Shown here piece after piece: positions 1-64,000 of a stretch of DNA of 64,000 nt. Position numbers and translations under genes: made by a program. Numbering within the stretch: position 1 is the first letter of the stretch; each line of letters opens with the position of its first letter. The DNA is from Saccharobesus litoralis (lineage in GTDB: Bacteria > Pseudomonadota > Gammaproteobacteria > Enterobacterales > Alteromonadaceae), in assembly GCF_003063625.1 (NCBI RefSeq), contig NZ_CP026604.1, positions 496,001 to 560,000 of the forward strand. The letters run 5' to 3'. The notes beneath the pieces were generated by a model. The model saw nothing but the letters and a program-made list of their open reading frames with translations, did no database searches and had not been told where the DNA came from.

Positions 1-1164
1 AACCAGAATAGCGATTGCAACCAAGCGGCGACGTCTACCGTATCCATTCATACTCTTTATGAATTAGGTTACATAGCCAAATTTGAACAAGGGATCGGCT
101 ATTTTATTCGCCATGGTTTGCTCGCCACACAACTGATATTACGCAGACTATTCACCCATAAAGCAGAAATAATTTTAGCCACTTCGGGCCCAGGCGTTGA
201 CCTAGCGGCTTATATGCTTGACGCTTTTAATCGTATTATTGAGCCATCTTCATCAGCAACAAGCGGTGTCTTTCAATTAGTTCAAGGGCCTGTTGCCACA
301 AGTAAAACCATAGCCAAATGCCTAACTCGTGCTCAGGCTCTATGCTATTTACCATCTTGTTTATCCAGTATTGAACAAAACATTGAAAAATCCGCTAACC
401 CAGTTGTTCAAACGCAATTCGCGCAGATGAAGCAGCAAGGTAAATTATTCGAGCTCAATAATGGTATTAATCAACACAATTGGCCAAGCCCAACCCAGAA
501 CCATTGCCAGAGCAAGGGAAAAGGCCATGCTAGCAAGCCTATACGTATATTTTGGGCAGCCTCACTATTAAAATGGAAAGGCTTAGATACCTTACTAACC
601 GCGTTGAATTTATTCACCGATAACGAAAGACCACAAGCGAGTATTTGTTTTATACGGCCAAAACAATGTGAATTGGCCGTTACACAAGCCCCACAGCCAA
701 TTAATCAAGTTACTTGGTTTGAACAACCCAAAAACTTAGATTCCATTCGCAGCCAACATCAAATATTTGTATCAACCAGTCAAAATGAACCCTTTGGCCT
801 AGCCATTTTAGAAGCATTGGCTGCCGGACTAACCGTGGTGATCCCAGCTGATGGCGCATATTGGGATCAACAATTAACCCATGGTGAAAATTGTTTTAAA
901 TATAAAGCGAACGATGCGTTCGACTTGAAAGTCAAGCTTGAGGCCTTAGTCAACAATCCGCTGATTGTCGATGAAATTGGTAAGGCGGGACAAAAACTGG
1001 CTGCAAAATACCACGGAGAAGCAACCTACCAACCCGTTAGCCAAATTATCGTACAACAAATAAAAGGTAATCAACCACACGCCAACGCTGATCAGCAAAC
1101 AAAAACAGATAATGTTAATGGCAATCTCCCTACCAGCCTTAAACAAACCCAGTTGTCCAAATAG
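1..1164 (+). CDS. GT4-family glycosyltransferase, 5' end cut by window edge
   Basis: The reading frame is open from base 1 to the TAG at 1162-1164, so the gene begins before the window; the TTG at 118 is not a convincing start. The last third carries the GT4/GT-B nucleotide-sugar signature: a WAASLLKWKGLDTLL segment near 550-600 and the E-x7-E motif EPFGLAILEAL, with its glutamates at 787 and 811, followed by a glycine-rich AAGLTVV stretch. GT4 enzymes transfer a sugar from a nucleotide donor to a growing glycan on the cytoplasmic side. The flippase that follows starts 10 bp after the stop, and a ligase/polymerase comes next, so this is the end of an exopolysaccharide or O-antigen operon. The acceptor and donor are unknown. 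The Asn/Gln-rich tail after about 1060 is poorly conserved-looking. Confidence 0.85.
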   Translation, partial: NQNSDCNQAATSTVSIHTLYELGYIAKFEQGIGYFIRHGLLATQLILRRLFTHKAEIILATSGPGVDLAAYMLDAFNRIIEPSSSATSGVFQLVQGPVATSKTIAKCLTRAQALCYLPSCLSSIEQNIEKSANPVVQTQFAQMKQQGKLFELNNGINQHNWPSPTQNHCQSKGKGHASKPIRIFWAASLLKWKGLDTLLTALNLFTDNERPQASICFIRPKQCELAVTQAPQPINQVTWFEQPKNLDSIRSQHQIFVSTSQNEPFGLAILEALAAGLTVVIPADGAYWDQQLTHGENCFKYKANDAFDLKVKLEALVNNPLIVDEIGKAGQKLAAKYHGEATYQPVSQIIVQQIKGNQPHANADQQTKTDNVNGNLPTSLKQTQLSK

Positions 1165-1174
1165 GGAGAAGTCA

Positions 1175-2668
1175 ATGCAATTGTTAAATCCTAAAAACGA
1201 GACTCAAACATGGCTGGCGAGCCGATTAGTTCAAATCAAATTGCCTAAGGCGTTAATACACACCTTAATGTATGGCGTTAGTATCGTGTTTATGAAAGGC
1301 TTATCGCTAATTTTACTGCCCTTTTTAACTCATGCGCTTAGCCAGCAAGAATACGGCCAATTAGAAGTACTAAGCAGTATCGCAATTTTAGGTAGCGTTC
1401 TCGCCGGCTTAGGTTTAGCTGAAGCTTTATTTCGTTTTTATGGATTGAGTAAAACCACTGACGAAGCACAAAGCCATGCCGCCCACTTACTATTGCTAGC
1501 CATATTGGTCGCCGCAGCTATGGCGAGTTTAGCTTGGGTTTGTTACCCACAAGTGCAATCTATTTTGCCTGGGTATTTACCCGCCAACACAGTGTTAATC
1601 GTTTTGCTCACCATATCACTCGAAGCCATTATCGCCGTTGCATTAGGCTGGTTGCGTTTACAAGATAAAGTGGGGCTATTTTGTACCTTAACCTGTGGTA
1701 GAGCGTTATTACAACTGCTACTCACCTTTTACTGGGTTGAGTTAGGACAGGGTGTTAACGGTATCGTTTTAGCGGGTTTTATTGCTGCTACCATTCAAGC
1801 ATTTTTGTTGTTAATGCATTTTGCTAATGATCTAAACCGACACCTTGTAAAGCGCAGCATACTTAACTTTTCATTACTAAAATCTTACTTACAATATTGC
1901 ACGCCCATTATGCTAAGCGGGTTAATTGCTTTTGGCTTGATGGGGGTAGACAAGTGGTTTTTAGCTAAGTATGCCGATTTAAATCAAGTCGCCATTTTAG
2001 GTGTTGCCAGTAAGTTTGCGTTAGCCACCGTTATCTTGTTGCAACCCTATACCATGTGGTGGTCGCCAAAGCGCTTTCAAGTATTACAACAACAAGGACA
2101 GCAACTCACTAGCCAATACATTGTTATCGGATTGGCGCTTTTACTATTCATCTGCGTGGTAATGGCTGGTGCTAGTCCGCTTCTAGTGCATTTTTTAGTG
2201 CCTGTTTCCTACCAAAATGTGGTGGCTATCATTACGCCTATGATTTTAGCCATGGCCTGCAAAGAAGCGGCAGAGTTAGTCAATATAGGCTGTTTTGTTG
2301 GCAAAACCAGCCACAGCCAAATGGCCATTAACGCATTTAGCGCTGGGTTATTCGTGTTGCTGTTATGGTGGTTAACCCCAAGCTTTGGCATGTTCGCTGT
2401 AGCATGGGGGTTATTGGCTGTGCAATGTACACGGCTAACCCTATTTTACTTAGTCAGCCAGACCTTTCTAAAGCTAAACTATCCTCTAGGTAAACTACTG
2501 CTAATTGGTACAATTAGTACTACGTTAGTCGTGTTACTCCCATATTTAATGACATTGGGTTACAGCGTAACCATGATGAGTCTATGCTTATTAAGTACTT
2601 CGACCTTAATTGCTTGGCTATGTGCTAAGGTTTTATGCAATCGAAATGATTTAACTACAGCAGGTTGA
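1175..2668 (+). CDS. Wzx-type oligosaccharide flippase (MOP/MVF superfamily)
   Basis: About 497 residues made almost entirely of hydrophobic spans, roughly 12-14, starting with a segment near residue 30 that reads LIHTLMYGVSIVFMKGLSLILLPFL. This is the usual first helix of polysaccharide-synthesis flippases. I chose the ATG at 1175 because GGGAGA lies just upstream at 1164-1169; an in-frame ATG at 1112 would overlap the previous gene by more than 50 bp and has no such site. The family flips undecaprenyl-linked oligosaccharide across the inner membrane. Its place between a GT4 glycosyltransferase and an O-antigen ligase-like gene supports that role. Substrate cannot be read from the sequence. 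Confidence 0.85.
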   Translation: MQLLNPKNETQTWLASRLVQIKLPKALIHTLMYGVSIVFMKGLSLILLPFLTHALSQQEYGQLEVLSSIAILGSVLAGLGLAEALFRFYGLSKTTDEAQSHAAHLLLLAILVAAAMASLAWVCYPQVQSILPGYLPANTVLIVLLTISLEAIIAVALGWLRLQDKVGLFCTLTCGRALLQLLLTFYWVELGQGVNGIVLAGFIAATIQAFLLLMHFANDLNRHLVKRSILNFSLLKSYLQYCTPIMLSGLIAFGLMGVDKWFLAKYADLNQVAILGVASKFALATVILLQPYTMWWSPKRFQVLQQQGQQLTSQYIVIGLALLLFICVVMAGASPLLVHFLVPVSYQNVVAIITPMILAMACKEAAELVNIGCFVGKTSHSQMAINAFSAGLFVLLLWWLTPSFGMFAVAWGLLAVQCTRLTLFYLVSQTFLKLNYPLGKLLLIGTISTTLVVLLPYLMTLGYSVTMMSLCLLSTSTLIAWLCAKVLCNRNDLTTAG

Positions 2669-2681
2669 AGGTTGAGGCTTC

Positions 2682-4118
2682 ATGTTCGTTAACTTAATTC
2701 TTCACCCTATAAAACCAGAGAACATGATGACTCAGATCTTAGCCAATTTACGAAAAAGCTTATCTAGCCCTGTCATTATTATGCTTTTGAGTTTGTTGCT
2801 GATAAGTCTAGCATGGCAATTTATTCCTCATCCGGCTGTTGTCGTGGCTGTTGGATTATTGCCGTTAGGCATAGTGTTTGTTTTACATTTTCCTTTTCAA
2901 ATGGTCATGCTGTTTGTCGTGTTTTCTTTCTTTCGCTTACACGAAGTTTTTCAGCCTTTATACCCATTAAAAATCCCGCTGCTCTTGTCGCTTGCCAGTT
3001 TAGGGGCGCTCATTTGGCATATTGGGTTAACTAAAAAAATCAAACCCTACTGGACACGTGAGCTCACTTGGATGAGTGTGTTTTTTGTACTCGTGGTATT
3101 TGGCGTATTTATGGCGAGTAACCGGCCAATAGCGATTGCCTACTTTAAAGGTATTTACTGGAAAATTGCCATCATGACATTCGCAATTGCTTGGTTAACC
3201 CGCACAGGAAAAGACTTTTTATTTAGTGCACGTTTAATTACGTTTAGTGGTATTTGTGTTGGCCTAACGGCGCTGTATAACAAAGCGAATAATTTAGAAA
3301 TGGTTGAAGAAACCCGAGTGACTATTGGCCGCTCAATCGGCTCAGTGTTAGGCGATCCGAATGATCTGGCTTTAGTGTTAATGTTCCCTGCCGCATTTGC
3401 GCTAGCGCTAGTACTAAATAAACAACTCGGGCGGGGTACGCGATTTATCGGTTTAATCGGTGCGCCGGTATTATTTATGGCCATTATCGCCACTCAAAGC
3501 CGCGGTGGATTATTGGGAATTTTAACCGTGTTTGGCATATTCGCTTACCGGCGTATACAAAACAAAGCCTTGTTTTTTATATTAGGCTCGGTGGCTGCCG
3601 TGCTACTGTATGCGGTAGCGGGAATTTCAGGCCGCGCTTCAGGTGGTGCCGCAGAAGAAGGGATTGACGCATCGGCAATGGGGCGCTTGTATGCATGGGA
3701 AGCGGCATTTGGTATGGCTGTCCATAATCCGCTTACCGGTGTTGGGCTTGATAATTTTTACTCCAATTATTACTTTTACAGCCCTCATTGGGACGGTTTA
3801 AACCATGCCGTTCACAGTACTTGGTTTGGCGTTTTAGCTGAAACCGGCTTTTTAGGATTAATTGTTTTTATTGGAATAATAGGCTGTTTAACGCTAAGTG
3901 CCTTGCGTACTCAGTCTATATTAGAAAAACGCGCTAGTGCTGGTGAAGCCATCCCTCCTGCTGTTATCGCCGTTAGCCAAGCGGTATTTGCAGGCTTATT
4001 AGGCACTATTGTATCTGCTACCTTTTTAACTCAGGGCTTTACTTGGCCAATTTATATTTTAGCAGCGTTAATTGTCGCGGTAGGTAATTGGGTAAAATTC
4101 AACCTTCATAATGAATGA
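2682..4118 (+). CDS. O-antigen ligase / Wzy-type polymerase family membrane protein
   Basis: A 478-residue polytopic protein with about 10-12 membrane spans. The central part has the RSIGSVLGDPNDLALVL segment and later a GLDNFY...HSTWFGVLAETGFLGLIVF region, the usual large periplasmic loop and following helix of the Wzy_C/WaaL family. These enzymes join or polymerise lipid-linked glycans on the periplasmic face. The gene follows the flippase by 13 bp and is probably co-transcribed. Start is uncertain: ATG 2682 gives the longest form, and ATG 2724 also has a GAGA purine stretch upstream and removes 14 poorly conserved residues. Ligase and polymerase members cannot be told apart from sequence alone. 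Confidence 0.8.
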   Translation: MFVNLILHPIKPENMMTQILANLRKSLSSPVIIMLLSLLLISLAWQFIPHPAVVVAVGLLPLGIVFVLHFPFQMVMLFVVFSFFRLHEVFQPLYPLKIPLLLSLASLGALIWHIGLTKKIKPYWTRELTWMSVFFVLVVFGVFMASNRPIAIAYFKGIYWKIAIMTFAIAWLTRTGKDFLFSARLITFSGICVGLTALYNKANNLEMVEETRVTIGRSIGSVLGDPNDLALVLMFPAAFALALVLNKQLGRGTRFIGLIGAPVLFMAIIATQSRGGLLGILTVFGIFAYRRIQNKALFFILGSVAAVLLYAVAGISGRASGGAAEEGIDASAMGRLYAWEAAFGMAVHNPLTGVGLDNFYSNYYFYSPHWDGLNHAVHSTWFGVLAETGFLGLIVFIGIIGCLTLSALRTQSILEKRASAGEAIPPAVIAVSQAVFAGLLGTIVSATFLTQGFTWPIYILAALIVAVGNWVKFNLHNE

Positions 4119-4141
4119 AATGGCTTGCCACTAGCCATTTC
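4117..4141 (+). other. Stem-loop at the end of the exopolysaccharide operon
   Basis: GAAATGGCT and AGCCATTTC form a perfect 9-bp stem with a 7-nt loop, starting inside the ligase stop codon. There is no T run behind it, so it is more likely an RNA 3'-end or processing structure than an intrinsic terminator. Confidence 0.45.
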
Positions 4142-4203
4142 ACGCCAAAATCGTTAGAATCTGCCCACATTTTTACACCTAGTCAAACAAGAGCAGAATT
4201 CTC

Positions 4204-4929
4204 ATGGGAAGAAGTTTTGAAAACCGCAAAGCGTCAATGGCAAAAACTCAAGGCGCTAAAACCAAACTTTACTCTAAATACGGCAAAGAAATTTACGTGA
4301 TCGCCAAAAATGGAGGTACCGATCCTGACGGTAACCTTGCATTACGTCAGGTCATCACCAAAGCCAAAAAAGACCAAGTTCCTGCTCACGTCATTGAAAA
4401 AGCCATCGACAAAGCCAAAGGTACTGGTGGTGAAAATTACGAAAACACTCGCTACGAAGGTTTTGGCCCTGGCGGATGTATGGTGATTATTGACTGTTTA
4501 ACCGACAACACTAACCGAACCATTAAAGACGTACGCAACTGCTTTACCAAAACTGACTCTAAAATTGGTGCCCCTGGTTCAGCTATTCATATGTTTGACC
4601 ATCAAGCCGTATTCCAATTCAGCGGACAAGATGAAGAAGACGTGTTAGAAACATTAATGATGGCCGATGTTGATGTAGCCGATATTGAAACTGACGAAGA
4701 AGGTGTGATTACCGTTTTAGCCGACCACACTGAATTTTATAAAGCCAAAACAGCTTTAACAGACGCCTATGCTGATATTGATTTCAAAACAGAAGAAATC
4801 ACTTATGTACCACAAACCAGTACAACCATTACCGGTGATGACGTAGCAGTATTTGATAAATTCATGAACATGTTAGACGATTGCGACGACGTACAAGAGG
4901 TTTATCACAACGCGGTTGTTGAAGACTAA
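4204..4929 (+). CDS. YebC/PmpR family protein, YeeN-like
   Basis: The 241-residue product begins [20 protein letters not shown] and contains the family segments KIYxxxGKEIY-like, [12 protein letters not shown] (about residues 61-72) and [19 protein letters not shown]. Length matches the family (about 235-250). The N-terminal MGR start and spacing resemble Escherichia coli YeeN more than YebC. Members are cytoplasmic; some act as DNA-binding regulators and YebC-type proteins have been linked to relief of ribosome stalling. AAGAGCAG at about 4189 serves as ribosome site. It is followed by a strong terminator and is probably monocistronic, unrelated to the glycan genes upstream. Confidence 0.9.
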
Positions 4930-4965
4930 ACCTTAAAACAAGCTACGCAGTAAAAAAATTCATAT

Positions 4966-4996
4966 AAAAACGGCGCTAACATTAGCGCCGTTTTTA
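4966..4996 (+). terminator. Rho-independent terminator after yebC/yeeN-like gene
   Basis: AAAAACGGCGCTA pairs perfectly with TAGCGCCGTTTTT around a 4-nt loop, and the 3' arm runs into T5. The symmetric A/T flanks could let it work on both strands. Confidence 0.9.
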
Positions 4997-4998
4997 TT

Positions 4999-5271
4999 TA
5001 TAGTCAAAGCGATCAGGTTTTAGGGGCAGGTTTCTAGTTCCAGACGAAACCTAAGTACTTACATCCATGTAAGCAAAGCCGTCAAAGCTACCGCATCCTT
5101 GCTCTCGCTCCTTACCTACATCCATGTAGGCAAGCTTCGAATCCCCATGAGCATATGCTCTATTATGTGATTGGGGTCGCCTAAATGGATTTAGGTGTTA
5201 GGACGACGCAGGAGCCAAAGTCGAGAGTAAGCGCTGACAATGAACCATAAGACCTGAGCGAGAAGACTATA
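4999..5271 (+). mobile_element. MITE-like repeat, copy A, about 273 bp
   Basis: The ends are imperfect inverted repeats: TATAGTCAAAGCGATCAGG at the left and the complement of TATAGTCTTCTCGCTCAGG at the right (14 of 19 match), flanked by TA. Inside are short perfect palindromes: AGGTTTC/GAAACCT around 5029-5053, ACCTACATCCATGTAGGT near 5115, GAGCATATGCTC near 5149 and CCTAAATGGATTTAGG near 5179. A near-identical copy in the opposite orientation lies at 63662-63886. Copy A has roughly 48 extra bases (about 5067-5115) that duplicate the ACATCCATGTA palindrome. No coding potential was seen, so it is non-autonomous; TA ends would fit a Tc1/mariner or IS630-type helper, which is inference. Confidence 0.75.
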
Positions 5272-5274
5272 AGT

Positions 5275-5958
5275 TTAGTGACTGGCTAAAACCTGACATG
5301 CTACCTGCTGTTGATTAAGATCCTCAATCGCATTCATCACACTGCTTGATGTAAATTTAAATCGATACGCAAGTTCACAGCCTGCACTCGCTAACGCCCT
5401 AGCGGTCCACACATTACAGGTATTAGTCGCGTGATATTCACCATTGGCTTGGTAAAATTGACTGTCGCCGTACAAGCCTTTACCTAGTTCTGTTAACTTT
5501 TTATTTTGCGCCATAGCAAAGCTATGCTCAATAAACGCCTTTAAACTAACTAAGTTAGCTTTGTTGATTTTTCTAGCCACAATTTTACTGTTTTTAAAGT
5601 AAAACTCTGGGTCACTATTAAAGCCAACGACATGCATAACGCTTTCGGTTGGCCAAAACAAAGCTTTTAATGCCAAACCAAAAGTAATTTCAGGCGCTTG
5701 ATAAAACCCTGCATCCCCCCAACCTAATTCAAGATACTTGTAGTTGGCAAACCGAGTATGAAGTTCAGGTAAAATGGATTGAATAGACTGACGTTCGATA
5801 ACTAAGCCAGTGTGCCAACCATGATCGGCGACAAATACAGTGATAGTACTGGCATTGTTTTTCACTTGTGTAATAGACGGCTCGACCACATAGGGACGAT
5901 AACTGCAGGCCGATATAAAGACCACAATGCAGATACAAAAAATTCGTAAGCTAAGCAT
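5275..5958 (-). CDS. DUF2459 / TIGR02117 family lipoprotein
   Basis: A 227-residue protein with a lipoprotein signal (FISAC, Cys about residue 18). The family hallmarks are present: DHGWHTGLV near residue 46, LELGWGDAGFY near 77, FWPTESVMHV near 102, and NTCNVWTARAL near 180. The conserved His and Cys residues suggest a papain-like (NlpC/P60-related) fold, but I know of no assigned activity. Its stop lies 3 bp from the end of the MITE copy A, so the repeat forms its immediate 3' flank. The upstream gene ends 26 bp away on the same strand, so both may share a transcript. Confidence 0.8.
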   Translation of the reverse strand: MLSLRIFCICIVVFISACSYRPYVVEPSITQVKNNASTITVFVADHGWHTGLVIERQSIQSILPELHTRFANYKYLELGWGDAGFYQAPEITFGLALKALFWPTESVMHVVGFNSDPEFYFKNSKIVARKINKANLVSLKAFIEHSFAMAQNKKLTELGKGLYGDSQFYQANGEYHATNTCNVWTARALASAGCELAYRFKFTSSSVMNAIEDLNQQQVACQVLASH

Positions 5959-5984
5959 TAATCAATAAACTCAAGTTGGTTAGC

Positions 5985-6878
5985 TTATGGTGTTAAACTT
6001 GACCAAGCTCGCACTTTAACCCTATTTTCTTCTACCGGATAAAGCAATTTACTCATTTCGCCACTAGCTCGGATAGCCCTTAAACCGGTTTGCAAAGCAG
6101 TATATATGGCTTGACTGTTTGGATATTTTTTTGAAACGATATAATGGCGGCTTTGCGGAATGCGGACTTTAACCCCTTGAATTGGCATTAAATTTATTTT
6201 ATTACAACTGTAAGGTAAGCCTTGACTGCCATTCATAACAAGTTCAACAAATAAAATATCACCCCGTTTCTTCGCCATCATATTACACATGTTGTCTATT
6301 TTCGATGAATGAATGGTCGCAAAACCCAGTTGATTAAGCGTTTTCCAATCTAGCCACCAACGCCGAGAACTAATAACTGAAAACTGAGTTAAGGCTGATA
6401 ATAAACTTTTCCCTTGCTGCTGTGCCGTTTGCAAAACTTGTTCAACTTCAGCTAAACGAGATTGCTGAATATAAAAGCCTTTTTCAAACTCTTGGGCTTC
6501 AATAACCGCGTCTGATACATAAACAAGCTCATCTTGTTGTAAATCAGTAAACCAGACCGTTTCAGAAGACATAGCGACAGAGCCTTTTTTCGTCTCCAGC
6601 AAGGCTCGGGTATAGTTAGGCGTATGCCAAAAACTTAATTCTGCGTTTAAGCCACCAAGGTGTAAGGCTTTACAAATAAGTAGGAGTTCTATGGTTGCTC
6701 TGTGGGCATAAGGCGTTTGATAGTCATTCACGTCAAAACAAGATCGACCATCTAACAGCGAATCATATTCCTGCTGGTGATAGGGATTCGCCGCAATCAC
6801 GACTTTATGCTGCTCAGCTATCGCTTGACGAAAGCAGCAAAGTATTACGACTAACAACAAGCATCGAATACACAACAT
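5985..6878 (-). CDS. Periplasmic solute-binding-like protein (SBP_bac_3 type)
   Basis: 297 residues with a Sec signal peptide (LLLVVILCC...AIAE). The mature part looks like a type-3 periplasmic binding fold: an N-terminal KVVIAANPYHQQEY strand-helix, a LLLICKALHLGGLNAEL helix typical of the first lobe, and a C-terminal SKKYPNSQAIYTALQTGL segment. No permease or ATPase gene is nearby, so it may be a stand-alone sensor-type or orphan binding protein. Cysteine content is high (several in the mature protein), compatible with disulfides. Ligand is unknown. Confidence 0.6.
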   Translation of the reverse strand: MLCIRCLLLVVILCCFRQAIAEQHKVVIAANPYHQQEYDSLLDGRSCFDVNDYQTPYAHRATIELLLICKALHLGGLNAELSFWHTPNYTRALLETKKGSVAMSSETVWFTDLQQDELVYVSDAVIEAQEFEKGFYIQQSRLAEVEQVLQTAQQQGKSLLSALTQFSVISSRRWWLDWKTLNQLGFATIHSSKIDNMCNMMAKKRGDILFVELVMNGSQGLPYSCNKINLMPIQGVKVRIPQSRHYIVSKKYPNSQAIYTALQTGLRAIRASGEMSKLLYPVEENRVKVRAWSSLTP

Positions 6879-6956
6879 AAGATGATCGATATAGGCTTTA
6901 GAAATATGAATATTCCCCAGCTTAACAGTTTATTTACAACTAAAGCAATAATCTAT

Positions 6957-7931
6957 TTAATCCGGTGCCACAATCCGCACACCATCCTTATAGCCAGAGT
7001 TTTTTACCCCAGTAAATAAATCCAACGGCAAATGGCGTTGTGCGGTATTCAATACAGCATCACCAGAATTTGTAATCACCCTAGCGTTAACCAAGATCCC
7101 GCCCGATAAACGACTAAAAGACCCTTTAACTGTTAAACCGTCCGCATTACCACTGACAGATTCAAGCACATTTAACCCATATTGGCGTGACTCATGCACT
7201 AGCATTTCACGCAACAAGCTTTTAGCGCTGACTTGGCGACGACTCGAACTGGTTAAATCATTAAACTCTTCAACCCACACAGGTTTGCTCATGATTACAC
7301 TGGCGGCACTACCATTAACTAAATCCATCACTAAAAAACGGATCTCTCGTGCTAAAAACTCATGATTTAAGGCTTGTTTTGACTGCTGTTGTTGGAAATT
7401 TTGCCGTGTTGACTGCAATAACATGCCACCTTGGTAGTTCATTGTTACCTCTGGCGCTTTAGGAACAATTTGACTACGCTGGGCATAAGGGCTAACGGTA
7501 TACTGTGTTGATGGGGCTGACTGTGCTGTTTGCCTAGTATGAACTGGTTGAATCGGCGAAAATTGCTTGTCCGATTGAATAACCGCTGGCTGCTCACTAT
7601 TTGCCGATTTATGGCGAGCTTTGCCCTTACCGCCAACATTATTTGGTGTGTAGTTTGAGCGTTCGGTATGGCCTGTTGCTGATGACTCTGGCACCGCCAT
7701 TTGCATCATTCGCTGATTAGGACTCGACGGCATAGCATCATTGGTAACGGGCGCTTGCGGATCAGCTGGAGGATCGACTGGCCACGAGTTAGGAAAAAGT
7801 ACAGCGCAGGCCGTTAAATTAACCAATAGGCCACTCACTACAAACATTACAAAAATATGGCTAAACCGCTTTAATTGCCTTTTGTGTATTAGCTTGTGAA
7901 CAGGTTTGTGAATACGCATAAAACTAGTCAT
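6957..7931 (-). CDS. FlgO-like outer-membrane lipoprotein
   Basis: 324 residues with a long N-terminus followed by a hydrophobic stretch and lipobox NLTAC (Cys about 42). Residues 45-190 are low-complexity, rich in Ser, Gln, Asn and Pro. The C-terminal 130 residues (FLAREIRFLVMDLV... to LDLFTG) resemble the FlgO domain seen in Vibrio: a VWVEEFNDLTSSSR strand, a KSLLREMLVHESRQYGLNVLE helix and a GGILVNARVI strand pair. FlgO proteins sit in the outer membrane and are linked to flagella in Vibrio. No flagellar gene is nearby, so the link here is family-based only. Confidence 0.55.
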   Translation of the reverse strand: MTSFMRIHKPVHKLIHKRQLKRFSHIFVMFVVSGLLVNLTACAVLFPNSWPVDPPADPQAPVTNDAMPSSPNQRMMQMAVPESSATGHTERSNYTPNNVGGKGKARHKSANSEQPAVIQSDKQFSPIQPVHTRQTAQSAPSTQYTVSPYAQRSQIVPKAPEVTMNYQGGMLLQSTRQNFQQQQSKQALNHEFLAREIRFLVMDLVNGSAASVIMSKPVWVEEFNDLTSSSRRQVSAKSLLREMLVHESRQYGLNVLESVSGNADGLTVKGSFSRLSGGILVNARVITNSGDAVLNTAQRHLPLDLFTGVKNSGYKDGVRIVAPD

Positions 7932-8005
7932 AATATTGACTCAAAATTTCCGGCTAAACTTATCTATTTATCGGCAGCAAATCTAATGCCAACAATATCA
8001 AATTT

Positions 8006-8644
8006 TTAAGCTTGATAGCCCCATCGTGGCATTATGCTTTGTTCAATATCTAAATGATCAAGAATACGAGCAACAATAAAATCGACTAAATCTTCAATTG
8101 ATTGAGGATCATGATAAAAACCCGGTGCAGCAGGTAAAATAGTTGCTCCCAACTGTGAAAGTTTGAGCATATTTTCCAGGTGTATTGTCGAAAGCGGCGT
8201 TTCGCGCGGCACTAAAATAAGTTGCCCTCGCTCTTTAATCACCACATCTGCAGCACGTTCAATTAAATTATCGCTCGCGCCAGTGGCAATAGCCGATAAA
8301 CTACCAGTAGAACAAGGACACACCACCATTTTTTTAGGCGCGGCCGAACCGGATGCCACAGGCGAAAACCATTCATCTTTGCCATAACAAAGCACTTGAT
8401 TAGCTTTTGCGGCAAACTTATCCATTAAGTATTCAGCTAACTTGCTCGATGAACTAGGCAGCTTTTCTGTCGTTTCTGTGGCGAATACGACCTTAGCCGC
8501 ACTCGATACTAACAAGTGAACTTGAAAGTCAGCCGCCAGCAAACACTGTAACAAACGTAATGCATAGGGAACACCAGACGCCCCTGTGATCGCCAACGTA
8601 ATTTGTTTATTTCGTGGCCAAAATTTATCTGAATCTGTAGTCAT
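8006..8644 (-). CDS. ubiX: UbiX flavin prenyltransferase
   Basis: 212 residues matching the UbiX/Pad1 family. [13 protein letters not shown] lies at the N-terminus (FMN-binding turn), [26 protein letters not shown] in the middle (phosphate and prenyl pocket), and [14 protein letters not shown] near residue 148. The enzyme joins dimethylallyl phosphate to FMN to make the prenylated FMN cofactor used by UbiD decarboxylase in ubiquinone synthesis. Length is normal (about 190-210). It stands alone; no ubiD is in the window. The upstream side holds repeat copy B. Confidence 0.93.
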
Positions 8645-8693
8645 AAAGTCAACATTTGAAACCTGTTGTACAATTTTAACATCTTTTGTATCT

Positions 8694-8902
8694 ACTCAGC
8701 GTAATTTGTTTTACGCGCCCTAGTATTGTTAATTACCTCGTCTTTGCCGTGCCTACAGGACGTAGGTACTTAGGTTTCGTCTGGAACAAGAAACCTGCGA
8801 ATGCGGTAATCTAGTGACTTTGTTTAGTAAACGTGAGCTCCGTTTACTTTAATAAAGGCGCTGGATACCTGAATACTCAGGTATGACGGTAATTTTTTAT
8901 AC
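8694..8902 (-). repeat. Intergenic repeat family 2, copy B
   Basis: Runs from TACTCAGCG to TTTTTTATACC and is the inverted partner of copy C at 11180-11390. Internal palindromes include AGGTTTC/GAAACCT (shared with the MITE family), GTAAACG/CGTTTAC near 8828-8848 and ATACCTGA/TCAGGTAT near 8866-8885. It fills most of the gap between ubiX (ends 8644) and the lipoprotein gene at 9151; the rest of that gap is AT-rich and shows no gene I trust. Confidence 0.7.
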
Positions 8903-9150
8903 CAGCGAGAGAAATTCAATTCTATTTATAAACACGCTGAGTAGTTACCATCTTTTTTTATTTAACCTAATAAACGAATTCGCCGACAGAAAAGTTCAGG
9001 CAAATATGGAGGAAATGTGGAAAGAAAGAATTTATTTTTCGAATGCGATATTTTCCGCAACCTTTACAACGCCCCTTCCCCAATTTATGCAGAATTTGTC
9101 ATAATTAAACTAATAACCTAAATCACTCCATTACTAACTTCATCACAATT

Positions 9151-11055
9151 ATGAAATTAAATAAAACCCTATGCGCGCTGCCCTTACTATCAACGCTCGC
9201 GTTACAAGGATGTCTTATCGAAGACTCTGAGCAAAATGCGCTAACGACTACTGTCAATTTAACGTTATCAACGTTGGCGGTAGAAAATCAGCACTTGTAT
9301 GAACCAAATGATGAGCTGCAAGTTAATTATCGACTACACGCAGATAACTTACCTAACCCCCACAATGTCACGGTCGATTTTTACCTAGTGCATAATGAGC
9401 CAGAAGATGATAGCGAAGAAAATACCGAAGAATCTGAAGTTGAAGGCGACCACCTATTAGGTTCAGTAATACACGAAGCCATAGAAACGGGCGAGTTTGG
9501 CTATCACGCTGAGTTTACCATTCCGCGTGATTTACAACACGAAGGCCATTATTGGATTATGGCGGTCGTTGATCCGCAAGATGAAATTGTTGAAAGTAAC
9601 GAACAAGATAACCACCCACACCCTGAAAACGAAGATCACGTTGCCGGCGAATTCCCATACGCTGAAATTGAAGTACAACTGCACCCTGGTCACGAATTCA
9701 AACTCACTAATATTGTGTTAGACGGTGATTCGGTCATATTGGACACGCCTGATCACCATGAAGGCACAGGGGATTTGCATTCAGATATTATTGGTCACAT
9801 TGATGCCATTTATCATGGTACCAATACAGCTAAAGCCCGTTTTGAAGCAGAAATTTTAATTGACGGTGGCTTTCAACCATTAAAACTTTGGCATGCAGAT
9901 AGTAAAACCTATACCGACAGCCAAGAAATTGAATTTACCTACAATGGCGAAGATCACTTTTTTGGATTTGACCTGTTTATTTCCGACGAGCAACGGGCCG
10001 CGCTTTATGCTAATTATGACGCTGACGCCTACAATAATGTGCTCATTCGTTACGATATCACCGACATTACCGAATCCGATGATGTTGAGCATGATTTAAA
10101 TAACAGTGTTGTCATGAGCTACCCGCTTTACTTTTTTGAAGGTGAAAATACAGCTCAAATCAGTAGCAGCGCGCAAGTGACAGCCGCTGGCGTAACGTCA
10201 AATAGCCAAGAATATTCTTTATCTGGCGGTTTTGACAAAACCTATGGTGATAAAAAGAAAATCGCAACCTCGATGGACTTAGGAGGCTTACTTAAACTAG
10301 ACAAAGAAAATCAAGGTGCTATTGCTGACGCGGGCGGTTCATTCAATGTGTATGTATTCAATAAAAAAGCGACACTTTTTCGAGTTGGCTTTAACGCGCA
10401 AGCCTTTACCGATGTCGCCGGTACTGGCGATGGCACGGGTTGGGGTTCAGAGCTAGTTCTATTTGGCTCAAAAATTATTGATGAATCTCACTATAAAACC
10501 GAGTTTATCAAAACTTGGAACAAAGAATGGGAAGAAGAACGCCAAATTGTTAGCTCGAGCTTTTTTGTTGGACCGATTCCCGTGGGTGTACGAGCTGGTG
10601 TAACAGGCGGTTTAGGTTTTGAATTTACCTTAAGGTTCGACGGGAAACTGCATGCCGAAGGTGATGTTGTCAGCAGTTATTTTGATATTTGGGCCAAAGG
10701 TGGCGTAGAAGCAGGCGTAGCGTCAGCAGGGATCACGGCTCAATTCAGAATTTTCGATGAATTACTGCGCTTAGACAGTGCTGCCGATTTAACCATCATT
10801 GGCCAAAATGGTGTCGATCCTAAAATTACTTACGAATTTGATCTCACCAACAAATTGGATGTGATCAAAGGTGACTTTGGACTATTTGCCGAAGTGCGCA
10901 GCGTTAAATGGTGTAAAAAGAAAAAATGGGGTATCAAAATTAAGTACCCTTGTGGCATCAAAAAAGACAATTATTACTACTGGTTCTATCGCACTAAAGG
11001 CTTATATAGCAAGAGCTGGACTATTTTCGCCAAAGACGGAGAAATTAACCTTTAG
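9151..11055 (+). CDS. Large surface or periplasmic lipoprotein with CARDB-like N-terminal domain, function unknown
   Basis: 634 residues with a clear lipoprotein signal, lipobox LQGC at residue about 21. Residues 30-165 look like a CARDB-type beta-sandwich, ending with AVVDPQDEIVESNEQDNH, a typical CARDB closing strand. The first half is acidic and His-rich (many D, E, H runs). Residues about 350-560 are glycine-rich alternating strands with no match I recognise, and the C-terminus has a Lys/Cys-rich patch (WCKKKKWG, YPCG). The gene is flanked on both sides by inverted copies of repeat family 2 and ends in its own terminator, so it is transcriptionally isolated. No function is assigned. Confidence 0.7.
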   Translation: MKLNKTLCALPLLSTLALQGCLIEDSEQNALTTTVNLTLSTLAVENQHLYEPNDELQVNYRLHADNLPNPHNVTVDFYLVHNEPEDDSEENTEESEVEGDHLLGSVIHEAIETGEFGYHAEFTIPRDLQHEGHYWIMAVVDPQDEIVESNEQDNHPHPENEDHVAGEFPYAEIEVQLHPGHEFKLTNIVLDGDSVILDTPDHHEGTGDLHSDIIGHIDAIYHGTNTAKARFEAEILIDGGFQPLKLWHADSKTYTDSQEIEFTYNGEDHFFGFDLFISDEQRAALYANYDADAYNNVLIRYDITDITESDDVEHDLNNSVVMSYPLYFFEGENTAQISSSAQVTAAGVTSNSQEYSLSGGFDKTYGDKKKIATSMDLGGLLKLDKENQGAIADAGGSFNVYVFNKKATLFRVGFNAQAFTDVAGTGDGTGWGSELVLFGSKIIDESHYKTEFIKTWNKEWEEERQIVSSSFFVGPIPVGVRAGVTGGLGFEFTLRFDGKLHAEGDVVSSYFDIWAKGGVEAGVASAGITAQFRIFDELLRLDSAADLTIIGQNGVDPKITYEFDLTNKLDVIKGDFGLFAEVRSVKWCKKKKWGIKIKYPCGIKKDNYYYWFYRTKGLYSKSWTIFAKDGEINL

Positions 11056-11101
11056 GTTAATTACCATATTAGTTGTGTTCACTTGCTGAATTTGACATAC
11101 C

Positions 11102-11127
11102 AAAAGAGCGACTTGAGTCGCTCTTTT
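11102..11127 (+). terminator. Rho-independent terminator after the 634-aa lipoprotein gene
   Basis: AAAAGAGCGACT and AGTCGCTCTTTT form a 12-bp perfect stem with a 2-nt centre (in practice a 4-6 nt loop), followed by further T residues. Confidence 0.9.
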
Positions 11128-11179
11128 TATTTTTAGTACCTATTCAACTTGTTTGTAAATTGAGGGATTTTTCTACAAT

Positions 11180-11390
11180 AGGTATAAAAATTACCGTCAT
11201 ACCTGAGAAATCAGGTATCCAGCGCCTTTGTTAAAGTAAACTTAGCCCGCATTTATAACACAACGTCACTAGATTACCGTATTCACAGGTTTCTTGTTCC
11301 AGACGAAACCTAAGTACCTACTTCCTGTAGGCACGGCAAAGACGAGGGTAAATAGCAAAACTATGGTTTGTAAAACCAACTACGCTGAAT
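11180..11390 (+). repeat. Intergenic repeat family 2, copy C
   Basis: Starts GGTATAAAAATTACCGTC and ends near TACGCTGAATA; it is the inverted partner of copy B. The core at about 11297-11335 (GGTTTCTTGTTCCAGACG followed by AAACCTAAGTACCTAC) is shared with the MITE-like family. The IS1634-type element begins 6 bp after its end. Confidence 0.7.
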
Positions 11391-11396
11391 AATTAC

Positions 11397-13343
11397 CCCA
11401 TCTTCCGTACTTTAATCTCAAATGTTGAAAATTTAGCAAGTCACTTTATTGTGCGAAATAGATCACAAGCATTGAAGTAAAAGATCACCCTTATTCACGC
11501 TACAGATCACACAGTATTTCAAACAGCTTCGCTAAGATAACAATATCCTTGTCATTATATTTATCAGATCCATTAATGCCCCAAATCAAACAAGTCTCTA
11601 TTCAATCTATGGATCACCTTGGTTTAGTCGCTGCGTTATTGAAAAAGTACAAAATTGCACAGCGAATTGACCTGATGCTGCCGATTAAATTGGATAAACG
11701 AACCAAGTCTACGTATGGGCAGCGGATCTGCGCGCTAATCCTGAATGGTCTTGGGTTCACCAATGCGACTTTGTATATGACCCCAGACTTTTTTAAAGAC
11801 AAACCGATAGAGGCATTGATAGCGCCAGGGCTTTGTGCCGATGATATGAATGAGGATGCGCTGGGTCGATGTCTTGATAAACTGAATCAACACGGGACGA
11901 CACGTTTATTTAGTCAGTTAGCTTTTGAAATTATTCAAGAGCATGGCTTATTAAGCACCAGCCATCATTTAGATAGCACCAGCTTAGCCTTATTCGGTGA
12001 ATACAATGGTGATTGGAAGCATGCCCCAATACCTAAACAAGGGTATTCCAAAGACCATCGCCCCGACTTGAAACAAGTGGTTGTTAATCTCATTACCAAC
12101 GGCCCAGCAGGACTTCCGATTTATTATGAAAGTTATGACGGTAATGCAGCAGACAAAACGATATTTCATGACAGCATTGCTTATATGCGTAACTTCATTG
12201 AAGAACTCAATAATAGCGAAGACATGTTATGGGTAGCTGATTCAGCGCTGTACAACACGAATAAGCTTCAAAATGCCAACGTGAATTGGCTGACACGCGT
12301 GCCAGCCACCTTAAACATAGTTAAGCAAAATAGTGCGAAAAGCGATGATGCTTTTGAATGGTGCGAATTAGATAACGGTTATCGTTACGCCAAAATTAAC
12401 GATGAAGACAAAGACAGCCCGAATGAAAACTGGGTGCTATACAGCTCTGAGCAAGGTAAAGCTCGCCAACTGAAAACATTGGAAAAGAAAATCGATAACG
12501 CACATCAAGCATTAACTCGCGCATTGAAAAAAGTATCAGGGACATTGTATGCGTGTGAGCATGACGCGAGACAGGCACTTAAAAATACCGCTAAAAAAGC
12601 GAAGTATCACCAAGTTGTTGAACGCGAAATAGAGGCTCAATGGGGATACGAAAAACGAGGAAGACCGAAGCCAGAAGATAAAAAACTCAAAGGTTACCGG
12701 GTCATAGCAGACATTGTAGAAAACGCAGAAGCCATAGCCCAAGCGAAGCACCCACTTGGTCGATTCGTCTTAGCCACAAATAAAACGAGTTTAACACCCG
12801 CGCAAATGCTTAAGGAATACAAGCAACAATCTCAAGTTGAAAATGGTTTCAGGTTCATGAAAGACAAATCCTTTCAAAGCAATCGCATTTACCTGCAAAA
12901 CCCACAACGGATAGACGCATTACTGATGGTCATGAGTTTATCGTTGCTGGTTTACAACTTAGGTCAATACGAATTGAGAGCGAGATTAACAAAAGAAGAC
13001 GAAACCTTGCCCAATCAGTTAGGGCACCCCACGCAATCGCCTACATTACGCTGGGTCTTTCAAATGCTGCGAGGGATAAGTTATGTTGATTTAGGAACAC
13101 AAGGCATTGGGGTCGCGAATATCAGTGAAAGAGAAGAGAAAATCATTCGCTTATTTGGCAAAGAAGCTTTAGATATATATCAACTGAGCTAGCCATCACT
13201 TGAAGAAAAATACACTGCTATGCGGTGGCATTTGTCGTGCGCGTAAAACAGGATAAGCTTATCGAACAAACAGATCTACTTAAAAATTTAGGGCCGCAAC
13301 CACACAAAATATCCTGTATCTATAATTAAGTGCGGAAGATCGG
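11397..13343 (+). mobile_element. IS1634-family insertion sequence, about 1947 bp, apparently complete
   Basis: The left end CCCATCTTCCGTACTT and the complement of the right end, CCGATCTTCCGCACTT, form a terminal inverted repeat of 16 bp with two mismatches. AATTAC occurs directly outside both ends (11391-11396 and 13344-13349) as a 6-bp target duplication, which fits the 5-6 bp usual for IS1634. One intact transposase gene lies within. The intact duplication and reading frame suggest a fairly recent insertion. Confidence 0.88.
11576..13192 (+). CDS. IS1634-family DDE transposase
   Basis: 538 residues from the ATG at 11576; a TTG at 11549 would add nine residues that the family lacks. The N-terminus has IQSMDHLGLVAAL, typical of IS1634. 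The catalytic triad is visible: D133 in HHLDSTS, D222 in WVADSALYN, and E422 in YKQQSQVENGFRFMK, which is the IS4-type Y-x2-R-x3-E-x6-K signature with Gln in place of Arg. Length is normal and nothing is broken. A Lys-rich predicted coiled coil lies at about residues 290-350. It moves the element by cut and paste. Confidence 0.93.
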   Translation: MPQIKQVSIQSMDHLGLVAALLKKYKIAQRIDLMLPIKLDKRTKSTYGQRICALILNGLGFTNATLYMTPDFFKDKPIEALIAPGLCADDMNEDALGRCLDKLNQHGTTRLFSQLAFEIIQEHGLLSTSHHLDSTSLALFGEYNGDWKHAPIPKQGYSKDHRPDLKQVVVNLITNGPAGLPIYYESYDGNAADKTIFHDSIAYMRNFIEELNNSEDMLWVADSALYNTNKLQNANVNWLTRVPATLNIVKQNSAKSDDAFEWCELDNGYRYAKINDEDKDSPNENWVLYSSEQGKARQLKTLEKKIDNAHQALTRALKKVSGTLYACEHDARQALKNTAKKAKYHQVVEREIEAQWGYEKRGRPKPEDKKLKGYRVIADIVENAEAIAQAKHPLGRFVLATNKTSLTPAQMLKEYKQQSQVENGFRFMKDKSFQSNRIYLQNPQRIDALLMVMSLSLLVYNLGQYELRARLTKEDETLPNQLGHPTQSPTLRWVFQMLRGISYVDLGTQGIGVANISEREEKIIRLFGKEALDIYQLS

Positions 13344-13373
13344 AATTACTATTTTTCGCGCGGAATATTCGAA

Positions 13374-14678
13374 CTAACAATGCTCGACTAATTCAGACAC
13401 CACACTATGCAATTTAGCCGCCTTGACTGTTTTGCTAGCTTGATTCGTAGCATGCTCTGATTCCATAGATAAAGAATCAATCAATTCACCAACGACTAAA
13501 TCGACATCGCCTTTTTTCGGGTACTTTTTATCATATGGCCACGCTTGATACGTGCCAGATAAACCAACGGGCACAATAGGCGCTGCAGTTTTTTCATGAA
13601 TTAGCACTACACCTGATTTAAATTCATTTATTTGCCCCGTACGTGTACGGGTACCTTCTGGGAAAATAACAACGGCATGCCCTTCATTTAACAGCTTAAT
13701 GGCTTGTAATATAGCCGCCCTGCCCCCTCGCTGTCGATCAACTGGATAAGCGCCCATATAACGAATAATACGGGCAAATAAAGGGGAACGAAAGTGCTCT
13801 TTTTTCGCTAGGTATTTAGGGCGACGGCGAGTATATCGCCCCAATAAAGGATACAGCATATATTGATCAAGATGACTGGCATGGTTGGCAATAATAATAC
13901 AGCCCTTTTCTTTAGGTATATGATGCCAACCTTGAATAGACCGATAATAATGATTGAGAACCAGACTAAAAAAAGTCAATGTCCAATGCGTTTTCGGATG
14001 CTGCCAATAATGGATTGCCGCATTATTATTATGTGCCCACAGCCTTAACCTTTTACTTGGATTGATCACATGGGCAGAATCTGCCAATTCAAGCATAGGA
14101 ATATCTAGCGTTGAATTACCATAAACACTAATTGATTGATAACACTCTTGAGATTTCGCTATAAAATCGCGTAAACACTCAGCTTTACGTTGTTTATCCA
14201 CGTAATCCAGTATTAGTCCCGTTAGCTTGCCATTTTTCACTTGTAGCTCAGTCGCATAACAAGCCTTTGCGGACACCAGTGTTGCCAATGCTTGTACAAC
14301 AGGGTTCCATGAAGCCGAAATAATAATAACATCCGTGTTATTCGCTTTGTGCTCTCGCAGTAAAGTATCAGCCTGCGGATACAAATTTCGCCATAAAAAA
14401 GGCAATACCTTGTCTTGCAATATGGCTAGCAACTTGTCTTGTTGCATACCTCGATAGCGCGAATATAAAAACTGATTAAATTTAGCTGGGTTAAGTTGGT
14501 ACAACAAGAAAAAGACAGGGATCTGAATTAAAAATAACACCCGCCATAATATCCCACGAACCCAACCATAATAGTGAATTTTAAACAGATAAAGTTGTTG
14601 TAATGAATTGCTAGAAACCAGCGTACCGTCAAAATCGAAGCAAACTAATTTTTTATTTTGTATTAGCGCATGACTCAT
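13374..14678 (-). CDS. HAD-IB phosphatase fused to PlsC-type acyltransferase
   Basis: 434 residues in two domains. Residues 1-215 are a HAD-IB hydrolase: CFDFDGTLV holds the DxD nucleophile pair (D15, D17), IIISASWNPVV gives motif II and YGNSTLDIPML motif IV. Residues about 245-434 are a 1-acylglycerol-3-phosphate acyltransferase domain with NHASHLD (HX4D), PVDRQRGGR, FPEGTRTRTG and APIVPVGL. Stand-alone PlsC makes phosphatidic acid; fused HAD-PlsC proteins are known in many proteobacteria and may act in phospholipid remodelling. A hydrophobic segment at residues 40-62 may anchor it to the inner membrane. The right end of the IS lies 30 bp downstream of its stop. Confidence 0.88.
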   Translation of the reverse strand: MSHALIQNKKLVCFDFDGTLVSSNSLQQLYLFKIHYYGWVRGILWRVLFLIQIPVFFLLYQLNPAKFNQFLYSRYRGMQQDKLLAILQDKVLPFLWRNLYPQADTLLREHKANNTDVIIISASWNPVVQALATLVSAKACYATELQVKNGKLTGLILDYVDKQRKAECLRDFIAKSQECYQSISVYGNSTLDIPMLELADSAHVINPSKRLRLWAHNNNAAIHYWQHPKTHWTLTFFSLVLNHYYRSIQGWHHIPKEKGCIIIANHASHLDQYMLYPLLGRYTRRRPKYLAKKEHFRSPLFARIIRYMGAYPVDRQRGGRAAILQAIKLLNEGHAVVIFPEGTRTRTGQINEFKSGVVLIHEKTAAPIVPVGLSGTYQAWPYDKKYPKKGDVDLVVGELIDSLSMESEHATNQASKTVKAAKLHSVVSELVEHC

Positions 14679-14892
14679 TTGTTTCTTATCCCTACTGAAG
14701 TTTAAGAAACCGCTTAACTCGACACGTTATGTAATTGATTACGTCCAAACGGCTTAACAAGTTAATAAATTAAATCCCCTTATGAATCTAACTTTTTAGA
14801 ATAAACTCAGTCAAGTTAAACCATTCGCAACGATTTGCATTTTAAAGCCAGTGTGGGAGAATCCACGCCAATTTAGCTCCCTACTGATCTGT

Positions 14893-15780
14893 ATGACGCA
14901 ACCAGACTTTTTAATTCCCAAATCCAACGAATGTGAAAGGCTATTTCACGGGCGTGGTCACTTTTACCCTGATTTAGAGCATATTTGTATCGATTGGTTT
15001 GCGCCGGTTGTGCTCATTACCTTGTATAAACCAGTCGAACAAGTTTGGCTAAATACATTAGTCAGTCATATTCAAAGTCGTGTACATCAGTGCCAATCCA
15101 TTCAAGTGCAACATCGCTATCAAAAAATGGCTCCGGTCGACGTCATGTGGGGAGACAAAATTGATAGCCTAACTGCCACTGAACATGGTTTAAATTACAA
15201 AATTAACCTAGCTAACAACCAAAACCATGGTTTGTTCTTAGATATGGCGAATGGCCGAAAATGGGTCATAGAAAACGCTAAAAATCGCCGTGTAGTTAAT
15301 CTGTTTAGCTATACTTGCGCATTCTCGATGGCCGCTCATGCTGGGCAAGCTGATGCGATTATGAACCTTGATATGGCGAAGGCGGCATTATCGGTAGGTC
15401 GGGAAAACCACAAGCTCAATAAGCAAGCGCTCGATCATGTTAAGTTTGCCGGCGTGGATTTATTTAAATCTTGGGGCAAGCTGCGTCGCGAAGCAAAATT
15501 TGATTTACTCATTTGCGATCCGCCGTCATTTCAAAAAGGCAGTGTAAATATTGAGCGTGACTATAAAAAAATTATTCGTCGTATACCCGAGTTCATGCAA
15601 CAAGGTCAAAGCTTATTAATGTTATGCTTAAATTCACCTGACTTATCCGTTGAATGGCTTAAACAACAAGTCGACGAGTTTTGCCCTGAGTGCGAATTTC
15701 AGCAACAATTAGCTAACCCCAACGTATTTAAAGAGGCAAACCCAGATAAAGGGTTAAAAGTACTCATTTATCGCTACTAG
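14893..15780 (+). CDS. Class I SAM-dependent methyltransferase, RlmI/RlmK-like
   Basis: About 295 residues. GLFLDMANGRKWV is followed by VVNLFSYTCAFSMAAHAG (SAM-binding motif I region), and the catalytic-type motif FDLLICDPPSFQKGS sits near residue 200. This set is typical of 23S rRNA methyltransferases related to RlmI and to the C-terminal half of RlmKL (COG1092). It lacks the N-terminal PUA domain of RlmI, so the target is uncertain. I prefer ATG 14893; a GTG at 14851 adds 14 residues and has no ribosome site either. The next gene starts 19 bp after its stop. Confidence 0.8.
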   Translation: MTQPDFLIPKSNECERLFHGRGHFYPDLEHICIDWFAPVVLITLYKPVEQVWLNTLVSHIQSRVHQCQSIQVQHRYQKMAPVDVMWGDKIDSLTATEHGLNYKINLANNQNHGLFLDMANGRKWVIENAKNRRVVNLFSYTCAFSMAAHAGQADAIMNLDMAKAALSVGRENHKLNKQALDHVKFAGVDLFKSWGKLRREAKFDLLICDPPSFQKGSVNIERDYKKIIRRIPEFMQQGQSLLMLCLNSPDLSVEWLKQQVDEFCPECEFQQQLANPNVFKEANPDKGLKVLIYRY

Positions 15781-15799
15781 TTTTGCTGAGGAATCCAGA

Positions 15800-16792
15800 A
15801 TGACAATCCGCTTTGCCACTATAGGCTCCAACTTTATTACTGATCAGTTTATCGATGCCGTTAAGCAACTCGACAATGCCACAGTGCACGCGGTTTATTC
15901 CCGTACTCAAGCGTCAGCAACAACATTTGCGGCTAAACATAATGTCGAGCATACCTTTACGGATTTAACCCAATTAGCACAAGCTAGTGACATTGATGCC
16001 GTTTATATTGCTTCACCTAATTCTTGCCATGCCCAGCAAGCCATCTTTTTAATGCAAGCAGGCAAACACGTTTTATGTGAAAAGCCATTAGCCGCTAATC
16101 AGCAACAAGTCGCCGACATGATCGCTTGTGCAAAAGCCAACAATGTCACCTTTATGGAAGCATTGTTGACCACCCACATGCCGAACTATCAAGCCATAAA
16201 GGCTATTTTACCGTCACTCGGGCCAGTGCATAGATACAGTTTTAATTATTGCCAATACTCGTCACGCTACGATAAATATAAAGCTGGTGAAAACCCCAAT
16301 ACCTTTAACCCTGAGTATGCCAATGGCTCATTAATGGATATGGGAATTTATACCCTTTATCCAGCAATTGAATTATTTGGTAAACCCGATGCTATCCAAG
16401 CAACTGGCATCAAGCTCGATTCAGGTGTTGACGGTTGTGGCGATATTTTACTTACCTATCACGACCAACAAATTATTGCCCATTGCGCACACTCGAAAAT
16501 AAATCATTCCGCCTTTATTAACGAGATCCAATGCGAATCGGCGACTATTCAAATTCAACACCCTTCACAGTTACAGCAAGTCGTTGTTAAATACAAAAAT
16601 GGCCAACAACAAGACATCACCCAGCCACAAAACAGCAATGTGTTGTTCTACGAAGTACAACATTTCGTTGAACTGTTAGAAAAAGGGGTTAAAGAATCTC
16701 CGGTTAATCACTGGCAATTATCGTTGGATGTCATGCAAGTATTAGATGAAGCGCGTAAACAAATCGGTATTCGCTATCCCAGTGATAAATAG
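15800..16792 (+). CDS. Gfo/Idh/MocA family oxidoreductase
   Basis: 330 residues. The N-terminal half is a Rossmann fold beginning IRFATIGSNFITDQFIDAV, with DAVYIASPNSCHAQQ and the family motif CEKPLAAN near residue 98. The C-terminal alpha/beta domain includes GSLMDMGIYTLYPAIELFG, which is the usual active-site helix with a Gly/Asp and Tyr pair. These NAD(P)-dependent enzymes oxidise or reduce sugars and related polyols. GAGGAATCC before the ATG is a good ribosome site. It may share a transcript with the methyltransferase. The substrate is unknown. Confidence 0.85.
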   Translation: MTIRFATIGSNFITDQFIDAVKQLDNATVHAVYSRTQASATTFAAKHNVEHTFTDLTQLAQASDIDAVYIASPNSCHAQQAIFLMQAGKHVLCEKPLAANQQQVADMIACAKANNVTFMEALLTTHMPNYQAIKAILPSLGPVHRYSFNYCQYSSRYDKYKAGENPNTFNPEYANGSLMDMGIYTLYPAIELFGKPDAIQATGIKLDSGVDGCGDILLTYHDQQIIAHCAHSKINHSAFINEIQCESATIQIQHPSQLQQVVVKYKNGQQQDITQPQNSNVLFYEVQHFVELLEKGVKESPVNHWQLSLDVMQVLDEARKQIGIRYPSDK

Positions 16793-16807
16793 GTTTAAGA
16801 CTCGTAA

Positions 16808-17098
16808 ATGAAATGCTTTTGTTGTGATGGACGATTCGAAAACAAGGAAATGGTGCATTTAGATACCAAAAACTATTGTCGTCCTTGTGCTATCGGGCTA
16901 TTCGGTGACCTTGCTAAAAAGGCACCGCCAATTCCTGATGAAACAAATCTAAAAAGGTTTGAATCACATACAAAAGTCTTTTTCGCGTTAATTTCAGGCT
17001 TTTGGTTTTTCATATTTCTGTACGACTTAGTCACCGGAGTTTCGGCTAAAATCCGAACAAAATATAGCTCAGGTAAAGGCAAAAACGAGAGTCGTTAA
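16808..17098 (+). CDS. Small zinc-ribbon membrane protein, hypothetical
   Basis: 96 residues. Two CxxC pairs (CFCC at residues 3-6 and CRPC at about 26-29) suggest a small zinc ribbon, followed by one membrane span (FFALISGFWFFIFLYDLV, about residues 58-75) and a basic tail. It starts 15 bp after the oxidoreductase, same strand. I recognise no family. Codon use and position support a real gene, but there is no strong ribosome site. Confidence 0.55.
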   Translation: MKCFCCDGRFENKEMVHLDTKNYCRPCAIGLFGDLAKKAPPIPDETNLKRFESHTKVFFALISGFWFFIFLYDLVTGVSAKIRTKYSSGKGKNESR

Positions 17099-17185
17099 TC
17101 GCTTAAAGTCGTTGTTTACTCTATTAAAACAACTAAACTTAGCTATAATTCAATTACTTAAGATAACTCTTCTGCTCACCTAACT

Positions 17186-17914
17186 ATGCGTATACCTCGT
17201 ATTTACCACCCTAACCTGTTTGAAACTAATCAAACTATAACTCTATCGGATGATGCTGCTAATCATGTTGGCCGCGTATTACGAATGAAACCACAACAAC
17301 AAATTGTATTGTTTAATGGTGACGGCTGTGATTACGAATGTACATTAACTGAAGTGTCTCGCAAAAAAGTACTAGCGCATGTCGACGCTAGCAAACCGCT
17401 GAGTAACGAATCGCCGCTCGCTATTCATTTGGGTCAGGTGATTTCCAGAGGCGATCGCATGGAATTCACTATTCAAAAATCAGTTGAGCTTGGGGTTTCT
17501 GAAATTACCCCCTTGTATAGCGAACGATGTGGTGTAAAGCTAAATGCAGAGCGCTTGGCTAAAAAAGTAGAACAATGGCAAAAAGTGGTTATCTCCGCTT
17601 GCGAACAGTCCGGCCGCGCTAAAGTTCCCACAGTGAATCCGGTGATTGAGTTGGATGAATGGCTGGCTAAACCCTTTAGTGGTACCCGCGTTAATTTACA
17701 TCCGTATGCTAATCAAACCATGAATCAACTCGACATATTTGATGGTGCGGCCCAACTGTTAATTGGCCCTGAAGGTGGATTGTCAGATGAAGAGATTAGC
17801 GCCGCAGATGCCGCTGGGTTTAAAAATGTATTGATGGGGCCACGCATTTTACGCACCGAAACTGCCGCCCTTGCAGCCTTGAGTATGCTGCAATGTTTAT
17901 ACGGTGATCTTTAA
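17186..17914 (+). CDS. rsmE: 16S rRNA (uracil-1498-N3)-methyltransferase RsmE
   Basis: 242 residues, a normal RsmE length. An N-terminal PUA-like domain begins MRIPRIYHPNLF and includes HVGRVLRMKPQQ. The C-terminal SPOUT knot has SVELGVSEITPLYSERC, CEQSGRAKVPTV, LLIGPEGGLSDEE and LGMGPRILRTETA-like (here LMGPRILRTETAA), the SAM-binding knot. The enzyme methylates U1498 of 16S rRNA in the assembled 30S subunit. It ends in a clear terminator. Confidence 0.95.
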   Translation: MRIPRIYHPNLFETNQTITLSDDAANHVGRVLRMKPQQQIVLFNGDGCDYECTLTEVSRKKVLAHVDASKPLSNESPLAIHLGQVISRGDRMEFTIQKSVELGVSEITPLYSERCGVKLNAERLAKKVEQWQKVVISACEQSGRAKVPTVNPVIELDEWLAKPFSGTRVNLHPYANQTMNQLDIFDGAAQLLIGPEGGLSDEEISAADAAGFKNVLMGPRILRTETAALAALSMLQCLYGDL

Positions 17915-17951
17915 TCCTGTTAACCAACTAAATACCCAGTCGACAATATTA

Positions 17952-17987
17952 AAAAGCCGCCTTGTTAAACTCAATAAAGCGGCTTTT
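17952..17987 (+). terminator. Bidirectional terminator between rsmE and RND operon
   Basis: AAAAGCCGC and GCGGCTTTT form a 9-bp stem with an 18-nt loop. The A/T ends allow it to serve both rsmE (plus) and the convergent efflux permease (minus). Confidence 0.8.
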
Positions 17988-18012
17988 AATTAGAGCTTAG
18001 TGTGTTAGTAAG

Positions 18013-21000
18013 TTAATTCGTACCTGATGCGGAAGTTTCCTTTTGATCATTTACCAATCCAAGCTTTTGCTTAATAACTAAAATCAGTTGTTTTAAACGT
18101 TGACCAATACTATGCCCACCTAAATAGGCACAAGGCACTAGATACAAGGTCACGGTAGATGCAAATAAAACACCAAACGCCAACGAAATAACCATAGGTA
18201 TTAAATATTGTGCTTGGGTACTGCGCTCAAACAAAATAGGTAATAAGCCAGCAAACGTCGTCAGTGAGGTTAATACAATGGCTCTAAAGCGATCAACTCC
18301 GGCTTGTTTAACCGCAGCAAACACATTAGCGCCTTTTTCTCGCAATTGTTTAATCCGCTCAAGTAATACTAAATTATCATTGACCACCACACCAGAACAG
18401 GCCAAAAAGCCAAAGAAGGACATCATACTAATATTGTGACCCAACAATAAATGACCAAATATCGCCCCCATAAAACCAAACGGGACTGCCAACAAGATCA
18501 GTAAAGGTTCGTAAACCGAGCGAAATGCAATAGCAAACAACGAAAACGCCACGAGAAACGCCAGCAAGAAATTCATTCTAAAATTGTCGCCAAATTGCGC
18601 CTGCGCTCTGGTATTGCCATCCGTCGACAACTTAAAACCCGGATATTTATCTTGCCATTGCTGGCTATAACTCGCCTGCATTTCTGTAACAATTACAGTA
18701 CTATCAAAACCCTCAGCTAAATCGGCGGTGATAGTAATATTACGTACCCTATCTGTGCGCTGAATTTTACTGGTACCCGGCACTAAATGAATTTTCGCTA
18801 CGGTATCTAACGGTACTTCAATACCTTGAGCATTACGAATTCGCATCTCGTCCAATGTATCTAAGGTTTGTCTATCTTCTTTAGGGTAACGCAGCATAAC
18901 TCGCACATCTTCTTTAGAGCGCGGTATACGTTGTAATTCTTCTCCATAAAAGGATTGACGGATCTGGCGAGCAACATCGGCGGTCGTAATCCCTAAACTT
19001 TGTGCAAAAGGTTTAAGCTCGACTTCAACCTCTAAACGTCCGGTATCCAAATTACTGCGCACATTTTCTACGCCTTCGTACGCGGCAAGGGTTCGTGTAA
19101 CATCATCAACAGCTGATTGCTGTACTTGCACGTCATTACTGCTTAGGTACAAATTCAATTGAATATCAGCTGCACCGCCACCGAAAGTAGAGACTAACGA
19201 GTAATTTTTAACTTCCGGCAATTCACCTATCTGCTGTTTGATTTTGTCGCGGATCACATGCACGGAAACATCGCGTTGTTCTGGTGGTGGCAACAAAATA
19301 TCCATATTGGCATTATTGCCATTCGAGGTGGTATTTATCTCGTTAATGAAAGGCCGACCTCCGTTTTGCTCTAGTAACTCAGGGTCTTGGCTAACACGCG
19401 TAGCTGACTCCCTAAAGTGCTTAGCCAAATCGACAGAATAACGATACGGCGAACCTTCGGCAAACGATGCGCTAACGCGAATAAAAGGCTCTGGCACCTG
19501 CGGGAACATTTCACTTTTAATCCAACCTGCCGCAAACATCGACAAGGCAACAGCAAACACCATGATAAAGCCAAGTACCGTACTAAACTTTCGTTGTAAC
19601 AAGGCAATTAAGGTTTTTTGGTAAAAACCGTTAGCAAAAGACTCCATCGCGCAGCTAAAGCGACTACGAATACGCTCAAGCATTTGCAAAACTTTAATTT
19701 GGCTTGGTTTCTCAGGTTTCATGTGTGATAAATGCGAAGGCAAAATCAGTAACGATTCAACCAAAGAGAACAACAAACAAAACATCACCACGAAGAAGAT
19801 TGAAATGGTAAAAGGTTTAACTTCGGTTGGTACATCTGTCATAGGAACAAAGAAGATAATAGTACTCAATACCGCCAGTACCACAGGCGCTAATACCATA
19901 CGTGTGCCCTTTACGGCAGCTATGCGCCCTTTTAGGCCTTCATGCTGACGACTATAAACGCTTTCACCAACAATAATGGCATCATCCACTACTATCCCCA
20001 GCACCATTAAAAATGCAAACATGGATAGCATATTCAGCGAAACATCAAAATGCGGTAGCGCCCAAATAGCACCGGCAAACGCGGTTACAATGCCGACCAC
20101 CACCCATAAAGCGAGTAACGGGCGTAAAAACAGCATTAAAATAACAAATACCAAGGCTAAACCGCTCAATGCATTGTCTTTTAGCAAATTAAAGCGGCTT
20201 TCAAACACACTTTGAAACTCAAATGTGATCTCTAGCTTTAAACCCGCAGGCAAGGTTTTATTAAAGGCCTCAACATAGTCACGCGCACTTTGCGTACCGG
20301 CGAATAAGTCTGGGTCATCGCTAATTTTCACCTCAAACGCGAAAGCTGGTTCGCCTTTGTAAATAAACTCAACATCCTGCTCTGCAAAGCCATCATTAAT
20401 ATCAGCGACATCCGATAACAATAGTTGGCTACCATCAGGGCGACTGCGCACGACAATGTCAGCGAAATCTTCGCCCGTATAAGCTTGCGATCGGGTTTGA
20501 ATTTGAATGCTACCTTGCTCGGTTTTAATGGTACCCGCAGGTACGTTAATCGACGAACGACGTACCGCATTTGCCACTTCGTCAAATGTTAAATTGTAGC
20601 GGCGTAAATTTTGTTCGGATATTTCGATTGCGACTTCGTCGTATTTCCAGTTATACATTTTCACTTCAGAAATACCCTCTAGCAACGGCATTTCATCACG
20701 GACTTGATAAGCGATACGTTTAAATTCACTTTTGCTGGCATCGCCTGATAAAACAAACCAAAGCAGCATATTACGCCACAATTGTTGGCGAATAACCGGT
20801 CTCTCAGCCGAAGGCGGGAAAGTATTGATAGCATCCACTCGCGATTTAATGTCGGCCAATACCGCTTTAACGTCATAACCTTCAACCACTTCAACTCGAA
20901 CTTGTCCCCAATTTTGTTGCGCTGTAGAGGTAATTTTAAAAATACCAGCCAAATCGGCTATCGCCTCTTCGATACGAATGACAATCTGCTGTTCAACTTC

Positions 21001-21174
21001 AGTGGGGGATGCGCCCAAATACGTCATGCTGATGTTGACATAGTTAATATCAGGGCTAGGAAACACTTCCTTTTTAATCGAGTCAGAACCCGTAATGCCG
21101 CCAATTAATAAAGCCAACATGAGAATATTGGCCGCAATTGGGTTTCTCACAAACCATTGAATAACCGATATCAT
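18013..21174 (-). CDS. RND efflux permease (AcrB/HAE1-like)
   Basis: 1053 residues, the standard RND length. A first span near residues 12-30 (IAANILMLALLIGGI) is followed by the first porter domain, and a second half repeats the layout. VVDDAIIVGES in the fourth span carries the paired aspartates of the proton relay; VVNDNLVLLERI is the matching segment of the tenth span. The protein exports drugs or other hydrophobic compounds using the proton gradient, with an adaptor and TolC. It overlaps its adaptor gene by 4 bp (ATGA-type), so the two are translated together. Substrate is unknown; no TolC-like gene is adjacent. Confidence 0.92.
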   Translation of the reverse strand: MISVIQWFVRNPIAANILMLALLIGGITGSDSIKKEVFPSPDINYVNISMTYLGASPTEVEQQIVIRIEEAIADLAGIFKITSTAQQNWGQVRVEVVEGYDVKAVLADIKSRVDAINTFPPSAERPVIRQQLWRNMLLWFVLSGDASKSEFKRIAYQVRDEMPLLEGISEVKMYNWKYDEVAIEISEQNLRRYNLTFDEVANAVRRSSINVPAGTIKTEQGSIQIQTRSQAYTGEDFADIVVRSRPDGSQLLLSDVADINDGFAEQDVEFIYKGEPAFAFEVKISDDPDLFAGTQSARDYVEAFNKTLPAGLKLEITFEFQSVFESRFNLLKDNALSGLALVFVILMLFLRPLLALWVVVGIVTAFAGAIWALPHFDVSLNMLSMFAFLMVLGIVVDDAIIVGESVYSRQHEGLKGRIAAVKGTRMVLAPVVLAVLSTIIFFVPMTDVPTEVKPFTISIFFVVMFCLLFSLVESLLILPSHLSHMKPEKPSQIKVLQMLERIRSRFSCAMESFANGFYQKTLIALLQRKFSTVLGFIMVFAVALSMFAAGWIKSEMFPQVPEPFIRVSASFAEGSPYRYSVDLAKHFRESATRVSQDPELLEQNGGRPFINEINTTSNGNNANMDILLPPPEQRDVSVHVIRDKIKQQIGELPEVKNYSLVSTFGGGAADIQLNLYLSSNDVQVQQSAVDDVTRTLAAYEGVENVRSNLDTGRLEVEVELKPFAQSLGITTADVARQIRQSFYGEELQRIPRSKEDVRVMLRYPKEDRQTLDTLDEMRIRNAQGIEVPLDTVAKIHLVPGTSKIQRTDRVRNITITADLAEGFDSTVIVTEMQASYSQQWQDKYPGFKLSTDGNTRAQAQFGDNFRMNFLLAFLVAFSLFAIAFRSVYEPLLILLAVPFGFMGAIFGHLLLGHNISMMSFFGFLACSGVVVNDNLVLLERIKQLREKGANVFAAVKQAGVDRFRAIVLTSLTTFAGLLPILFERSTQAQYLIPMVISLAFGVLFASTVTLYLVPCAYLGGHSIGQRLKQLILVIKQKLGLVNDQKETSASGTN

Positions 21175-22448
21175 GACTCATCACCTTGTGCTTGCGCGAC
21201 AGCGACTTCATCTTTTGCTTCTTTGTGCTGTTGGCTTTTATCTGCAATTAAAGGCTCAACAGCCATGCCTGGGGTTAAAATGGCATGTTTCTCCATCACA
21301 ATATTGCCGTGCTGCTCATCTGGCAACGTGAGCCAAACCTGTTGCTTAGAACGGCGTAATACGGTGACAGGTTGTAATTGAATCTCATTATGCTGATTTA
21401 AGGTATAGAGATTACTGCGCTTAACTACCGTTTCACGCGGTAACACAACAACATTGTTTAAAGTTTTGCCGGTAATTTCGGCATTAACAAATAAACCCGG
21501 TGTAAGTGGCGCTGCATATTGCTTAGAAAATGGCTGTTCAACTTCGGCTATGGCGTAATACATACGAGACTGCGATTCGACATAGGCTTCTGCTCGCGTG
21601 ATAATCCCCTGCCAGAATTGCATTTCACCCGCTACTATCGCCGATAGTTTAACTTGCGGTAAGTCTTGATTAAGTTTCTTTAAATCTGAAACCTGACGTA
21701 GTGGCAAATCAATCAACGCTAGCTGACTATCAGTTAAAGGTAAACGCACTTCAACCGCTTGCGTACTATATACCTTAGCCAATACATTCCCCGCTGATAC
21801 ATATTGCCCAATATTAACCATGACTTTTTCAACTCGACCAGCAAAAGGCACTGATATTCGAGTTCGATCTACATCAAGTTGAGCTAGCTCGACACTTGCT
21901 TGAGCAGACAATACCTGTGCTTGAGCTTCAGCTAATTGTGGCTGTCTCAAAAATAATTGATTGGCTTCTTTATTGCCTAAATCACGCCATTGTTGCTTGG
22001 CTTGTCTTGCGCGTCCTTTTTCTTCAGCTAACATCCTTTGAGCTTGCTTAAGTTGATATTTTGCGCGGGTCAAAGCCGCTTGATAATCACGATCATCAAT
22101 TTGCAGTAATACTTGATAAGCATTAAAAAATTGACCCGCCCACATCTGTTCAGACACCGAAGTTACCACGCCTGAAACTTGAGAAATTAAATCGATTTTA
22201 CGCTTAGCCTTAACTGTGCCTTGGCTTTGAGCGCTTAATTGAACTTGTTGTTTAACAATTGGCGCAACGGTGACTTGTGCTTTGGGTGGCTCTGCTAATT
22301 TATCGGGATCAGCTTGTGGTGTTGGTTTAGTCGCCATAATGGCCCCAATAACAACTGTGCCGATAACTAGAATGGTGGCGGGCAAATAAAGGCGTTTGAG
22401 ATGAGTCACGTTGTCCCCTGCTTGTATTTTTAGTCCATGGTCTGACAC
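21171..22448 (-). CDS. RND efflux periplasmic adaptor (membrane fusion protein)
   Basis: 425 residues. One N-terminal span (LYLPATILVIGTVVIGAIMA, about residues 20-39) anchors it. A lipoyl-type half motif, an Ala/Gln-rich coiled-coil hairpin at about 115-200 and DRTRISVPFAGRVEKVMVNIGQYVSAG follow in the usual order; a C-terminal beta-barrel and membrane-proximal domain close it. The start is GTG 22448; no in-frame ATG lies before the membrane span. It forms an operon with the permease downstream. The 426 bp upstream separate it from the divergent chemoreceptor gene. Confidence 0.92.
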   Translation of the reverse strand: MSDHGLKIQAGDNVTHLKRLYLPATILVIGTVVIGAIMATKPTPQADPDKLAEPPKAQVTVAPIVKQQVQLSAQSQGTVKAKRKIDLISQVSGVVTSVSEQMWAGQFFNAYQVLLQIDDRDYQAALTRAKYQLKQAQRMLAEEKGRARQAKQQWRDLGNKEANQLFLRQPQLAEAQAQVLSAQASVELAQLDVDRTRISVPFAGRVEKVMVNIGQYVSAGNVLAKVYSTQAVEVRLPLTDSQLALIDLPLRQVSDLKKLNQDLPQVKLSAIVAGEMQFWQGIITRAEAYVESQSRMYYAIAEVEQPFSKQYAAPLTPGLFVNAEITGKTLNNVVVLPRETVVKRSNLYTLNQHNEIQLQPVTVLRRSKQQVWLTLPDEQHGNIVMEKHAILTPGMAVEPLIADKSQQHKEAKDEVAVAQAQGDES

Positions 22449-22874
22449 CCTAATAATTTGATAATGTCAGCTTCAAACAAGCAGTATACTCGATAGCCCC
22501 AAAAGGTATGATCTTTTATAACGCACCACCTTGTCATTTCAACCTCATCCAAACATTTATTGTTAACAAAACACCTATTAAACTGCTTAAATTAGTTATG
22601 TGAATTTGATACTTACAATTTATTAATACCAATAACCTACCAACAACCAAGCCAGTTCAATCAAAGTGAAAAGATAACTATGTATTCTAAATTACTGCAT
22701 TTAGGTCTTACCACTATTCAAAATACAAATCTTAACTAAAACAAGAAATTAGCTAATGTAAAAACTTGATTTATAGCCAAACTGAACCATGATTGTGTAT
22801 GTGGAAAATAATAGTAAGGAAAGACTTATCTCAACCCAACCCATGCTTGGGAAAAATAAAAACTTAGGTGCAAC
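22449..22874. other. Divergent intergenic region between RND operon and chemoreceptor
   Basis: AT-rich, with no gene, repeat copy or terminator that I can support. It must hold the promoters of both the RND operon and the chemoreceptor, but no convincing sigma-70 pair or named operator could be picked out by eye. Confidence 0.4.
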
Positions 22875-24929
22875 ATGAAACTACAAAGCCTTTTTATCAT
22901 CGTTGTATTAGTAAATTTTTTAACTGCTGTTATCGTTTATAGTTTTAGCCAGTTAAGTTTAATCATGCTAAGCGTGTTACTCGTGGTTATTTGCTTGTCA
23001 CTAGGTGCTTTATACAAGGTTATTAAACCCAACTTTAATGCACTGACTAAAACAATCCTTGATAACCCCTCAAACGACGCCTTAAATGAGTTAATAGCCT
23101 CATGTAGCCTCATTGATATTCAAGAAACAATTTCACAGCATGCTGGCTCGACAAATCAAATCAAGCAAAGCTTAAAAACCAATCAAGAGTGCGCTGTCTT
23201 ACTAGCTGATACCTGTGAAGAGCTTGGACATGCTTCAAAAAAGATAAAAAGAAACAATAAAATTCAAGCTGACGCGTCAAATAACATGGCCGCAGCTGTC
23301 GAAGAAATGACAAATAGTATTTCAGTTGTAACCAATCAAGCACAATCAGCCGCTGAACATACAATGGAATCAAGTAAAGTCGCAGATGATAGTGCAAATG
23401 TTATTTTAAGCACCATTGAAGGAATAAGAGACATTTCAGAATCCGTAGAGAAAGCAGCAAATAACATCGCAGCGCTACGCAGTGACAGTGAAAGCATATC
23501 TGATGTAGCCAATATGATTAAAGGCATTGCCGATCAAACCAATTTACTGGCTCTTAATGCAGCCATTGAAGCGGCTCGAGCTGGTGAGCAAGGCAGAGGC
23601 TTTTCAGTTGTCGCCGATGAAGTAAGGCAACTTGCTGAACGCACTTCGCAATCTACCCAAGAAATTAACGAACTACTTGCTCGTATGTTAGATTCTGCCA
23701 AGTTAGCATCAGAAAGTATGTTAACCACTGAGCAAGCGGTGCAAAAAGGAGTCGAAAACGCTCAACAAGCCAGTGATTCAATTAAAGCCATTCGACAAGG
23801 TTCGTCTGCCGCAGTTGAAGAAGTTTCACAAATATCAGTAGCCATCAAAGAGCAAGAGTTAGCCAGCGCTGAAATCGCCAAAAATATTGATCAAATAGCG
23901 CAAATCAGTGCACAAAATAATGAAGCGGTTTCAAAATCAATTCAAGCTTCTGAAAGTTTATATGAAATAAGCCAAACTTTAACTCGTTCTGTAGAAAGCT
24001 GTTTGCTTAACACCAGCCAACAAGAATTGAGATTAAGATCAGCCGATGTTTTAGACGATGATTACCCCAGTGTAAAAGCATTGCATGATATGGCAAATCA
24101 ACTCAATAAAAATAGCAATGGGAATATATCGTTAAAAATATTTACTCAAGGTGCATTTGGTACAGAAACCGACGCACTTGAACAAATGGCTAAAGGCTCT
24201 TTAGATATGGCACGGGTAAACATTGCCCAGTTAAATCATTCCTGCCCTGAATCATTGGTGCCAACCTTGCCCTTTTTGTTTAATTCGGTTCAACACCTAC
24301 ATCGCTGTTTAGATGGGAAACCAGGTGAAATACTAACTCAAGCCTTGTCCAAGGGTGACTTTATCTGTTTGGGCTTGCTCGATAGCGGCTCAAGAAATAT
24401 GTACGCCAGTACGCCAATACGTTCAATTAAAGATATAAAAGGATTACGCCTTCGAGTTCCCCCTTCTAAATTATGGGAAGGTATTGCTCAAGCATTAGGT
24501 ACAGTACCTCATGCCATTCCAATTGAAGATACGAAAACAGCATTACAAACTGGACTCATCGATATGGCTGAAAACAATATATTTGCTTATGAAAGTTTTC
24601 ATCATTATGAGGCTTGTAGTTATTTTTCACGTACCGAGCACGTCATTACCCCAGACGTATTAATGTTTTCCAAAAAAGTTTGGGAAAAACTGTCGGATGA
24701 TCAACAACAAATGATCTTAGCCGCGGCACAACATGCCGTATTGCAAAGCCGGTCTTATTGCAAAACATCTGAACGGCTCGTTGAAAATAAAGCACGGGAG
24801 CATGGTGCAATCTTTGTCGACAATATTGATAAAGCCTCATTCAGCCAATCTATTAAATCGGTATACGACAAATTCATCACTTCTTCAGCCCAGAAAAAAT
24901 TAATTCAGGCGATAAGAGCGATACATTAA
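22875..24929 (+). CDS. Chemoreceptor fused to a C-terminal DctP-type TRAP solute-binding domain
   Basis: 684 residues. Two hydrophobic spans (about 3-24 and 28-48) form a hairpin with almost no periplasmic loop. Residues about 100-380 are an MCP signalling domain, including the highly conserved tip [20 protein letters not shown] and the following [17 protein letters not shown]. From residue about 384 to 665 the sequence is that of a TRAP transporter P-subunit: [46 protein letters not shown] with the conserved Arg, and [17 protein letters not shown]. DctP proteins are normally secreted to the periplasm and bind organic acids. Here the domain follows the cytoplasmic signalling tip and no later membrane span is seen, so it should lie in the cytoplasm. 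There is no TRAP permease gene nearby. The reading frame is continuous. Confidence 0.88.
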
Positions 24930-25081
24930 TCAATATAGAGCTTGATGAAGATTTGTCAGGAACAAAATACTGTTGTCTTGCTCTTTTACTCAGAATGGTT
25001 TGCAGGCTCTGCAAGCATAAATGCTCGCCCACAAAAAATTGATCCTTCAAAGCAAATTTAATTAATCGCTACCTTTCCTTA

Positions 25082-25528
25082 TTATTCAAATTGACTTAGC
25101 AACATTTTATTTGCCACAACATCGACCCCATTGTAATCAAATACACTTGAGCTATCCGTTATAAAACCTAATTTAGTGTAAAACGCAATAGCCTGTACGT
25201 TAGTGGCCACCACATATAATGAAATCGGTAAGGGCATTTTTGTCAGCACTTGGCGCAATAGCTTGGCACCTAATCCTTTTGAGCGAAAAGGTTTATCGAC
25301 ATACAATGCAATGACTGTACTGTCTTTGTAGGCACAAAACCCGTTAACACGTTCATCTTCCGCCAGTAAAATGTCAGATGAAAAAATAATTGGGGCTCTT
25401 TTGTTATCTTGCTCTAATGGCAATAGCGTCAACGGCTGTGGTTCGAAAACAAATTCATCTAGCTTGCAGCGGTTATACAAAGCAACAATGGCTTGATAAT
25501 CACTATCGGTGGAGTGGCGAAATTTCAT
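25082..25528 (-). CDS. GNAT family N-acetyltransferase
   Basis: 148 residues with the GNAT fold: an N-terminal MKFRHSTDSDYQAIVALYNRC helix, a central ALYVDKPFRSKGLGAKLLRQVL (acetyl-CoA pyrophosphate loop RSKGLG) and a C-terminal VATNVQAIAFYTKLGF helix-strand typical of the family. GGAAGG lies at good distance before the ATG. The acceptor is unknown. A palindromic terminator lies between this gene's promoter side and the GH2 gene. Confidence 0.88.
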   Translation of the reverse strand: MKFRHSTDSDYQAIVALYNRCKLDEFVFEPQPLTLLPLEQDNKRAPIIFSSDILLAEDERVNGFCAYKDSTVIALYVDKPFRSKGLGAKLLRQVLTKMPLPISLYVVATNVQAIAFYTKLGFITDSSSVFDYNGVDVVANKMLLSQFE

Positions 25529-25673
25529 GGTAAAGCACCTTCCTTGCGTAAACTGACTAAAAAGAGATGTATCGCAGTCAATTTTTATAAAACCAAGCCA
25601 GTATAAAAAACTGTCGGCAAAAACGGTAGCATCGGAGTCTATAGTCTTGTCACTCTGGTTTTAACAATAATCA

Positions 25674-25710
25674 AAAACGCCGCTTAAAATGATTTTAAGC
25701 GGCGCGTTTT
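25674..25710. terminator. Palindromic terminator downstream of GH2 gene side / upstream of GNAT
   Basis: CGCCGCTTAAAAT and ATTTTAAGCGGCG are perfect complements around one base, flanked by A and T runs. It lies in the gap between the GH2 gene's stop (25788) and the GNAT start, so it most likely ends the GH2 transcript on the minus strand. Confidence 0.8.
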
Positions 25711-25787
25711 AAGCAGTTTTTAAGCTCTGTGCGAGATTAAATTACTCTCGCCCATACTTTTGCTCTAATCTTGCTTTACTCTTGCCC

Positions 25788-27554
25788 TTACTCTTGCCAA
25801 TACTGCAACACCTCTTTTAGTTGATAGTAAGCGGCTTTCTTGTTGCGGTAGTGATCAACAACGCCCCACTCTCTAAACCCAGATTCAGGTGTACCCTTAT
25901 AGTTACTGCGATAATCATTGTATGCCCACAACGAGAATCCCATTAAATAGGGGTAATCTTTTAACGTGCGTAAATCGGCCACTAGCTCGTCTTGTAAACG
26001 CGCATCTTTAGTGCCACCAAATTGCTTAAGGCCAATTTCAGATAAAAAGATCGGTTTGCCGGGAAAGTTCTTATGTGTTGCCTCTACTTTTTTGACCGCA
26101 TTGCTGTAACTATTAATTGAAATAAAGTCGAGTTTGGCAAAGGGTTCATTGCTTAAATTGGCATACTGACTAAAAGCCGTTAACGATACATAAGTTTTTA
26201 ATCGCGTTGGATCTAATTCAGCAACATAATCCAGCATCGAATTAATATAGCCAAACTGGTCAGGCGTTAAAGTTTTTTTGCCCCAAGGCGGCACAGGATC
26301 GCGTAACTCATTACCGACACTCCACCCGACAATAGAAGGATGATTAAAGTCGCGCTCAATCATTTCTTTTAACCACTGTTTAGTCAATGGGTTGTCTGGA
26401 AAGCTTTGTGGATCATCATCGCCCCAAACTGGGATCTCACCGATAATTAAATAGCCAAGACGATCACATATCTCCAGTAAATTCTTTGACAAAGGCGCAT
26501 GCATTAACCGAGAAAAATGGCCACCCAAGGCTTTAATATCACGCATGTCACCCATCACTAAAAAGTCAGGCTCAGTATTACCATAGCTAGGATGATCATG
26601 AACACGGTTTATACCATTTAATCGAATCGGTTCATTATTAAAAAAGAACTGCTCACCTCGAACTTCAAACTTACGCACACCAAAATTATCAAGTTGGCTG
26701 TCGTAAACATAATTGTCATTACGAATAGCACTATTCAATGTATACAGATAAGGCTGATTAATGTGCCATAAATGATAATTTTCTAGTGGCTCGACAAATT
26801 TGACATTGGTTTTAGTGATTTGGTTAGGTGCTAAAGTAACCTGAGTATTTAATTGTTTCTTTTGCTTTTGGCCATCAAAAATAATGGTTTCAATGTTGCT
26901 TGAAATAGCTTGATTAGAATAACTTTGTAACTTGTAGTCGATTGAATAGGCGATTGTTTTAGTTGCAAAGTTTGGCTCTGCACTAATATGTTGATGCACA
27001 ATCCGCACTTGGTTATCTGCCAGTAGTGTAACATCGCGACTAATACCGCCCCAAGCCCACCAAGCACCGCGTTGATAGCTGTTGTCTGCCATAACGACTA
27101 ATGAATTAGCTTTATTAAAATTGACTAAATCTGTTATCGCAAATTCAAAAGGGGTATAGCCACCAACATGCTTACCCAAATATTGGCCATTAAGCCAAAC
27201 TTTAGCCGTTTGATAAACGGCATCAAATTTAATACGTAAGTTTTTTCCCTGCCAAGATGAAGGTACAGCAAAGGATTTTTGATAATACGCTTTACCCGAA
27301 TACTCACTGTATTTTTTAGTCGTATCCCAGTTACCAGGAACCGGCATTTTGTCCCAAGCTGCATAATGCGCCTGTATTAAGCTGTTATCAGATGCAAATT
27401 GCTCAGTGGTAAATTGCCAATCACCATTTAATGAAACCTGCTGATGGCTAGCGAAAAGGGTAAACGACAGCAAGGTGAGCATTAGCATCATCATCACCTT
27501 GGTCGTTAACATTCTTATCTGTGTAACGAGTTGAAAATTCATCATTTTTACCAA
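25788..27554 (-). CDS. Glycoside hydrolase family 2 enzyme (beta-galactosidase type)
   Basis: 588 residues with an N-terminal signal peptide (LMLTLLSFTLFAS). The order is sugar-binding jelly roll (about 38-200, with SLNGDWQF and GNWDTT), an Ig-like sandwich (about 200-290) and a TIM barrel. Catalytic residues are visible: acid/base E416 in GWSVGNELRD and nucleophile E506 in FLSEIGLKQFGG, 90 residues apart as usual for GH2. Short GH2 enzymes include beta-galactosidases and beta-glucuronidases; in a galactan locus a periplasmic exo-beta-galactosidase is the best guess. Its start lies 129 bp downstream of the GH50 stop on the same strand, so they may form one transcript. Confidence 0.9.
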   Translation of the reverse strand: MVKMMNFQLVTQIRMLTTKVMMMLMLTLLSFTLFASHQQVSLNGDWQFTTEQFASDNSLIQAHYAAWDKMPVPGNWDTTKKYSEYSGKAYYQKSFAVPSSWQGKNLRIKFDAVYQTAKVWLNGQYLGKHVGGYTPFEFAITDLVNFNKANSLVVMADNSYQRGAWWAWGGISRDVTLLADNQVRIVHQHISAEPNFATKTIAYSIDYKLQSYSNQAISSNIETIIFDGQKQKKQLNTQVTLAPNQITKTNVKFVEPLENYHLWHINQPYLYTLNSAIRNDNYVYDSQLDNFGVRKFEVRGEQFFFNNEPIRLNGINRVHDHPSYGNTEPDFLVMGDMRDIKALGGHFSRLMHAPLSKNLLEICDRLGYLIIGEIPVWGDDDPQSFPDNPLTKQWLKEMIERDFNHPSIVGWSVGNELRDPVPPWGKKTLTPDQFGYINSMLDYVAELDPTRLKTYVSLTAFSQYANLSNEPFAKLDFISINSYSNAVKKVEATHKNFPGKPIFLSEIGLKQFGGTKDARLQDELVADLRTLKDYPYLMGFSLWAYNDYRSNYKGTPESGFREWGVVDHYRNKKAAYYQLKEVLQYWQE

Positions 27555-27683
27555 TTCTTTTTGTTAATTCTGCGCGGGCGTAAATTTAATGGCATATACG
27601 CCCACTAGTAACACTCTCTATAACTTTATGTCAGGTTAACTTGAACCTGACACCTGCCTGACTCCTGTATTAGTAGCCCTTAA

Positions 27684-30068
27684 CTACTGACCAAAACGAC
27701 GTTGATATAAATTACGATTAACCTCTTGCGCCGCTTCCACTAATGGTGGATAAGGAATATCCGTGGTTGTTACAAAGCCTACGTTGTAATTTTCACCGTC
27801 ATGCGCTCGCCCTGTGATTGGCGAGTCGATATACTGGAACCAGTGCGCACCAACCAAGGTAGGGTTATCAATCACCGTAGCCATGTAGTTTTTGTACATA
27901 GCCGCACGGCCTTGTTGACTGCTGGCTAAAATAATCCCTGGATGCGGGTTACCTGTATCGTCGCTACCAAAGTGAAACTCACCAATAATGGTTGGCATAT
28001 CCAAGTCTTTTAGGAAGCCCCAAGTTAACTCATCTAAACCTTCACGATAGTAGTTATAGCTCATGACATCTACGTGCTTTTTAGCTGCCCAGCGTGCTTC
28101 CGGTGAAGTATTCCATGACGTAAATCGAGCGCCCATATACATATGGTTTGGCATGTAAGTTTTAATGGCATTTTTAACCACTCTAAAATACTCGTCTGCG
28201 TAGGCTTCTAGCAACCATGAAAAATCGGCCAGCATGTTTTGGTTATAATCTTGTTGCTTTTTATAATTTACGCCATCCGCGAGTGCCTGCCACGAGGTAA
28301 TATCTCGTTGCCACGTATCACTTAATTGAGTAATGCTCTTATATTTATTTTTCAGTAACCGCACAAACTCAGCTTTCGTTGGGCTGTCTTGTGCATTCCG
28401 ACTTAACGCGTCAATCACGATACCATAGCGGCTAATGGGTTTACCTTCGCCGCCCCAGCTCATTTCGTTATCAATAAATACCCCTACGCACCAAGGGCTG
28501 TTTTTAATTTCCTCGGCGATCACTTTAGTCGTCACTTTAGCTCGACGCACAAATTCAGGATCGAATGGATCCGGCATCGCTCCCCAGAAATCAGCGCCTG
28601 AACTGACCTTTTTAAAGTCACCAATAATCCAACCATTAGCGAAATAAGGCACTTGAGTATTGTCATAAAACATAGGATCGGTCCAGTTACCAAACGACGT
28701 AAATCCCCAGTGCTGCATACGATCCAATGTGACTTCGCGCCATTTTTCTAAATAAGATCGCGGTGACGACTCACCATAGCGACGCTCTAAATTCGCTTGA
28801 TAAAAGCTATAAACTTCTCCATGTTTAATTGGCCCGCGATGAGATTTACGACGGTATCCATAATGTTCCGCTAAATCACTATCGTAGTCTGGCAGCCACT
28901 CAAACATGTTGCGCCGCGTGGCGTTGCTAACATAATGTGTTTTTTGCGCTTCTCGGTAATCACCACCTATACCTTGAGAATCTTCAGGCGTAACATCGTT
29001 AGGATCAATATAGCGCACCGAGTCATCTTTATAATCAATACCGGTAAACGTTGACGTATTTGACATACGCGCGTTAGCAATACCTGTTGAAAAATAAAGG
29101 TACCCTTCAGGGTCAACCATGGCCCATTTATCGCCGACTTTTTCAGTTCTAAAGTAGCCGGTTGCGGCTAACTTAGGACCTTGCTTCCAGCCACCAAATT
29201 GACTGCGCTCAGGCCAAGGCTGCATTTCACTTAATTCTTTCAGCTCTTTTGCGGCAATTTTACGTAACTCAGATTCTGATTTAACTTTTAACGGAAAATC
29301 AATATCAGCGCGCTGACCAAACTTATCGACAATTTTTGTTAAAAACTCGGTGTTTGGCTCACCCGTTGACGCAATGCGTAAGTTATCTACCACCACTTCA
29401 TTCGCGTTAATTTGGGTTTCGGTATACAACTTAACGGAAAACACTTGTGAAAAATCGATGGTTTTTTTACCACCACGCACAATCATTTTGCGCTCATCCG
29501 ATTTAAATGAAGGTGGCAAATCGCGCATACCAAAGTCGGCATCCAATCCAAAACCTGCTAAATCAAAATACGCTTTAGCTGTTTCACCCACATCCAAACC
29601 AATTGAGCGACGTTGCGTTTGACCATTGGCTCCTGTGACATCAGCTGTCAGCATTACAGGATTGTTACCCGTGTTTTTTACATCAAACTTAAACGCATAG
29701 TTAACTAAATTTTCTATTTGCCAAGGTGATTGCGGTTTAATACTAATACCCGACCGTAGCGTATTCGTTTTAAAGGAAATTTTTAATGCCGAAGTGGGAA
29801 ACACGCCATTAACTAAAGCGACTTGAGCATTGAGTGCTTTAATTGAACTAGACAGCGTTTCGGTTGCAAAATTATCAATAATGACATCGTTTTTTGACGT
29901 TGCTTGACTATCACTCACTGTCACTTTTGAGTTTAGTTCACTGTTATTTTTTGACTCACCGCATCCTACAACAGCCATACAAGCCAAGCTTGCTGGAATC
30001 AATAATCGAGAAACTTTTGAATGTTCAAATGGCAAACAACCATTATTTTTATTAACTATTTTTGACAT
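27684..30068 (-). CDS. GH50-type beta-agarase, lipoprotein
   Basis: 794 residues from ATG 30068, chosen because it places a lipoprotein signal (lipobox AVVGC) at the usual position; a longer frame to 30152 adds an unlikely leader. Residues about 50-240 form a carbohydrate-binding-like beta-sandwich, followed by a TIM barrel starting around WAMVDPEGYLYFSTGIANAR, a GH50 signature. The acid/base candidate is E535 (FIDNEMSWG) and the nucleophile candidate is E697 (IIGEFHFGSD). As I recall, the characterised GH50 enzyme Aga50D uses Glu534 and Glu695, a near-identical layout. The family releases neoagarobiose from agarose chains. The GH-A clan relative GH167 (carrageenan) is a less likely alternative. 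Lipid anchoring suggests a surface or periplasmic place. Confidence 0.85.
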   Translation of the reverse strand: MSKIVNKNNGCLPFEHSKVSRLLIPASLACMAVVGCGESKNNSELNSKVTVSDSQATSKNDVIIDNFATETLSSSIKALNAQVALVNGVFPTSALKISFKTNTLRSGISIKPQSPWQIENLVNYAFKFDVKNTGNNPVMLTADVTGANGQTQRRSIGLDVGETAKAYFDLAGFGLDADFGMRDLPPSFKSDERKMIVRGGKKTIDFSQVFSVKLYTETQINANEVVVDNLRIASTGEPNTEFLTKIVDKFGQRADIDFPLKVKSESELRKIAAKELKELSEMQPWPERSQFGGWKQGPKLAATGYFRTEKVGDKWAMVDPEGYLYFSTGIANARMSNTSTFTGIDYKDDSVRYIDPNDVTPEDSQGIGGDYREAQKTHYVSNATRRNMFEWLPDYDSDLAEHYGYRRKSHRGPIKHGEVYSFYQANLERRYGESSPRSYLEKWREVTLDRMQHWGFTSFGNWTDPMFYDNTQVPYFANGWIIGDFKKVSSGADFWGAMPDPFDPEFVRRAKVTTKVIAEEIKNSPWCVGVFIDNEMSWGGEGKPISRYGIVIDALSRNAQDSPTKAEFVRLLKNKYKSITQLSDTWQRDITSWQALADGVNYKKQQDYNQNMLADFSWLLEAYADEYFRVVKNAIKTYMPNHMYMGARFTSWNTSPEARWAAKKHVDVMSYNYYREGLDELTWGFLKDLDMPTIIGEFHFGSDDTGNPHPGIILASSQQGRAAMYKNYMATVIDNPTLVGAHWFQYIDSPITGRAHDGENYNVGFVTTTDIPYPPLVEAAQEVNRNLYQRRFGQ

Positions 30069-30503
30069 CGTAAAACACAAACCACCGTATCGGTTAACAA
30101 TACACAATCTATAATAGCAACAAAATAACAAAAATCTATTAATAATCTGCAAAGAAGTGTAAGCCTAATTCGCTAATCAATTCATTGAAAAAGCAACCTT
30201 CGTCTTATTTAGCGTATTTTAATAAATAACATTGTTGATTTTAACAAGCTAAAAGCTTTAACAAGCGTCAATCTTAGACTTACAGCAAAGCTAAACGGCA
30301 GATATAAAATTAAAAGACAAAATAGAATGTATCTATATATGATACAAGATGGGTTAAATTATGAATTGAATGAAAAATAACCGTTTTAAACAATTATCAA
30401 AGTGTTCAGGTTTTAGGGGGTAGTTTCTAGTTCCAAACAAAATCTGCGCATGTGGGAAACAAGCAACCTTTGGTGAATAAACATAGTCTGGTTTAAGCAA
30501 AAG
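30069..30503. other. Region upstream of GH50 gene with a MITE fragment
   Basis: 435 bp, strongly AT-rich. It must hold the GH50 promoter. The only recognisable part is a 48-bp end fragment of the MITE-like family (30397-30444), which lies just beyond the stop of the EIIC-EAL gene. No gene or named operator was found. Confidence 0.4.
30397..30444 (+). repeat. Solo end fragment of the MITE-like family, copy D
   Basis: ATCAAAGTGTTCAGGTTTT followed by AGGGGGTAGTTTCTAGTTCC matches the left end of copy A with scattered changes, then similarity stops. There is no right end, so this looks like a relic. Confidence 0.6.
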
Positions 30504-32570
30504 TCACAGGGTGACTGTCTGCATGGATACCGTGTATTCAGTATCTTGCTTGCTTGATAATTTAGGGTGGTAATTTTTAACTTGGCTGGCGGGTAAAGCT
30601 GGGCTGAAATACCAGCCTTGAATATAATCAACACCAAGATTTTGCACAAAGTCTAACTGTTCTTGTGTTTCTACGCCCTCAGCAACTAATTCAAAATCTA
30701 AACTTTGGCAAAGTCGACAAATTTCTTGATACAACACGGCCCCTTTTGGCACACACGCTTCATCGAGCATAGATTTATCTATTTTTATCGTTTGGGCACT
30801 GATTTTCGTCAACATAGAAAGGCAAGAAAAACCCGTTCCAAAATCATCAATTGACACCTGAATTCCAAATGTGCGTAATTCTTTTAACGCCAACTCTATT
30901 TCACTTGAAAACTCCATATAACTAGATTCAAGTAATTCTAATTCGACTTGCTCACCACAATCAGCCAATTGCTCGATTAAGTGTTTGACAAACGCTGGGT
31001 TGATTAAATTATTCGGGTCAATATTAATACTTACCTTGGGACAAAATTGCTCCGTTTGCCACTGTTTAAGTGCTTTGGCGACTTCGCTCACCACCCAGTT
31101 ATCAATGGGTAAAGAAAACCCCTCCTTTTGCAACACATCTAAGAAGTAAGGACCGACAATAGAGCCATCAGGGCGTTGTAAACGAATTAGTGCTTCAAGC
31201 CCATACATACTAGCCGAGCTTATCGACACCTTAGGTTGGTAAAACATAATTAGCTCACCATTATTAACATCGTCAATAGCATTGTGTATCGCACTGACTG
31301 AACGGCGCTCAACGTGATGCTGTTTAACATGGCGTTGCTCACTCAATAAATCCATTCCATCACGCAAAGATAACTTTTTGTGTAAAGCCAACTCAGCCTC
31401 TCGCATGTGCTGCTCTTGGCTACTCGCTAATACAAAGGGTCGATAAATCATCATACCCAGTAGAATAAGGCTAAGCTGAAACAGTACGGCTAAATAACTA
31501 CCGTCAGTCGCCAGAAAAACATTAATTAAGTCCGGCATAACCCAGGTGTGCTGATATTCAATAAATTCAATCCAACCTTGTGTCACAATTGCGAAACCAA
31601 GCCAGCAATTCAACAAGGGCACCAATAAAAACGGAATTAATAATCGAAAATTAAATGCAATAGGCAATGCAAAAATAATAATTTCATTGATATTAAAAAT
31701 AGCAAAAGGTAAAGCAATCAACGCTATGCGACGCGCATGCTCGTCTTTTGAAAATAGCAATATAGCTAAAATTAAAGACCAAGTTGCTCCACCGCCACCA
31801 AAATTAACAAATAAGTCAGTGAATTGATGAATGGCTAAATGAGTAACGATTTCAATTTGATAATAATCAACCACACCATTTGCGGATTGCTCGAACAATA
31901 AATGAAACGTATTTGAGCCATGTAAACCAAAGCCCCACAGCAAATTGGAAATAAATACTCGTAAACTGATCAATACAATGTGATCACTCGTTGCTAAAAA
32001 ACTCACTACAGGTTGGGTTAATACATTAGCTAACTGAGTAAGACTGATTAATAATATAGGCAAAACCAGAACGCAGGTTAAAGAGGGTAATAATAAATTG
32101 ACGTGACGCTTTAAATGGTGGCTTACCGCATTAGATTGGATAAAAATCAGGTTAAACTTATCTTCGGCAGCCTTTAATAAATATGGTGTTATCAACATAA
32201 CAGCAAGCAAGCGGGGATCATTACTAAGAGAAGCTAGATGCAAATGCTCAACCTTAGCTATACTGAATAGCTCAGCAATCAATAATGATGACAACCCTAA
32301 AGCCAACACAGCGATAGCGGGCACGTTAATATTTTTAGAAAAGTGAAACGCAATTGCGATAGCAGCCAATGGGGCAAAACAGATACCTAATGACTGAGAA
32401 ATGCTAAATAGCAGACTAGACAAGTTTGGAGCAATATTAAGCAATTGCAGTACGGAAGAACACAGCGTTACAACAGAGCTAATGATCAAAAAAGGCAATA
32501 GAGAAATAAACGCTTCGCGGATTGAAATCATGAAAGTCGAACCTGCAGTTCTCTCAAGATATAACTTCAC
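30504..32570 (-). CDS. PTS EIIC-like membrane domain fused to an EAL domain
   Basis: 688 residues. Residues 1-390 hold about 10 membrane spans with the fold of cellobiose-type EIIC permeases; GLHGSNTFHLLFEQSANG and FGGGGATWSLILAIL match that family. Residues about 430-680 are an EAL phosphodiesterase with all key residues seen: GLEALIRL, SINIDPNNL, LELLESSY, SIDDFGTGFS, KIDKSM, AEGVETQEQ. It should cleave c-di-GMP in response to something sensed by the membrane domain. No EIIA, EIIB or HPr gene is near, so transport by phosphorylation is doubtful. The start is GTG 32570, with GGGGG upstream; ATG 32531 is an alternative. EIIC-EAL proteins exist in other marine gammaproteobacteria. Confidence 0.85.
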   Translation of the reverse strand: MKLYLERTAGSTFMISIREAFISLLPFLIISSVVTLCSSVLQLLNIAPNLSSLLFSISQSLGICFAPLAAIAIAFHFSKNINVPAIAVLALGLSSLLIAELFSIAKVEHLHLASLSNDPRLLAVMLITPYLLKAAEDKFNLIFIQSNAVSHHLKRHVNLLLPSLTCVLVLPILLISLTQLANVLTQPVVSFLATSDHIVLISLRVFISNLLWGFGLHGSNTFHLLFEQSANGVVDYYQIEIVTHLAIHQFTDLFVNFGGGGATWSLILAILLFSKDEHARRIALIALPFAIFNINEIIIFALPIAFNFRLLIPFLLVPLLNCWLGFAIVTQGWIEFIEYQHTWVMPDLINVFLATDGSYLAVLFQLSLILLGMMIYRPFVLASSQEQHMREAELALHKKLSLRDGMDLLSEQRHVKQHHVERRSVSAIHNAIDDVNNGELIMFYQPKVSISSASMYGLEALIRLQRPDGSIVGPYFLDVLQKEGFSLPIDNWVVSEVAKALKQWQTEQFCPKVSINIDPNNLINPAFVKHLIEQLADCGEQVELELLESSYMEFSSEIELALKELRTFGIQVSIDDFGTGFSCLSMLTKISAQTIKIDKSMLDEACVPKGAVLYQEICRLCQSLDFELVAEGVETQEQLDFVQNLGVDYIQGWYFSPALPASQVKNYHPKLSSKQDTEYTVSMQTVTL

Positions 32571-32926
32571 TCAACCCCCAAATGATTAGTTTTTTCTAAT
32601 CTAACTTTTCTATCAAATCGCGTTACTTTACAACAATATCATACATTTTAATTCAACCATAATGGGGATCGACTACAAACTTCAAATTCTTAATTGAGCT
32701 TAGGTCCAAAAAAGTCAATACAATTAAGAGGAAATGTTAATTAAATCAAACAGATTTATAGACCTTATTCAGGAGAATATCTGTGAGGGAAAAGGTAAAA
32801 TAATAATGGACGGGCTCCGCCAGTAAACAAGATTCAATTACCGGTAAACTTGAACTACTTTTTGTTCGTACTGGCCTTGCGATAAACCTCTTCAATCGAA
32901 AGATTATAAGCCCCGCGTCATTTCGT
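32571..32926. other. Intergenic region upstream of EIIC-EAL gene
   Basis: 356 bp. A small inverted repeat (GATTAG/CTAATC, 32584-32601) sits just upstream of the GTG start of the EIIC-EAL gene. The stretch must carry that gene's promoter and the 3' end of the GntR gene's transcript. I found no gene and no intrinsic terminator. Confidence 0.35.
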
Positions 32927-33529
32927 TTAAATAATAATAGATTTAAGAGTTGCCGTCGCTTTTCTTAATTCTCTATTATTCAGATGCGTGATCAATATTT
33001 GATAACGAGCAACCGACTCAGCAGTAATTGTCGATAAATCAAAATTAACGAAAGTTCGCATGGCTATTGAATGCCATACCCCAAGCAAATCATTACCACC
33101 TATCGCGACTAACTGGCGATGAAATGTAATGATTGAATCTAAAGTGCTTTCAGTGTCTTCACTAGCTAGTTTAGTTTCAATCTGTTTAACCAAGTTTGCC
33201 AGATCAGCTACTTGCCATTCATTTTTCTCATTGATTGCGTACTTAAGCGCTTTAGATTCAATATTTAACCGCAGTGAATGTAATGTCTCTTTCATTTCTT
33301 TCGGCAAGGACTCAACAACTTTAGTGCCAGCATTATCTTTACATTCAACAATACCTTCTTTATCTAGCTTTAATAATGCATACCTTACGGGTCCACGAGA
33401 AACACCAAATTGCTTAGCTAAACTATACTCATTAATTTTACTACCTGGCTTTAATCGTCCAGTCATTATTTCTGAGCGAATAATACTGGCTATTTGATGG
33501 CGAATTGAAACTATTATTGGTGTACTCAT
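32927..33529 (-). CDS. GntR family regulator, FadR subfamily (FCD domain)
   Basis: About 200 residues. A winged helix at residues 8-73 has IRSEIMTGRLKPGSKINEY and GVSRGPVRYALLKLDKEGIVE, the GntR signature. An all-helical FCD ligand domain follows, with LRLNIESKALKYAIN and FHRQLVAIGGNDLLGV (His likely a metal ligand). I chose ATG 33529 because GGGAG sits 7 bp before it and is too close to the ATG at 33535. FCD regulators answer to sugar acids and organic acids. It is the last gene of a minus-strand group with sulfatase, GH43-like enzyme and binding protein, so it may control that operon. Confidence 0.88.
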   Translation of the reverse strand: MSTPIIVSIRHQIASIIRSEIMTGRLKPGSKINEYSLAKQFGVSRGPVRYALLKLDKEGIVECKDNAGTKVVESLPKEMKETLHSLRLNIESKALKYAINEKNEWQVADLANLVKQIETKLASEDTESTLDSIITFHRQLVAIGGNDLLGVWHSIAMRTFVNFDLSTITAESVARYQILITHLNNRELRKATATLKSIII

Positions 33530-33608
33530 AGTCATACTCCCTACAATTATCGATAAACGGCGCGAAGAATAAATTTCTGTTTTACAAATAAAAACTAAGC
33601 TTTAGAAA

Positions 33609-34478
33609 TTAAGGAATAAACTTCAAATCGAGCCATAACCTTTCATCATTAAATGGTGTTTTAGATGACATATTCGCGTTATTAATAAATATTTTTTTAC
33701 GACTGCCCAATTTAGCCAGCTTTAATGCATTGTGGACCATAGGGTAGTTATAAAAATATTGATCAAAAGTACCGTCTTCGATCATGGCGTTCAGGCCTGT
33801 TTCGATTTCTTTGGCTAATTGTCGGTTGTCATTACTAACAAAAAAATAAACCGCAAGCGGGTAAACCAGTAACAAGTCTTTTTCAACAACAAGTGGCAAC
33901 TCGGCGTAACGTTTAACTTCTTCAAACGGTTCATGCACTCCCCTAGGGTACATATCAAAACGCCCCCCATCTAACATGTAAAACAAGTTTTCATATTTTA
34001 GAGTCGTCACAACATTTAACCCTGCTGATTTTAATACCTTAGTGTCAGCCCACATAGCGCCTTGGCCCAACTTTAATTGTTGAAGATCATTTAGCGTATT
34101 AATATGGCTAAATTGACTCTGCTCCCCTTGACGTATAATAAACAGACGATGACCGATTAACCCTTTAAATAACGGCACACGAATCGGCAGCATTTTTTCT
34201 TCATAGGCTTGATTGGTTGCAACCCAAATAACATCTAACTGGTTGTTAGTAACAAAATGAACAAGCTGTGCTTCATTTAATTTGTTTTCCCGTTGCTGTA
34301 AGCGATAGCTTTTATTACTGCGCGCCAACGCCATTTTAAGCAACTCATATTGATAAACATCATTAGCTGAACTGGCATTATTAATACTCAATTCAATATC
34401 TTTTGCATTTAACTTAAGGTTTAGCAGTATCGTGATTATTAAAATAACCAGTTTAAAATCAAAGTTAAGACGAAACAT
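33609..34478 (-). CDS. Periplasmic solute-binding-like protein within sulfatase operon
   Basis: About 289 residues from ATG 34478, with a signal peptide (LVILIITILLNLKLNA). The mature sequence has a type-3 periplasmic binding layout: DIELSINNASSANDVYQYELLKMALARS, LNDLQQLKLGQGAMWADTKVLKSAGL, and a C-terminal LNAMIEDGTFDQYFYN, which is typical of this fold. It lies 57 bp after the GH43-like gene. No ABC permease or ATPase gene is near. Role is unknown; a ligand-binding sensor for a two-component or chemotaxis protein is possible. It resembles the protein at 5985-6878 in length and layout. Confidence 0.65.
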   Translation of the reverse strand: MFRLNFDFKLVILIITILLNLKLNAKDIELSINNASSANDVYQYELLKMALARSNKSYRLQQRENKLNEAQLVHFVTNNQLDVIWVATNQAYEEKMLPIRVPLFKGLIGHRLFIIRQGEQSQFSHINTLNDLQQLKLGQGAMWADTKVLKSAGLNVVTTLKYENLFYMLDGGRFDMYPRGVHEPFEEVKRYAELPLVVEKDLLLVYPLAVYFFVSNDNRQLAKEIETGLNAMIEDGTFDQYFYNYPMVHNALKLAKLGSRKKIFINNANMSSKTPFNDERLWLDLKFIP

Positions 34479-34535
34479 AGTTAACTCGTTGCATGGGCGC
34501 TTGGCGGCAGCTAACACCTAACTGCCACCCAAGCT

Positions 34536-35618
34536 TTATAGTTTTGTTTGATCAATTTCCAGTACAAACGCGGTTGAGGTTTTATATTCGCCTCCCATCA
34601 GAGCCAAAAATAAGTATTTAGGTTTTCCATTCTCCATCAGCACTTGTGGACGTTCCATACGCTCTACTTTTTGCTCATCTGGTAGAAAATAGGTATTGGT
34701 TCGATAACCTAATTTAGGTTTAGACCAATTAATGCCATCGTATGAATCTAACATTAAGCCAACATGAGGATGGATAACCCCCATATCACGCATAATCATG
34801 TAAAACTTGTTACCCGAATGGTAAACATAAGCATCTTCAACCTGTTTTTTAATACTAGAAAAACTAACCAAGGGATTTTTTGGGTGTTTTGTGTAAGGGC
34901 CTTTAATGTCTTTAGCAATAGCCACACCCATTTTTCGCATGTTATCGTTGTATTTATCCCACGCTTTATAGTAAAGCCAATACTCACCATTTGGGTGTTG
35001 TAGTAGAGCTGGGTTAGTCGTTAAATAGCTATCCCACTGATTTTTATCTTGGCTGATATCTAAAATAGGGTCGTCACTCACGCGAACAAAAGGACCATAT
35101 AAGCTGTCGCTTAACGCCAAACCAATACGTTGAGTCGACGCATGATGACCATCATAGTCAGCTGCGCGTTTTAAATTATTACCAATAAAAAACAAGGCAT
35201 ATTTATCACCAACTTTTTGAATAGTCGGATTATGAATGGTATCAGCATCCCAATGCTCTCCACCGCGCCCTGTGAGTACGGTACCAAGTACTTTATATGG
35301 GCCTTCTGGCTTATCAGCTACAGCGTGAGCGATTTCACTGTGGCTTAACCAACGACCATGGGTACCACGCCAGCGAGAAAAAAATACGTGAATTTTACCA
35401 TCGTCGCCTTTAATAGGAGAAATTCCCCAAACATTCCAATTTTTTTCCTGCAGTATGCGTTTACCATTAGTCAGAGCCTGACTAAACTTCGACTCCACAA
35501 TGTTATAAGCGCCAAGATCATCAGGTAAGCCATGATGGCTTTTTAAATCCGCAGAAGCTGTCGATAATATTGAAAATGACAAGCCAATAGCGAGTAAAGC
35601 TTTTATTTTAGTGATCAT
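34536..35618 (-). CDS. GH43-like five-bladed beta-propeller glycoside hydrolase family protein
   Basis: 360 residues with a signal peptide (LLAIGLSFSILSTASA). Repeated blade motifs are seen: NWNVWGISPIKGDDGKIHVF, HWDADTIHNPTIQKVGDKYAL, YLTTNPALLQHPNGEYWLYY and EDAYVYHSGNKFYMIM. Acidic residues at the start of blades (D in WDADT, E in VEDAY) fit the GH43/GH62/GH117 clan layout. It does not look like classical GH117 neoagarobiose hydrolase. The start overlaps the end of the sulfatase by 11 bp, so translation is likely coupled and the two enzymes should act on the same sugar chain. It could be an exo-enzyme that removes a 3,6-anhydrogalactose or galactose unit; this is inference. Confidence 0.7.
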   Translation of the reverse strand: MITKIKALLAIGLSFSILSTASADLKSHHGLPDDLGAYNIVESKFSQALTNGKRILQEKNWNVWGISPIKGDDGKIHVFFSRWRGTHGRWLSHSEIAHAVADKPEGPYKVLGTVLTGRGGEHWDADTIHNPTIQKVGDKYALFFIGNNLKRAADYDGHHASTQRIGLALSDSLYGPFVRVSDDPILDISQDKNQWDSYLTTNPALLQHPNGEYWLYYKAWDKYNDNMRKMGVAIAKDIKGPYTKHPKNPLVSFSSIKKQVEDAYVYHSGNKFYMIMRDMGVIHPHVGLMLDSYDGINWSKPKLGYRTNTYFLPDEQKVERMERPQVLMENGKPKYLFLALMGGEYKTSTAFVLEIDQTKL

Positions 35619-37128
35619 TTTTATTCTCCGAGAAAAATTGGGTTAATAACGGATCTTGGGTATCTAACATTTTCTGAAAAATCACATCATCAAATTGATT
35701 AATAACAACCTGTAAATCTGGATTACTGGTACGAATCAAGTTAGTTGATTCCTGTGGATCATTCTTCAAGTCATAAAATTCATCTCTGCCTTTATTGATG
35801 TAATCCTTCACTAACTTGAATTGACCGTCACTATACATACGCATACCGCTAATAGACTGATGTTTAGTCGTATACGCTGCATAATAATCAGTTGAAGAAA
35901 TGGCTCTTTTACCCGTGAGTACAGGTAAAACATTGTTACCTCGAATTAATGTTTCAGGTTTAGCTTGCGCCTTTGCAGCAGCAATTAAGGTTGGAAACCA
36001 ATCAAGATTTGAAACAGTCGATTGATTAACACTGTTCGCAGCAATATGATTAGGCCAGCGCACAATTGTCGGAACTTTAATTGAGTTATCATACATATTA
36101 GGTCGTTGATCATCCGGAATATTGTTAGAGTTATCTTGTACTCTATCTTTTAAGATCCAGTGCCCATTACCTTTGTGCCAAATACCATTATGGCCCATGT
36201 TGTAGCCATGATCCGATGTAAAAACAACCAAGGTATTATCAGCTAAACCTAAATTATCCAAAGCTTGCAGTATTAAGCCTAAATTGCGATCAATGCTGCG
36301 TACACTAGATAAATACTCAGCCATATAACGTTTAACACGTTTGACATCTAAATTAGGATAATCTGGATTAGGGATCACTAAATCAGCGTCTTTATAAGGT
36401 GCGGCGTCCTCAGGCGAAACAGGTAACCAAGTCGTATGTGGCGCTCGATAGTGTAAAGAAAGTGCGAATTTGCGATCTTTGTTTTCATTCAAAAACTTAA
36501 GTGCGTAATTAGTGAGTACGTCTGCTGTTAAGCCTTTCTCATCCACATTGCGTCCAGCAATTTCCAGCTTAGGGTTTTTGGTGTTTGCACCACCAGAACG
36601 AAAACCATTAAACTCACTATATCCCTGTTGTGTTGGGTGGTGAGCATCTGATATACCTAAATGCCACTTACCAACGAGCCCCGTGTAATACCCTGCTCGT
36701 TGCAACGCTTTAGGCCAAGTTTCTAATTTAGGATCTAAACCTAATTCAGGTTCCAATGGATTTAAACCAAACTTTTTATAATGGGTATTAATCCAATCAT
36801 CTATTCCTAGCTCATAACCGTAGCGTGATGTCATTAAACCGGCACGAGAAGGACTACACACTGGCGTGGTAGTGTAAGCATTAGGTAAGCGCATACCTTG
36901 TGAGGCAAGCTTATCCATATTAGGTGTAATGGCTTGATTATTTCCTGATGCACCCAGTGCCCATGGCGCTTGGTCATCAGTATATATAAAGACAATATTG
37001 GGCGCTGACACAGCTTCATTTTCAGGGCTTTGTTGACACCCATTTAAAAATAGTTGGCTAATGGCAATTGCACTTAAAATAGCCCAAGAACGTATACGGG
37101 TTTGATATTGAATTGGCGTTTTTACCAT
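35608..37128 (-). CDS. S1-family sulfatase, lipoprotein (Cys-type)
   Basis: 506 residues. The N-terminus has a lipobox (LNGC, about residue 31). Metal-binding DD lies in IYTDDQAPWA, the formylglycine motif CSPSRAG has its Cys at residue 91, and GLVGKWHLG follows near residue 150. A second metal site VFTSDHGYNMG is near 305. The Ser in CSPSR differs from the Gly of the other four sulfatases in this window, so it is probably a different S1 subfamily. Formylglycine maturation needs an FGE or anSME enzyme, not seen here. It is the first gene of the operon running to the GntR gene; a structured leader precedes it (37210-37290). Confidence 0.92.
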   Translation of the reverse strand: MVKTPIQYQTRIRSWAILSAIAISQLFLNGCQQSPENEAVSAPNIVFIYTDDQAPWALGASGNNQAITPNMDKLASQGMRLPNAYTTTPVCSPSRAGLMTSRYGYELGIDDWINTHYKKFGLNPLEPELGLDPKLETWPKALQRAGYYTGLVGKWHLGISDAHHPTQQGYSEFNGFRSGGANTKNPKLEIAGRNVDEKGLTADVLTNYALKFLNENKDRKFALSLHYRAPHTTWLPVSPEDAAPYKDADLVIPNPDYPNLDVKRVKRYMAEYLSSVRSIDRNLGLILQALDNLGLADNTLVVFTSDHGYNMGHNGIWHKGNGHWILKDRVQDNSNNIPDDQRPNMYDNSIKVPTIVRWPNHIAANSVNQSTVSNLDWFPTLIAAAKAQAKPETLIRGNNVLPVLTGKRAISSTDYYAAYTTKHQSISGMRMYSDGQFKLVKDYINKGRDEFYDLKNDPQESTNLIRTSNPDLQVVINQFDDVIFQKMLDTQDPLLTQFFSENKNDH

Positions 37129-37209
37129 ATTTATTCCCCTTGTTAATAACTCGCCAAGGCAGAAATCGTTTCATCAATTTTACCCGGCATAAATATGCAA
37201 ATATTGGAT

Positions 37210-37290
37210 AAAAAAAGCCTATTACGCACTGGACATAATAGGCCTAAAAGAGGAGACCACTCGGAGAAGTGGCTTCTTTAAGAGATTTAA
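37210..37290 (-). promoter_or_regulatory. Structured 5' leader with terminator-like hairpin upstream of sulfatase operon
   Basis: On the minus strand, GCCTATTA pairs with TAATAGGC around a 11-nt loop and is followed by seven T residues (37210-37244). A CCACT/AGTGG hairpin lies just before it (about 37260-37275). The hairpin and T run lie about 82 nt before the sulfatase start. Because the upstream gene already has its own terminator at 37513-37547, this second one may be an attenuator or the 3' end of a small RNA. Confidence 0.5.
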
Positions 37291-37512
37291 ATACTACAGG
37301 TTTGAGCTTAATTAGCGTTATTGTAATAAAGGCGAAAAATAGGAAAATAGTGTCAGGTTTTGATATATAAAAACATTTATTTGATATTTATTCCTAAAAA
37401 GTACTTTTAATTATACTTTGTATAAAAGCCAAATAGAGTGCTGAAAAAATCAACACTAAACGTCAACACGCCCTAACAATACAAAAGTTAGATTAACAAC
37501 AAACTTCCAAAC

Positions 37513-37547
37513 AAAAAAAGGGGAAGCCCTAATTAGGACTCTCCCTT
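37513..37547 (-). terminator. Rho-independent terminator after the glycan-binding lipoprotein gene
   Basis: On the minus strand an AAGGG...CCCTT hairpin of about 14 pairs (with one mismatch and two G-T pairs, closed by CCTAATTAGG) is followed by seven T residues. It lies 22 bp beyond the stop of the 37570-39084 gene. Confidence 0.85.
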
Positions 37548-37569
37548 GACCGACAACACAAATGAGAAA

Positions 37570-39084
37570 TTAATTAAGCTCTCTTATCGAGATATTATCC
37601 AAGAAAATATCAATACCACCACCATGAGCATTAAAATAAATATCAAATCTTGAATTTAGGTATGATTTATTTGGATCTTGAATATCTTTTACAGGTATAT
37701 CTAAAGTCACTGTGGACCAAGTATTATTTATAGTAAATTTGGTAAAACTACGAGTTGGATTTTGGCCTTGCATGATCTGTTCTACAAAACCAATACGCGT
37801 GCCTACTTTGGTCTTAGCGTCAAATTTAACTCGATATGTTTTACCAAAATTAGATTTATCTTCCAATAGACCCAATAGTTGCGGTGCTTCGTCTGGGCTT
37901 AGCGTGATGCCTGTATTTTTGGTACCCGGAGATTGGATATGAATACCATACATTCCAGCACTTGCCGCTTCCTCTTTGACCGTCACTGTGGCACCCCCGC
38001 TTGCATTTTGCCAATAACCCACCCATGGGGCGATAGAATCAGCACTGAATTCAAAGTTACCGTTTTTGCTAAATAAAGCGTTGGAGTTAGGTACGACTTG
38101 AACTCGCACAATATCACCTAACCCTTGCTCTTCAGTGACCACTTTAACTGCAGTTGCTCCACGAGCACCAATCACACCTGTCGCTTTACCTTGTGCATCT
38201 ACAGTTAGCTTCGTCTCATCATCAGAGCTCCATATCAAGTTGGTATTACTGCTATTGTCTTGAGATTTAAAATTAAGCAAGGCTTTTAAAGATAGCGTTT
38301 CACCTTCTTCAACTCTAATAACCTCAATTTCGCTATCTGCATCATCGACAATCGCCACACCTGTAGGTTTGTTCGAATCACTGACCACACTTAGGTCATT
38401 AGTTTTTACGACAAGGCCATCGGCAGAAGTTGCGGTTATTGCCACGTCACCGGTTGCTTTAGTGGTTAATATATCACCTGAAAAAGACGCAATATTATTA
38501 TCGCTTGATGTCCAAGTGATTTCAGGAAACGTCGCGTCGACTGGTGATACCAATGCACGCATTTTAGTACTAATACCAACAGGTAATTCAAACGAATTGT
38601 CGGCAAGTACATCAATATCCGTGACTTTAGTTTCAGCCCCATTTACGGTCAAGTTAACCCAACGCTCTACTGTCGTATCCGACCCATTATCAAGGTCATA
38701 ACGAAAACGATAACTTACCGTTTCACCATAAACTAATTGATCAGTCCATAAACTAGGGGTGATAATAATTTCTTCTAACTCTTTGGTTACCCCACCGTTG
38801 GGCAATGCTGGCTCTGTTGGTAATTTAATCCCGTCATCATCAGTTAAATACTTGTACTCAAAATTTCGGGCAAATACTCGACCACCGGTATTGACAATAT
38901 CTGCCAATAAAGAAACACGCTTAATATCGTCATCTTCGCTTACTACGATATTGATCGACTCTACCTCAAGTGTTACAGGCTCTATTTGACTGCCGTCAAC
39001 GTTACTAGAAAAATCTTCATTACAGCCAGCTGTTAGAGCGGCTATCAGCATGGCAAGCATGCTGGCTTTAATATTATTATTCAT
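37570..39084 (-). CDS. Glycan-binding lipoprotein with BIG2 and CBM4/9-like domains
   Basis: 504 residues from ATG 39084, where AGGTAA gives a ribosome site; a longer frame to 39126 adds an unlikely leader. Lipobox LTAGC lies near residue 21. Residues about 35-145 form a beta-sandwich, and 150-330 hold two BIG2-type Ig domains (DIDVLADNSFELPVGIS...ITWTSSDNNIASFSGD and LIWSSDDETKLTVDAQGKATG). The last 160 residues (NGNFEFSADSIAPWVGYW to the FLDNISIREL end) look like a CBM4/CBM9 (CenC-like) jelly roll. It starts 71 bp after the TonB receptor on the same strand, so it is probably its surface glycan-capturing partner, serving the role that SusD-like proteins play in Bacteroidetes. Confidence 0.8.
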   Translation of the reverse strand: MNNNIKASMLAMLIAALTAGCNEDFSSNVDGSQIEPVTLEVESINIVVSEDDDIKRVSLLADIVNTGGRVFARNFEYKYLTDDDGIKLPTEPALPNGGVTKELEEIIITPSLWTDQLVYGETVSYRFRYDLDNGSDTTVERWVNLTVNGAETKVTDIDVLADNSFELPVGISTKMRALVSPVDATFPEITWTSSDNNIASFSGDILTTKATGDVAITATSADGLVVKTNDLSVVSDSNKPTGVAIVDDADSEIEVIRVEEGETLSLKALLNFKSQDNSSNTNLIWSSDDETKLTVDAQGKATGVIGARGATAVKVVTEEQGLGDIVRVQVVPNSNALFSKNGNFEFSADSIAPWVGYWQNASGGATVTVKEEAASAGMYGIHIQSPGTKNTGITLSPDEAPQLLGLLEDKSNFGKTYRVKFDAKTKVGTRIGFVEQIMQGQNPTRSFTKFTINNTWSTVTLDIPVKDIQDPNKSYLNSRFDIYFNAHGGGIDIFLDNISIRELN

Positions 39085-39155
39085 ACGGTTACCTATTGTA
39101 TTGTTGGCACTTGTTACAAGTGCCAAAACACGACTAAAAACTTAAATCCAACTAT

Positions 39156-42100
39156 TTAGAATCTTACAGTGACGCCTAAACGTACTAAGCGACCTGTACT
39201 GTACTTTCTGACTTCACGCGAGCGCGTAACCGAACTGTCATCCATAGGGTTGCCTTCAACCAACAATACGGGAACATCGTTACCATCTTCGTCTTGTACA
39301 ACTTGACCTAAATCCATACCTGTACTGGTATAAAAAGTACGAATAGGTTCTTTAGTTAAGTTAATTCCTTGCAATGAAATCGATATATTTTTATTCAGTT
39401 TGTAGTTAGCTGCGAAATCTAACTGGCCGCGGGCATCTTCCCATAGAGAACCGCCAGCTAAACCTCGTGATTGCAACTGAATCGAATTATATCGATGAGT
39501 AAAGCGCAGTGAATGGCCGTACTTTTCCCAATACAAAGCTGTATTAACAGTATGCTTAGGCGTATACAGTTCAGCCGATGGAGGTAAATAAGTTCCCGAA
39601 TCTAACTGAACACCAGATGTCTTTGATTTAGAATAGGTATAGTTAATATTGGTCCCTAAACCAGACAAATCACCCGGTAAAAATGAGAAGTCATGACGAT
39701 AGGTAAACTCTAAACCTTTGATACTTGAATCTTCGCGGTTACGATAAGTTGTAACAATAATAGGCTTACAACCCACTGATAATGCTTCTTTAAATTGAGT
39801 GACAGGCACACGATCAGGCATACAATTACTGTTTAACGCATCTTTTGTATTGTCTTCTGGTAGGACAATATCTTTTAAAGATAATGTAGTTAAATCATGT
39901 TGATGCCTAACATCGGTATAATAATAGTCTTCTGATACTCGCTCCGTTTTGTTTTTGATATCTTTCGAAAATAACGCCACTGACAATTGCGATGTTTTGT
40001 TAAAATACCATTCGTATGATAAATCTAAATTATCCGATGTTAAGCTATGTAAACTCGGGTTACCTGCAACTAAGGTACTTTCAGCATTCCAAATACGTTC
40101 GTTTAAGGTAAATCCAGCTAGCACTTCATTAAAACGCGGTCTAGCCATGGTACGTGATGCGGCAAATCGCACTATGGTGTCTGGAGTTAACGCGTAATTG
40201 AGGTTTAAACTAGGTAAATAAAAGTCTTCAGTATTTGTTCCTGTCGCTGTGAACACGCGTAAATCACGATCAAAGGCTCCCAGTGTCGATTGGTCTGCAT
40301 GGCGAAAATGATCCCACTGGTTACGCCCATGTCGACCAACAGGGACAGCTAGGAAAGGATCTGCGACTTGTGGATCACTCCAACTACCCGCTGTGTTAAT
40401 AAAGTGATGAGATAAGAAGTAGTCATAACATTTTTGGCTACCATCAATACTGTATTGAGAAGGTACCAGCGCCCCCTCTTCGAGCGTTACGCCATCACGC
40501 GTAGTAAATGTTTGACCTTCTTTTAAAACGTATGTGCCATCTAAGCGGATTTCTCGGTTATTATTTGCACCACCGCGTGTTAAATCAGTACAACGTCCAC
40601 CATTAACGATATTGCCGTTACTATCAAATTCCGCTTTATTTTCTAAGCTCGCGTCAAACAATCCCGCTTGGATCAGCTCATGCGGGGTATAAACTTTGTC
40701 CTGATCATAATATTGAATACGACCTTGACCCAATGGCGTACTCGTTTCAGTATGAACATAGCGAATACCCACATTGCCGCTTAAACGCGAGTCGAAAAAT
40801 TCAAAATTAACTTTACCGTATAATGAATAATTATCTTGATATGTGCCATTTTCTAACGGGATATCTTTGTTTTGCGATAAATCATCAATACTTTTGACTT
40901 GGCGTAAGGTCTTTTCTGCGCTGATTAAGCCCCAACCATTTAAAAAGTCATTGCTATATTGCGGTGAGCTAGCAACCAGATCCCCCATGAAGTCGTCAAC
41001 ACCTAATGGCCTGTCGTCAATAATATCTGCAATACGAATATCACTAACACTCGCTCCTTGGATCGGTTCACCATCAGGGCCAAATACCGTAATTTTTGCG
41101 CCCTCAAATATTTCAGTCTCACGCACACTGGTTTTATATCTTTCAGACCACTTCGCACCAAATTCAATATCGGTAATATTGAAATTATCAATCGTCCAAT
41201 CAAAGTCTAAAAATACACTTTTATTAGTATCTAAATCTGAACGAAATATCTCATCATAAGCAGTTAAATGTGACGCATAAGGGTCAAGCGGGTTAAAACC
41301 CGCAGATTGGTTACCTTCTTTTGGCGTACCAATGGGCGTAGCAATAAATGGAGACGTTGCCACCACCATTTGACAATCACCCGTTGAGCAGTCATAACCC
41401 GTTGGCTGAATTTTATCTAGTGGCGTATTGCGGGTAGCGTCAAGCGGTGTAGTGGCCCAAGAAGCCGTGCGAATATTAGTCGAAGGCAAAGAATTCATTT
41501 CTGTGCGGCTATAGCCTAACTTTAAATCCATTTTTAAGTCATCAGTAATGTATTGTTGTAGACTTAATGTGCCAACTAAATTTTCTCTTTCGTCCCCGCC
41601 TTGGCTACGACCAAAGTTACCTGCCGCGTTACGATTTAATGCTTTGATTAACGTATTGGTATGGGTATCAAGCGTCCACCAATCATATTGAGGATCATCT
41701 AAATTATTGTCACGATCGTTAACGCCATTGCCGTCTGCATCAAAAATATCTGGGGTAACGTGTCGAATAAAATGATTGTCATTAATTAAATCTTGATCGG
41801 AATAACTTAAATCAAGCTTAATATCTGTGCTATCTGAAGGTCTAAATTGAATGGCTGAATTAACTGTAAATCGATCGCGTTTGTTTTGATGTAAAGAGTA
41901 AGCAATATTTCGGCGGATCAGCGCATTGGTTTCATCAGTAATAATATTACCTTCCGTATCTCGTGCACCTTGTGCTCTGACTTTAACCACATCATAAGGC
42001 TTAAAGTTATCGGCACTCACCTCATCGCGACGAACTGACTGGGTTTCTTTTGAAACGGTAAACAAAACACCTAACGTTTCATCAAATAATTTATGTGAAA

Positions 42101-42704
42101 ACGTGCCTGATAATTTATAGTCATAACGATCACTATAGTCACTATAGCGACTCTGTAATGTTAGCTGTTTGCGATCTTGTTTAAGCGATAACGGTTTAGG
42201 TGTAGATAAAACAACATTGGCACCAAGCGAACCTTCATCTTGATCTGCACTTGATGTTTTATACACTTTAATTGATGAAAGAATATCAGACGAAAACGAA
42301 CTTAAATCGACACCTTGGTCTGCACCTGAACTGGTTAGTGAAACGCCATTTACGGAAATATTATTAAATGCTGATGATGCCCCGCGAACCGAAATTTGCG
42401 TACCCTCACCATCTTCGCTCTGAACAGAAACACCCGTCACTCTCGATAATGCATCAGCAATATTTTGATCAGAGTTTTTACCAATATCTTCTGCATAAAT
42501 AGCATCAACAATAGTACTACTATTACGTTTATCAAAAATAGACTTTAATACGCTACCTCGATAACCCGTTACTTCGATAACTTCAGCTTCATCGTCTTTT
42601 TGTTCAGTTTGTTGCTCTGCTGCCTGAGCAATATAACTAATGCTGCTAGCAGCAATAGCAAGTGATAACGCACTCAATTTAAATTGTGCTTTGGTACTAG
42701 ACAT
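39156..42704 (-). CDS. TonB-dependent receptor for oligosaccharide uptake
   Basis: 1182 residues with a signal peptide ending IAQA. Residues about 40-160 form the plug: EVIEVTGYRGSVLKS (TonB-box-like), EDIGKNSDQNIADALSRVTGVSV and a QISVRGASSAFNNISVNG segment. A 22-strand barrel follows and ends with the aromatic RLGVTVRF, as needed for outer-membrane insertion. Length and plug sequence fit the Alteromonadales polysaccharide receptors. It is divergent from a sulfatase gene and upstream of the glycan-binding lipoprotein. Its regulation probably lies in the repeat-rich spacer at 42705-43138. The ligand is presumably a sulfated galacto-oligosaccharide. Confidence 0.93.
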   Translation of the reverse strand: MSSTKAQFKLSALSLAIAASSISYIAQAAEQQTEQKDDEAEVIEVTGYRGSVLKSIFDKRNSSTIVDAIYAEDIGKNSDQNIADALSRVTGVSVQSEDGEGTQISVRGASSAFNNISVNGVSLTSSGADQGVDLSSFSSDILSSIKVYKTSSADQDEGSLGANVVLSTPKPLSLKQDRKQLTLQSRYSDYSDRYDYKLSGTFSHKLFDETLGVLFTVSKETQSVRRDEVSADNFKPYDVVKVRAQGARDTEGNIITDETNALIRRNIAYSLHQNKRDRFTVNSAIQFRPSDSTDIKLDLSYSDQDLINDNHFIRHVTPDIFDADGNGVNDRDNNLDDPQYDWWTLDTHTNTLIKALNRNAAGNFGRSQGGDERENLVGTLSLQQYITDDLKMDLKLGYSRTEMNSLPSTNIRTASWATTPLDATRNTPLDKIQPTGYDCSTGDCQMVVATSPFIATPIGTPKEGNQSAGFNPLDPYASHLTAYDEIFRSDLDTNKSVFLDFDWTIDNFNITDIEFGAKWSERYKTSVRETEIFEGAKITVFGPDGEPIQGASVSDIRIADIIDDRPLGVDDFMGDLVASSPQYSNDFLNGWGLISAEKTLRQVKSIDDLSQNKDIPLENGTYQDNYSLYGKVNFEFFDSRLSGNVGIRYVHTETSTPLGQGRIQYYDQDKVYTPHELIQAGLFDASLENKAEFDSNGNIVNGGRCTDLTRGGANNNREIRLDGTYVLKEGQTFTTRDGVTLEEGALVPSQYSIDGSQKCYDYFLSHHFINTAGSWSDPQVADPFLAVPVGRHGRNQWDHFRHADQSTLGAFDRDLRVFTATGTNTEDFYLPSLNLNYALTPDTIVRFAASRTMARPRFNEVLAGFTLNERIWNAESTLVAGNPSLHSLTSDNLDLSYEWYFNKTSQLSVALFSKDIKNKTERVSEDYYYTDVRHQHDLTTLSLKDIVLPEDNTKDALNSNCMPDRVPVTQFKEALSVGCKPIIVTTYRNREDSSIKGLEFTYRHDFSFLPGDLSGLGTNINYTYSKSKTSGVQLDSGTYLPPSAELYTPKHTVNTALYWEKYGHSLRFTHRYNSIQLQSRGLAGGSLWEDARGQLDFAANYKLNKNISISLQGINLTKEPIRTFYTSTGMDLGQVVQDEDGNDVPVLLVEGNPMDDSSVTRSREVRKYSTGRLVRLGVTVRF

Positions 42705-42853
42705 AAGTTGTCTCCTAGAACATGGAAATCTACCCTAAGGCAATAACTTTTTATGTTGTTTTAGTTATAACTATTAAGCTGATAAAATCGCCATTCACCC
42801 TAATCAATGTAGTCAGTAAATAACTTTTCTTTAAACTTAATCCACGTACTAAA

Positions 42854-43062
42854 TTTAACAATTAATCAACACTCACCTGTATGACAATAATGGCAATTAT
42901 TAGGACAATAATTGCAACCTCACATTTAAAACAATAAAATCAAATGCAAATCACGTGTTATTTTAACAATTAGTCAATCGACTTGTTAAAAATCAAATAT
43001 TCACAAATTATTTTAATGTCGATACAAATAAATACATTATTTTTACTTTTTCAAAGTAAAAA
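42854..43062. promoter_or_regulatory. Divergent control region between TonB receptor and sulfatase, with repeated motifs
   Basis: Four repeat signals lie here. GACAATAATGGCAA (42883-42896) and GACAATAATTGCAA (42904-42917) start 21 bp apart. TTTAACAATTAATCAA (42854-42869) and TTTAACAATTAGTCAA (42962-42977) differ at one base. TTTTAACAA/TTGTTAAAA is a 9-bp inverted repeat (42961-42991). TTTTTACTTT/AAAGTAAAAA is a 10-bp inverted repeat (43040-43062). Direct repeats two helical turns apart are the usual form of AraC-type operators, and two AraC genes follow at 44.7 and 46.5 kb. AT-richness could create some of these by chance. Confidence 0.5.
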
Positions 43063-43138
43063 TTAGACAGAATTGAAAGATAAAACACAGCCATTAATTG
43101 AAAATAAAAATTCAAATTTGATTTTAAAGTATAGAGTT

Positions 43139-44617
43139 ATGAAACGAATTTTTATCAGTATGCTAATGTTTTTAGGATTTCAGTTTTGTTGTTTAGCCAA
43201 TGAAAGACCAAATGTTATTGTTATTTTGGCTGACGATTTAGGTTACGCCGATGTTGGATACACTGGAGCCCAAGATATTTTCACCCCCAATATTGATCAA
43301 TTGGCCCACAACGGGGTGGAGATAACAAACGGCTATGTTACTCACCCTTTTTGTGGTCCAAGCCGTGCGGGGTTAATGACAGGCCGCTATCAAGCTCGAT
43401 TTGGCATGGAAATAAATATTTCCAATTCCTATTTTGATTTGTACAACGGTTTACCCTTAACTGAAACAACCTTCGCAACTCGCTTGCAGCGCGCTGGTTA
43501 TCAAACAGGAGTGATAGGTAAATGGCATTTGGGTGGTTCCCATATATACCATCCGAACAACAGAGGCTTTGATTACTTTTATGGTTTTCTCGCTGGCGGT
43601 CACACCTATTTTCCTGATGAGATAAATTACACCAGACCATTACTCAATAAAAAAGGTCAACCTGCCTATGTGGCAAATGAAGGTGATTACCTCCCCTTAA
43701 TGCGCAATAACAGAGATGCTGAATTCAATGAATACCTCACCACAGCATTAAGCAAAGACGCAGCTAGCTTTATAAAAAGAGCTCGCCAAGCAAATTCTCC
43801 ATTTATGCTCTACCTCGCATACAACGCACCACATCAACCATTACAAGCGCCAAAAGCCACTATAGACAAATATAAACACATAGAAAATAAAGAACGCCGT
43901 ATTTACGCTGCCATGATAGATGAAATGGATCAAGGCATTGGTAGAGTTATAGCTGCATTAAAAGAAACCAAACAATTTAACAATACTCTCATTTTCTTTT
44001 TATCTGATAATGGTGGTGCCGCGTCCTATCCTGGGCACAATAAGCACGCTAAAAGCGCATTTTCCAATAGTGGTCAATTTAGAGATGGTAAAGGAAGCAT
44101 GCGTGAAGGTGGCTCACATGTGCCTTTTATTGCCCACTGGCCAAATAAGCTTAAACCACAAAAATATAACGGTTTAGTTTCAGCATTAGATATAGCAGCG
44201 ACGGCTGTAGCCGTAGGAAATGGTGACCTATCAGGCAAAACCATGGATGGTGTCAATCTCATCCCTTACCTAACAAATCAACAATCGGGATCTCCGCACC
44301 AAGCGTTATTCTGGCGGACCAAAGAAAATAGATGGGCTGTACGAACGCAAAACGCCAAATACCTATTAGAAGATAAAGGCCAAGCAGAACTTTATAATAT
44401 GATTGACGACCCTTATGAAACTCACAACATAATAGACAAAGACAGAAAATTACGCCAAGCGTTAGCTTCTCTTTGGAATCAATGGAATAAAGACAATATT
44501 AACAATCGTTATTTATCTCCAACTCAATATCAAAAACGCCGCATTGCGTTTTTCAAACAGATCTATGACGAATCGGAATTAAAAGCTCAAAAATCAAAAC
44601 CGTTAATTATTAATTAA
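43139..44617 (+). CDS. S1-family sulfatase
   Basis: 492 residues from ATG 43139, the start that gives a proper signal peptide (ISMLMFLGFQFCCLA). Metal site [16 protein letters not shown] is followed by CGPSRAG (Cys at residue 72, converted to formylglycine), GVIGKWHLGGS and a second metal site FFLSDNGGA. It is shorter in its C-terminal part than the lipoprotein sulfatase at 35.6-37.1 kb. It resembles the sulfatases at 59.3 and 60.7 kb, including the [15 protein letters not shown] segment, so these three are paralogues. It is divergent from the TonB receptor and convergent with the membrane AraC gene. Confidence 0.93.
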   Translation: MKRIFISMLMFLGFQFCCLANERPNVIVILADDLGYADVGYTGAQDIFTPNIDQLAHNGVEITNGYVTHPFCGPSRAGLMTGRYQARFGMEINISNSYFDLYNGLPLTETTFATRLQRAGYQTGVIGKWHLGGSHIYHPNNRGFDYFYGFLAGGHTYFPDEINYTRPLLNKKGQPAYVANEGDYLPLMRNNRDAEFNEYLTTALSKDAASFIKRARQANSPFMLYLAYNAPHQPLQAPKATIDKYKHIENKERRIYAAMIDEMDQGIGRVIAALKETKQFNNTLIFFLSDNGGAASYPGHNKHAKSAFSNSGQFRDGKGSMREGGSHVPFIAHWPNKLKPQKYNGLVSALDIAATAVAVGNGDLSGKTMDGVNLIPYLTNQQSGSPHQALFWRTKENRWAVRTQNAKYLLEDKGQAELYNMIDDPYETHNIIDKDRKLRQALASLWNQWNKDNINNRYLSPTQYQKRRIAFFKQIYDESELKAQKSKPLIIN

Positions 44618-44626
44618 CCACGCAAA

Positions 44627-44659
44627 ATCCCCCAGTAAACATTAACTTTGCTGGGGGAT
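44627..44659. terminator. Terminator between convergent sulfatase and AraC genes
   Basis: ATCCCCCAG and CTGGGGGAT form a 9-bp stem with a loop of about 15 nt; T residues follow on the minus strand. It probably serves both convergent genes. Confidence 0.75.
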
Positions 44660-44670
44660 AAATTGACTGT

Positions 44671-46113
44671 TTAGGCAACTGTCGACTTAGCCTGAATTTG
44701 ATACTCCTTTGGCGACAAACCCGTTTGTTTTTTAAATACCGTTGAAAAATAAGCTGAGTTGTTAAACCCTACGTAAAAAGCCGTTTCGGTAACTGATTTG
44801 GATAGTAATAACTCCTTAGCTTTATTAATGCGTACTTCGATAATGTAGTTTTTAATGGTTTGATCGGTTACATTTTTAAAGGTTTTCATAACATGAGAAC
44901 GACTTGCACCTACATCATCGACAATATCACTAATACTAATATCTTTATGGTATTGGCTTAAAATAAACGATTTAATACGATCCACTAGGGATTTATCAGC
45001 AAGCGAATCGGGAATTTCCCTTTCTGACGCGGTTAAAAATTGAGTTTCCTCAACCAAGATAGCATCAATTGCATGTATATCACTGGCGTTATCAATCTCC
45101 TGCCCTTTATTTTCAAGCCGGATAATGAGTTCTTCTCCGTTACCACACTTATAAATAACAGAGTCATAAAGCATAAATAAAACTTCTTTTGCTCTACTCC
45201 TGTATATAACTAAGTCTGCTTGAGTAAACATATTAAGCGCACTTAATAGTTTGCTTAGCCTAACATCAATCAAGCCAACACTACCGGTAATTACGGCTTC
45301 TAATAACGATTCTCGCTCTCTAAATGGATACGATTCGTTCAGTTGAGTTGGATAATACTGTGTAAAACCACTATTTGAAGGCGCTGCGTACTGCGCAATA
45401 GCCAGCGCATTTTTATATTGATAATGCAATTTAACTTTTTCGTTAGTCAACTGAATATCGCGATACACTGCCCAAGCCCAGACAAATGCCGTTAAACTGG
45501 AACCACCATAATATATAGTCCAAATTTTAAATATATTACCCAATGCAATAAAAATAAATAAAGCTAACACCCCGTATAAATGAATAACTACTTGCTTTTC
45601 TAGCTTTTTAGTCAACAACCATAAACTGGGTATAGCAAGCTGAATAGCAACTAATAGCACTTGCGAGTAAAAAATGTGATCTTGCTTAAGAGATTTGATC
45701 CGATAGATTGGAATTTCTCCCCACTGATATTGATAAACAGCAGGTGAAAACACAAATGCAATTGACCAAATAACGCCCAAACCTATTGGAATCGCTAACA
45801 GTGCCTTATTAATTTTAACCTTAGCTAACGTCAACAAAGCTAATAATAAACAGGGCATTCCTAAGCTAAACAACAATATATTTCGAGCAATATCATACCA
45901 ACGACGGCTTAAGTCAACGGTCAAAACATTAATAATGGGCCCATATAAAAACAAAGTAAAACACGCAATAAATGCTGCATAATACGGAAACGCTTTACCT
46001 ATACGGTGGCGTACTAAATAAAAGTAAACCAATAGCATGGCAAAAATATTGGCCGCGGCGAAAGGCACCACAGCTCTTATAAAAATTTCTAAATCTAACT
46101 CGCTAGTAACCAT
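44671..46113 (-). CDS. Membrane-bound AraC-family regulator
   Basis: 480 residues. The N-terminal half has about seven membrane spans (from FAAANIFAMLLVYFYLV at residue 16 to about 215). A linker with a domain of unknown fold follows, and the last 100 residues are an AraC HTH pair: DISISDIVDDVGASRSHVMKTFKNVTD and KELLLSKSVTETAFYVGFNNSAYFSTVFKKQTGLSPKEYQ, with the family signature at the end. A DNA-binding protein held in the membrane could read a periplasmic or membrane signal directly. Its position next to the sulfatase suggests control of this locus. Confidence 0.85.
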   Translation of the reverse strand: MVTSELDLEIFIRAVVPFAAANIFAMLLVYFYLVRHRIGKAFPYYAAFIACFTLFLYGPIINVLTVDLSRRWYDIARNILLFSLGMPCLLLALLTLAKVKINKALLAIPIGLGVIWSIAFVFSPAVYQYQWGEIPIYRIKSLKQDHIFYSQVLLVAIQLAIPSLWLLTKKLEKQVVIHLYGVLALFIFIALGNIFKIWTIYYGGSSLTAFVWAWAVYRDIQLTNEKVKLHYQYKNALAIAQYAAPSNSGFTQYYPTQLNESYPFRERESLLEAVITGSVGLIDVRLSKLLSALNMFTQADLVIYRSRAKEVLFMLYDSVIYKCGNGEELIIRLENKGQEIDNASDIHAIDAILVEETQFLTASEREIPDSLADKSLVDRIKSFILSQYHKDISISDIVDDVGASRSHVMKTFKNVTDQTIKNYIIEVRINKAKELLLSKSVTETAFYVGFNNSAYFSTVFKKQTGLSPKEYQIQAKSTVA

Positions 46114-46469
46114 ATTATTTTATGTCATGACCTCAAACCTAAAATTTAATAAACACACGCTTTTTAAGTGGAAAACAATAAATAACATTTAATATTCTCA
46201 CAATTTAAAGAATGTTAGCTTCAATATAGTCCAAAATATCGTTTTTTAGATGTTATTTTTATTGATTGAAAAATGTTTTTATACACTAAAATACCAATTA
46301 AACCATTGATTATTAAAGATTTACTCTTTTTCAAACAACCTTTTGGATAAAATTGAAAGCTGAATGTTAATACTTTTTTAAAATTTACTCATCAATTTTT
46401 CAGATATGTAACAAGTGCTGGATAAGGGGACGCTAGCAGTCTACATCTGTCTTCTTGTCGAGGTAATAT
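46114..46469. other. Divergent spacer between the two AraC-type genes
   Basis: 356 bp, strongly AT-rich. It should contain promoters for both regulators. No repeat copy, gene or clear operator could be named by eye. Confidence 0.35.
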
Positions 46470-47213
46470 ATGAACGGTATAACTTCTATTCAAAATGAAT
46501 TTGTCGAAAGCGTTGGTTTTTCACAAGTACTGGATATGTATAACTTACTACCCGATGTCATGTTTTGGGTTAAAGATATTCACCATAGATTTATTTTTGC
46601 TAACAAAGTTTTTCTTGATCGCAATGGGTTAGACAATATAGAACAAATTGTTGGCCGAGTAGGTCATGACGTACTGCCCAATTCATACGAACAATTACTA
46701 AACTACGACGACGACATTGTGCTCAATAACAAACAAAATGTCGACCGTATCGAAAAAGAACCCATATCACAGTCGCAATGGCTGATGATGTCAAAACGCC
46801 CTATCTACAACCATAAGTCTGAAGTAATTGGCACTTACGGCATTGGCAGACAAGTGGATGAACCTCAGCCGAGCATGTCTGGCACGCATAGCATGAAAGA
46901 AGCGGTAGATTATATTAAAAGCAACTTTAAACAAGCCATTACGATTGAAGAATTAGCCGACTTAGTCCATTTATCAGCCAGCGCATTTCAACGCCGTTTT
47001 AAAAAAGTTGTCAAAAAAACCCCTTGGCAATTATTAACAGAAGTCCGCATGACCAATGCTAAAGCACTTATTGAATCAACCGATTTAAGTATTGCCCAAG
47101 TCGCATTTGAATGCGGTTTTTCTGACCACAGTTATTTTAGTAAACAATTTAAAGCTTATAGTGGTGAATTACCGACGCAATATCGTTTACATCACCAAAA
47201 AGCGCTGATGTAA
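46470..47213 (+). CDS. PAS-domain AraC-family regulator
   Basis: 247 residues. Residues about 15-125 look like a PAS sensor (LPDVMFWVKDIHHRFIFANKVFLDRNGL, then VGRVGHDVLP). Residues 145-245 are the AraC HTH pair: ITIEELADLVHLSASAFQRRFKKV and STDLSIAQVAFECGFSDHSYFSKQFKAYSGELPTQYR. GAGGTAATAT before the ATG is a good ribosome site. PAS-AraC proteins of this kind often sit next to glycan genes in marine bacteria. It lies 111 bp upstream of the GH16 gene on the same strand, so it may control it or be co-transcribed. The PAS ligand is unknown. Confidence 0.88.
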   Translation: MNGITSIQNEFVESVGFSQVLDMYNLLPDVMFWVKDIHHRFIFANKVFLDRNGLDNIEQIVGRVGHDVLPNSYEQLLNYDDDIVLNNKQNVDRIEKEPISQSQWLMMSKRPIYNHKSEVIGTYGIGRQVDEPQPSMSGTHSMKEAVDYIKSNFKQAITIEELADLVHLSASAFQRRFKKVVKKTPWQLLTEVRMTNAKALIESTDLSIAQVAFECGFSDHSYFSKQFKAYSGELPTQYRLHHQKALM

Positions 47214-47324
47214 AAGCAATCATTTGTAACGACACGTATTGCTGGTTAACACCTCAAATATAACGCCACATAAAACGGCCAACACCCATACAAATCAATT
47301 TTACGAGCCAACAGAAGAGATATT

Positions 47325-48368
47325 ATGAATAAAAAAAATGCAGTGCTTAGCTTTTTCATTACAGGCCTGTTATCAGCATGTTCTGGAACAAGTAATGACC
47401 CAATGTCTGAGCAACAAACCGAGCAAAATGCTCCACAAACACCTAGAGATCCTGTTATTAAGACAACAGCAGCCGGAATTGAAACGCCATCTAGCACGGA
47501 TAATCTATTTCCGACCATGGAACATGTTGTCAAACAAGATTGGCAATTAATCAGCTCTCTATCCGATGAGTTTAATGCAAGTTCTATCAATCACAGTAAA
47601 TGGGGAACCGATATTGGCGATTGGGGACCTTGGTCATGGGAGCCAAGCAATACAAAGCAAGCTGACGGAAAATTAAAAATTACAATGCAGTACGCTCCAC
47701 ATACGACCAAGCGTCGGGCAAGTTCAGGCGATCGAGTAGATGTGGACTTATTTTATACCTCAGGTATTGCCAGAACAAAAGGCAAGCTAACCTATGGCTA
47801 CTATGAAGCACGAATCAAAGGGATCCATACTTTTCCTGCTGCCAGTCCGGCTTTTTGGACATACAGTGTTGGTCAAGGCAACGATGGTATGGCTGAAGGC
47901 ACAATTAAGTACTCAGAAGTTGATGTTATTGAAATGCAGCAAGGCGAATGGTCGAACGCAACTAAATCTTACAACGGCTCAGATGTACTCGATATGAACC
48001 TACACACTAGAGTGGTAGAAAATGGAAAAATAATTTGGAAGCGCCCCGGAAAATACCCTGAGTTAACCAAAAACGAAGTACATGTAAAATTTGATCCGAA
48101 AGATGATTTTCATATTTATGGCGCAGAAGTGACTCCTGAAACCATTACTTGGTATTTAGATGGCGAGCAAGTGGCCCAAAAACCTAATGTTTATTGGCAT
48201 TTACCTATGCATGTTACTTTATCACTAGGGTTAAGAAGACCACACGTAACCTACAACAATTGCCCGCATGGTTTTGATAGATGTGCCGTTGCCAGTGAAG
48301 CCACTGCAATCGGCTTCCCCACAACAATGGAAGTCGACTGGGTTAGAGTTTACAAAAGAAAAGATTAA
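47325..48368 (+). CDS. GH16 kappa-carrageenase-like endo-hydrolase, lipoprotein
   Basis: 347 residues with lipobox LLSAC (Cys 19) and a spacer rich in Thr, Pro and Gln to about residue 65. The GH16 catalytic motif ExDxxE is in YSEVDVIEMQQ (E198, D200, E203), the beta-bulge form typical of carrageenases and agarases. Other features match the classic kappa-carrageenase layout as I recall it: FYTSGIARTKGKLTYGYYEA, FDPKDDFHIYGAEVTPETI, YWHLPMHVTLSLGLRRPH and MEVDWVRVYK. GH16_17 kappa-carrageenase is the best guess; a related furcellaranase or beta-porphyranase subfamily is possible. A lipid anchor suggests a cell-surface place. AGAAGAG gives a good ribosome site. Confidence 0.82.
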   Translation: MNKKNAVLSFFITGLLSACSGTSNDPMSEQQTEQNAPQTPRDPVIKTTAAGIETPSSTDNLFPTMEHVVKQDWQLISSLSDEFNASSINHSKWGTDIGDWGPWSWEPSNTKQADGKLKITMQYAPHTTKRRASSGDRVDVDLFYTSGIARTKGKLTYGYYEARIKGIHTFPAASPAFWTYSVGQGNDGMAEGTIKYSEVDVIEMQQGEWSNATKSYNGSDVLDMNLHTRVVENGKIIWKRPGKYPELTKNEVHVKFDPKDDFHIYGAEVTPETITWYLDGEQVAQKPNVYWHLPMHVTLSLGLRRPHVTYNNCPHGFDRCAVASEATAIGFPTTMEVDWVRVYKRKD

Positions 48369-48408
48369 ACCAACACCTGACCCAGTATCGCAACCATGTT
48401 CACTATGT

Positions 48409-48430
48409 ACCCCAAGGACGGGGTCTTTTC
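48409..48430 (+). terminator. Weak terminator after GH16 gene
   Basis: ACCCC/GGGGT 5-bp stem with a 6-nt loop, followed by CTTTTC. The stem is short, but its place between convergent genes fits. Confidence 0.5.
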
Positions 48431-48440
48431 ATTTCGGCGA

Positions 48441-50369
48441 TTACTTTGGCAACAATCGCCCAAAAATATAACGTGCGTTGGCTGGTAATTGGCTTTTTTC
48501 CTCTCGACTTCCATCTCGCCATGTCACGATGACTTGCTCGATAACAGTCTGGCGCCCCAGCCCAAAATGAGCAATATTAAGCAAACTTTGTGAATGAGTC
48601 GCACTGGTTGAGCCCACTAAATAAAAGCGTTTTTTATCACCTAGTTTAACTTCGATTGTCGCACTCATGGGATCAATTCCCGTGTGAGAATACCCCACAT
48701 GTATTAGCCCATAATGATTCTTTGTCTGGGAAATATTTTTATATAAATGCCACCGACCACTATCATCGTCACCACTTAAAATATCCACTTTTCCATCTAA
48801 ATTATAATCGAATACACTGCCCATATCGCCATGGGAATTTTGACCAATTTCAGTGGTTGCGCCATTATTTTCGGCTAACGAAAATGCTCCTTGGCCATCA
48901 TTACGCAATATAAGATCATGGACTCTTTTAGTTAATTTACCAAATCGATAAACGATAAGATCACTAAAACCGTCATTATCAAAATCTCCAGGGGCGACTC
49001 CCCAGTTATTATGAACAGTGGCAATAGGCAATTGATGAGACATATCAACCAATTTGCCGTTATCGTTCTTCAATAATATATCAGGCAAATGTGGATTATT
49101 TGGCTGCCAATCTGTTTCAATTCGCCTAACGCCACTAACAGATGCTCGAATATCCCACGCATAGTTGCCTGTTAAATTCCATTCTAATCGCCATTTTTTA
49201 CTGCCGAGGTATCCTAAATACCAACCAGTTTGCGATCTGTCTAGCGCAAAACCAGCTGCTTGTTGCGAGGTAATCAACAAAGGCTCTTGCGGTGGGGGTA
49301 ACATCAATTGATTTTTGCCTATATACAAAGGCATAATTTTAAGTTTATTACCTCGTTTACGCCGCTTGAAACTTTGTAAGTGAATATCTTTGTCAGCGTA
49401 AAAGGTAATACCATCGTGACTTATGTTACCCTCATCACGAATGTCTAACCGCCCAGAGCCTTGATCAAATTCAACACTATTATTAGCTATTTGAAAATAA
49501 GTCTGGCCTCGAGCTAAATAGTAATCATAATCGCCGTCATTGTCGTAATCAAAATGTGCAACAGCCATCACCTGACTCAGATCAACTTGTTTTGATATCA
49601 ATTTATCGGTGACATTCGTAAAGTTAAATTGCGGCCCACTTTGCCAAATACTTAATTCACCGGCAGGTGAAAATGTGAATAAATCTAAATAGCCATCTTG
49701 ATCTACATCACTAATTAATAAGCGTTCTGCAGGAATGCTCTCAAATGCGGCAGACGGTCGATAGATAAATTGTTTACCATTTACGTTTTCAAACAAAATA
49801 TTACGAGGAATATTTTCAGTCATGCGTGGCTGAGCATTCAACTGTAAGAAATCTAAATCACCATCATTATCGACATCAATCCAGCGTACTGTTCGACCTC
49901 TGGCCCCCATTTTAGACAAGCCGATAAGCTCTGTTATATCAATAAATTGCTGATTATCATTTCGATACAAGCGTTGCGGTTCAGGTTTTAAACCGCTGCC
50001 CCCACCCACTGAAATCAGCAAATCATGATCGCCATCCAAGTCATAATCCCCCAAGGCGATACCATGGACATCGCTACGAGGTTTGATTCTAGGTTGTAAT
50101 TGATAGCTAAAATCCTGATTTGCCATAAACAAACGAATGGGCGTTTGATTATGGTTAGTCAAAACAAAATCATATATACCGTCATTATTAATATCGGCAA
50201 CCGCTGGGCCGCCATATTTCCAGCTCGGCGCTGTCACCAAACCAACTTCTTTTGATACATCAATAAAAACAATGCTGGAGGGATTTGAATTAGACGCTAA
50301 TGCCAAACATGGCATAAGCGAAAAGGCTAAAAACTGGCAGCCAAAGCCAGTATTAATGAGTTTAGTCAT
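48441..50369 (-). CDS. FG-GAP/VCBS repeat protein with C-terminal ASPIC/UnbV domain (CRTAC1-like)
   Basis: 642 residues with a signal peptide (LAFSLMPCLALAS). Beta-propeller repeats carry calcium-binding loops: DINNDGIYD, DYDLDGDHD, DVDNDGDLD, DVDQDGYLD, DYDNDGDYD, DFDNDGFSD, DYNLDGKVD. The C-terminal part (VEVKLGDKKRFYL... VIVTWRDGSREE) is an ASPIC/UnbV domain. Such secreted proteins occur in marine glycan loci, but no enzyme activity has been fixed to them as far as I know. It is convergent with GH16. A role in binding glycans or other cells is possible; this is inference. Confidence 0.88.
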   Translation of the reverse strand: MTKLINTGFGCQFLAFSLMPCLALASNSNPSSIVFIDVSKEVGLVTAPSWKYGGPAVADINNDGIYDFVLTNHNQTPIRLFMANQDFSYQLQPRIKPRSDVHGIALGDYDLDGDHDLLISVGGGSGLKPEPQRLYRNDNQQFIDITELIGLSKMGARGRTVRWIDVDNDGDLDFLQLNAQPRMTENIPRNILFENVNGKQFIYRPSAAFESIPAERLLISDVDQDGYLDLFTFSPAGELSIWQSGPQFNFTNVTDKLISKQVDLSQVMAVAHFDYDNDGDYDYYLARGQTYFQIANNSVEFDQGSGRLDIRDEGNISHDGITFYADKDIHLQSFKRRKRGNKLKIMPLYIGKNQLMLPPPQEPLLITSQQAAGFALDRSQTGWYLGYLGSKKWRLEWNLTGNYAWDIRASVSGVRRIETDWQPNNPHLPDILLKNDNGKLVDMSHQLPIATVHNNWGVAPGDFDNDGFSDLIVYRFGKLTKRVHDLILRNDGQGAFSLAENNGATTEIGQNSHGDMGSVFDYNLDGKVDILSGDDDSGRWHLYKNISQTKNHYGLIHVGYSHTGIDPMSATIEVKLGDKKRFYLVGSTSATHSQSLLNIAHFGLGRQTVIEQVIVTWRDGSREEKSQLPANARYIFGRLLPK

Positions 50370-50466
50370 TTCATGTAAGGTATCATATTAAGTCAGTTGA
50401 TTAAGCAACTCCTTTTGCTTAATGATAGTACACACAGCCAAAGGGCACTGCTTTTTCGCAATCTTT

Positions 50467-52521
50467 TTAGGCCGCTTGTGACACCTTAAACTGGTTAACA
50501 TAATTATCTAGGCTGGTTTTTGAACGCCCTAAATGATCACATGCATTTGCCGAAATTTGCGCCTCTTGCGCCAACTGCTGAGTATCATCTTTAATCGTAT
50601 GTATACGCTGATTGATTTCACTTGCTACCAAGGTTTGCTCTTCTGCTGCTGTGGCTATCTGAGTTGCCATATTTGAGATAGTATCTAGCTCTTGCTTTAG
50701 GCTAGAAAAATCAGCAACACTACTAACAACAACATCTACTGCACTTTTACCTTGCTCTTGCAAGCGCTCCATACTAAGACAAGCAGTTCGAGCGCCTGAC
50801 TGCAATGACTCAATCTGCGTTCTAATCAACTTGGTCGATTCCTGTGTACGACTGGCCAACGTTCTCACTTCATCAGCAACAACGGCAAACCCTCTACCTT
50901 GCTCCCCTGCTCGCGCCGCCTCAATTGCGGCATTTAAAGCCAAAAGATTAGTTTGCTCAGCAATACCTTGAATGACCGTTAAGACATTGCCAATGACCGC
51001 TGATTCATCATTTAAATGATCAACCTGATTGCGAGTATTGGCCAGTTCAGCAAGCAAATTTTCCATCATATCCCGCGTGGTATGAGCTTTTTCTGCACTA
51101 TTAATGGAGCTTTGGTGTACTTGTTGAACCACATCTGCTGTATTTTGCGATATTGCGGCAACCTCTTGAATGGTTGCTGTCATTTGTTCAACGGCAACTG
51201 ACACACTATCCGTTTGCTCATTTTGATTATGGGTTCTTTGCAGGTTAGCTTGCATGGATGAAGCAACTGAATCAGTTAACTGGCTAATATCCAAAACTTC
51301 GCCCTTAACACTGCCCAAAGCTTGATTAAAGCTATTCAAAAGTAAATTAAAAGCATGACTAACATCCGCCAACTCGTCCTTGCCATTAACCGCTAATTTT
51401 GACCCTACATTTTTGGTTTTTGCCACCTCATCTAACTTATCAGTCAAGCTCTTAAGTGGTGACAAAATTGACGTTAAAATTAACCAAGATACGCCAATAA
51501 TAAACACCAAAACAATCACTAAAAATGCGAAACTAAATGTCACCTGACTTTGCGCATCCGCCAGTAAGCTTTTCGTTTTTTGCTCAATTGTTTTATTCGT
51601 AAAATCAATCACGTTTTGTAAGCGCTGCATGTTATCACCGGTTATTTGTAACCAGTCATTAATAGAAACAATGTGGGTTTTCCCTAGGTTTTTAAGCAAG
51701 CGGGTTCTTAAATTATTAAGCTGCTGAGCTTGCTTTGATTGTAAGTATTGTTTGGTGTAATAAGTCCAAATTTCATCCGATGCGTAAGTTTGTAGCCGTG
51801 AATTAAAATCAGCTTTTTGATGCATAGCCGCTTTCGTTTCACCATGGGCAAACTCATTCCAAAACTTATTGTTTAAAGAACCGAGACCACTGGTCCTCTC
51901 TGATGACAATCGACTATTGATTTCAACTAAAGTTGCATACGCGCCAGCCAACATACTTAAAGCACGATCATTCGCTGCTAACTTAACAACCGAAGCTACA
52001 ATACGTAACATTTGGCTCTCAATATCCAAGTAATGCATACGTACAGGTAACAACCTATTTTCATCATTGGCTAGGGTAAATTTAAGTTGCAGTACATCCA
52101 CATTTTTTCGAATGGTTGGAATATCTGTAGTTAAACGCTGAACTATCTTGTCTAAAACGCTATTAAGCTTAACCTCATGCAAAAACGCTTTATTTTGCTC
52201 TAGGTGACTGAAATAAACCTCTCGTAATTGATTGACTTGAGCCCGACTTTTTTCTAAATCAGACTTAAATTGAGCACCTTTACTACCTGTAGGCTGACCA
52301 CTCAAAAAACCTTGCGAAAAGTCTCTTTCTTGCTGAATAGCACCTAATAAATTACCCGTATGCTGTGCTAGCAGCATGGCCTGCGTTAACGACTTTAACG
52401 AATTTTGTTCAGCTCGCGCAGCCATTAACTGCTGAACACTAAAAAATCCAATCACCAGTGTGGGTAGCAAAGCTAAAATATAGATGCGGGTTTTTATAGT
52501 AAATTGATTAAGAAAGCTCAT
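50467..52521 (-). CDS. Methyl-accepting chemotaxis protein with nitrate/nitrite-sensor-like (NIT) periplasmic domain
   Basis: 684 residues. The first membrane span is at about 10-28 ([16 protein letters not shown]); the periplasmic domain to about 320 has the NIT-type helices [14 protein letters not shown]. The second span ([17 protein letters not shown]) is followed by HAMP, and the signalling domain carries the tip [19 protein letters not shown] and [20 protein letters not shown] domains sense nitrate or nitrite in some proteins. GGAGATC lies before the ATG. Unlike the chemoreceptor at 22.9 kb it has a normal layout and ends after the signalling domain. Confidence 0.9.
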
Positions 52522-52851
52522 AAGTTGATCTCCGACTGAAATTGATTAACACCTCGTTAGCTTTATCCGCATTGTTTTTATGTCGTCCCTTAGTTGCACT
52601 AACTGAACGGCCTTTTTCTCTTAACGATAAAGAAATAAAACCAAATATTTTGCAAAACGTTAACCACTGAAAGCATCAATGCAATTGCAAATAAACAGAC
52701 TGTATTGCATAAGCCAAATAACATTCAGCAAATAAGTTGTAACAATATTGTTAAAGATACAGTTCAAGATAATGAAAGGACTTTAAATAAAGGATTTTAA
52801 TTGTTTTAAAAAAGGGTTTATCAATTAAATCAATTAATTAGAACTGAAAAG
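52522..52851. other. Intergenic region upstream of NIT chemoreceptor
   Basis: 330 bp, AT-rich, holding the chemoreceptor promoter. No gene or repeat was recognised. Confidence 0.35.
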
Positions 52852-52880
52852 TCCCACCTTAATCATAAATTAAGGTGGGA
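52852..52880 (-). terminator. Terminator after the beta-helix/TSP3 gene
   Basis: TCCCACCTTAAT and ATTAAGGTGGGA form a 12-bp perfect stem, 9 bp past the stop of the gene at 52889. CTTTT follows on the minus strand. Confidence 0.85.
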
Positions 52881-52888
52881 TTGTCGCT

Positions 52889-54913
52889 TTAAGCTTTCGC
52901 GTTTTTGAAAAATATTTTTTTAAAATAAAGCCATTCTTGGTGACTTAACGAACCTAGCTCTTGCAGCTGTTTCAAAGGTAAGTTAATACAGACTCCATAA
53001 CTTTTACCTCGGCTTTCATCACACTGGCTTAATGCTTGCTCTAACTCAACACTAAGCGGAACACCGACTGAATTTGGACGATCGGCAACCTCAGTATCAA
53101 TACCCTGAACAATAGCATTGCCGGCAATCAAACCTAAGTGCTGGTCAATAAGGTCATCCACGCCATCGTTATCGTCGTCGTTGTCAGCATTGTCACCAAT
53201 TAAGTCTTGGTCAAAATCCGACCATTCAGCACTATTTAAAGGAAAAATATCTAGATGATCTAGTACGTTATCACCGTCATCATCTTCGTCTTGATTATTT
53301 CCTAAACCATCACCGTCAGTGTCTGTTGTTTCATCCTGGTTAAGAGGGAAAGCATCTTGTTGATCATTCACACCATCGTTATCGTCGTCTGTATCTGCGT
53401 TATTACCAACACCATCACCATCGGTATCTACAGATTCAGATGGATCGTAGGGAAATGCGTCTAGTTCATTAACAACACCATCATTGTCCCAATCATTATC
53501 AACATAATCTAAATCATGGACGACGCCCGTATCTGGTAAAATCCAAGATCCGCTAACCACTCCTGTATTACCGCGTATTTCAGTATTGGCAACGTTAGCA
53601 TCAAAACAGTTTTCAGATAAACGAAACACTTTGTCACTTGGTGCGTTATCAGCATAGTCATTGTTAAAAAACGTCCAATTCGCAATACCATAAGCATAAA
53701 CACCGTAACGATATATCCCATTACCGGTAAGATAGTTGTTATTAAAGTGAATATTATCTGATTGATATTGACAGTCAGTACCGCTTTGAAAACCTTGGAT
53801 CCATTCGCTGCCAGAGCCGATAAATAAAATCCCTGCTTGCGAACGATCGCCTGGTTCACTCATATTAAATTCGTTACCTAATACACGAATGTGTTGAGCG
53901 CGGTTTTCAATATTAACTAATTTATAAACGCGTGATTGTGCGTATGTCACAGGTAATTGGTCATTAGTGAAAAACCGGTTGCGTTTTAATTTGTCGCTCG
54001 AATGTCCCACTAACACATTTTCGTATCTTGCAAAGGCCACACCTGAATTGATAAAAGTATTTCCTTGAATAATACCAGGGTTACTTGTTGTACCAATGGC
54101 AACACCTGGAGCTTGGCCGTCAGACACACCTTGAATTATACAATTACCGGCACGACTCCAGCCTTCAGTAGCAAGGCAATCGCTCATATCATTACCCGCG
54201 TCTAACGATATCGCGCGCATTCTATTTTTCGGTCCATTAATTGCTGCCATTTCCCATAATGCAGGCGCTTCAAAACGGTTTTTGGTGATTTGTAACGAGT
54301 TTATTTCGGTATAATGTTGATTACGGCGATTAATTTCTATTGCCTTGTGAATAAAATCGCGCACCGTATTATGGCGTATAACAATATCTGCATCTTGCAA
54401 ATCCGTATTTGGCGCTGTCATGTCAATAAAACGAGCACTGCCATCAACTAAAACATTGTTAACTCTGATTGATTGATGGCGGCCATTAAACAAAAATATC
54501 TGTTTATTTTTACCAACAATATTGCCTGTAATGCTAGTGTCACGTAAAAAACGAATGGTTCTAGTGATATTATTAACATCTGAATGACCAGAAAAAATAA
54601 AATTGGCCGATAAAATATTTAAACGCGCATTTGGACCAAAAGAAATGTCGTATTGATTATTGAAGAAAGAAGTGACTTTTTTACTCCATCTCCGAATAGT
54701 TATATTTTGATCAAAGCTAAGATCATTGGTGATAACAACCTCGGCAACGTCATTGTTTTGAAGGCCATCCACAAACTGCTGAGTATTCGCTGCTCCACAT
54801 TTACTTGCTCCACCTGTTGCTTGACAAGGCGCTGGAGCGGCAACTGCATTAGACATTGCCGCAAATGTCACTGCGGGTATAAAAAGCTTTTTAAGCAATG
54901 AATTTATTACCAT
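52889..54913 (-). CDS. Secreted beta-helix protein with TSP type-3 calcium repeats, family unknown
   Basis: 674 residues with a signal peptide (LFIPAVTFAAMSNAVA). Residues about 30-480 look like a right-handed parallel beta-helix: stacked short strands with recurring N/D turns such as LQITKNRFEAP and IIQGNTFINSGVAFARYENVLVG. Conserved-looking pieces include ISLDAGNDMSDC and GDRSQAGILFIGSGSEW. Residues about 490-600 hold six or so thrombospondin type-3 loops (DTDGDGVGNNADTDDDNDGV and similar), which bind calcium. A 70-residue tail follows. The fold is used by polysaccharide lyases and GH28/GH82-type enzymes, but I could not match this one to a known lyase or hydrolase. A truncated paralogue lies directly upstream. 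Function in the galactan locus is plausible but unproven. Confidence 0.75.
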   Translation of the reverse strand: MVINSLLKKLFIPAVTFAAMSNAVAAPAPCQATGGASKCGAANTQQFVDGLQNNDVAEVVITNDLSFDQNITIRRWSKKVTSFFNNQYDISFGPNARLNILSANFIFSGHSDVNNITRTIRFLRDTSITGNIVGKNKQIFLFNGRHQSIRVNNVLVDGSARFIDMTAPNTDLQDADIVIRHNTVRDFIHKAIEINRRNQHYTEINSLQITKNRFEAPALWEMAAINGPKNRMRAISLDAGNDMSDCLATEGWSRAGNCIIQGVSDGQAPGVAIGTTSNPGIIQGNTFINSGVAFARYENVLVGHSSDKLKRNRFFTNDQLPVTYAQSRVYKLVNIENRAQHIRVLGNEFNMSEPGDRSQAGILFIGSGSEWIQGFQSGTDCQYQSDNIHFNNNYLTGNGIYRYGVYAYGIANWTFFNNDYADNAPSDKVFRLSENCFDANVANTEIRGNTGVVSGSWILPDTGVVHDLDYVDNDWDNDGVVNELDAFPYDPSESVDTDGDGVGNNADTDDDNDGVNDQQDAFPLNQDETTDTDGDGLGNNQDEDDDGDNVLDHLDIFPLNSAEWSDFDQDLIGDNADNDDDNDGVDDLIDQHLGLIAGNAIVQGIDTEVADRPNSVGVPLSVELEQALSQCDESRGKSYGVCINLPLKQLQELGSLSHQEWLYFKKIFFKNAKA

Positions 54914-55008
54914 TGTTTTACCTTTTTTACGTTATTGTTTGTTTTACGTTAAATCAGGTGATGATTGTGATTTTTGTTCGATTAAGTCGCTTTCAATATT
55001 GACTAAAA

Positions 55009-55047
55009 ACACCTATAAAATCGTCCTAAATACAATTTCATAGGTGT
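55009..55047 (-). promoter_or_regulatory. Hairpin 3' of the paralogue and shared upstream motif of the beta-helix gene
   Basis: ACACCTAT/ATAGGTGT forms an 8-bp stem and T residues follow on the minus strand, so it could terminate the paralogue's transcript. The 18-nt ACACCTATAAAATCGTCC (55009-55026) is matched at 17 of 18 bases upstream of the paralogue itself (56647-56664). Confidence 0.5.
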
Positions 55048-55093
55048 CAAGAAGGAAGACAGAGCGCTTTGCAGCTAACTCAATACATGAAGT

Positions 55094-56504
55094 TTATAAG
55101 TCGTGAGTAACGCCACTACTTGGGAAAGCCCAGGTATTGGGTACTAAATTGGTATTGCCTAAAATAGTCACATTAACATCAGTTGAGTCGTAACATAACG
55201 AACTGCTGAGGGTTAGTGTTTTAGTGCTAACGGGTTGATTATTGAAATTGTTATTGTTTACGCTCCATTGTGCGACACCATAGGAATAAATCGCATAACG
55301 GTATAAAGCACTACCGGTTAATGTGTTGTTATTAAAAGCGATAAAGTTCGATTTATAGTTACAATCTTGACCGCTCTGAAAACCAGATATCCATTCACTA
55401 CCCGCACCAATAAACATGATCCCCGCTTGTGATCTGTCACCTGGATTGGTGAAATTGAACTCATTACCTAATATATCAATATTACGCGATAAGTTTTCAA
55501 CATTGACTAATTTGTATACAGGCACGTCGCTATATTCAACCGGTAATTGATTATTGGTAAAAAAAGCGGTTTCTCTTAGTCGTGTCAGTAGCATGCCCGA
55601 CTAATATATTTTCGTAACGAGCAAAGGCAACCCCGACATTAATAAATGTATTACCCTGAATAAGCCCTGGGTTAACACTAGTCCCAACGTCGACACTAGG
55701 GGCAACACCATTAGATACTTTTTGCACTGTGCAATTACCTAAATGACTCCAACTTGGATTATTTAAACAGTCCGTCATATCATTTCCTGCATCGAGTGAA
55801 ATCGCTCGAATTCTATTTCCAGGGCCATTAATCGCTTTCATTTCCCATAACGCAGGCGCTTCAAAGCGGTTATTAATAATTTGTAAAGAAGCGATATGCG
55901 TGTAATTTTGATAACGTCGATTAATACCAATGGCCTTTTGAATAAAATCACGCACCGTATTATGACGGATGATGATATTTGCATTTTGTAGATCGGTACT
56001 AGCACCAGTCATGTCAATAAAGCGCGCGCTGCCGTCAACTAATACATTATTAATTCGTACATAACTGTGTGCGCCATTAAAGTAAAATATTTGCTTATTT
56101 CTTCCGACAATATTGTTTGAAATTGACGTGTTACGTAAAAAACGAATGGTGCGAGTATTGTTAGTTGAGTCGCTATGACCAGAAAATGTAAATGAGCCGG
56201 AGGTAATATTCAGCCTTGCGTCGGGACCAAATAATATATCATAAGCACCATTGTTAAGTGACGTGACTTTTTTTGTTGAGCGACTAATTGGTATACTTTG
56301 GTTAAAACTTAAATTACTACCTATAACCACCTCTTCGACGCTAGTGTTTTTTAAACCATCTATAAATTGCTGGTTAGTATACGCGCCACATTTAGTAGAA
56401 CCGCCAGTCGCAACGCAAGCACTTGGTGCGGCATAAACATAAGCCATATGAAAAACGGCCAAGCTAAGTACTGAAATTGATGTAATCATTTGTTTAAATT
56501 TCAT
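55094..56504 (-). pseudogene. Paralogous beta-helix protein gene, frameshifted in an A7 tract
   Basis: The first frame (56504 to 55551) encodes 317 residues and ends soon after KRNRFF; the second frame (55594 to 55094) takes over with FFTNNQLPVEYS. Together they align with residues 1-480 of the neighbour gene at 52889-54913 (GNDMTDC, DRSQAGIMFIGAGSEW). The switch is in seven A residues at 55559-55565; six would restore one frame. The restored protein would be about 470 residues and stops after THDL, exactly where the neighbour enters its TSP3 repeats, so it lacks those. A signal peptide (VLSLAVFHMAYVYA) is present. It may be a true pseudogene, a phase-variable gene or a sequencing slip. Confidence 0.8.
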
Positions 56505-56646
56505 AAACTCTGATCCTATGTGTATTTAGTGTTGAGTGATTTAATTTGTTGTTTTACTGTGCTAAATCCACGCCCCTCCCAGCATGTTAAAAATAATTTA
56601 ATAAAGCGTTAATAAGTCACTCATTAATAATCGCAATTAGCTATCC

Positions 56647-56664
56647 ACACCTATAAAAACGTCC
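56647..56664 (-). promoter_or_regulatory. Second copy of the 18-nt motif upstream of the beta-helix paralogue
   Basis: ACACCTATAAAAACGTCC differs at one base from the copy at 55009-55026. It lies 143 bp before the paralogue's start, against 96 bp in the neighbour. Here no complementary arm is present, so it is not a terminator; a shared promoter or operator is more likely. The rest of 56505-57061 is AT-rich, without a gene. Confidence 0.45.
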
Positions 56665-57061
56665 AAAACTAACTTTAAAAAAGTAAATAAATAGAAAAAT
56701 CAATAATTTAAAAATTAAAATGGTTTGTGATATTTAATAAAGCGTGAAGGTAACAAGGGTAAAAATAGGCTGCGGTAATTGCTACTAAGACGTCAATAAG
56801 CCCGTTTTTTTGTAACAAATAAATAATGATATAACGATTAGAGTATTAACTCGTAGCGACTCAGCATGCTTGTTAATAGATTGAAGTTTCTATCACTGGT
56901 ATAAAAGTACCGCCTTTCTTGCAAAGGCAAAGCTACGGAGTCCTGCTTTCGCCCCTGCTTAAGCGAGGATGGCGAAGGTATTTTCCTAAGTCACCGTGAT
57001 AACATTTCAACCCATTGACCTATAAGAGCACTTCTGAAACTTGTATTCAAGAAACAGACAG

Positions 57062-57125
57062 CCTGTAGGCACGACAAAAACGAGATAATTAGCAATACTA
57101 AGGCGCGAAAAAATTACGCTGAGTA
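57062..57125 (+). repeat. Family 2 repeat, terminal fragment (copy E1)
   Basis: CCTGTAGGCACGACAAAAACG, then AGATAATTAGCAATACTAAGG and AAATTACGCTGAGTA, match the end of copies B and C. Only this part is present. Confidence 0.6.
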
Positions 57126-57155
57126 AAGACATTAACGCTAAACTCATTGTGAGGA

Positions 57156-57285
57156 TATTCAGGTCATATTTCTAAACGAAAACTAAATGCAATCCAGCTT
57201 GGAGCTCCATAAGCACAACCCAATATTATGAGGTTGGAATAATTAGCATGGCAATGAACCATAAAGCCTGAACGAAAAGACGATA
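57156..57285 (+). repeat. Decayed MITE-like copy E2
   Basis: TTCAGGTCATATTTCTAAACG at the left and AATGAACCATAAAGCCTGAACG followed by AAAAGACGATA at the right match the two ends of copy A, with many changes between. It lies 31 bp after E1, making a composite of both families. Confidence 0.55.
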
Positions 57286-57322
57286 ACAAGACCTGAAACA
57301 CACTGGGAAATTAATTAAAATA

Positions 57323-59032
57323 TCAGTGTTTTAGCACGGTTATGAGGGTTTTATATAAATGTTCAATATCTAATGGTTTTCCTACAAAGTCCGCAAAGCC
57401 AAGCGACAAATACTTTTGCGTATCTTCCGTCATGATATTGGCTGTTAATGCGACCACAGGAATATTGGGGTTTATTTCATTTATTTTTAAATAAGCTTGC
57501 ATACCGTCCATTACAGGCATTTGAATATCCATAAGTACCAAGTGGTAAGCTTTATTATTAAAAGCCTCTACCACTAATTTACCATTACCTACAATATCAA
57601 TATTAGCTTGGGTTTTTTCTAGCATAGTACTGATGATAACTTGGTTAATTTCATTATCTTCAGCGACAAGTATATTAATACCTTGTAGGTCAGGAACTGA
57701 TGGGGCTTTTGTGCTGCTATTCGATGAATTTAACGCCTCCTGTTGTAACGGCAAGATCACTTGAGCTTGCGTTCCCTGACCTTCTTGGCTATTTATTTGA
57801 ATTTGACCTTGCATTAAATGAACTAGGTTAACCGTAATAGCCATACCTAAGCCTGTGCCGCCGTATTTTCTGGTGGTTGACGAATCAGCTTGGCTGAAGC
57901 GATCAAAAATTTGATCTAACGCTTGTTGGCTCATGCCAATCCCCGTGTCTACTACATCCAATTGAATAGCAGGTTTGCCATTGTGTTCAGCCAATCTTAA
58001 ATGAATGTCTACCCCGCCCGATTCGGTAAATTTTACTGCATTTGATGCTAGATTAAGCAAAATTTGCCTAACCCTAACTGGATCACCTAGCCAGCCATCA
58101 ATAAAACCGTCATGTACTTGAGCATGCAAAGATATCGATTTGTTAACCGCCACAACGTTTAAATCAGACTTAATTGACTCCAGCACTTCAAGCATAGAAA
58201 ACGGCGCCAATTCTAGGGTGAGTTTATTGGCTTCAATTTTAGAAAAATCCAAAATATCATTAACTATGGTTAATAATGATTTGGCCGAATACAGTGCTTT
58301 TGAGACTAAATGCTTACCTTCTTTATCTAGCGCACCACGTTCTAATATTTGTAGCGTGCCTAAAATTCCATTCATTGGCGTGCGGATTTCATGACTCATA
58401 TTAGCTAAAAACTCACTTTTAGCCTTTGAGCCCAATTCAGCTTTATCTTTGGCTTCTTCTAATTCTTGATTTTGTAGTTTGATTTTATCGCGCGAGCGCT
58501 TAATTTTTTTAGCGTATTGGCGGTTAAATACCCCAACGTTTATGCAATAAAGGTATATCGCAGAGGCAGCGATGACTTTAGTCAGTAAAGAGGATTCTTG
58601 TTGGTAATCAAAGCCAAAACCTAATCCTGCAAGCCCACCACCTATCAATAATATAACGGTACATTTTACATAAGTTTTGACACCGCCAATGATAAAACTG
58701 TTTAGCGAGTTAACTATGAGAAAAGCAAAGACTATCCATAATTGAAAGCCAACCGCAGCGCTCCAGAAACCATAGAAAAACGCATCAATATAATGATTAA
58801 CATGCTCTGGACGCTTTTCAGGTAAAAGCTTGGTATGTAAACGAGCAAGATGGGGCCAAACAATACAATTTAGCGTAATACCCACAACCACCCACACAGG
58901 TATCGTTGGATAAAAGGCAACGAATAAAACGGTTGCCATCATTAAACAACCAATTACGCGCGGCGCATATGATATTTTGCCTAACGTATTATCACGGCGG
59001 ACATTTTTACGACTGTTATCAACTAACGGCAT
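57323..59032 (-). CDS. MASE2-domain hybrid histidine kinase with receiver domain
   Basis: 569 residues. Residues about 25-165 are a MASE2 membrane sensor ([55 protein letters not shown]), with about five spans. A short coiled coil leads to HisKA with the H-box [15 protein letters not shown], then HATPase with [16 protein letters not shown] and [10 protein letters not shown], and a receiver domain with [15 protein letters not shown] carrying the phospho-Asp. MASE2 is best known on cyclase-type proteins, so its use on a kinase is less common. No separate response regulator is adjacent. It probably controls other targets by phosphorelay. Confidence 0.88.
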
Positions 59033-59246
59033 GAAATCGTTAACCTAGCGCTTCACTTTATCTAAAGAAATACAATGAAATAGTCCAATAAAATTACACA
59101 TTAAATTTTCTTATTGTTAGTAGCAAACCAACAACAGGAAGCAGCATTTGCGGAATATTGTTATACGTACAGTAGCAAACTTATTGAAAAATTGGCAAGA
59201 ATCTGTAGTTATAGAGATGAGATAACCTGTCTATCGACGCTTATTA

Positions 59247-59277
59247 AATAACCACCAATTAAAAATCAGTGGTTATT
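59247..59277 (-). terminator. Terminator after the sulfatase cluster
   Basis: AATAACCAC/GTGGTTATT 9-bp stem with a 13-nt loop, 34 bp past the stop of the last sulfatase; TTATTT follows on the minus strand. Confidence 0.7.
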
Positions 59278-59310
59278 TATTCTAGGCAAATTCAACTGGG
59301 AAAAATTTTA

Positions 59311-60726
59311 CTATTTGTTCGGTACCGCGCTTTTGTAAAAATTGTCTCTCAGTTTATGATAGTCTTTGTAGCCATGCATATTCAGCGGAATATTGTTTTT
59401 ATTCCACTCTAACCATTGTGAATATAGCTTATCCGCCAGCTCTGGCTGTGCTTTTACAAGGTCGTTAGATTCCGCTTTATCTCGGCTTAAATCATATAAC
59501 TCAGGTTGCGTACCACGCCCTAAATACAAATGTTTATTACCCGCAGCATCAACAATACCCCAACGATCTTCCACATGGGCACCGCCTCGCCAAAAGGTGT
59601 ATTGATGAGGCGCTGAACTCATTTTACCCGTAACGTAAGGTATTAAGTTTACCCCTTCTAAGCCTGTCTTATCGGCATTGGCTAGTGCCACCGAGGTTGC
59701 TGCAATATCTAACGAATTGATCGGCTTGCTATATCGCGTGTTAGGCTTAATTTTATTTGGCCAGTGAGCAATAAACGGCACATGAACGCCACCTTCATAA
59801 AAACTGCCTTTGCCGCCTTTAAATGGCTGGTTAGAAGAACCATTACCACCACGTGGATTAGCTTTATTTGGCACCGGACCACCGTTGTCACTTAAGAAAA
59901 ATATTAAAGTGTTATCCAATACTTGATTGTGTTTAAGTGCTTGAACAACATCACCTATGCCTCTATCCATGACATCAACCATGGCAGCATAAACACGACG
60001 TTTAGGATCTTTGATATGAGCATAACGTTCAATATCCGCTTTGGGTGCTTGCAATGGACCATGTGGCGCATTGTAAGACAAAAATAAGAAAAACGGATTA
60101 GCTTGCTTTGACTGAGTATCAATAAATTGCACTGCATCTTGGCTTAATGCTGTGGTTAAATACCCTTCGAACCCTGCGGGTTGGCCGTTACGCATTAAAC
60201 CGTCTAAATAACCTTCATATAAAGGCTTAGTCATATCGATACGGAAATAATCATGACCACCGCCTAAAAAGCCATAAAAATAATCAAAGCCACGATTATT
60301 CGGATGAAACACGTGAGAAGAACCCAAGTGCCATTTACCGATTAACCCTGTGGTATATCCGGCGTCTTTCAGGCGTTGGGGAAAGAGCTTTTCATTAACA
60401 TCTATCCCCATTACAGTATTGCCACGGTCTAAAGCTGGATTAGACTCAAAACCGAATCTTGCTTGATAACGGCCAGCCATTAAACCGGCTCTACTTGGGC
60501 CACAAAATGGATGGGTCACATAACCTTGCTCAAACACCACACCATTGGCCGCTAGACTGTCCAAGTTTGGCGTTTTAATATCAGTCGCCCCTGTAAAACC
60601 CGCGTCAGCATAACCCATGTCATCAGCCATTATTAATACAATGTTAGGTTTTGCCGCTAACGCCAAACCAGACATTAAGGCACTGATGATTACTAAAAAT
60701 TTAATCATAAAATACGAGTCTCTCAT
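59311..60726 (-). CDS. S1-family sulfatase, third of three in tandem
   Basis: 471 residues (465 if ATG 60708 is used). A signal peptide [16 protein letters not shown] precedes metal site [22 protein letters not shown] holds the formylglycine Cys (residue 75 from the first ATG); [11 protein letters not shown] and FFLSDNGGP complete the site. The first ATG overlaps the previous stop as TAATG, so translation is probably coupled to the upstream sulfatase; ATG 60708 is the alternative and gives a more standard signal peptide. [15 protein letters not shown] links it to the 43.1-kb and 60.7-kb sulfatases. A terminator follows. Confidence 0.93.
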
Positions 60727-62186
60727 TAATGTATTGTGTAGGGCTTGAGCTCTTGGGCGGCTTGCTGACGACGCTTATATAAATCATCGTAAAAATCATC
60801 TCGTACTTTTTTGTATTCCCAAGACTGATCGAGAACGCTGTTGATATTGTGCTTATTCCAACGGTTCCATAACTCAGCCAGTTCAGCTTGTTTTGCCGGA
60901 TATTGGTCGACAATATTGTGTTGTTCGGTTGGATCGTTTTGCATATCGAAAAAGCTACGACCCACTCCTGGTAAGGTTTGGCGCATGTACTTGGATTCCA
61001 TGGTGCGCACGGCCCATAAATCACTTGCCTCTTCTAACCGCCAATATAAAGCCTGATGTGGGCTACCATTTTTCTGACCGGTAACATAAGGCAATAAATT
61101 AACCCCGTCGATTTCACTGGCAGGTGCTTTTGCTCCCGCTAAAGCCAAAGAGGTTGCGGCAATATCCAGTGCAGAGACTAAACCATCAAAGCGCTGACCT
61201 TTTTTAATTTTATTCGGCCAATGGGCAATAAATGGCACTTTAATACCGCCTTCCAACAATGCCACTTTACCGCGACGATAAGGCGAGTTATCCGCCCAAT
61301 TCGCATTGGGCATCCACTCTTCAGGGTATACACCGCCATTATCAGATAAGAAAAAGATCAAGGTATTATCAAATTGCCCAGCTTGCTTTAATGACTCGAC
61401 CACCAAACCAATACCTTCATCCATGGCATCGATCATGGCAGCATAAATACGACGCTTTTTATTTTTAATGTGCTTATATTTATCAATATAAGACTTTGGT
61501 GCCTGCAAAGGCGCATGCGGCGCGTTATAAGATAAATACATTAAAAAGGGCTGCGATTTAGGCTTTTGAGTTTGCTTTTGAATATAACGTGCCGCATCTT
61601 TACTCAGCGCTGTGGTTAGGTACTCATCAAATTCTGCCACCTTGGTATTGCGCATTAACGGCAATAAATATCCCTTACCGCCAACCGTAACTTCGCCCGG
61701 CATATAATTGTGGCCACCATCTAAAAATCCGTAAAAATAATCGAACCCGCGTTTATTCGGTTGAAAATGCGGCGCACCACCTAAATGCCATTTTCCAAAT
61801 ATGGACGTGTGGTAACCCACTTGCTGTAATCGCTTAGCAAAGGTTGTTTGATCTAAGGGTAACCCCATGTATTTGTCGTAAGGCGAATAGGAAACATTAT
61901 TTTCCATACCAAAGCGCGCTTGATAGCGGCCGGTTAATAACCCCGCTCGCGAAGGGCCGCAATACGGGTGTGTTACATAACCGTTGTCAAAAATAATGCC
62001 GTCATTTGCCAATTTATCTAATACCGGTGTTTTGATTTCGCTTGAACCGGTAAAACCAAGATCTTTGTAGCCTAAATCGTCAGCTAAGATCACTACAATA
62101 TTCGGGCGCTCATCTGCAAAAACACTAAAGTGAAAAAGTAGGGTAAGCACAAGTAAAACACTTTTATAAAATCTGGATAAAAACAT
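60726..62186 (-). CDS. S1-family sulfatase, second of three in tandem
   Basis: 486 residues with signal peptide [38 protein letters not shown] (Cys 76), [11 protein letters not shown] and FFLSDNGGV are the conserved parts; [16 protein letters not shown] marks it as a paralogue of the 43.1-kb and 59.3-kb genes. It lies 33 bp after the first sulfatase. Different C-terminal regions among the three suggest that each removes a different sulfate position. Confidence 0.93.
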
Positions 62187-62219
62187 GTAACTATTCCAAT
62201 TCGTAAAAAATAAGGTGAA

Positions 62220-63632
62220 TTAATCAAACTTAGGATTGCGGTATTTATCCATTCTGCGCATGGCTTTGCCTTCATATTCCCTTTTCAGTTGCCAAAGTGG
62301 TCGTTCAAGCGTTAGCTCCCAAGCAAACAATTTTTTGTATAATTGTTTAACGATTTCAGGCTCTTTGTTGGCTAAGTTATGTTTTTCAGAAATATCGTTA
62401 GCAATGTTATATAGCTCAGCCGGCCGATCAGGGAAACGTAATAGTTTCCAATCCATATATCGGATAGCCGCGCGGTTTTCTTTTTTCCAGAACAAGGTCT
62501 TATGTGGGCGGTGTTGTTGCTGTTTATTTAAATAAGGCAGTAAATCTACCCCATCTAAATACTCGAATTGATTCACGTTCGCCCCTGCAGCCGCCAAAAA
62601 TGTCGGAAAATAATCTAAGGTACTAACTGGATGTGAGAAACGAGTATTACCCTTTACTTTATTTGGCCAGCGCAACAACATAGGTACGCGAATACCGCCT
62701 TCGAGATGATTAGCTTTTGTTCCACTCAGTGGATAATTGTTAGACAAATTAGTGTCACTTGGTCCACCATTGTCATTGACAAAAACCACTAGAGTATTGT
62801 CAGTAATATTGAGTTTATCGAGGTGTTCAAACAGTAAACCCAATTGTTGATCCATATTGTAAGTCATGGCAGCTAATATTTGCCGCTTGCCACTTAATTT
62901 GGGAAACCTTGCCAAATCTTCAGGTTTTGCTTCCATTGGCGTGTGCACTGATGTTAACGACAATACACTAAAAAACGGAATGTTAGCTTGCACACTTTGA
63001 CTAATAAACTGTTTGGTTTCTTTAACTAACACATCGGTAAAATAACCTTCATGCTCTTTAAATTGACCAAAACCGCGTTCTAATCGTTTATTGGGATATT
63101 CGTTTAATTCTTTTTCTGTGTAGGCAAAATAGCTACGCGCACCGGTTCGCATACCGTAAAAGTAATCAAACCCACGGCGCATTGGGTGATACTTATCATG
63201 ATCACCCAAATGCCATTTACCAAATAAAGCGGTTGTGTAACCATACTGACGAATATGATCGGCAATGGTTAACTCTGTGAATGGCAACCCCATTTCATCG
63301 CCAGTCTGCCCCGATTGACTCATGTAACCTGGAACGTTATTTTCTTCAAAGCCAAAACGCTGCTGATATTTACCGGTAAATAACCCTGCGCGAGAAGGAC
63401 CACATACCGCCGCCGTGACATAAGCTTGCTCAAAAAGCACGCTTTGTTTCGCAAAATCATCTAAGCGTGGGGTTAACATGGTTTGACTACCGTGAAAACC
63501 AAAATCGTGGTAACCAGCGTCATCTGAAATAATCAGTAAAATATTGGGTTTTGACTGGGCATAGGCGCTGTTATGCCAAACACATAACAAAACAGTGGCA
63601 AGAAATATTCTTTTAAATAGAGGCGGTATCAT
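62220..63632 (-). CDS. S1-family sulfatase, first of three in tandem
   Basis: 470 residues from ATG 63632 (a TTG at 63635 adds one residue). Signal peptide FLATVLLCVWHNSAYA; metal site IISDDAGYHDFGFHG; VCGPSRAG (Cys about 77); ALFGKWHLGDH; and VFVNDNGGPS. FDYFYGMRTGARSYF differs from the GGH of the other two, so it is probably another subfamily. It leads the three-gene cluster; its promoter must lie in or before the MITE copy F, which starts 30 bp upstream. Confidence 0.92.
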   Translation of the reverse strand: MIPPLFKRIFLATVLLCVWHNSAYAQSKPNILLIISDDAGYHDFGFHGSQTMLTPRLDDFAKQSVLFEQAYVTAAVCGPSRAGLFTGKYQQRFGFEENNVPGYMSQSGQTGDEMGLPFTELTIADHIRQYGYTTALFGKWHLGDHDKYHPMRRGFDYFYGMRTGARSYFAYTEKELNEYPNKRLERGFGQFKEHEGYFTDVLVKETKQFISQSVQANIPFFSVLSLTSVHTPMEAKPEDLARFPKLSGKRQILAAMTYNMDQQLGLLFEHLDKLNITDNTLVVFVNDNGGPSDTNLSNNYPLSGTKANHLEGGIRVPMLLRWPNKVKGNTRFSHPVSTLDYFPTFLAAAGANVNQFEYLDGVDLLPYLNKQQQHRPHKTLFWKKENRAAIRYMDWKLLRFPDRPAELYNIANDISEKHNLANKEPEIVKQLYKKLFAWELTLERPLWQLKREYEGKAMRRMDKYRNPKFD

Positions 63633-63661
63633 CAACTAGCGACCTTATCGGTTAATAAGAT

Positions 63662-63886
63662 TTTAGTCTTCTCGCTCAGGCCTTATGGTTCATTGTCTGC
63701 GCTTACTCTCGACTTTGGCTCCTGCGTCGTTCTACTACCTAAATCCATTTAGGCAGCCCCAATCACATAATAGAGCATATGCTCATGGGGTCTCGAAGCT
63801 TGACGGCTTTGCCTACATGGATGTAGGTACTTAGGTTTCGTCTGGAACTAGAAACCTGCCCCTAAAACCTGATCGCTTTGACTATA
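63662..63886 (-). mobile_element. MITE-like repeat, copy F, about 225 bp
   Basis: Near-identical to copy A (4999-5271) but inverted, with ends TTTAGTCTTCTCGCTCAGG and CCTGATCGCTTTGACTATA. It lacks the roughly 48 extra bases of copy A and keeps the ACCTACATCCATGTAGGT-type, GAGCATATGCTC and CCTAAATGGATTTAGG palindromes. It lies upstream of the sulfatase cluster. The 114 bp after it are AT-rich with no gene. Confidence 0.75.
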
Positions 63887-64000
63887 TTAATGGTTAATTA
63901 AGTTGCTAGTTTTACAACAATGTTGAGATAGTGTTCTTTCAATATCCTATTTTTAAAGTTTTAAAAAAGTATTTTTATATATTTATCAATAAGTTAAAGC

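Follow-up and report, generated by a model that had tools for sequence, protein, structure and literature searches.

A chemoreceptor of Saccharobesus litoralis with a C-terminal TRAP solute-binding domain predicted to lie in the cytoplasm

Whether bacteria steer by compounds outside the cell or by those already inside it is an old question, and most of the receptors that sense the inside report general redox or energy state. In the window analyzed here, a 64,000-nucleotide stretch of the Saccharobesus litoralis genome, a single gene joins an MCP signaling domain to a DctP-type TRAP solute-binding domain, raising the question of what such a binding protein does on the inner end of a chemoreceptor. 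An inside sensor that is a recognizable, specific binding protein with a predictable ligand would make it possible to test directly whether sensing inside the cell can be metabolite-specific, and would demonstrate cytoplasmic re-use of a solute-binding protein. The reading favored here, with a probability of roughly 0.6, is an inside-out chemoreceptor that has lost its four-helix (4HB) sensor, gained a TRAP binding domain and senses a cytoplasmic sugar acid, most likely free hexuronate; ligand, lobe closure, coupling and chemotaxis are the parts of it that we infer. The features of the gene, in window coordinates, are:

22875..24929, + strand: fusion chemoreceptor gene, MCP plus DctP, 684 aa (frame and Pfam)
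22875..23030, + strand: membrane hairpin of two spans, residues 1-52, its periplasmic turn only a few residues long (hydropathy; AlphaFold2 helices 3-22 and 28-63, of low confidence there)
23109..24002, + strand: cytoplasmic MCP helical hairpin, residues 79-376 (Pfam MCPsignal 163-344; AlphaFold2 helices 79-235 and 237-376)
23583..23603, + strand: hairpin tip motif GEQGRGF, residues 237-243 (invariant in a five-row alignment)
23850..23867, + strand: methylation-site-like EQELAS, residues 326-331 (motif scan)
24003..24026, + strand: junction or linker, residues 377-384 (alignment of copies)
24027..24926, + strand: DctP (TRAP solute-binding) domain without a signal peptide, residues 385-684 (Pfam, NCBIfam, structure search)
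24393..24395, + strand: R507, counterpart of the supporting ligand Arg of TRAP binding proteins (14 of 14 copies; role from the available part of PMC11668362)
24453..24455, + strand: R527, counterpart of the carboxylate-clamping Arg (14 of 14 copies; available parts of PMC11668362 and PMC5812351)
24573..24575, + strand: N567, counterpart of the supporting ligand Asn (13 of 14 copies; available part of PMC11668362)

The frame runs on the + strand for 684 codons from its ATG without an internal stop. Pfam places MCPsignal at residues 163-344 (135 bits, E 3e-39, cut-off 34.6) and DctP at residues 391-667 (209 bits, E 1e-61, profile positions 3-283 of 286), and NCBIfam names the second half of the protein TRAP_S1. 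These matches, together with hydropathy and the recurrence of the architecture elsewhere, bear out the sequence-only reading, in which one open frame joined a membrane hairpin, an MCP domain and a DctP domain. A 24-residue segment at the hairpin tip of the window's MCP is invariant across the five alignment rows, and its GEQGRGF tip is what we take to be the CheA/CheW binding place of known MCPs. The motif scan finds one methylation-motif-like site in this MCP, at residues 323-331, the EQELAS type of sequence being presumably an MCP methylation-site motif. Pfam returns no HAMP match in the window's copy, so that the usual signal path is predicted to be altered in it.

The same fusion is found well outside the window's organism. 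Full-length homologues occur in Uliginosibacterium sp. 31-16 (two copies), U. aquaticum and a Rhodocyclales MAG (two copies in the MAG's genome), and the total stands at 15 copies in 11 genomes: 12 long frames, two copies cut at contig ends and one broken. Because the frame lies within a 5.66 Mb contig and the same fusion is present elsewhere, it is due neither to chance nor to an assembly join. The idea that an assembly error or a recent frameshift fused two genes can draw on two irregular copies. The fusion of Ca. Dactylopiibacterium carminicum carries two in-frame TAG codons, one at the domain junction (L021 ~11069) and one further downstream, and copy 1 of genome G609 leaves the model 13 positions early, its 3' end being other sequence and probably an assembly join at that place. 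Against this artefact stand the 12 long frames and two contig-edge copies in 10 genomes, the junction common to the copies and the window's uninterrupted frame, and its probability is negligible. An assembly join had been expected to reveal itself through separate genes in related genomes or through the lack of any homologue sharing the fusion; recurrence in other genomes ruled it out, and the one departure is the stop at the junction in Ca. Dactylopiibacterium carminicum, a gene that is probably decaying.

The distribution of the fusion is narrow and uneven. It is present in 10 of 297 genomes of the Rhodocyclales-type family of Uliginosibacterium sp. 31-16 (one copy being the broken one, and four of the 10 genomes having been known from an earlier homologue search). 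The window's own family yields it in only one of 295 genomes, the window's own (E up to 1e-160), and the architecture is shared instead by that Rhodocyclales-type family. Likewise, the window's genome is the single carrier among 59 relatives (E up to 1e-60), among 369 genomes of its class (1e-130) and among 398 of its phylum, and Uliginosibacterium sp. 31-16 is the single carrier among 349 genomes of its order. A wide spread of the fusion was rejected on the class, phylum and order counts, and vertical inheritance in the window's family on those of the family and the 59 relatives. Among plasmids, 21 records match, none of them covering more than 80% of the query. All of these searches target relatives of the window's fusion rather than unrelated MCP-DctP fusions, and the profile searches scored the best few candidates per genome, up to three in the rows listed. 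Presence in the organism's own genome alone within its family, set against 10 of 297 Rhodocyclales-type genomes, suggests that horizontal transfer lies behind the distribution.

Residues 1-52 of the window's copy form one merged hydrophobic stretch, the hairpin, after which hydropathy finds no other; in the 13 other copies, two of which are contig-edge pieces starting inside the MCP part, any such stretch is over by position 121 of the extracted sequence. Neither hydropathy nor reading of the sequence reveals a signal peptide before DctP, and by reading of the alignments the fused domain begins where the mature part of its secreted relatives begins. Lacking both a signal peptide and a later membrane span, the DctP domain is predicted to be cytoplasmic and close to the membrane, with the second MCP helix ending just a few residues before it. 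The earlier proposal that neither a signal nor a span precedes DctP, leaving it on the cytoplasmic side, thus agrees with the hydropathy of all 14 copies; its placement at the cytoplasmic tip needs correction, because the MCP hairpin returns towards the membrane, which puts DctP at the membrane-near end and not at the signaling tip. The distance from the tip motif to the domain is 148-149 residues in the 10 of 14 copies measured (the search pattern missed or misplaced the other four), and the stretch N348-A390 spans 43 or 44 residues in all 14. In the AlphaFold2 model of the whole protein, helices 3-22 and 28-63 are followed by the long hairpin 79-235/237-376, turning at about residue 236, and by DctP elements from residue 385, where the first strand lies; built from five sequences and with a mean pLDDT of 61.2, this monomeric model is weak and silent on coupling. 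The DctP domain alone models better (pLDDT 72.8, pTM 0.73), with 4mij (Z 31.3, rmsd 2.8, 293 aligned), 4xfe (31.2), 4mhf (31.1) and 4p47 (31.1) as structure neighbours, rows within 1 Z being counted as tied.

TRAP binding proteins hold the acid group of the ligand by two Arg and one Asn, as set out in the available part of PMC11668362, and the main ligand Arg also figures in the accessible portion of PMC5812351. Their counterparts R507, R527 and N567 were identified from the alignment and from their spacing (20 and 40 residues) rather than from structural coordinates; R507, R527 and H589 are kept in all 14 fusion copies and N567 in 13. R527 belongs to the LRLRVPPS segment of the DctP part, and its presence in every copy supports the earlier claim that the binding-site Arg segment is retained. 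The deviating copy, L133 of genome G565, has lost N567 and N568 (AENN replaced by AGEGD) with both Arg remaining; its ligand may differ, and binding is perhaps not universal among the fusions. The same clamp residues are carried by the four nearest transporter DctPs and by a solo DctP of the window's genome. In four pairs of relatives, none of which includes the window's copy, dN/dS is 0.039, 0.095, 0.119 and 0.167 for DctP and 0.014, 0.098, 0.053 and 0.132 for the MCP part, rough values given a high dS of 0.67-1.77. DctP is under purifying selection in these relatives at levels comparable to the MCP part, and its low dN/dS argues that the domain is not kept merely as ballast. The fused domain most likely works like DctP in ligand capture.

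The best-scoring solved sequences for the domain are 4ovr, 4mhf/4mij, 4n8y, 4n15/4ln5 and 4x8r, among which we take 4ovr, 4mhf/4mij and 4n15/4ln5 to be uronate binders. 4n8y binds galacturonate and 4x8r glucuronate, according to the available part of PMC11668362. Trees, gene contexts and structures all group the fused DctP by sequence with hexuronate-type TRAP proteins. The transporter DctP of L149, 44% identical to the window's domain and as close to it as any fusion, is accompanied by DctM, by an L-arabinonate/sugar-acid dehydratase (983 bits vs cut-off 882) and by a gene at L149:2726-3580 that reads by sequence as a uronate dehydrogenase, whose sole NCBIfam match, to Azf glucose-6-phosphate dehydrogenase, is below cut-off. 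At L150, DctM is accompanied by a gene resembling fructuronate reductase, whose score stays below cut-off (442 vs 603); L151 and L152 have permease-like neighbours, among which no sugar-acid gene was recognized. In the window's genome, three UxaC matches (two of which pass the cut-off as glucuronate isomerase) and a cluster of KduI, KduD and a galacturonidase-like gene (this one below cut-off) that also contains a DctP and a DctM gene make a cytoplasmic hexuronate pool plausible; UxaC may keep free hexuronate in the cytoplasm low. The window's domain is the most diverged of the fusions (end branch 1.27), and its ligand may have shifted, the comparison having covered the clamp residues. On these grounds, the receptor most likely senses a cytoplasmic hexuronate-like sugar acid.

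The fusion gene is not part of a uronate locus. Both flanking genes lie on the opposite strand, and the locus holds an agarase-type CBM protein, GH2, GH16 and sulfatase-like genes, a setting that does not clearly point to hexuronate. In 14 stretches around the other copies (13 containing a copy, one flanking), no gene family besides the receptor/DctP group recurs in more than three, and eight window neighbours searched in these stretches gave a single weak match, to an RND-type pump protein at 24% identity. A tie to the neighbouring polysaccharide locus was rejected, as no neighbour family is widely shared among the other copies. The sequence-only reading had proposed a cytoplasmic organic or sugar acid made by the catabolic locus; a sugar-acid ligand remains likely, and the link to the neighbouring locus was not found. 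Its remark that no TRAP permease is near is upheld by the whole genome, in which the nearest of four DctM matches is about 0.94 Mb from the fusion.

Several other gene arrangements deserve mention in their own right. Within the window, a PTS_EIIC membrane domain is joined to an EAL (c-di-GMP phosphodiesterase) domain at 30504-32570 (- strand), and a second MCP with a NIT sensor and HAMP lies at 50467-52521 (- strand) within a sulfatase/glycosidase stretch. Two adjacent and similar secreted-looking proteins at 52889-54913 and 55551-56504 (- strand), the second much shorter, resemble, by reading, a duplication with decay. In two Uliginosibacterium genomes (L154:6870-11157, + strand; L156:4637-8924, - strand; family searches on L154 only), a secreted-looking DctP gene adjoins genes for an amino-acid-type binding protein and a sensor histidine kinase-like protein, as if two solute-binding proteins fed one kinase.

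In a DctP tree without the solo DctP of the window's genome, the 14 fused domains form one clade (99/95), the nearest rows outside it being four TRAP binding proteins of the same bacteria, and the window's row is sister to the other 13 fusions (88/75). In the MCP tree, built from the best 45 of 124 distinct matches and 16 own-genome MCPs, the 13 labelled fused MCPs fall together in a clade (99/96) that also takes in one contig-end MCP row; the window lies among the Rhodocyclales-type copies, on weak inner branches (86/64). L026, which runs to a contig end, did not receive the fusion label, and the contig-edge fusions G500 copy 2 and G609 copy 2 are present in the DctP trees and absent from the MCP tree. 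The grouping of the fusions in the MCP tree and in the DctP tree free of the solo gene points, most simply, to one origin.

The solo DctP gene (C1:725385-726350; L153:7386-8351, + strand) encodes 322 aa beginning MNEVYESQSYAQ, with no signal peptide visible by eye and no TRAP permease alongside. Within this genome it is the fused domain's closest relative (39%), and it retains the complete clamp. In a 28-row tree, drawn from 30 distinct matches with L104 (a Dactylopiibacterium fragment) and L105 (a repeat of L147) left out, it is sister to the window's fused domain (99/98), inside the fused clade, and with it in the tree an AU test rejects a clade made up of just the 14 fusions (p 0.0137). Once the window's row is removed, it no longer groups with the fusions (48/11), and it sits on a long branch; the trees dropping either the window's row or the solo DctP hold 22 rows each. 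It is possible that the solo DctP descended from the fused receptor as a released copy of the captured domain.

The sister receptors L113 and L107 have a periplasmic 4HB_MCP_1 sensor and HAMP, and L108 is a sister MCP fragment from G424, the genome with the broken fusion. In all three the chain stops at YKV, 142 residues after the tip motif begins. The same YKV stands at that place in three of 12 fusions tested, the others having YRV, YRI, FRL and similar and the window CLL, and the fusions tested run from there through a few residues into DctP. A scan of seven fusions turned up no sensor family in the periplasmic part of any of them, and HAMP over cut-off in four. It thus seems that in this family an inside sensor has taken the place of an outside one. 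In the likely history, the periplasmic sensor was lost, a signal-less DctP was joined in frame once, in the Rhodocyclales-type group, and the fusion later passed to the window's lineage. With a GC content of 0.393 the window's gene matches the window (0.398; other long copies 0.48-0.65), which argues that the transfer, if it happened, was not recent. A bolder history can be advanced tentatively: in a single event a whole periplasmic nutrient-binding protein would have crossed the membrane, an inside sensor replacing an outside one, and a lineage of receptors would thereby have begun to steer cells by the internal level of a nutrient that its kin import; in the window's organism, the domain may then have been freed again as the cytosolic DctP at C1:725385-726350, which would be the beginning of a family of sugar-acid signaling proteins acting wholly inside the cell.

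The mechanism proposed for the inside-out chemoreceptor would begin with an ancestral MCP that loses its periplasmic four-helix sensor and, at its natural C-terminus, acquires, in its mature form, a TRAP binding protein of the hexuronate or sugar-acid group. A cytoplasmic sugar acid, most likely D-glucuronate or D-galacturonate en route to UxaC, would bind between the two DctP lobes through R507, R527 and N567, and the lobes would close on it. Their closure would pull on the short, length-conserved junction and move the end of the second MCP helix; the near-constant length of the junction favors such mechanical coupling over a loose tether. The adaptation bundle would then repack and change CheA activity, and the cell would swim according to its internal pool of the compound.

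The readings that compete with this mechanism differ from it to unequal degrees. The nearest keeps the architecture and the cytoplasmic sensing and changes the ligand, for instance to a sugar acid released when algal galactan is broken down, to an aldonate or 2-keto-3-deoxy acid, or to a dicarboxylate. The divergence of the window's copy, the proximity of the agarase/sulfatase locus and the many acids taken by TRAP binding proteins (accessible portion of PMC5812351) all speak for it, but two of the four nearest transporter relatives sit in sugar-acid contexts, two of the best-scoring structures bind hexuronates and the gene's place is not conserved, which makes the local locus weak evidence; we consider such a ligand unlikely, although less so than the remaining readings. 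A more drastic change would be a DctP that no longer senses a ligand and serves as scaffold, dimer brace or docking site, the receptor reporting, for example, membrane or energy state through its hairpin. The copy without N567/N568 would fit this, as would the cytosolic proteins with other functions that match solute-binding profiles (PMC9602780, in the part available); the clamp Arg retained in 14 of 14 copies and purifying selection comparable to that on the MCP part in four pairs of relatives render it improbable.

The location of the domain could also be questioned, since solute-binding proteins are normally extracytosolic, as stated in the accessible text of PMC9602780, and the C-terminal DctP might be exported by an unusual route, or lie outside through inverted topology, and sense an outside ligand. 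The hairpin is found only at the N-terminus, however, with no later hydrophobic stretch in any of the 14 copies, and inverted topology would place the CheA/CheW tip in the periplasm, so that export is very improbable. The inside-out chemoreceptor, probably sensing a cytoplasmic hexuronate-like acid, is the reading we retain.

The titles and abstract beginnings of the open literature searched contain no MCP-DctP fusion, most subscription papers being outside that scope. The canonical MCPs with a periplasmic 4HB sensor, represented by L113 and L107, belong to the same signaling clade and share the same coiled-coil C-terminal end; they carry 4HB_MCP_1 and HAMP, whereas the fusions scanned lack that sensor and the window's copy also lacks a HAMP match. 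With the hexuronate-group TRAP proteins (4n8y, 4x8r; 4mij/4mhf, 4ovr), the fusion shares the same full-length fold (Z ~30-31) and the R/R/N clamp, and in the tree its DctP is near TRAP proteins whose genes have sugar-acid genes beside them. Unlike DctP proteins of TRAP systems, it has no signal peptide and no DctQM partner, is joined to an MCP and is predicted to be cytoplasmic. It is thus an MCP by its signaling domain and not a TRAP transport component, because the signal peptide of such a component is lacking and no DctM match lies within 0.9 Mb.

CZB and hemerythrin are examples of C-terminal cytoplasmic sensors of chemoreceptors, and it is among chemoreceptors with a cytoplasmic C-terminal sensor that the fusion belongs. 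Receptors in which the sensor likewise follows the MCP domain are described for archaea in the available part of PMC9680633, where SBP_bac sensors are listed, none seen there as DctP or as C-terminal, whereas the sensor of the fusion is a whole two-lobe TRAP binding protein. At least 13 families of solute-binding proteins stimulate receptors when loaded with ligand, according to the accessible portion of PMC9602780, and such a protein is used for signaling in both cases; in the systems covered there it is separate and extracytosolic and binds the receptor's sensor domain, whereas in the fusion it is covalently attached and, by prediction, inside the cell.
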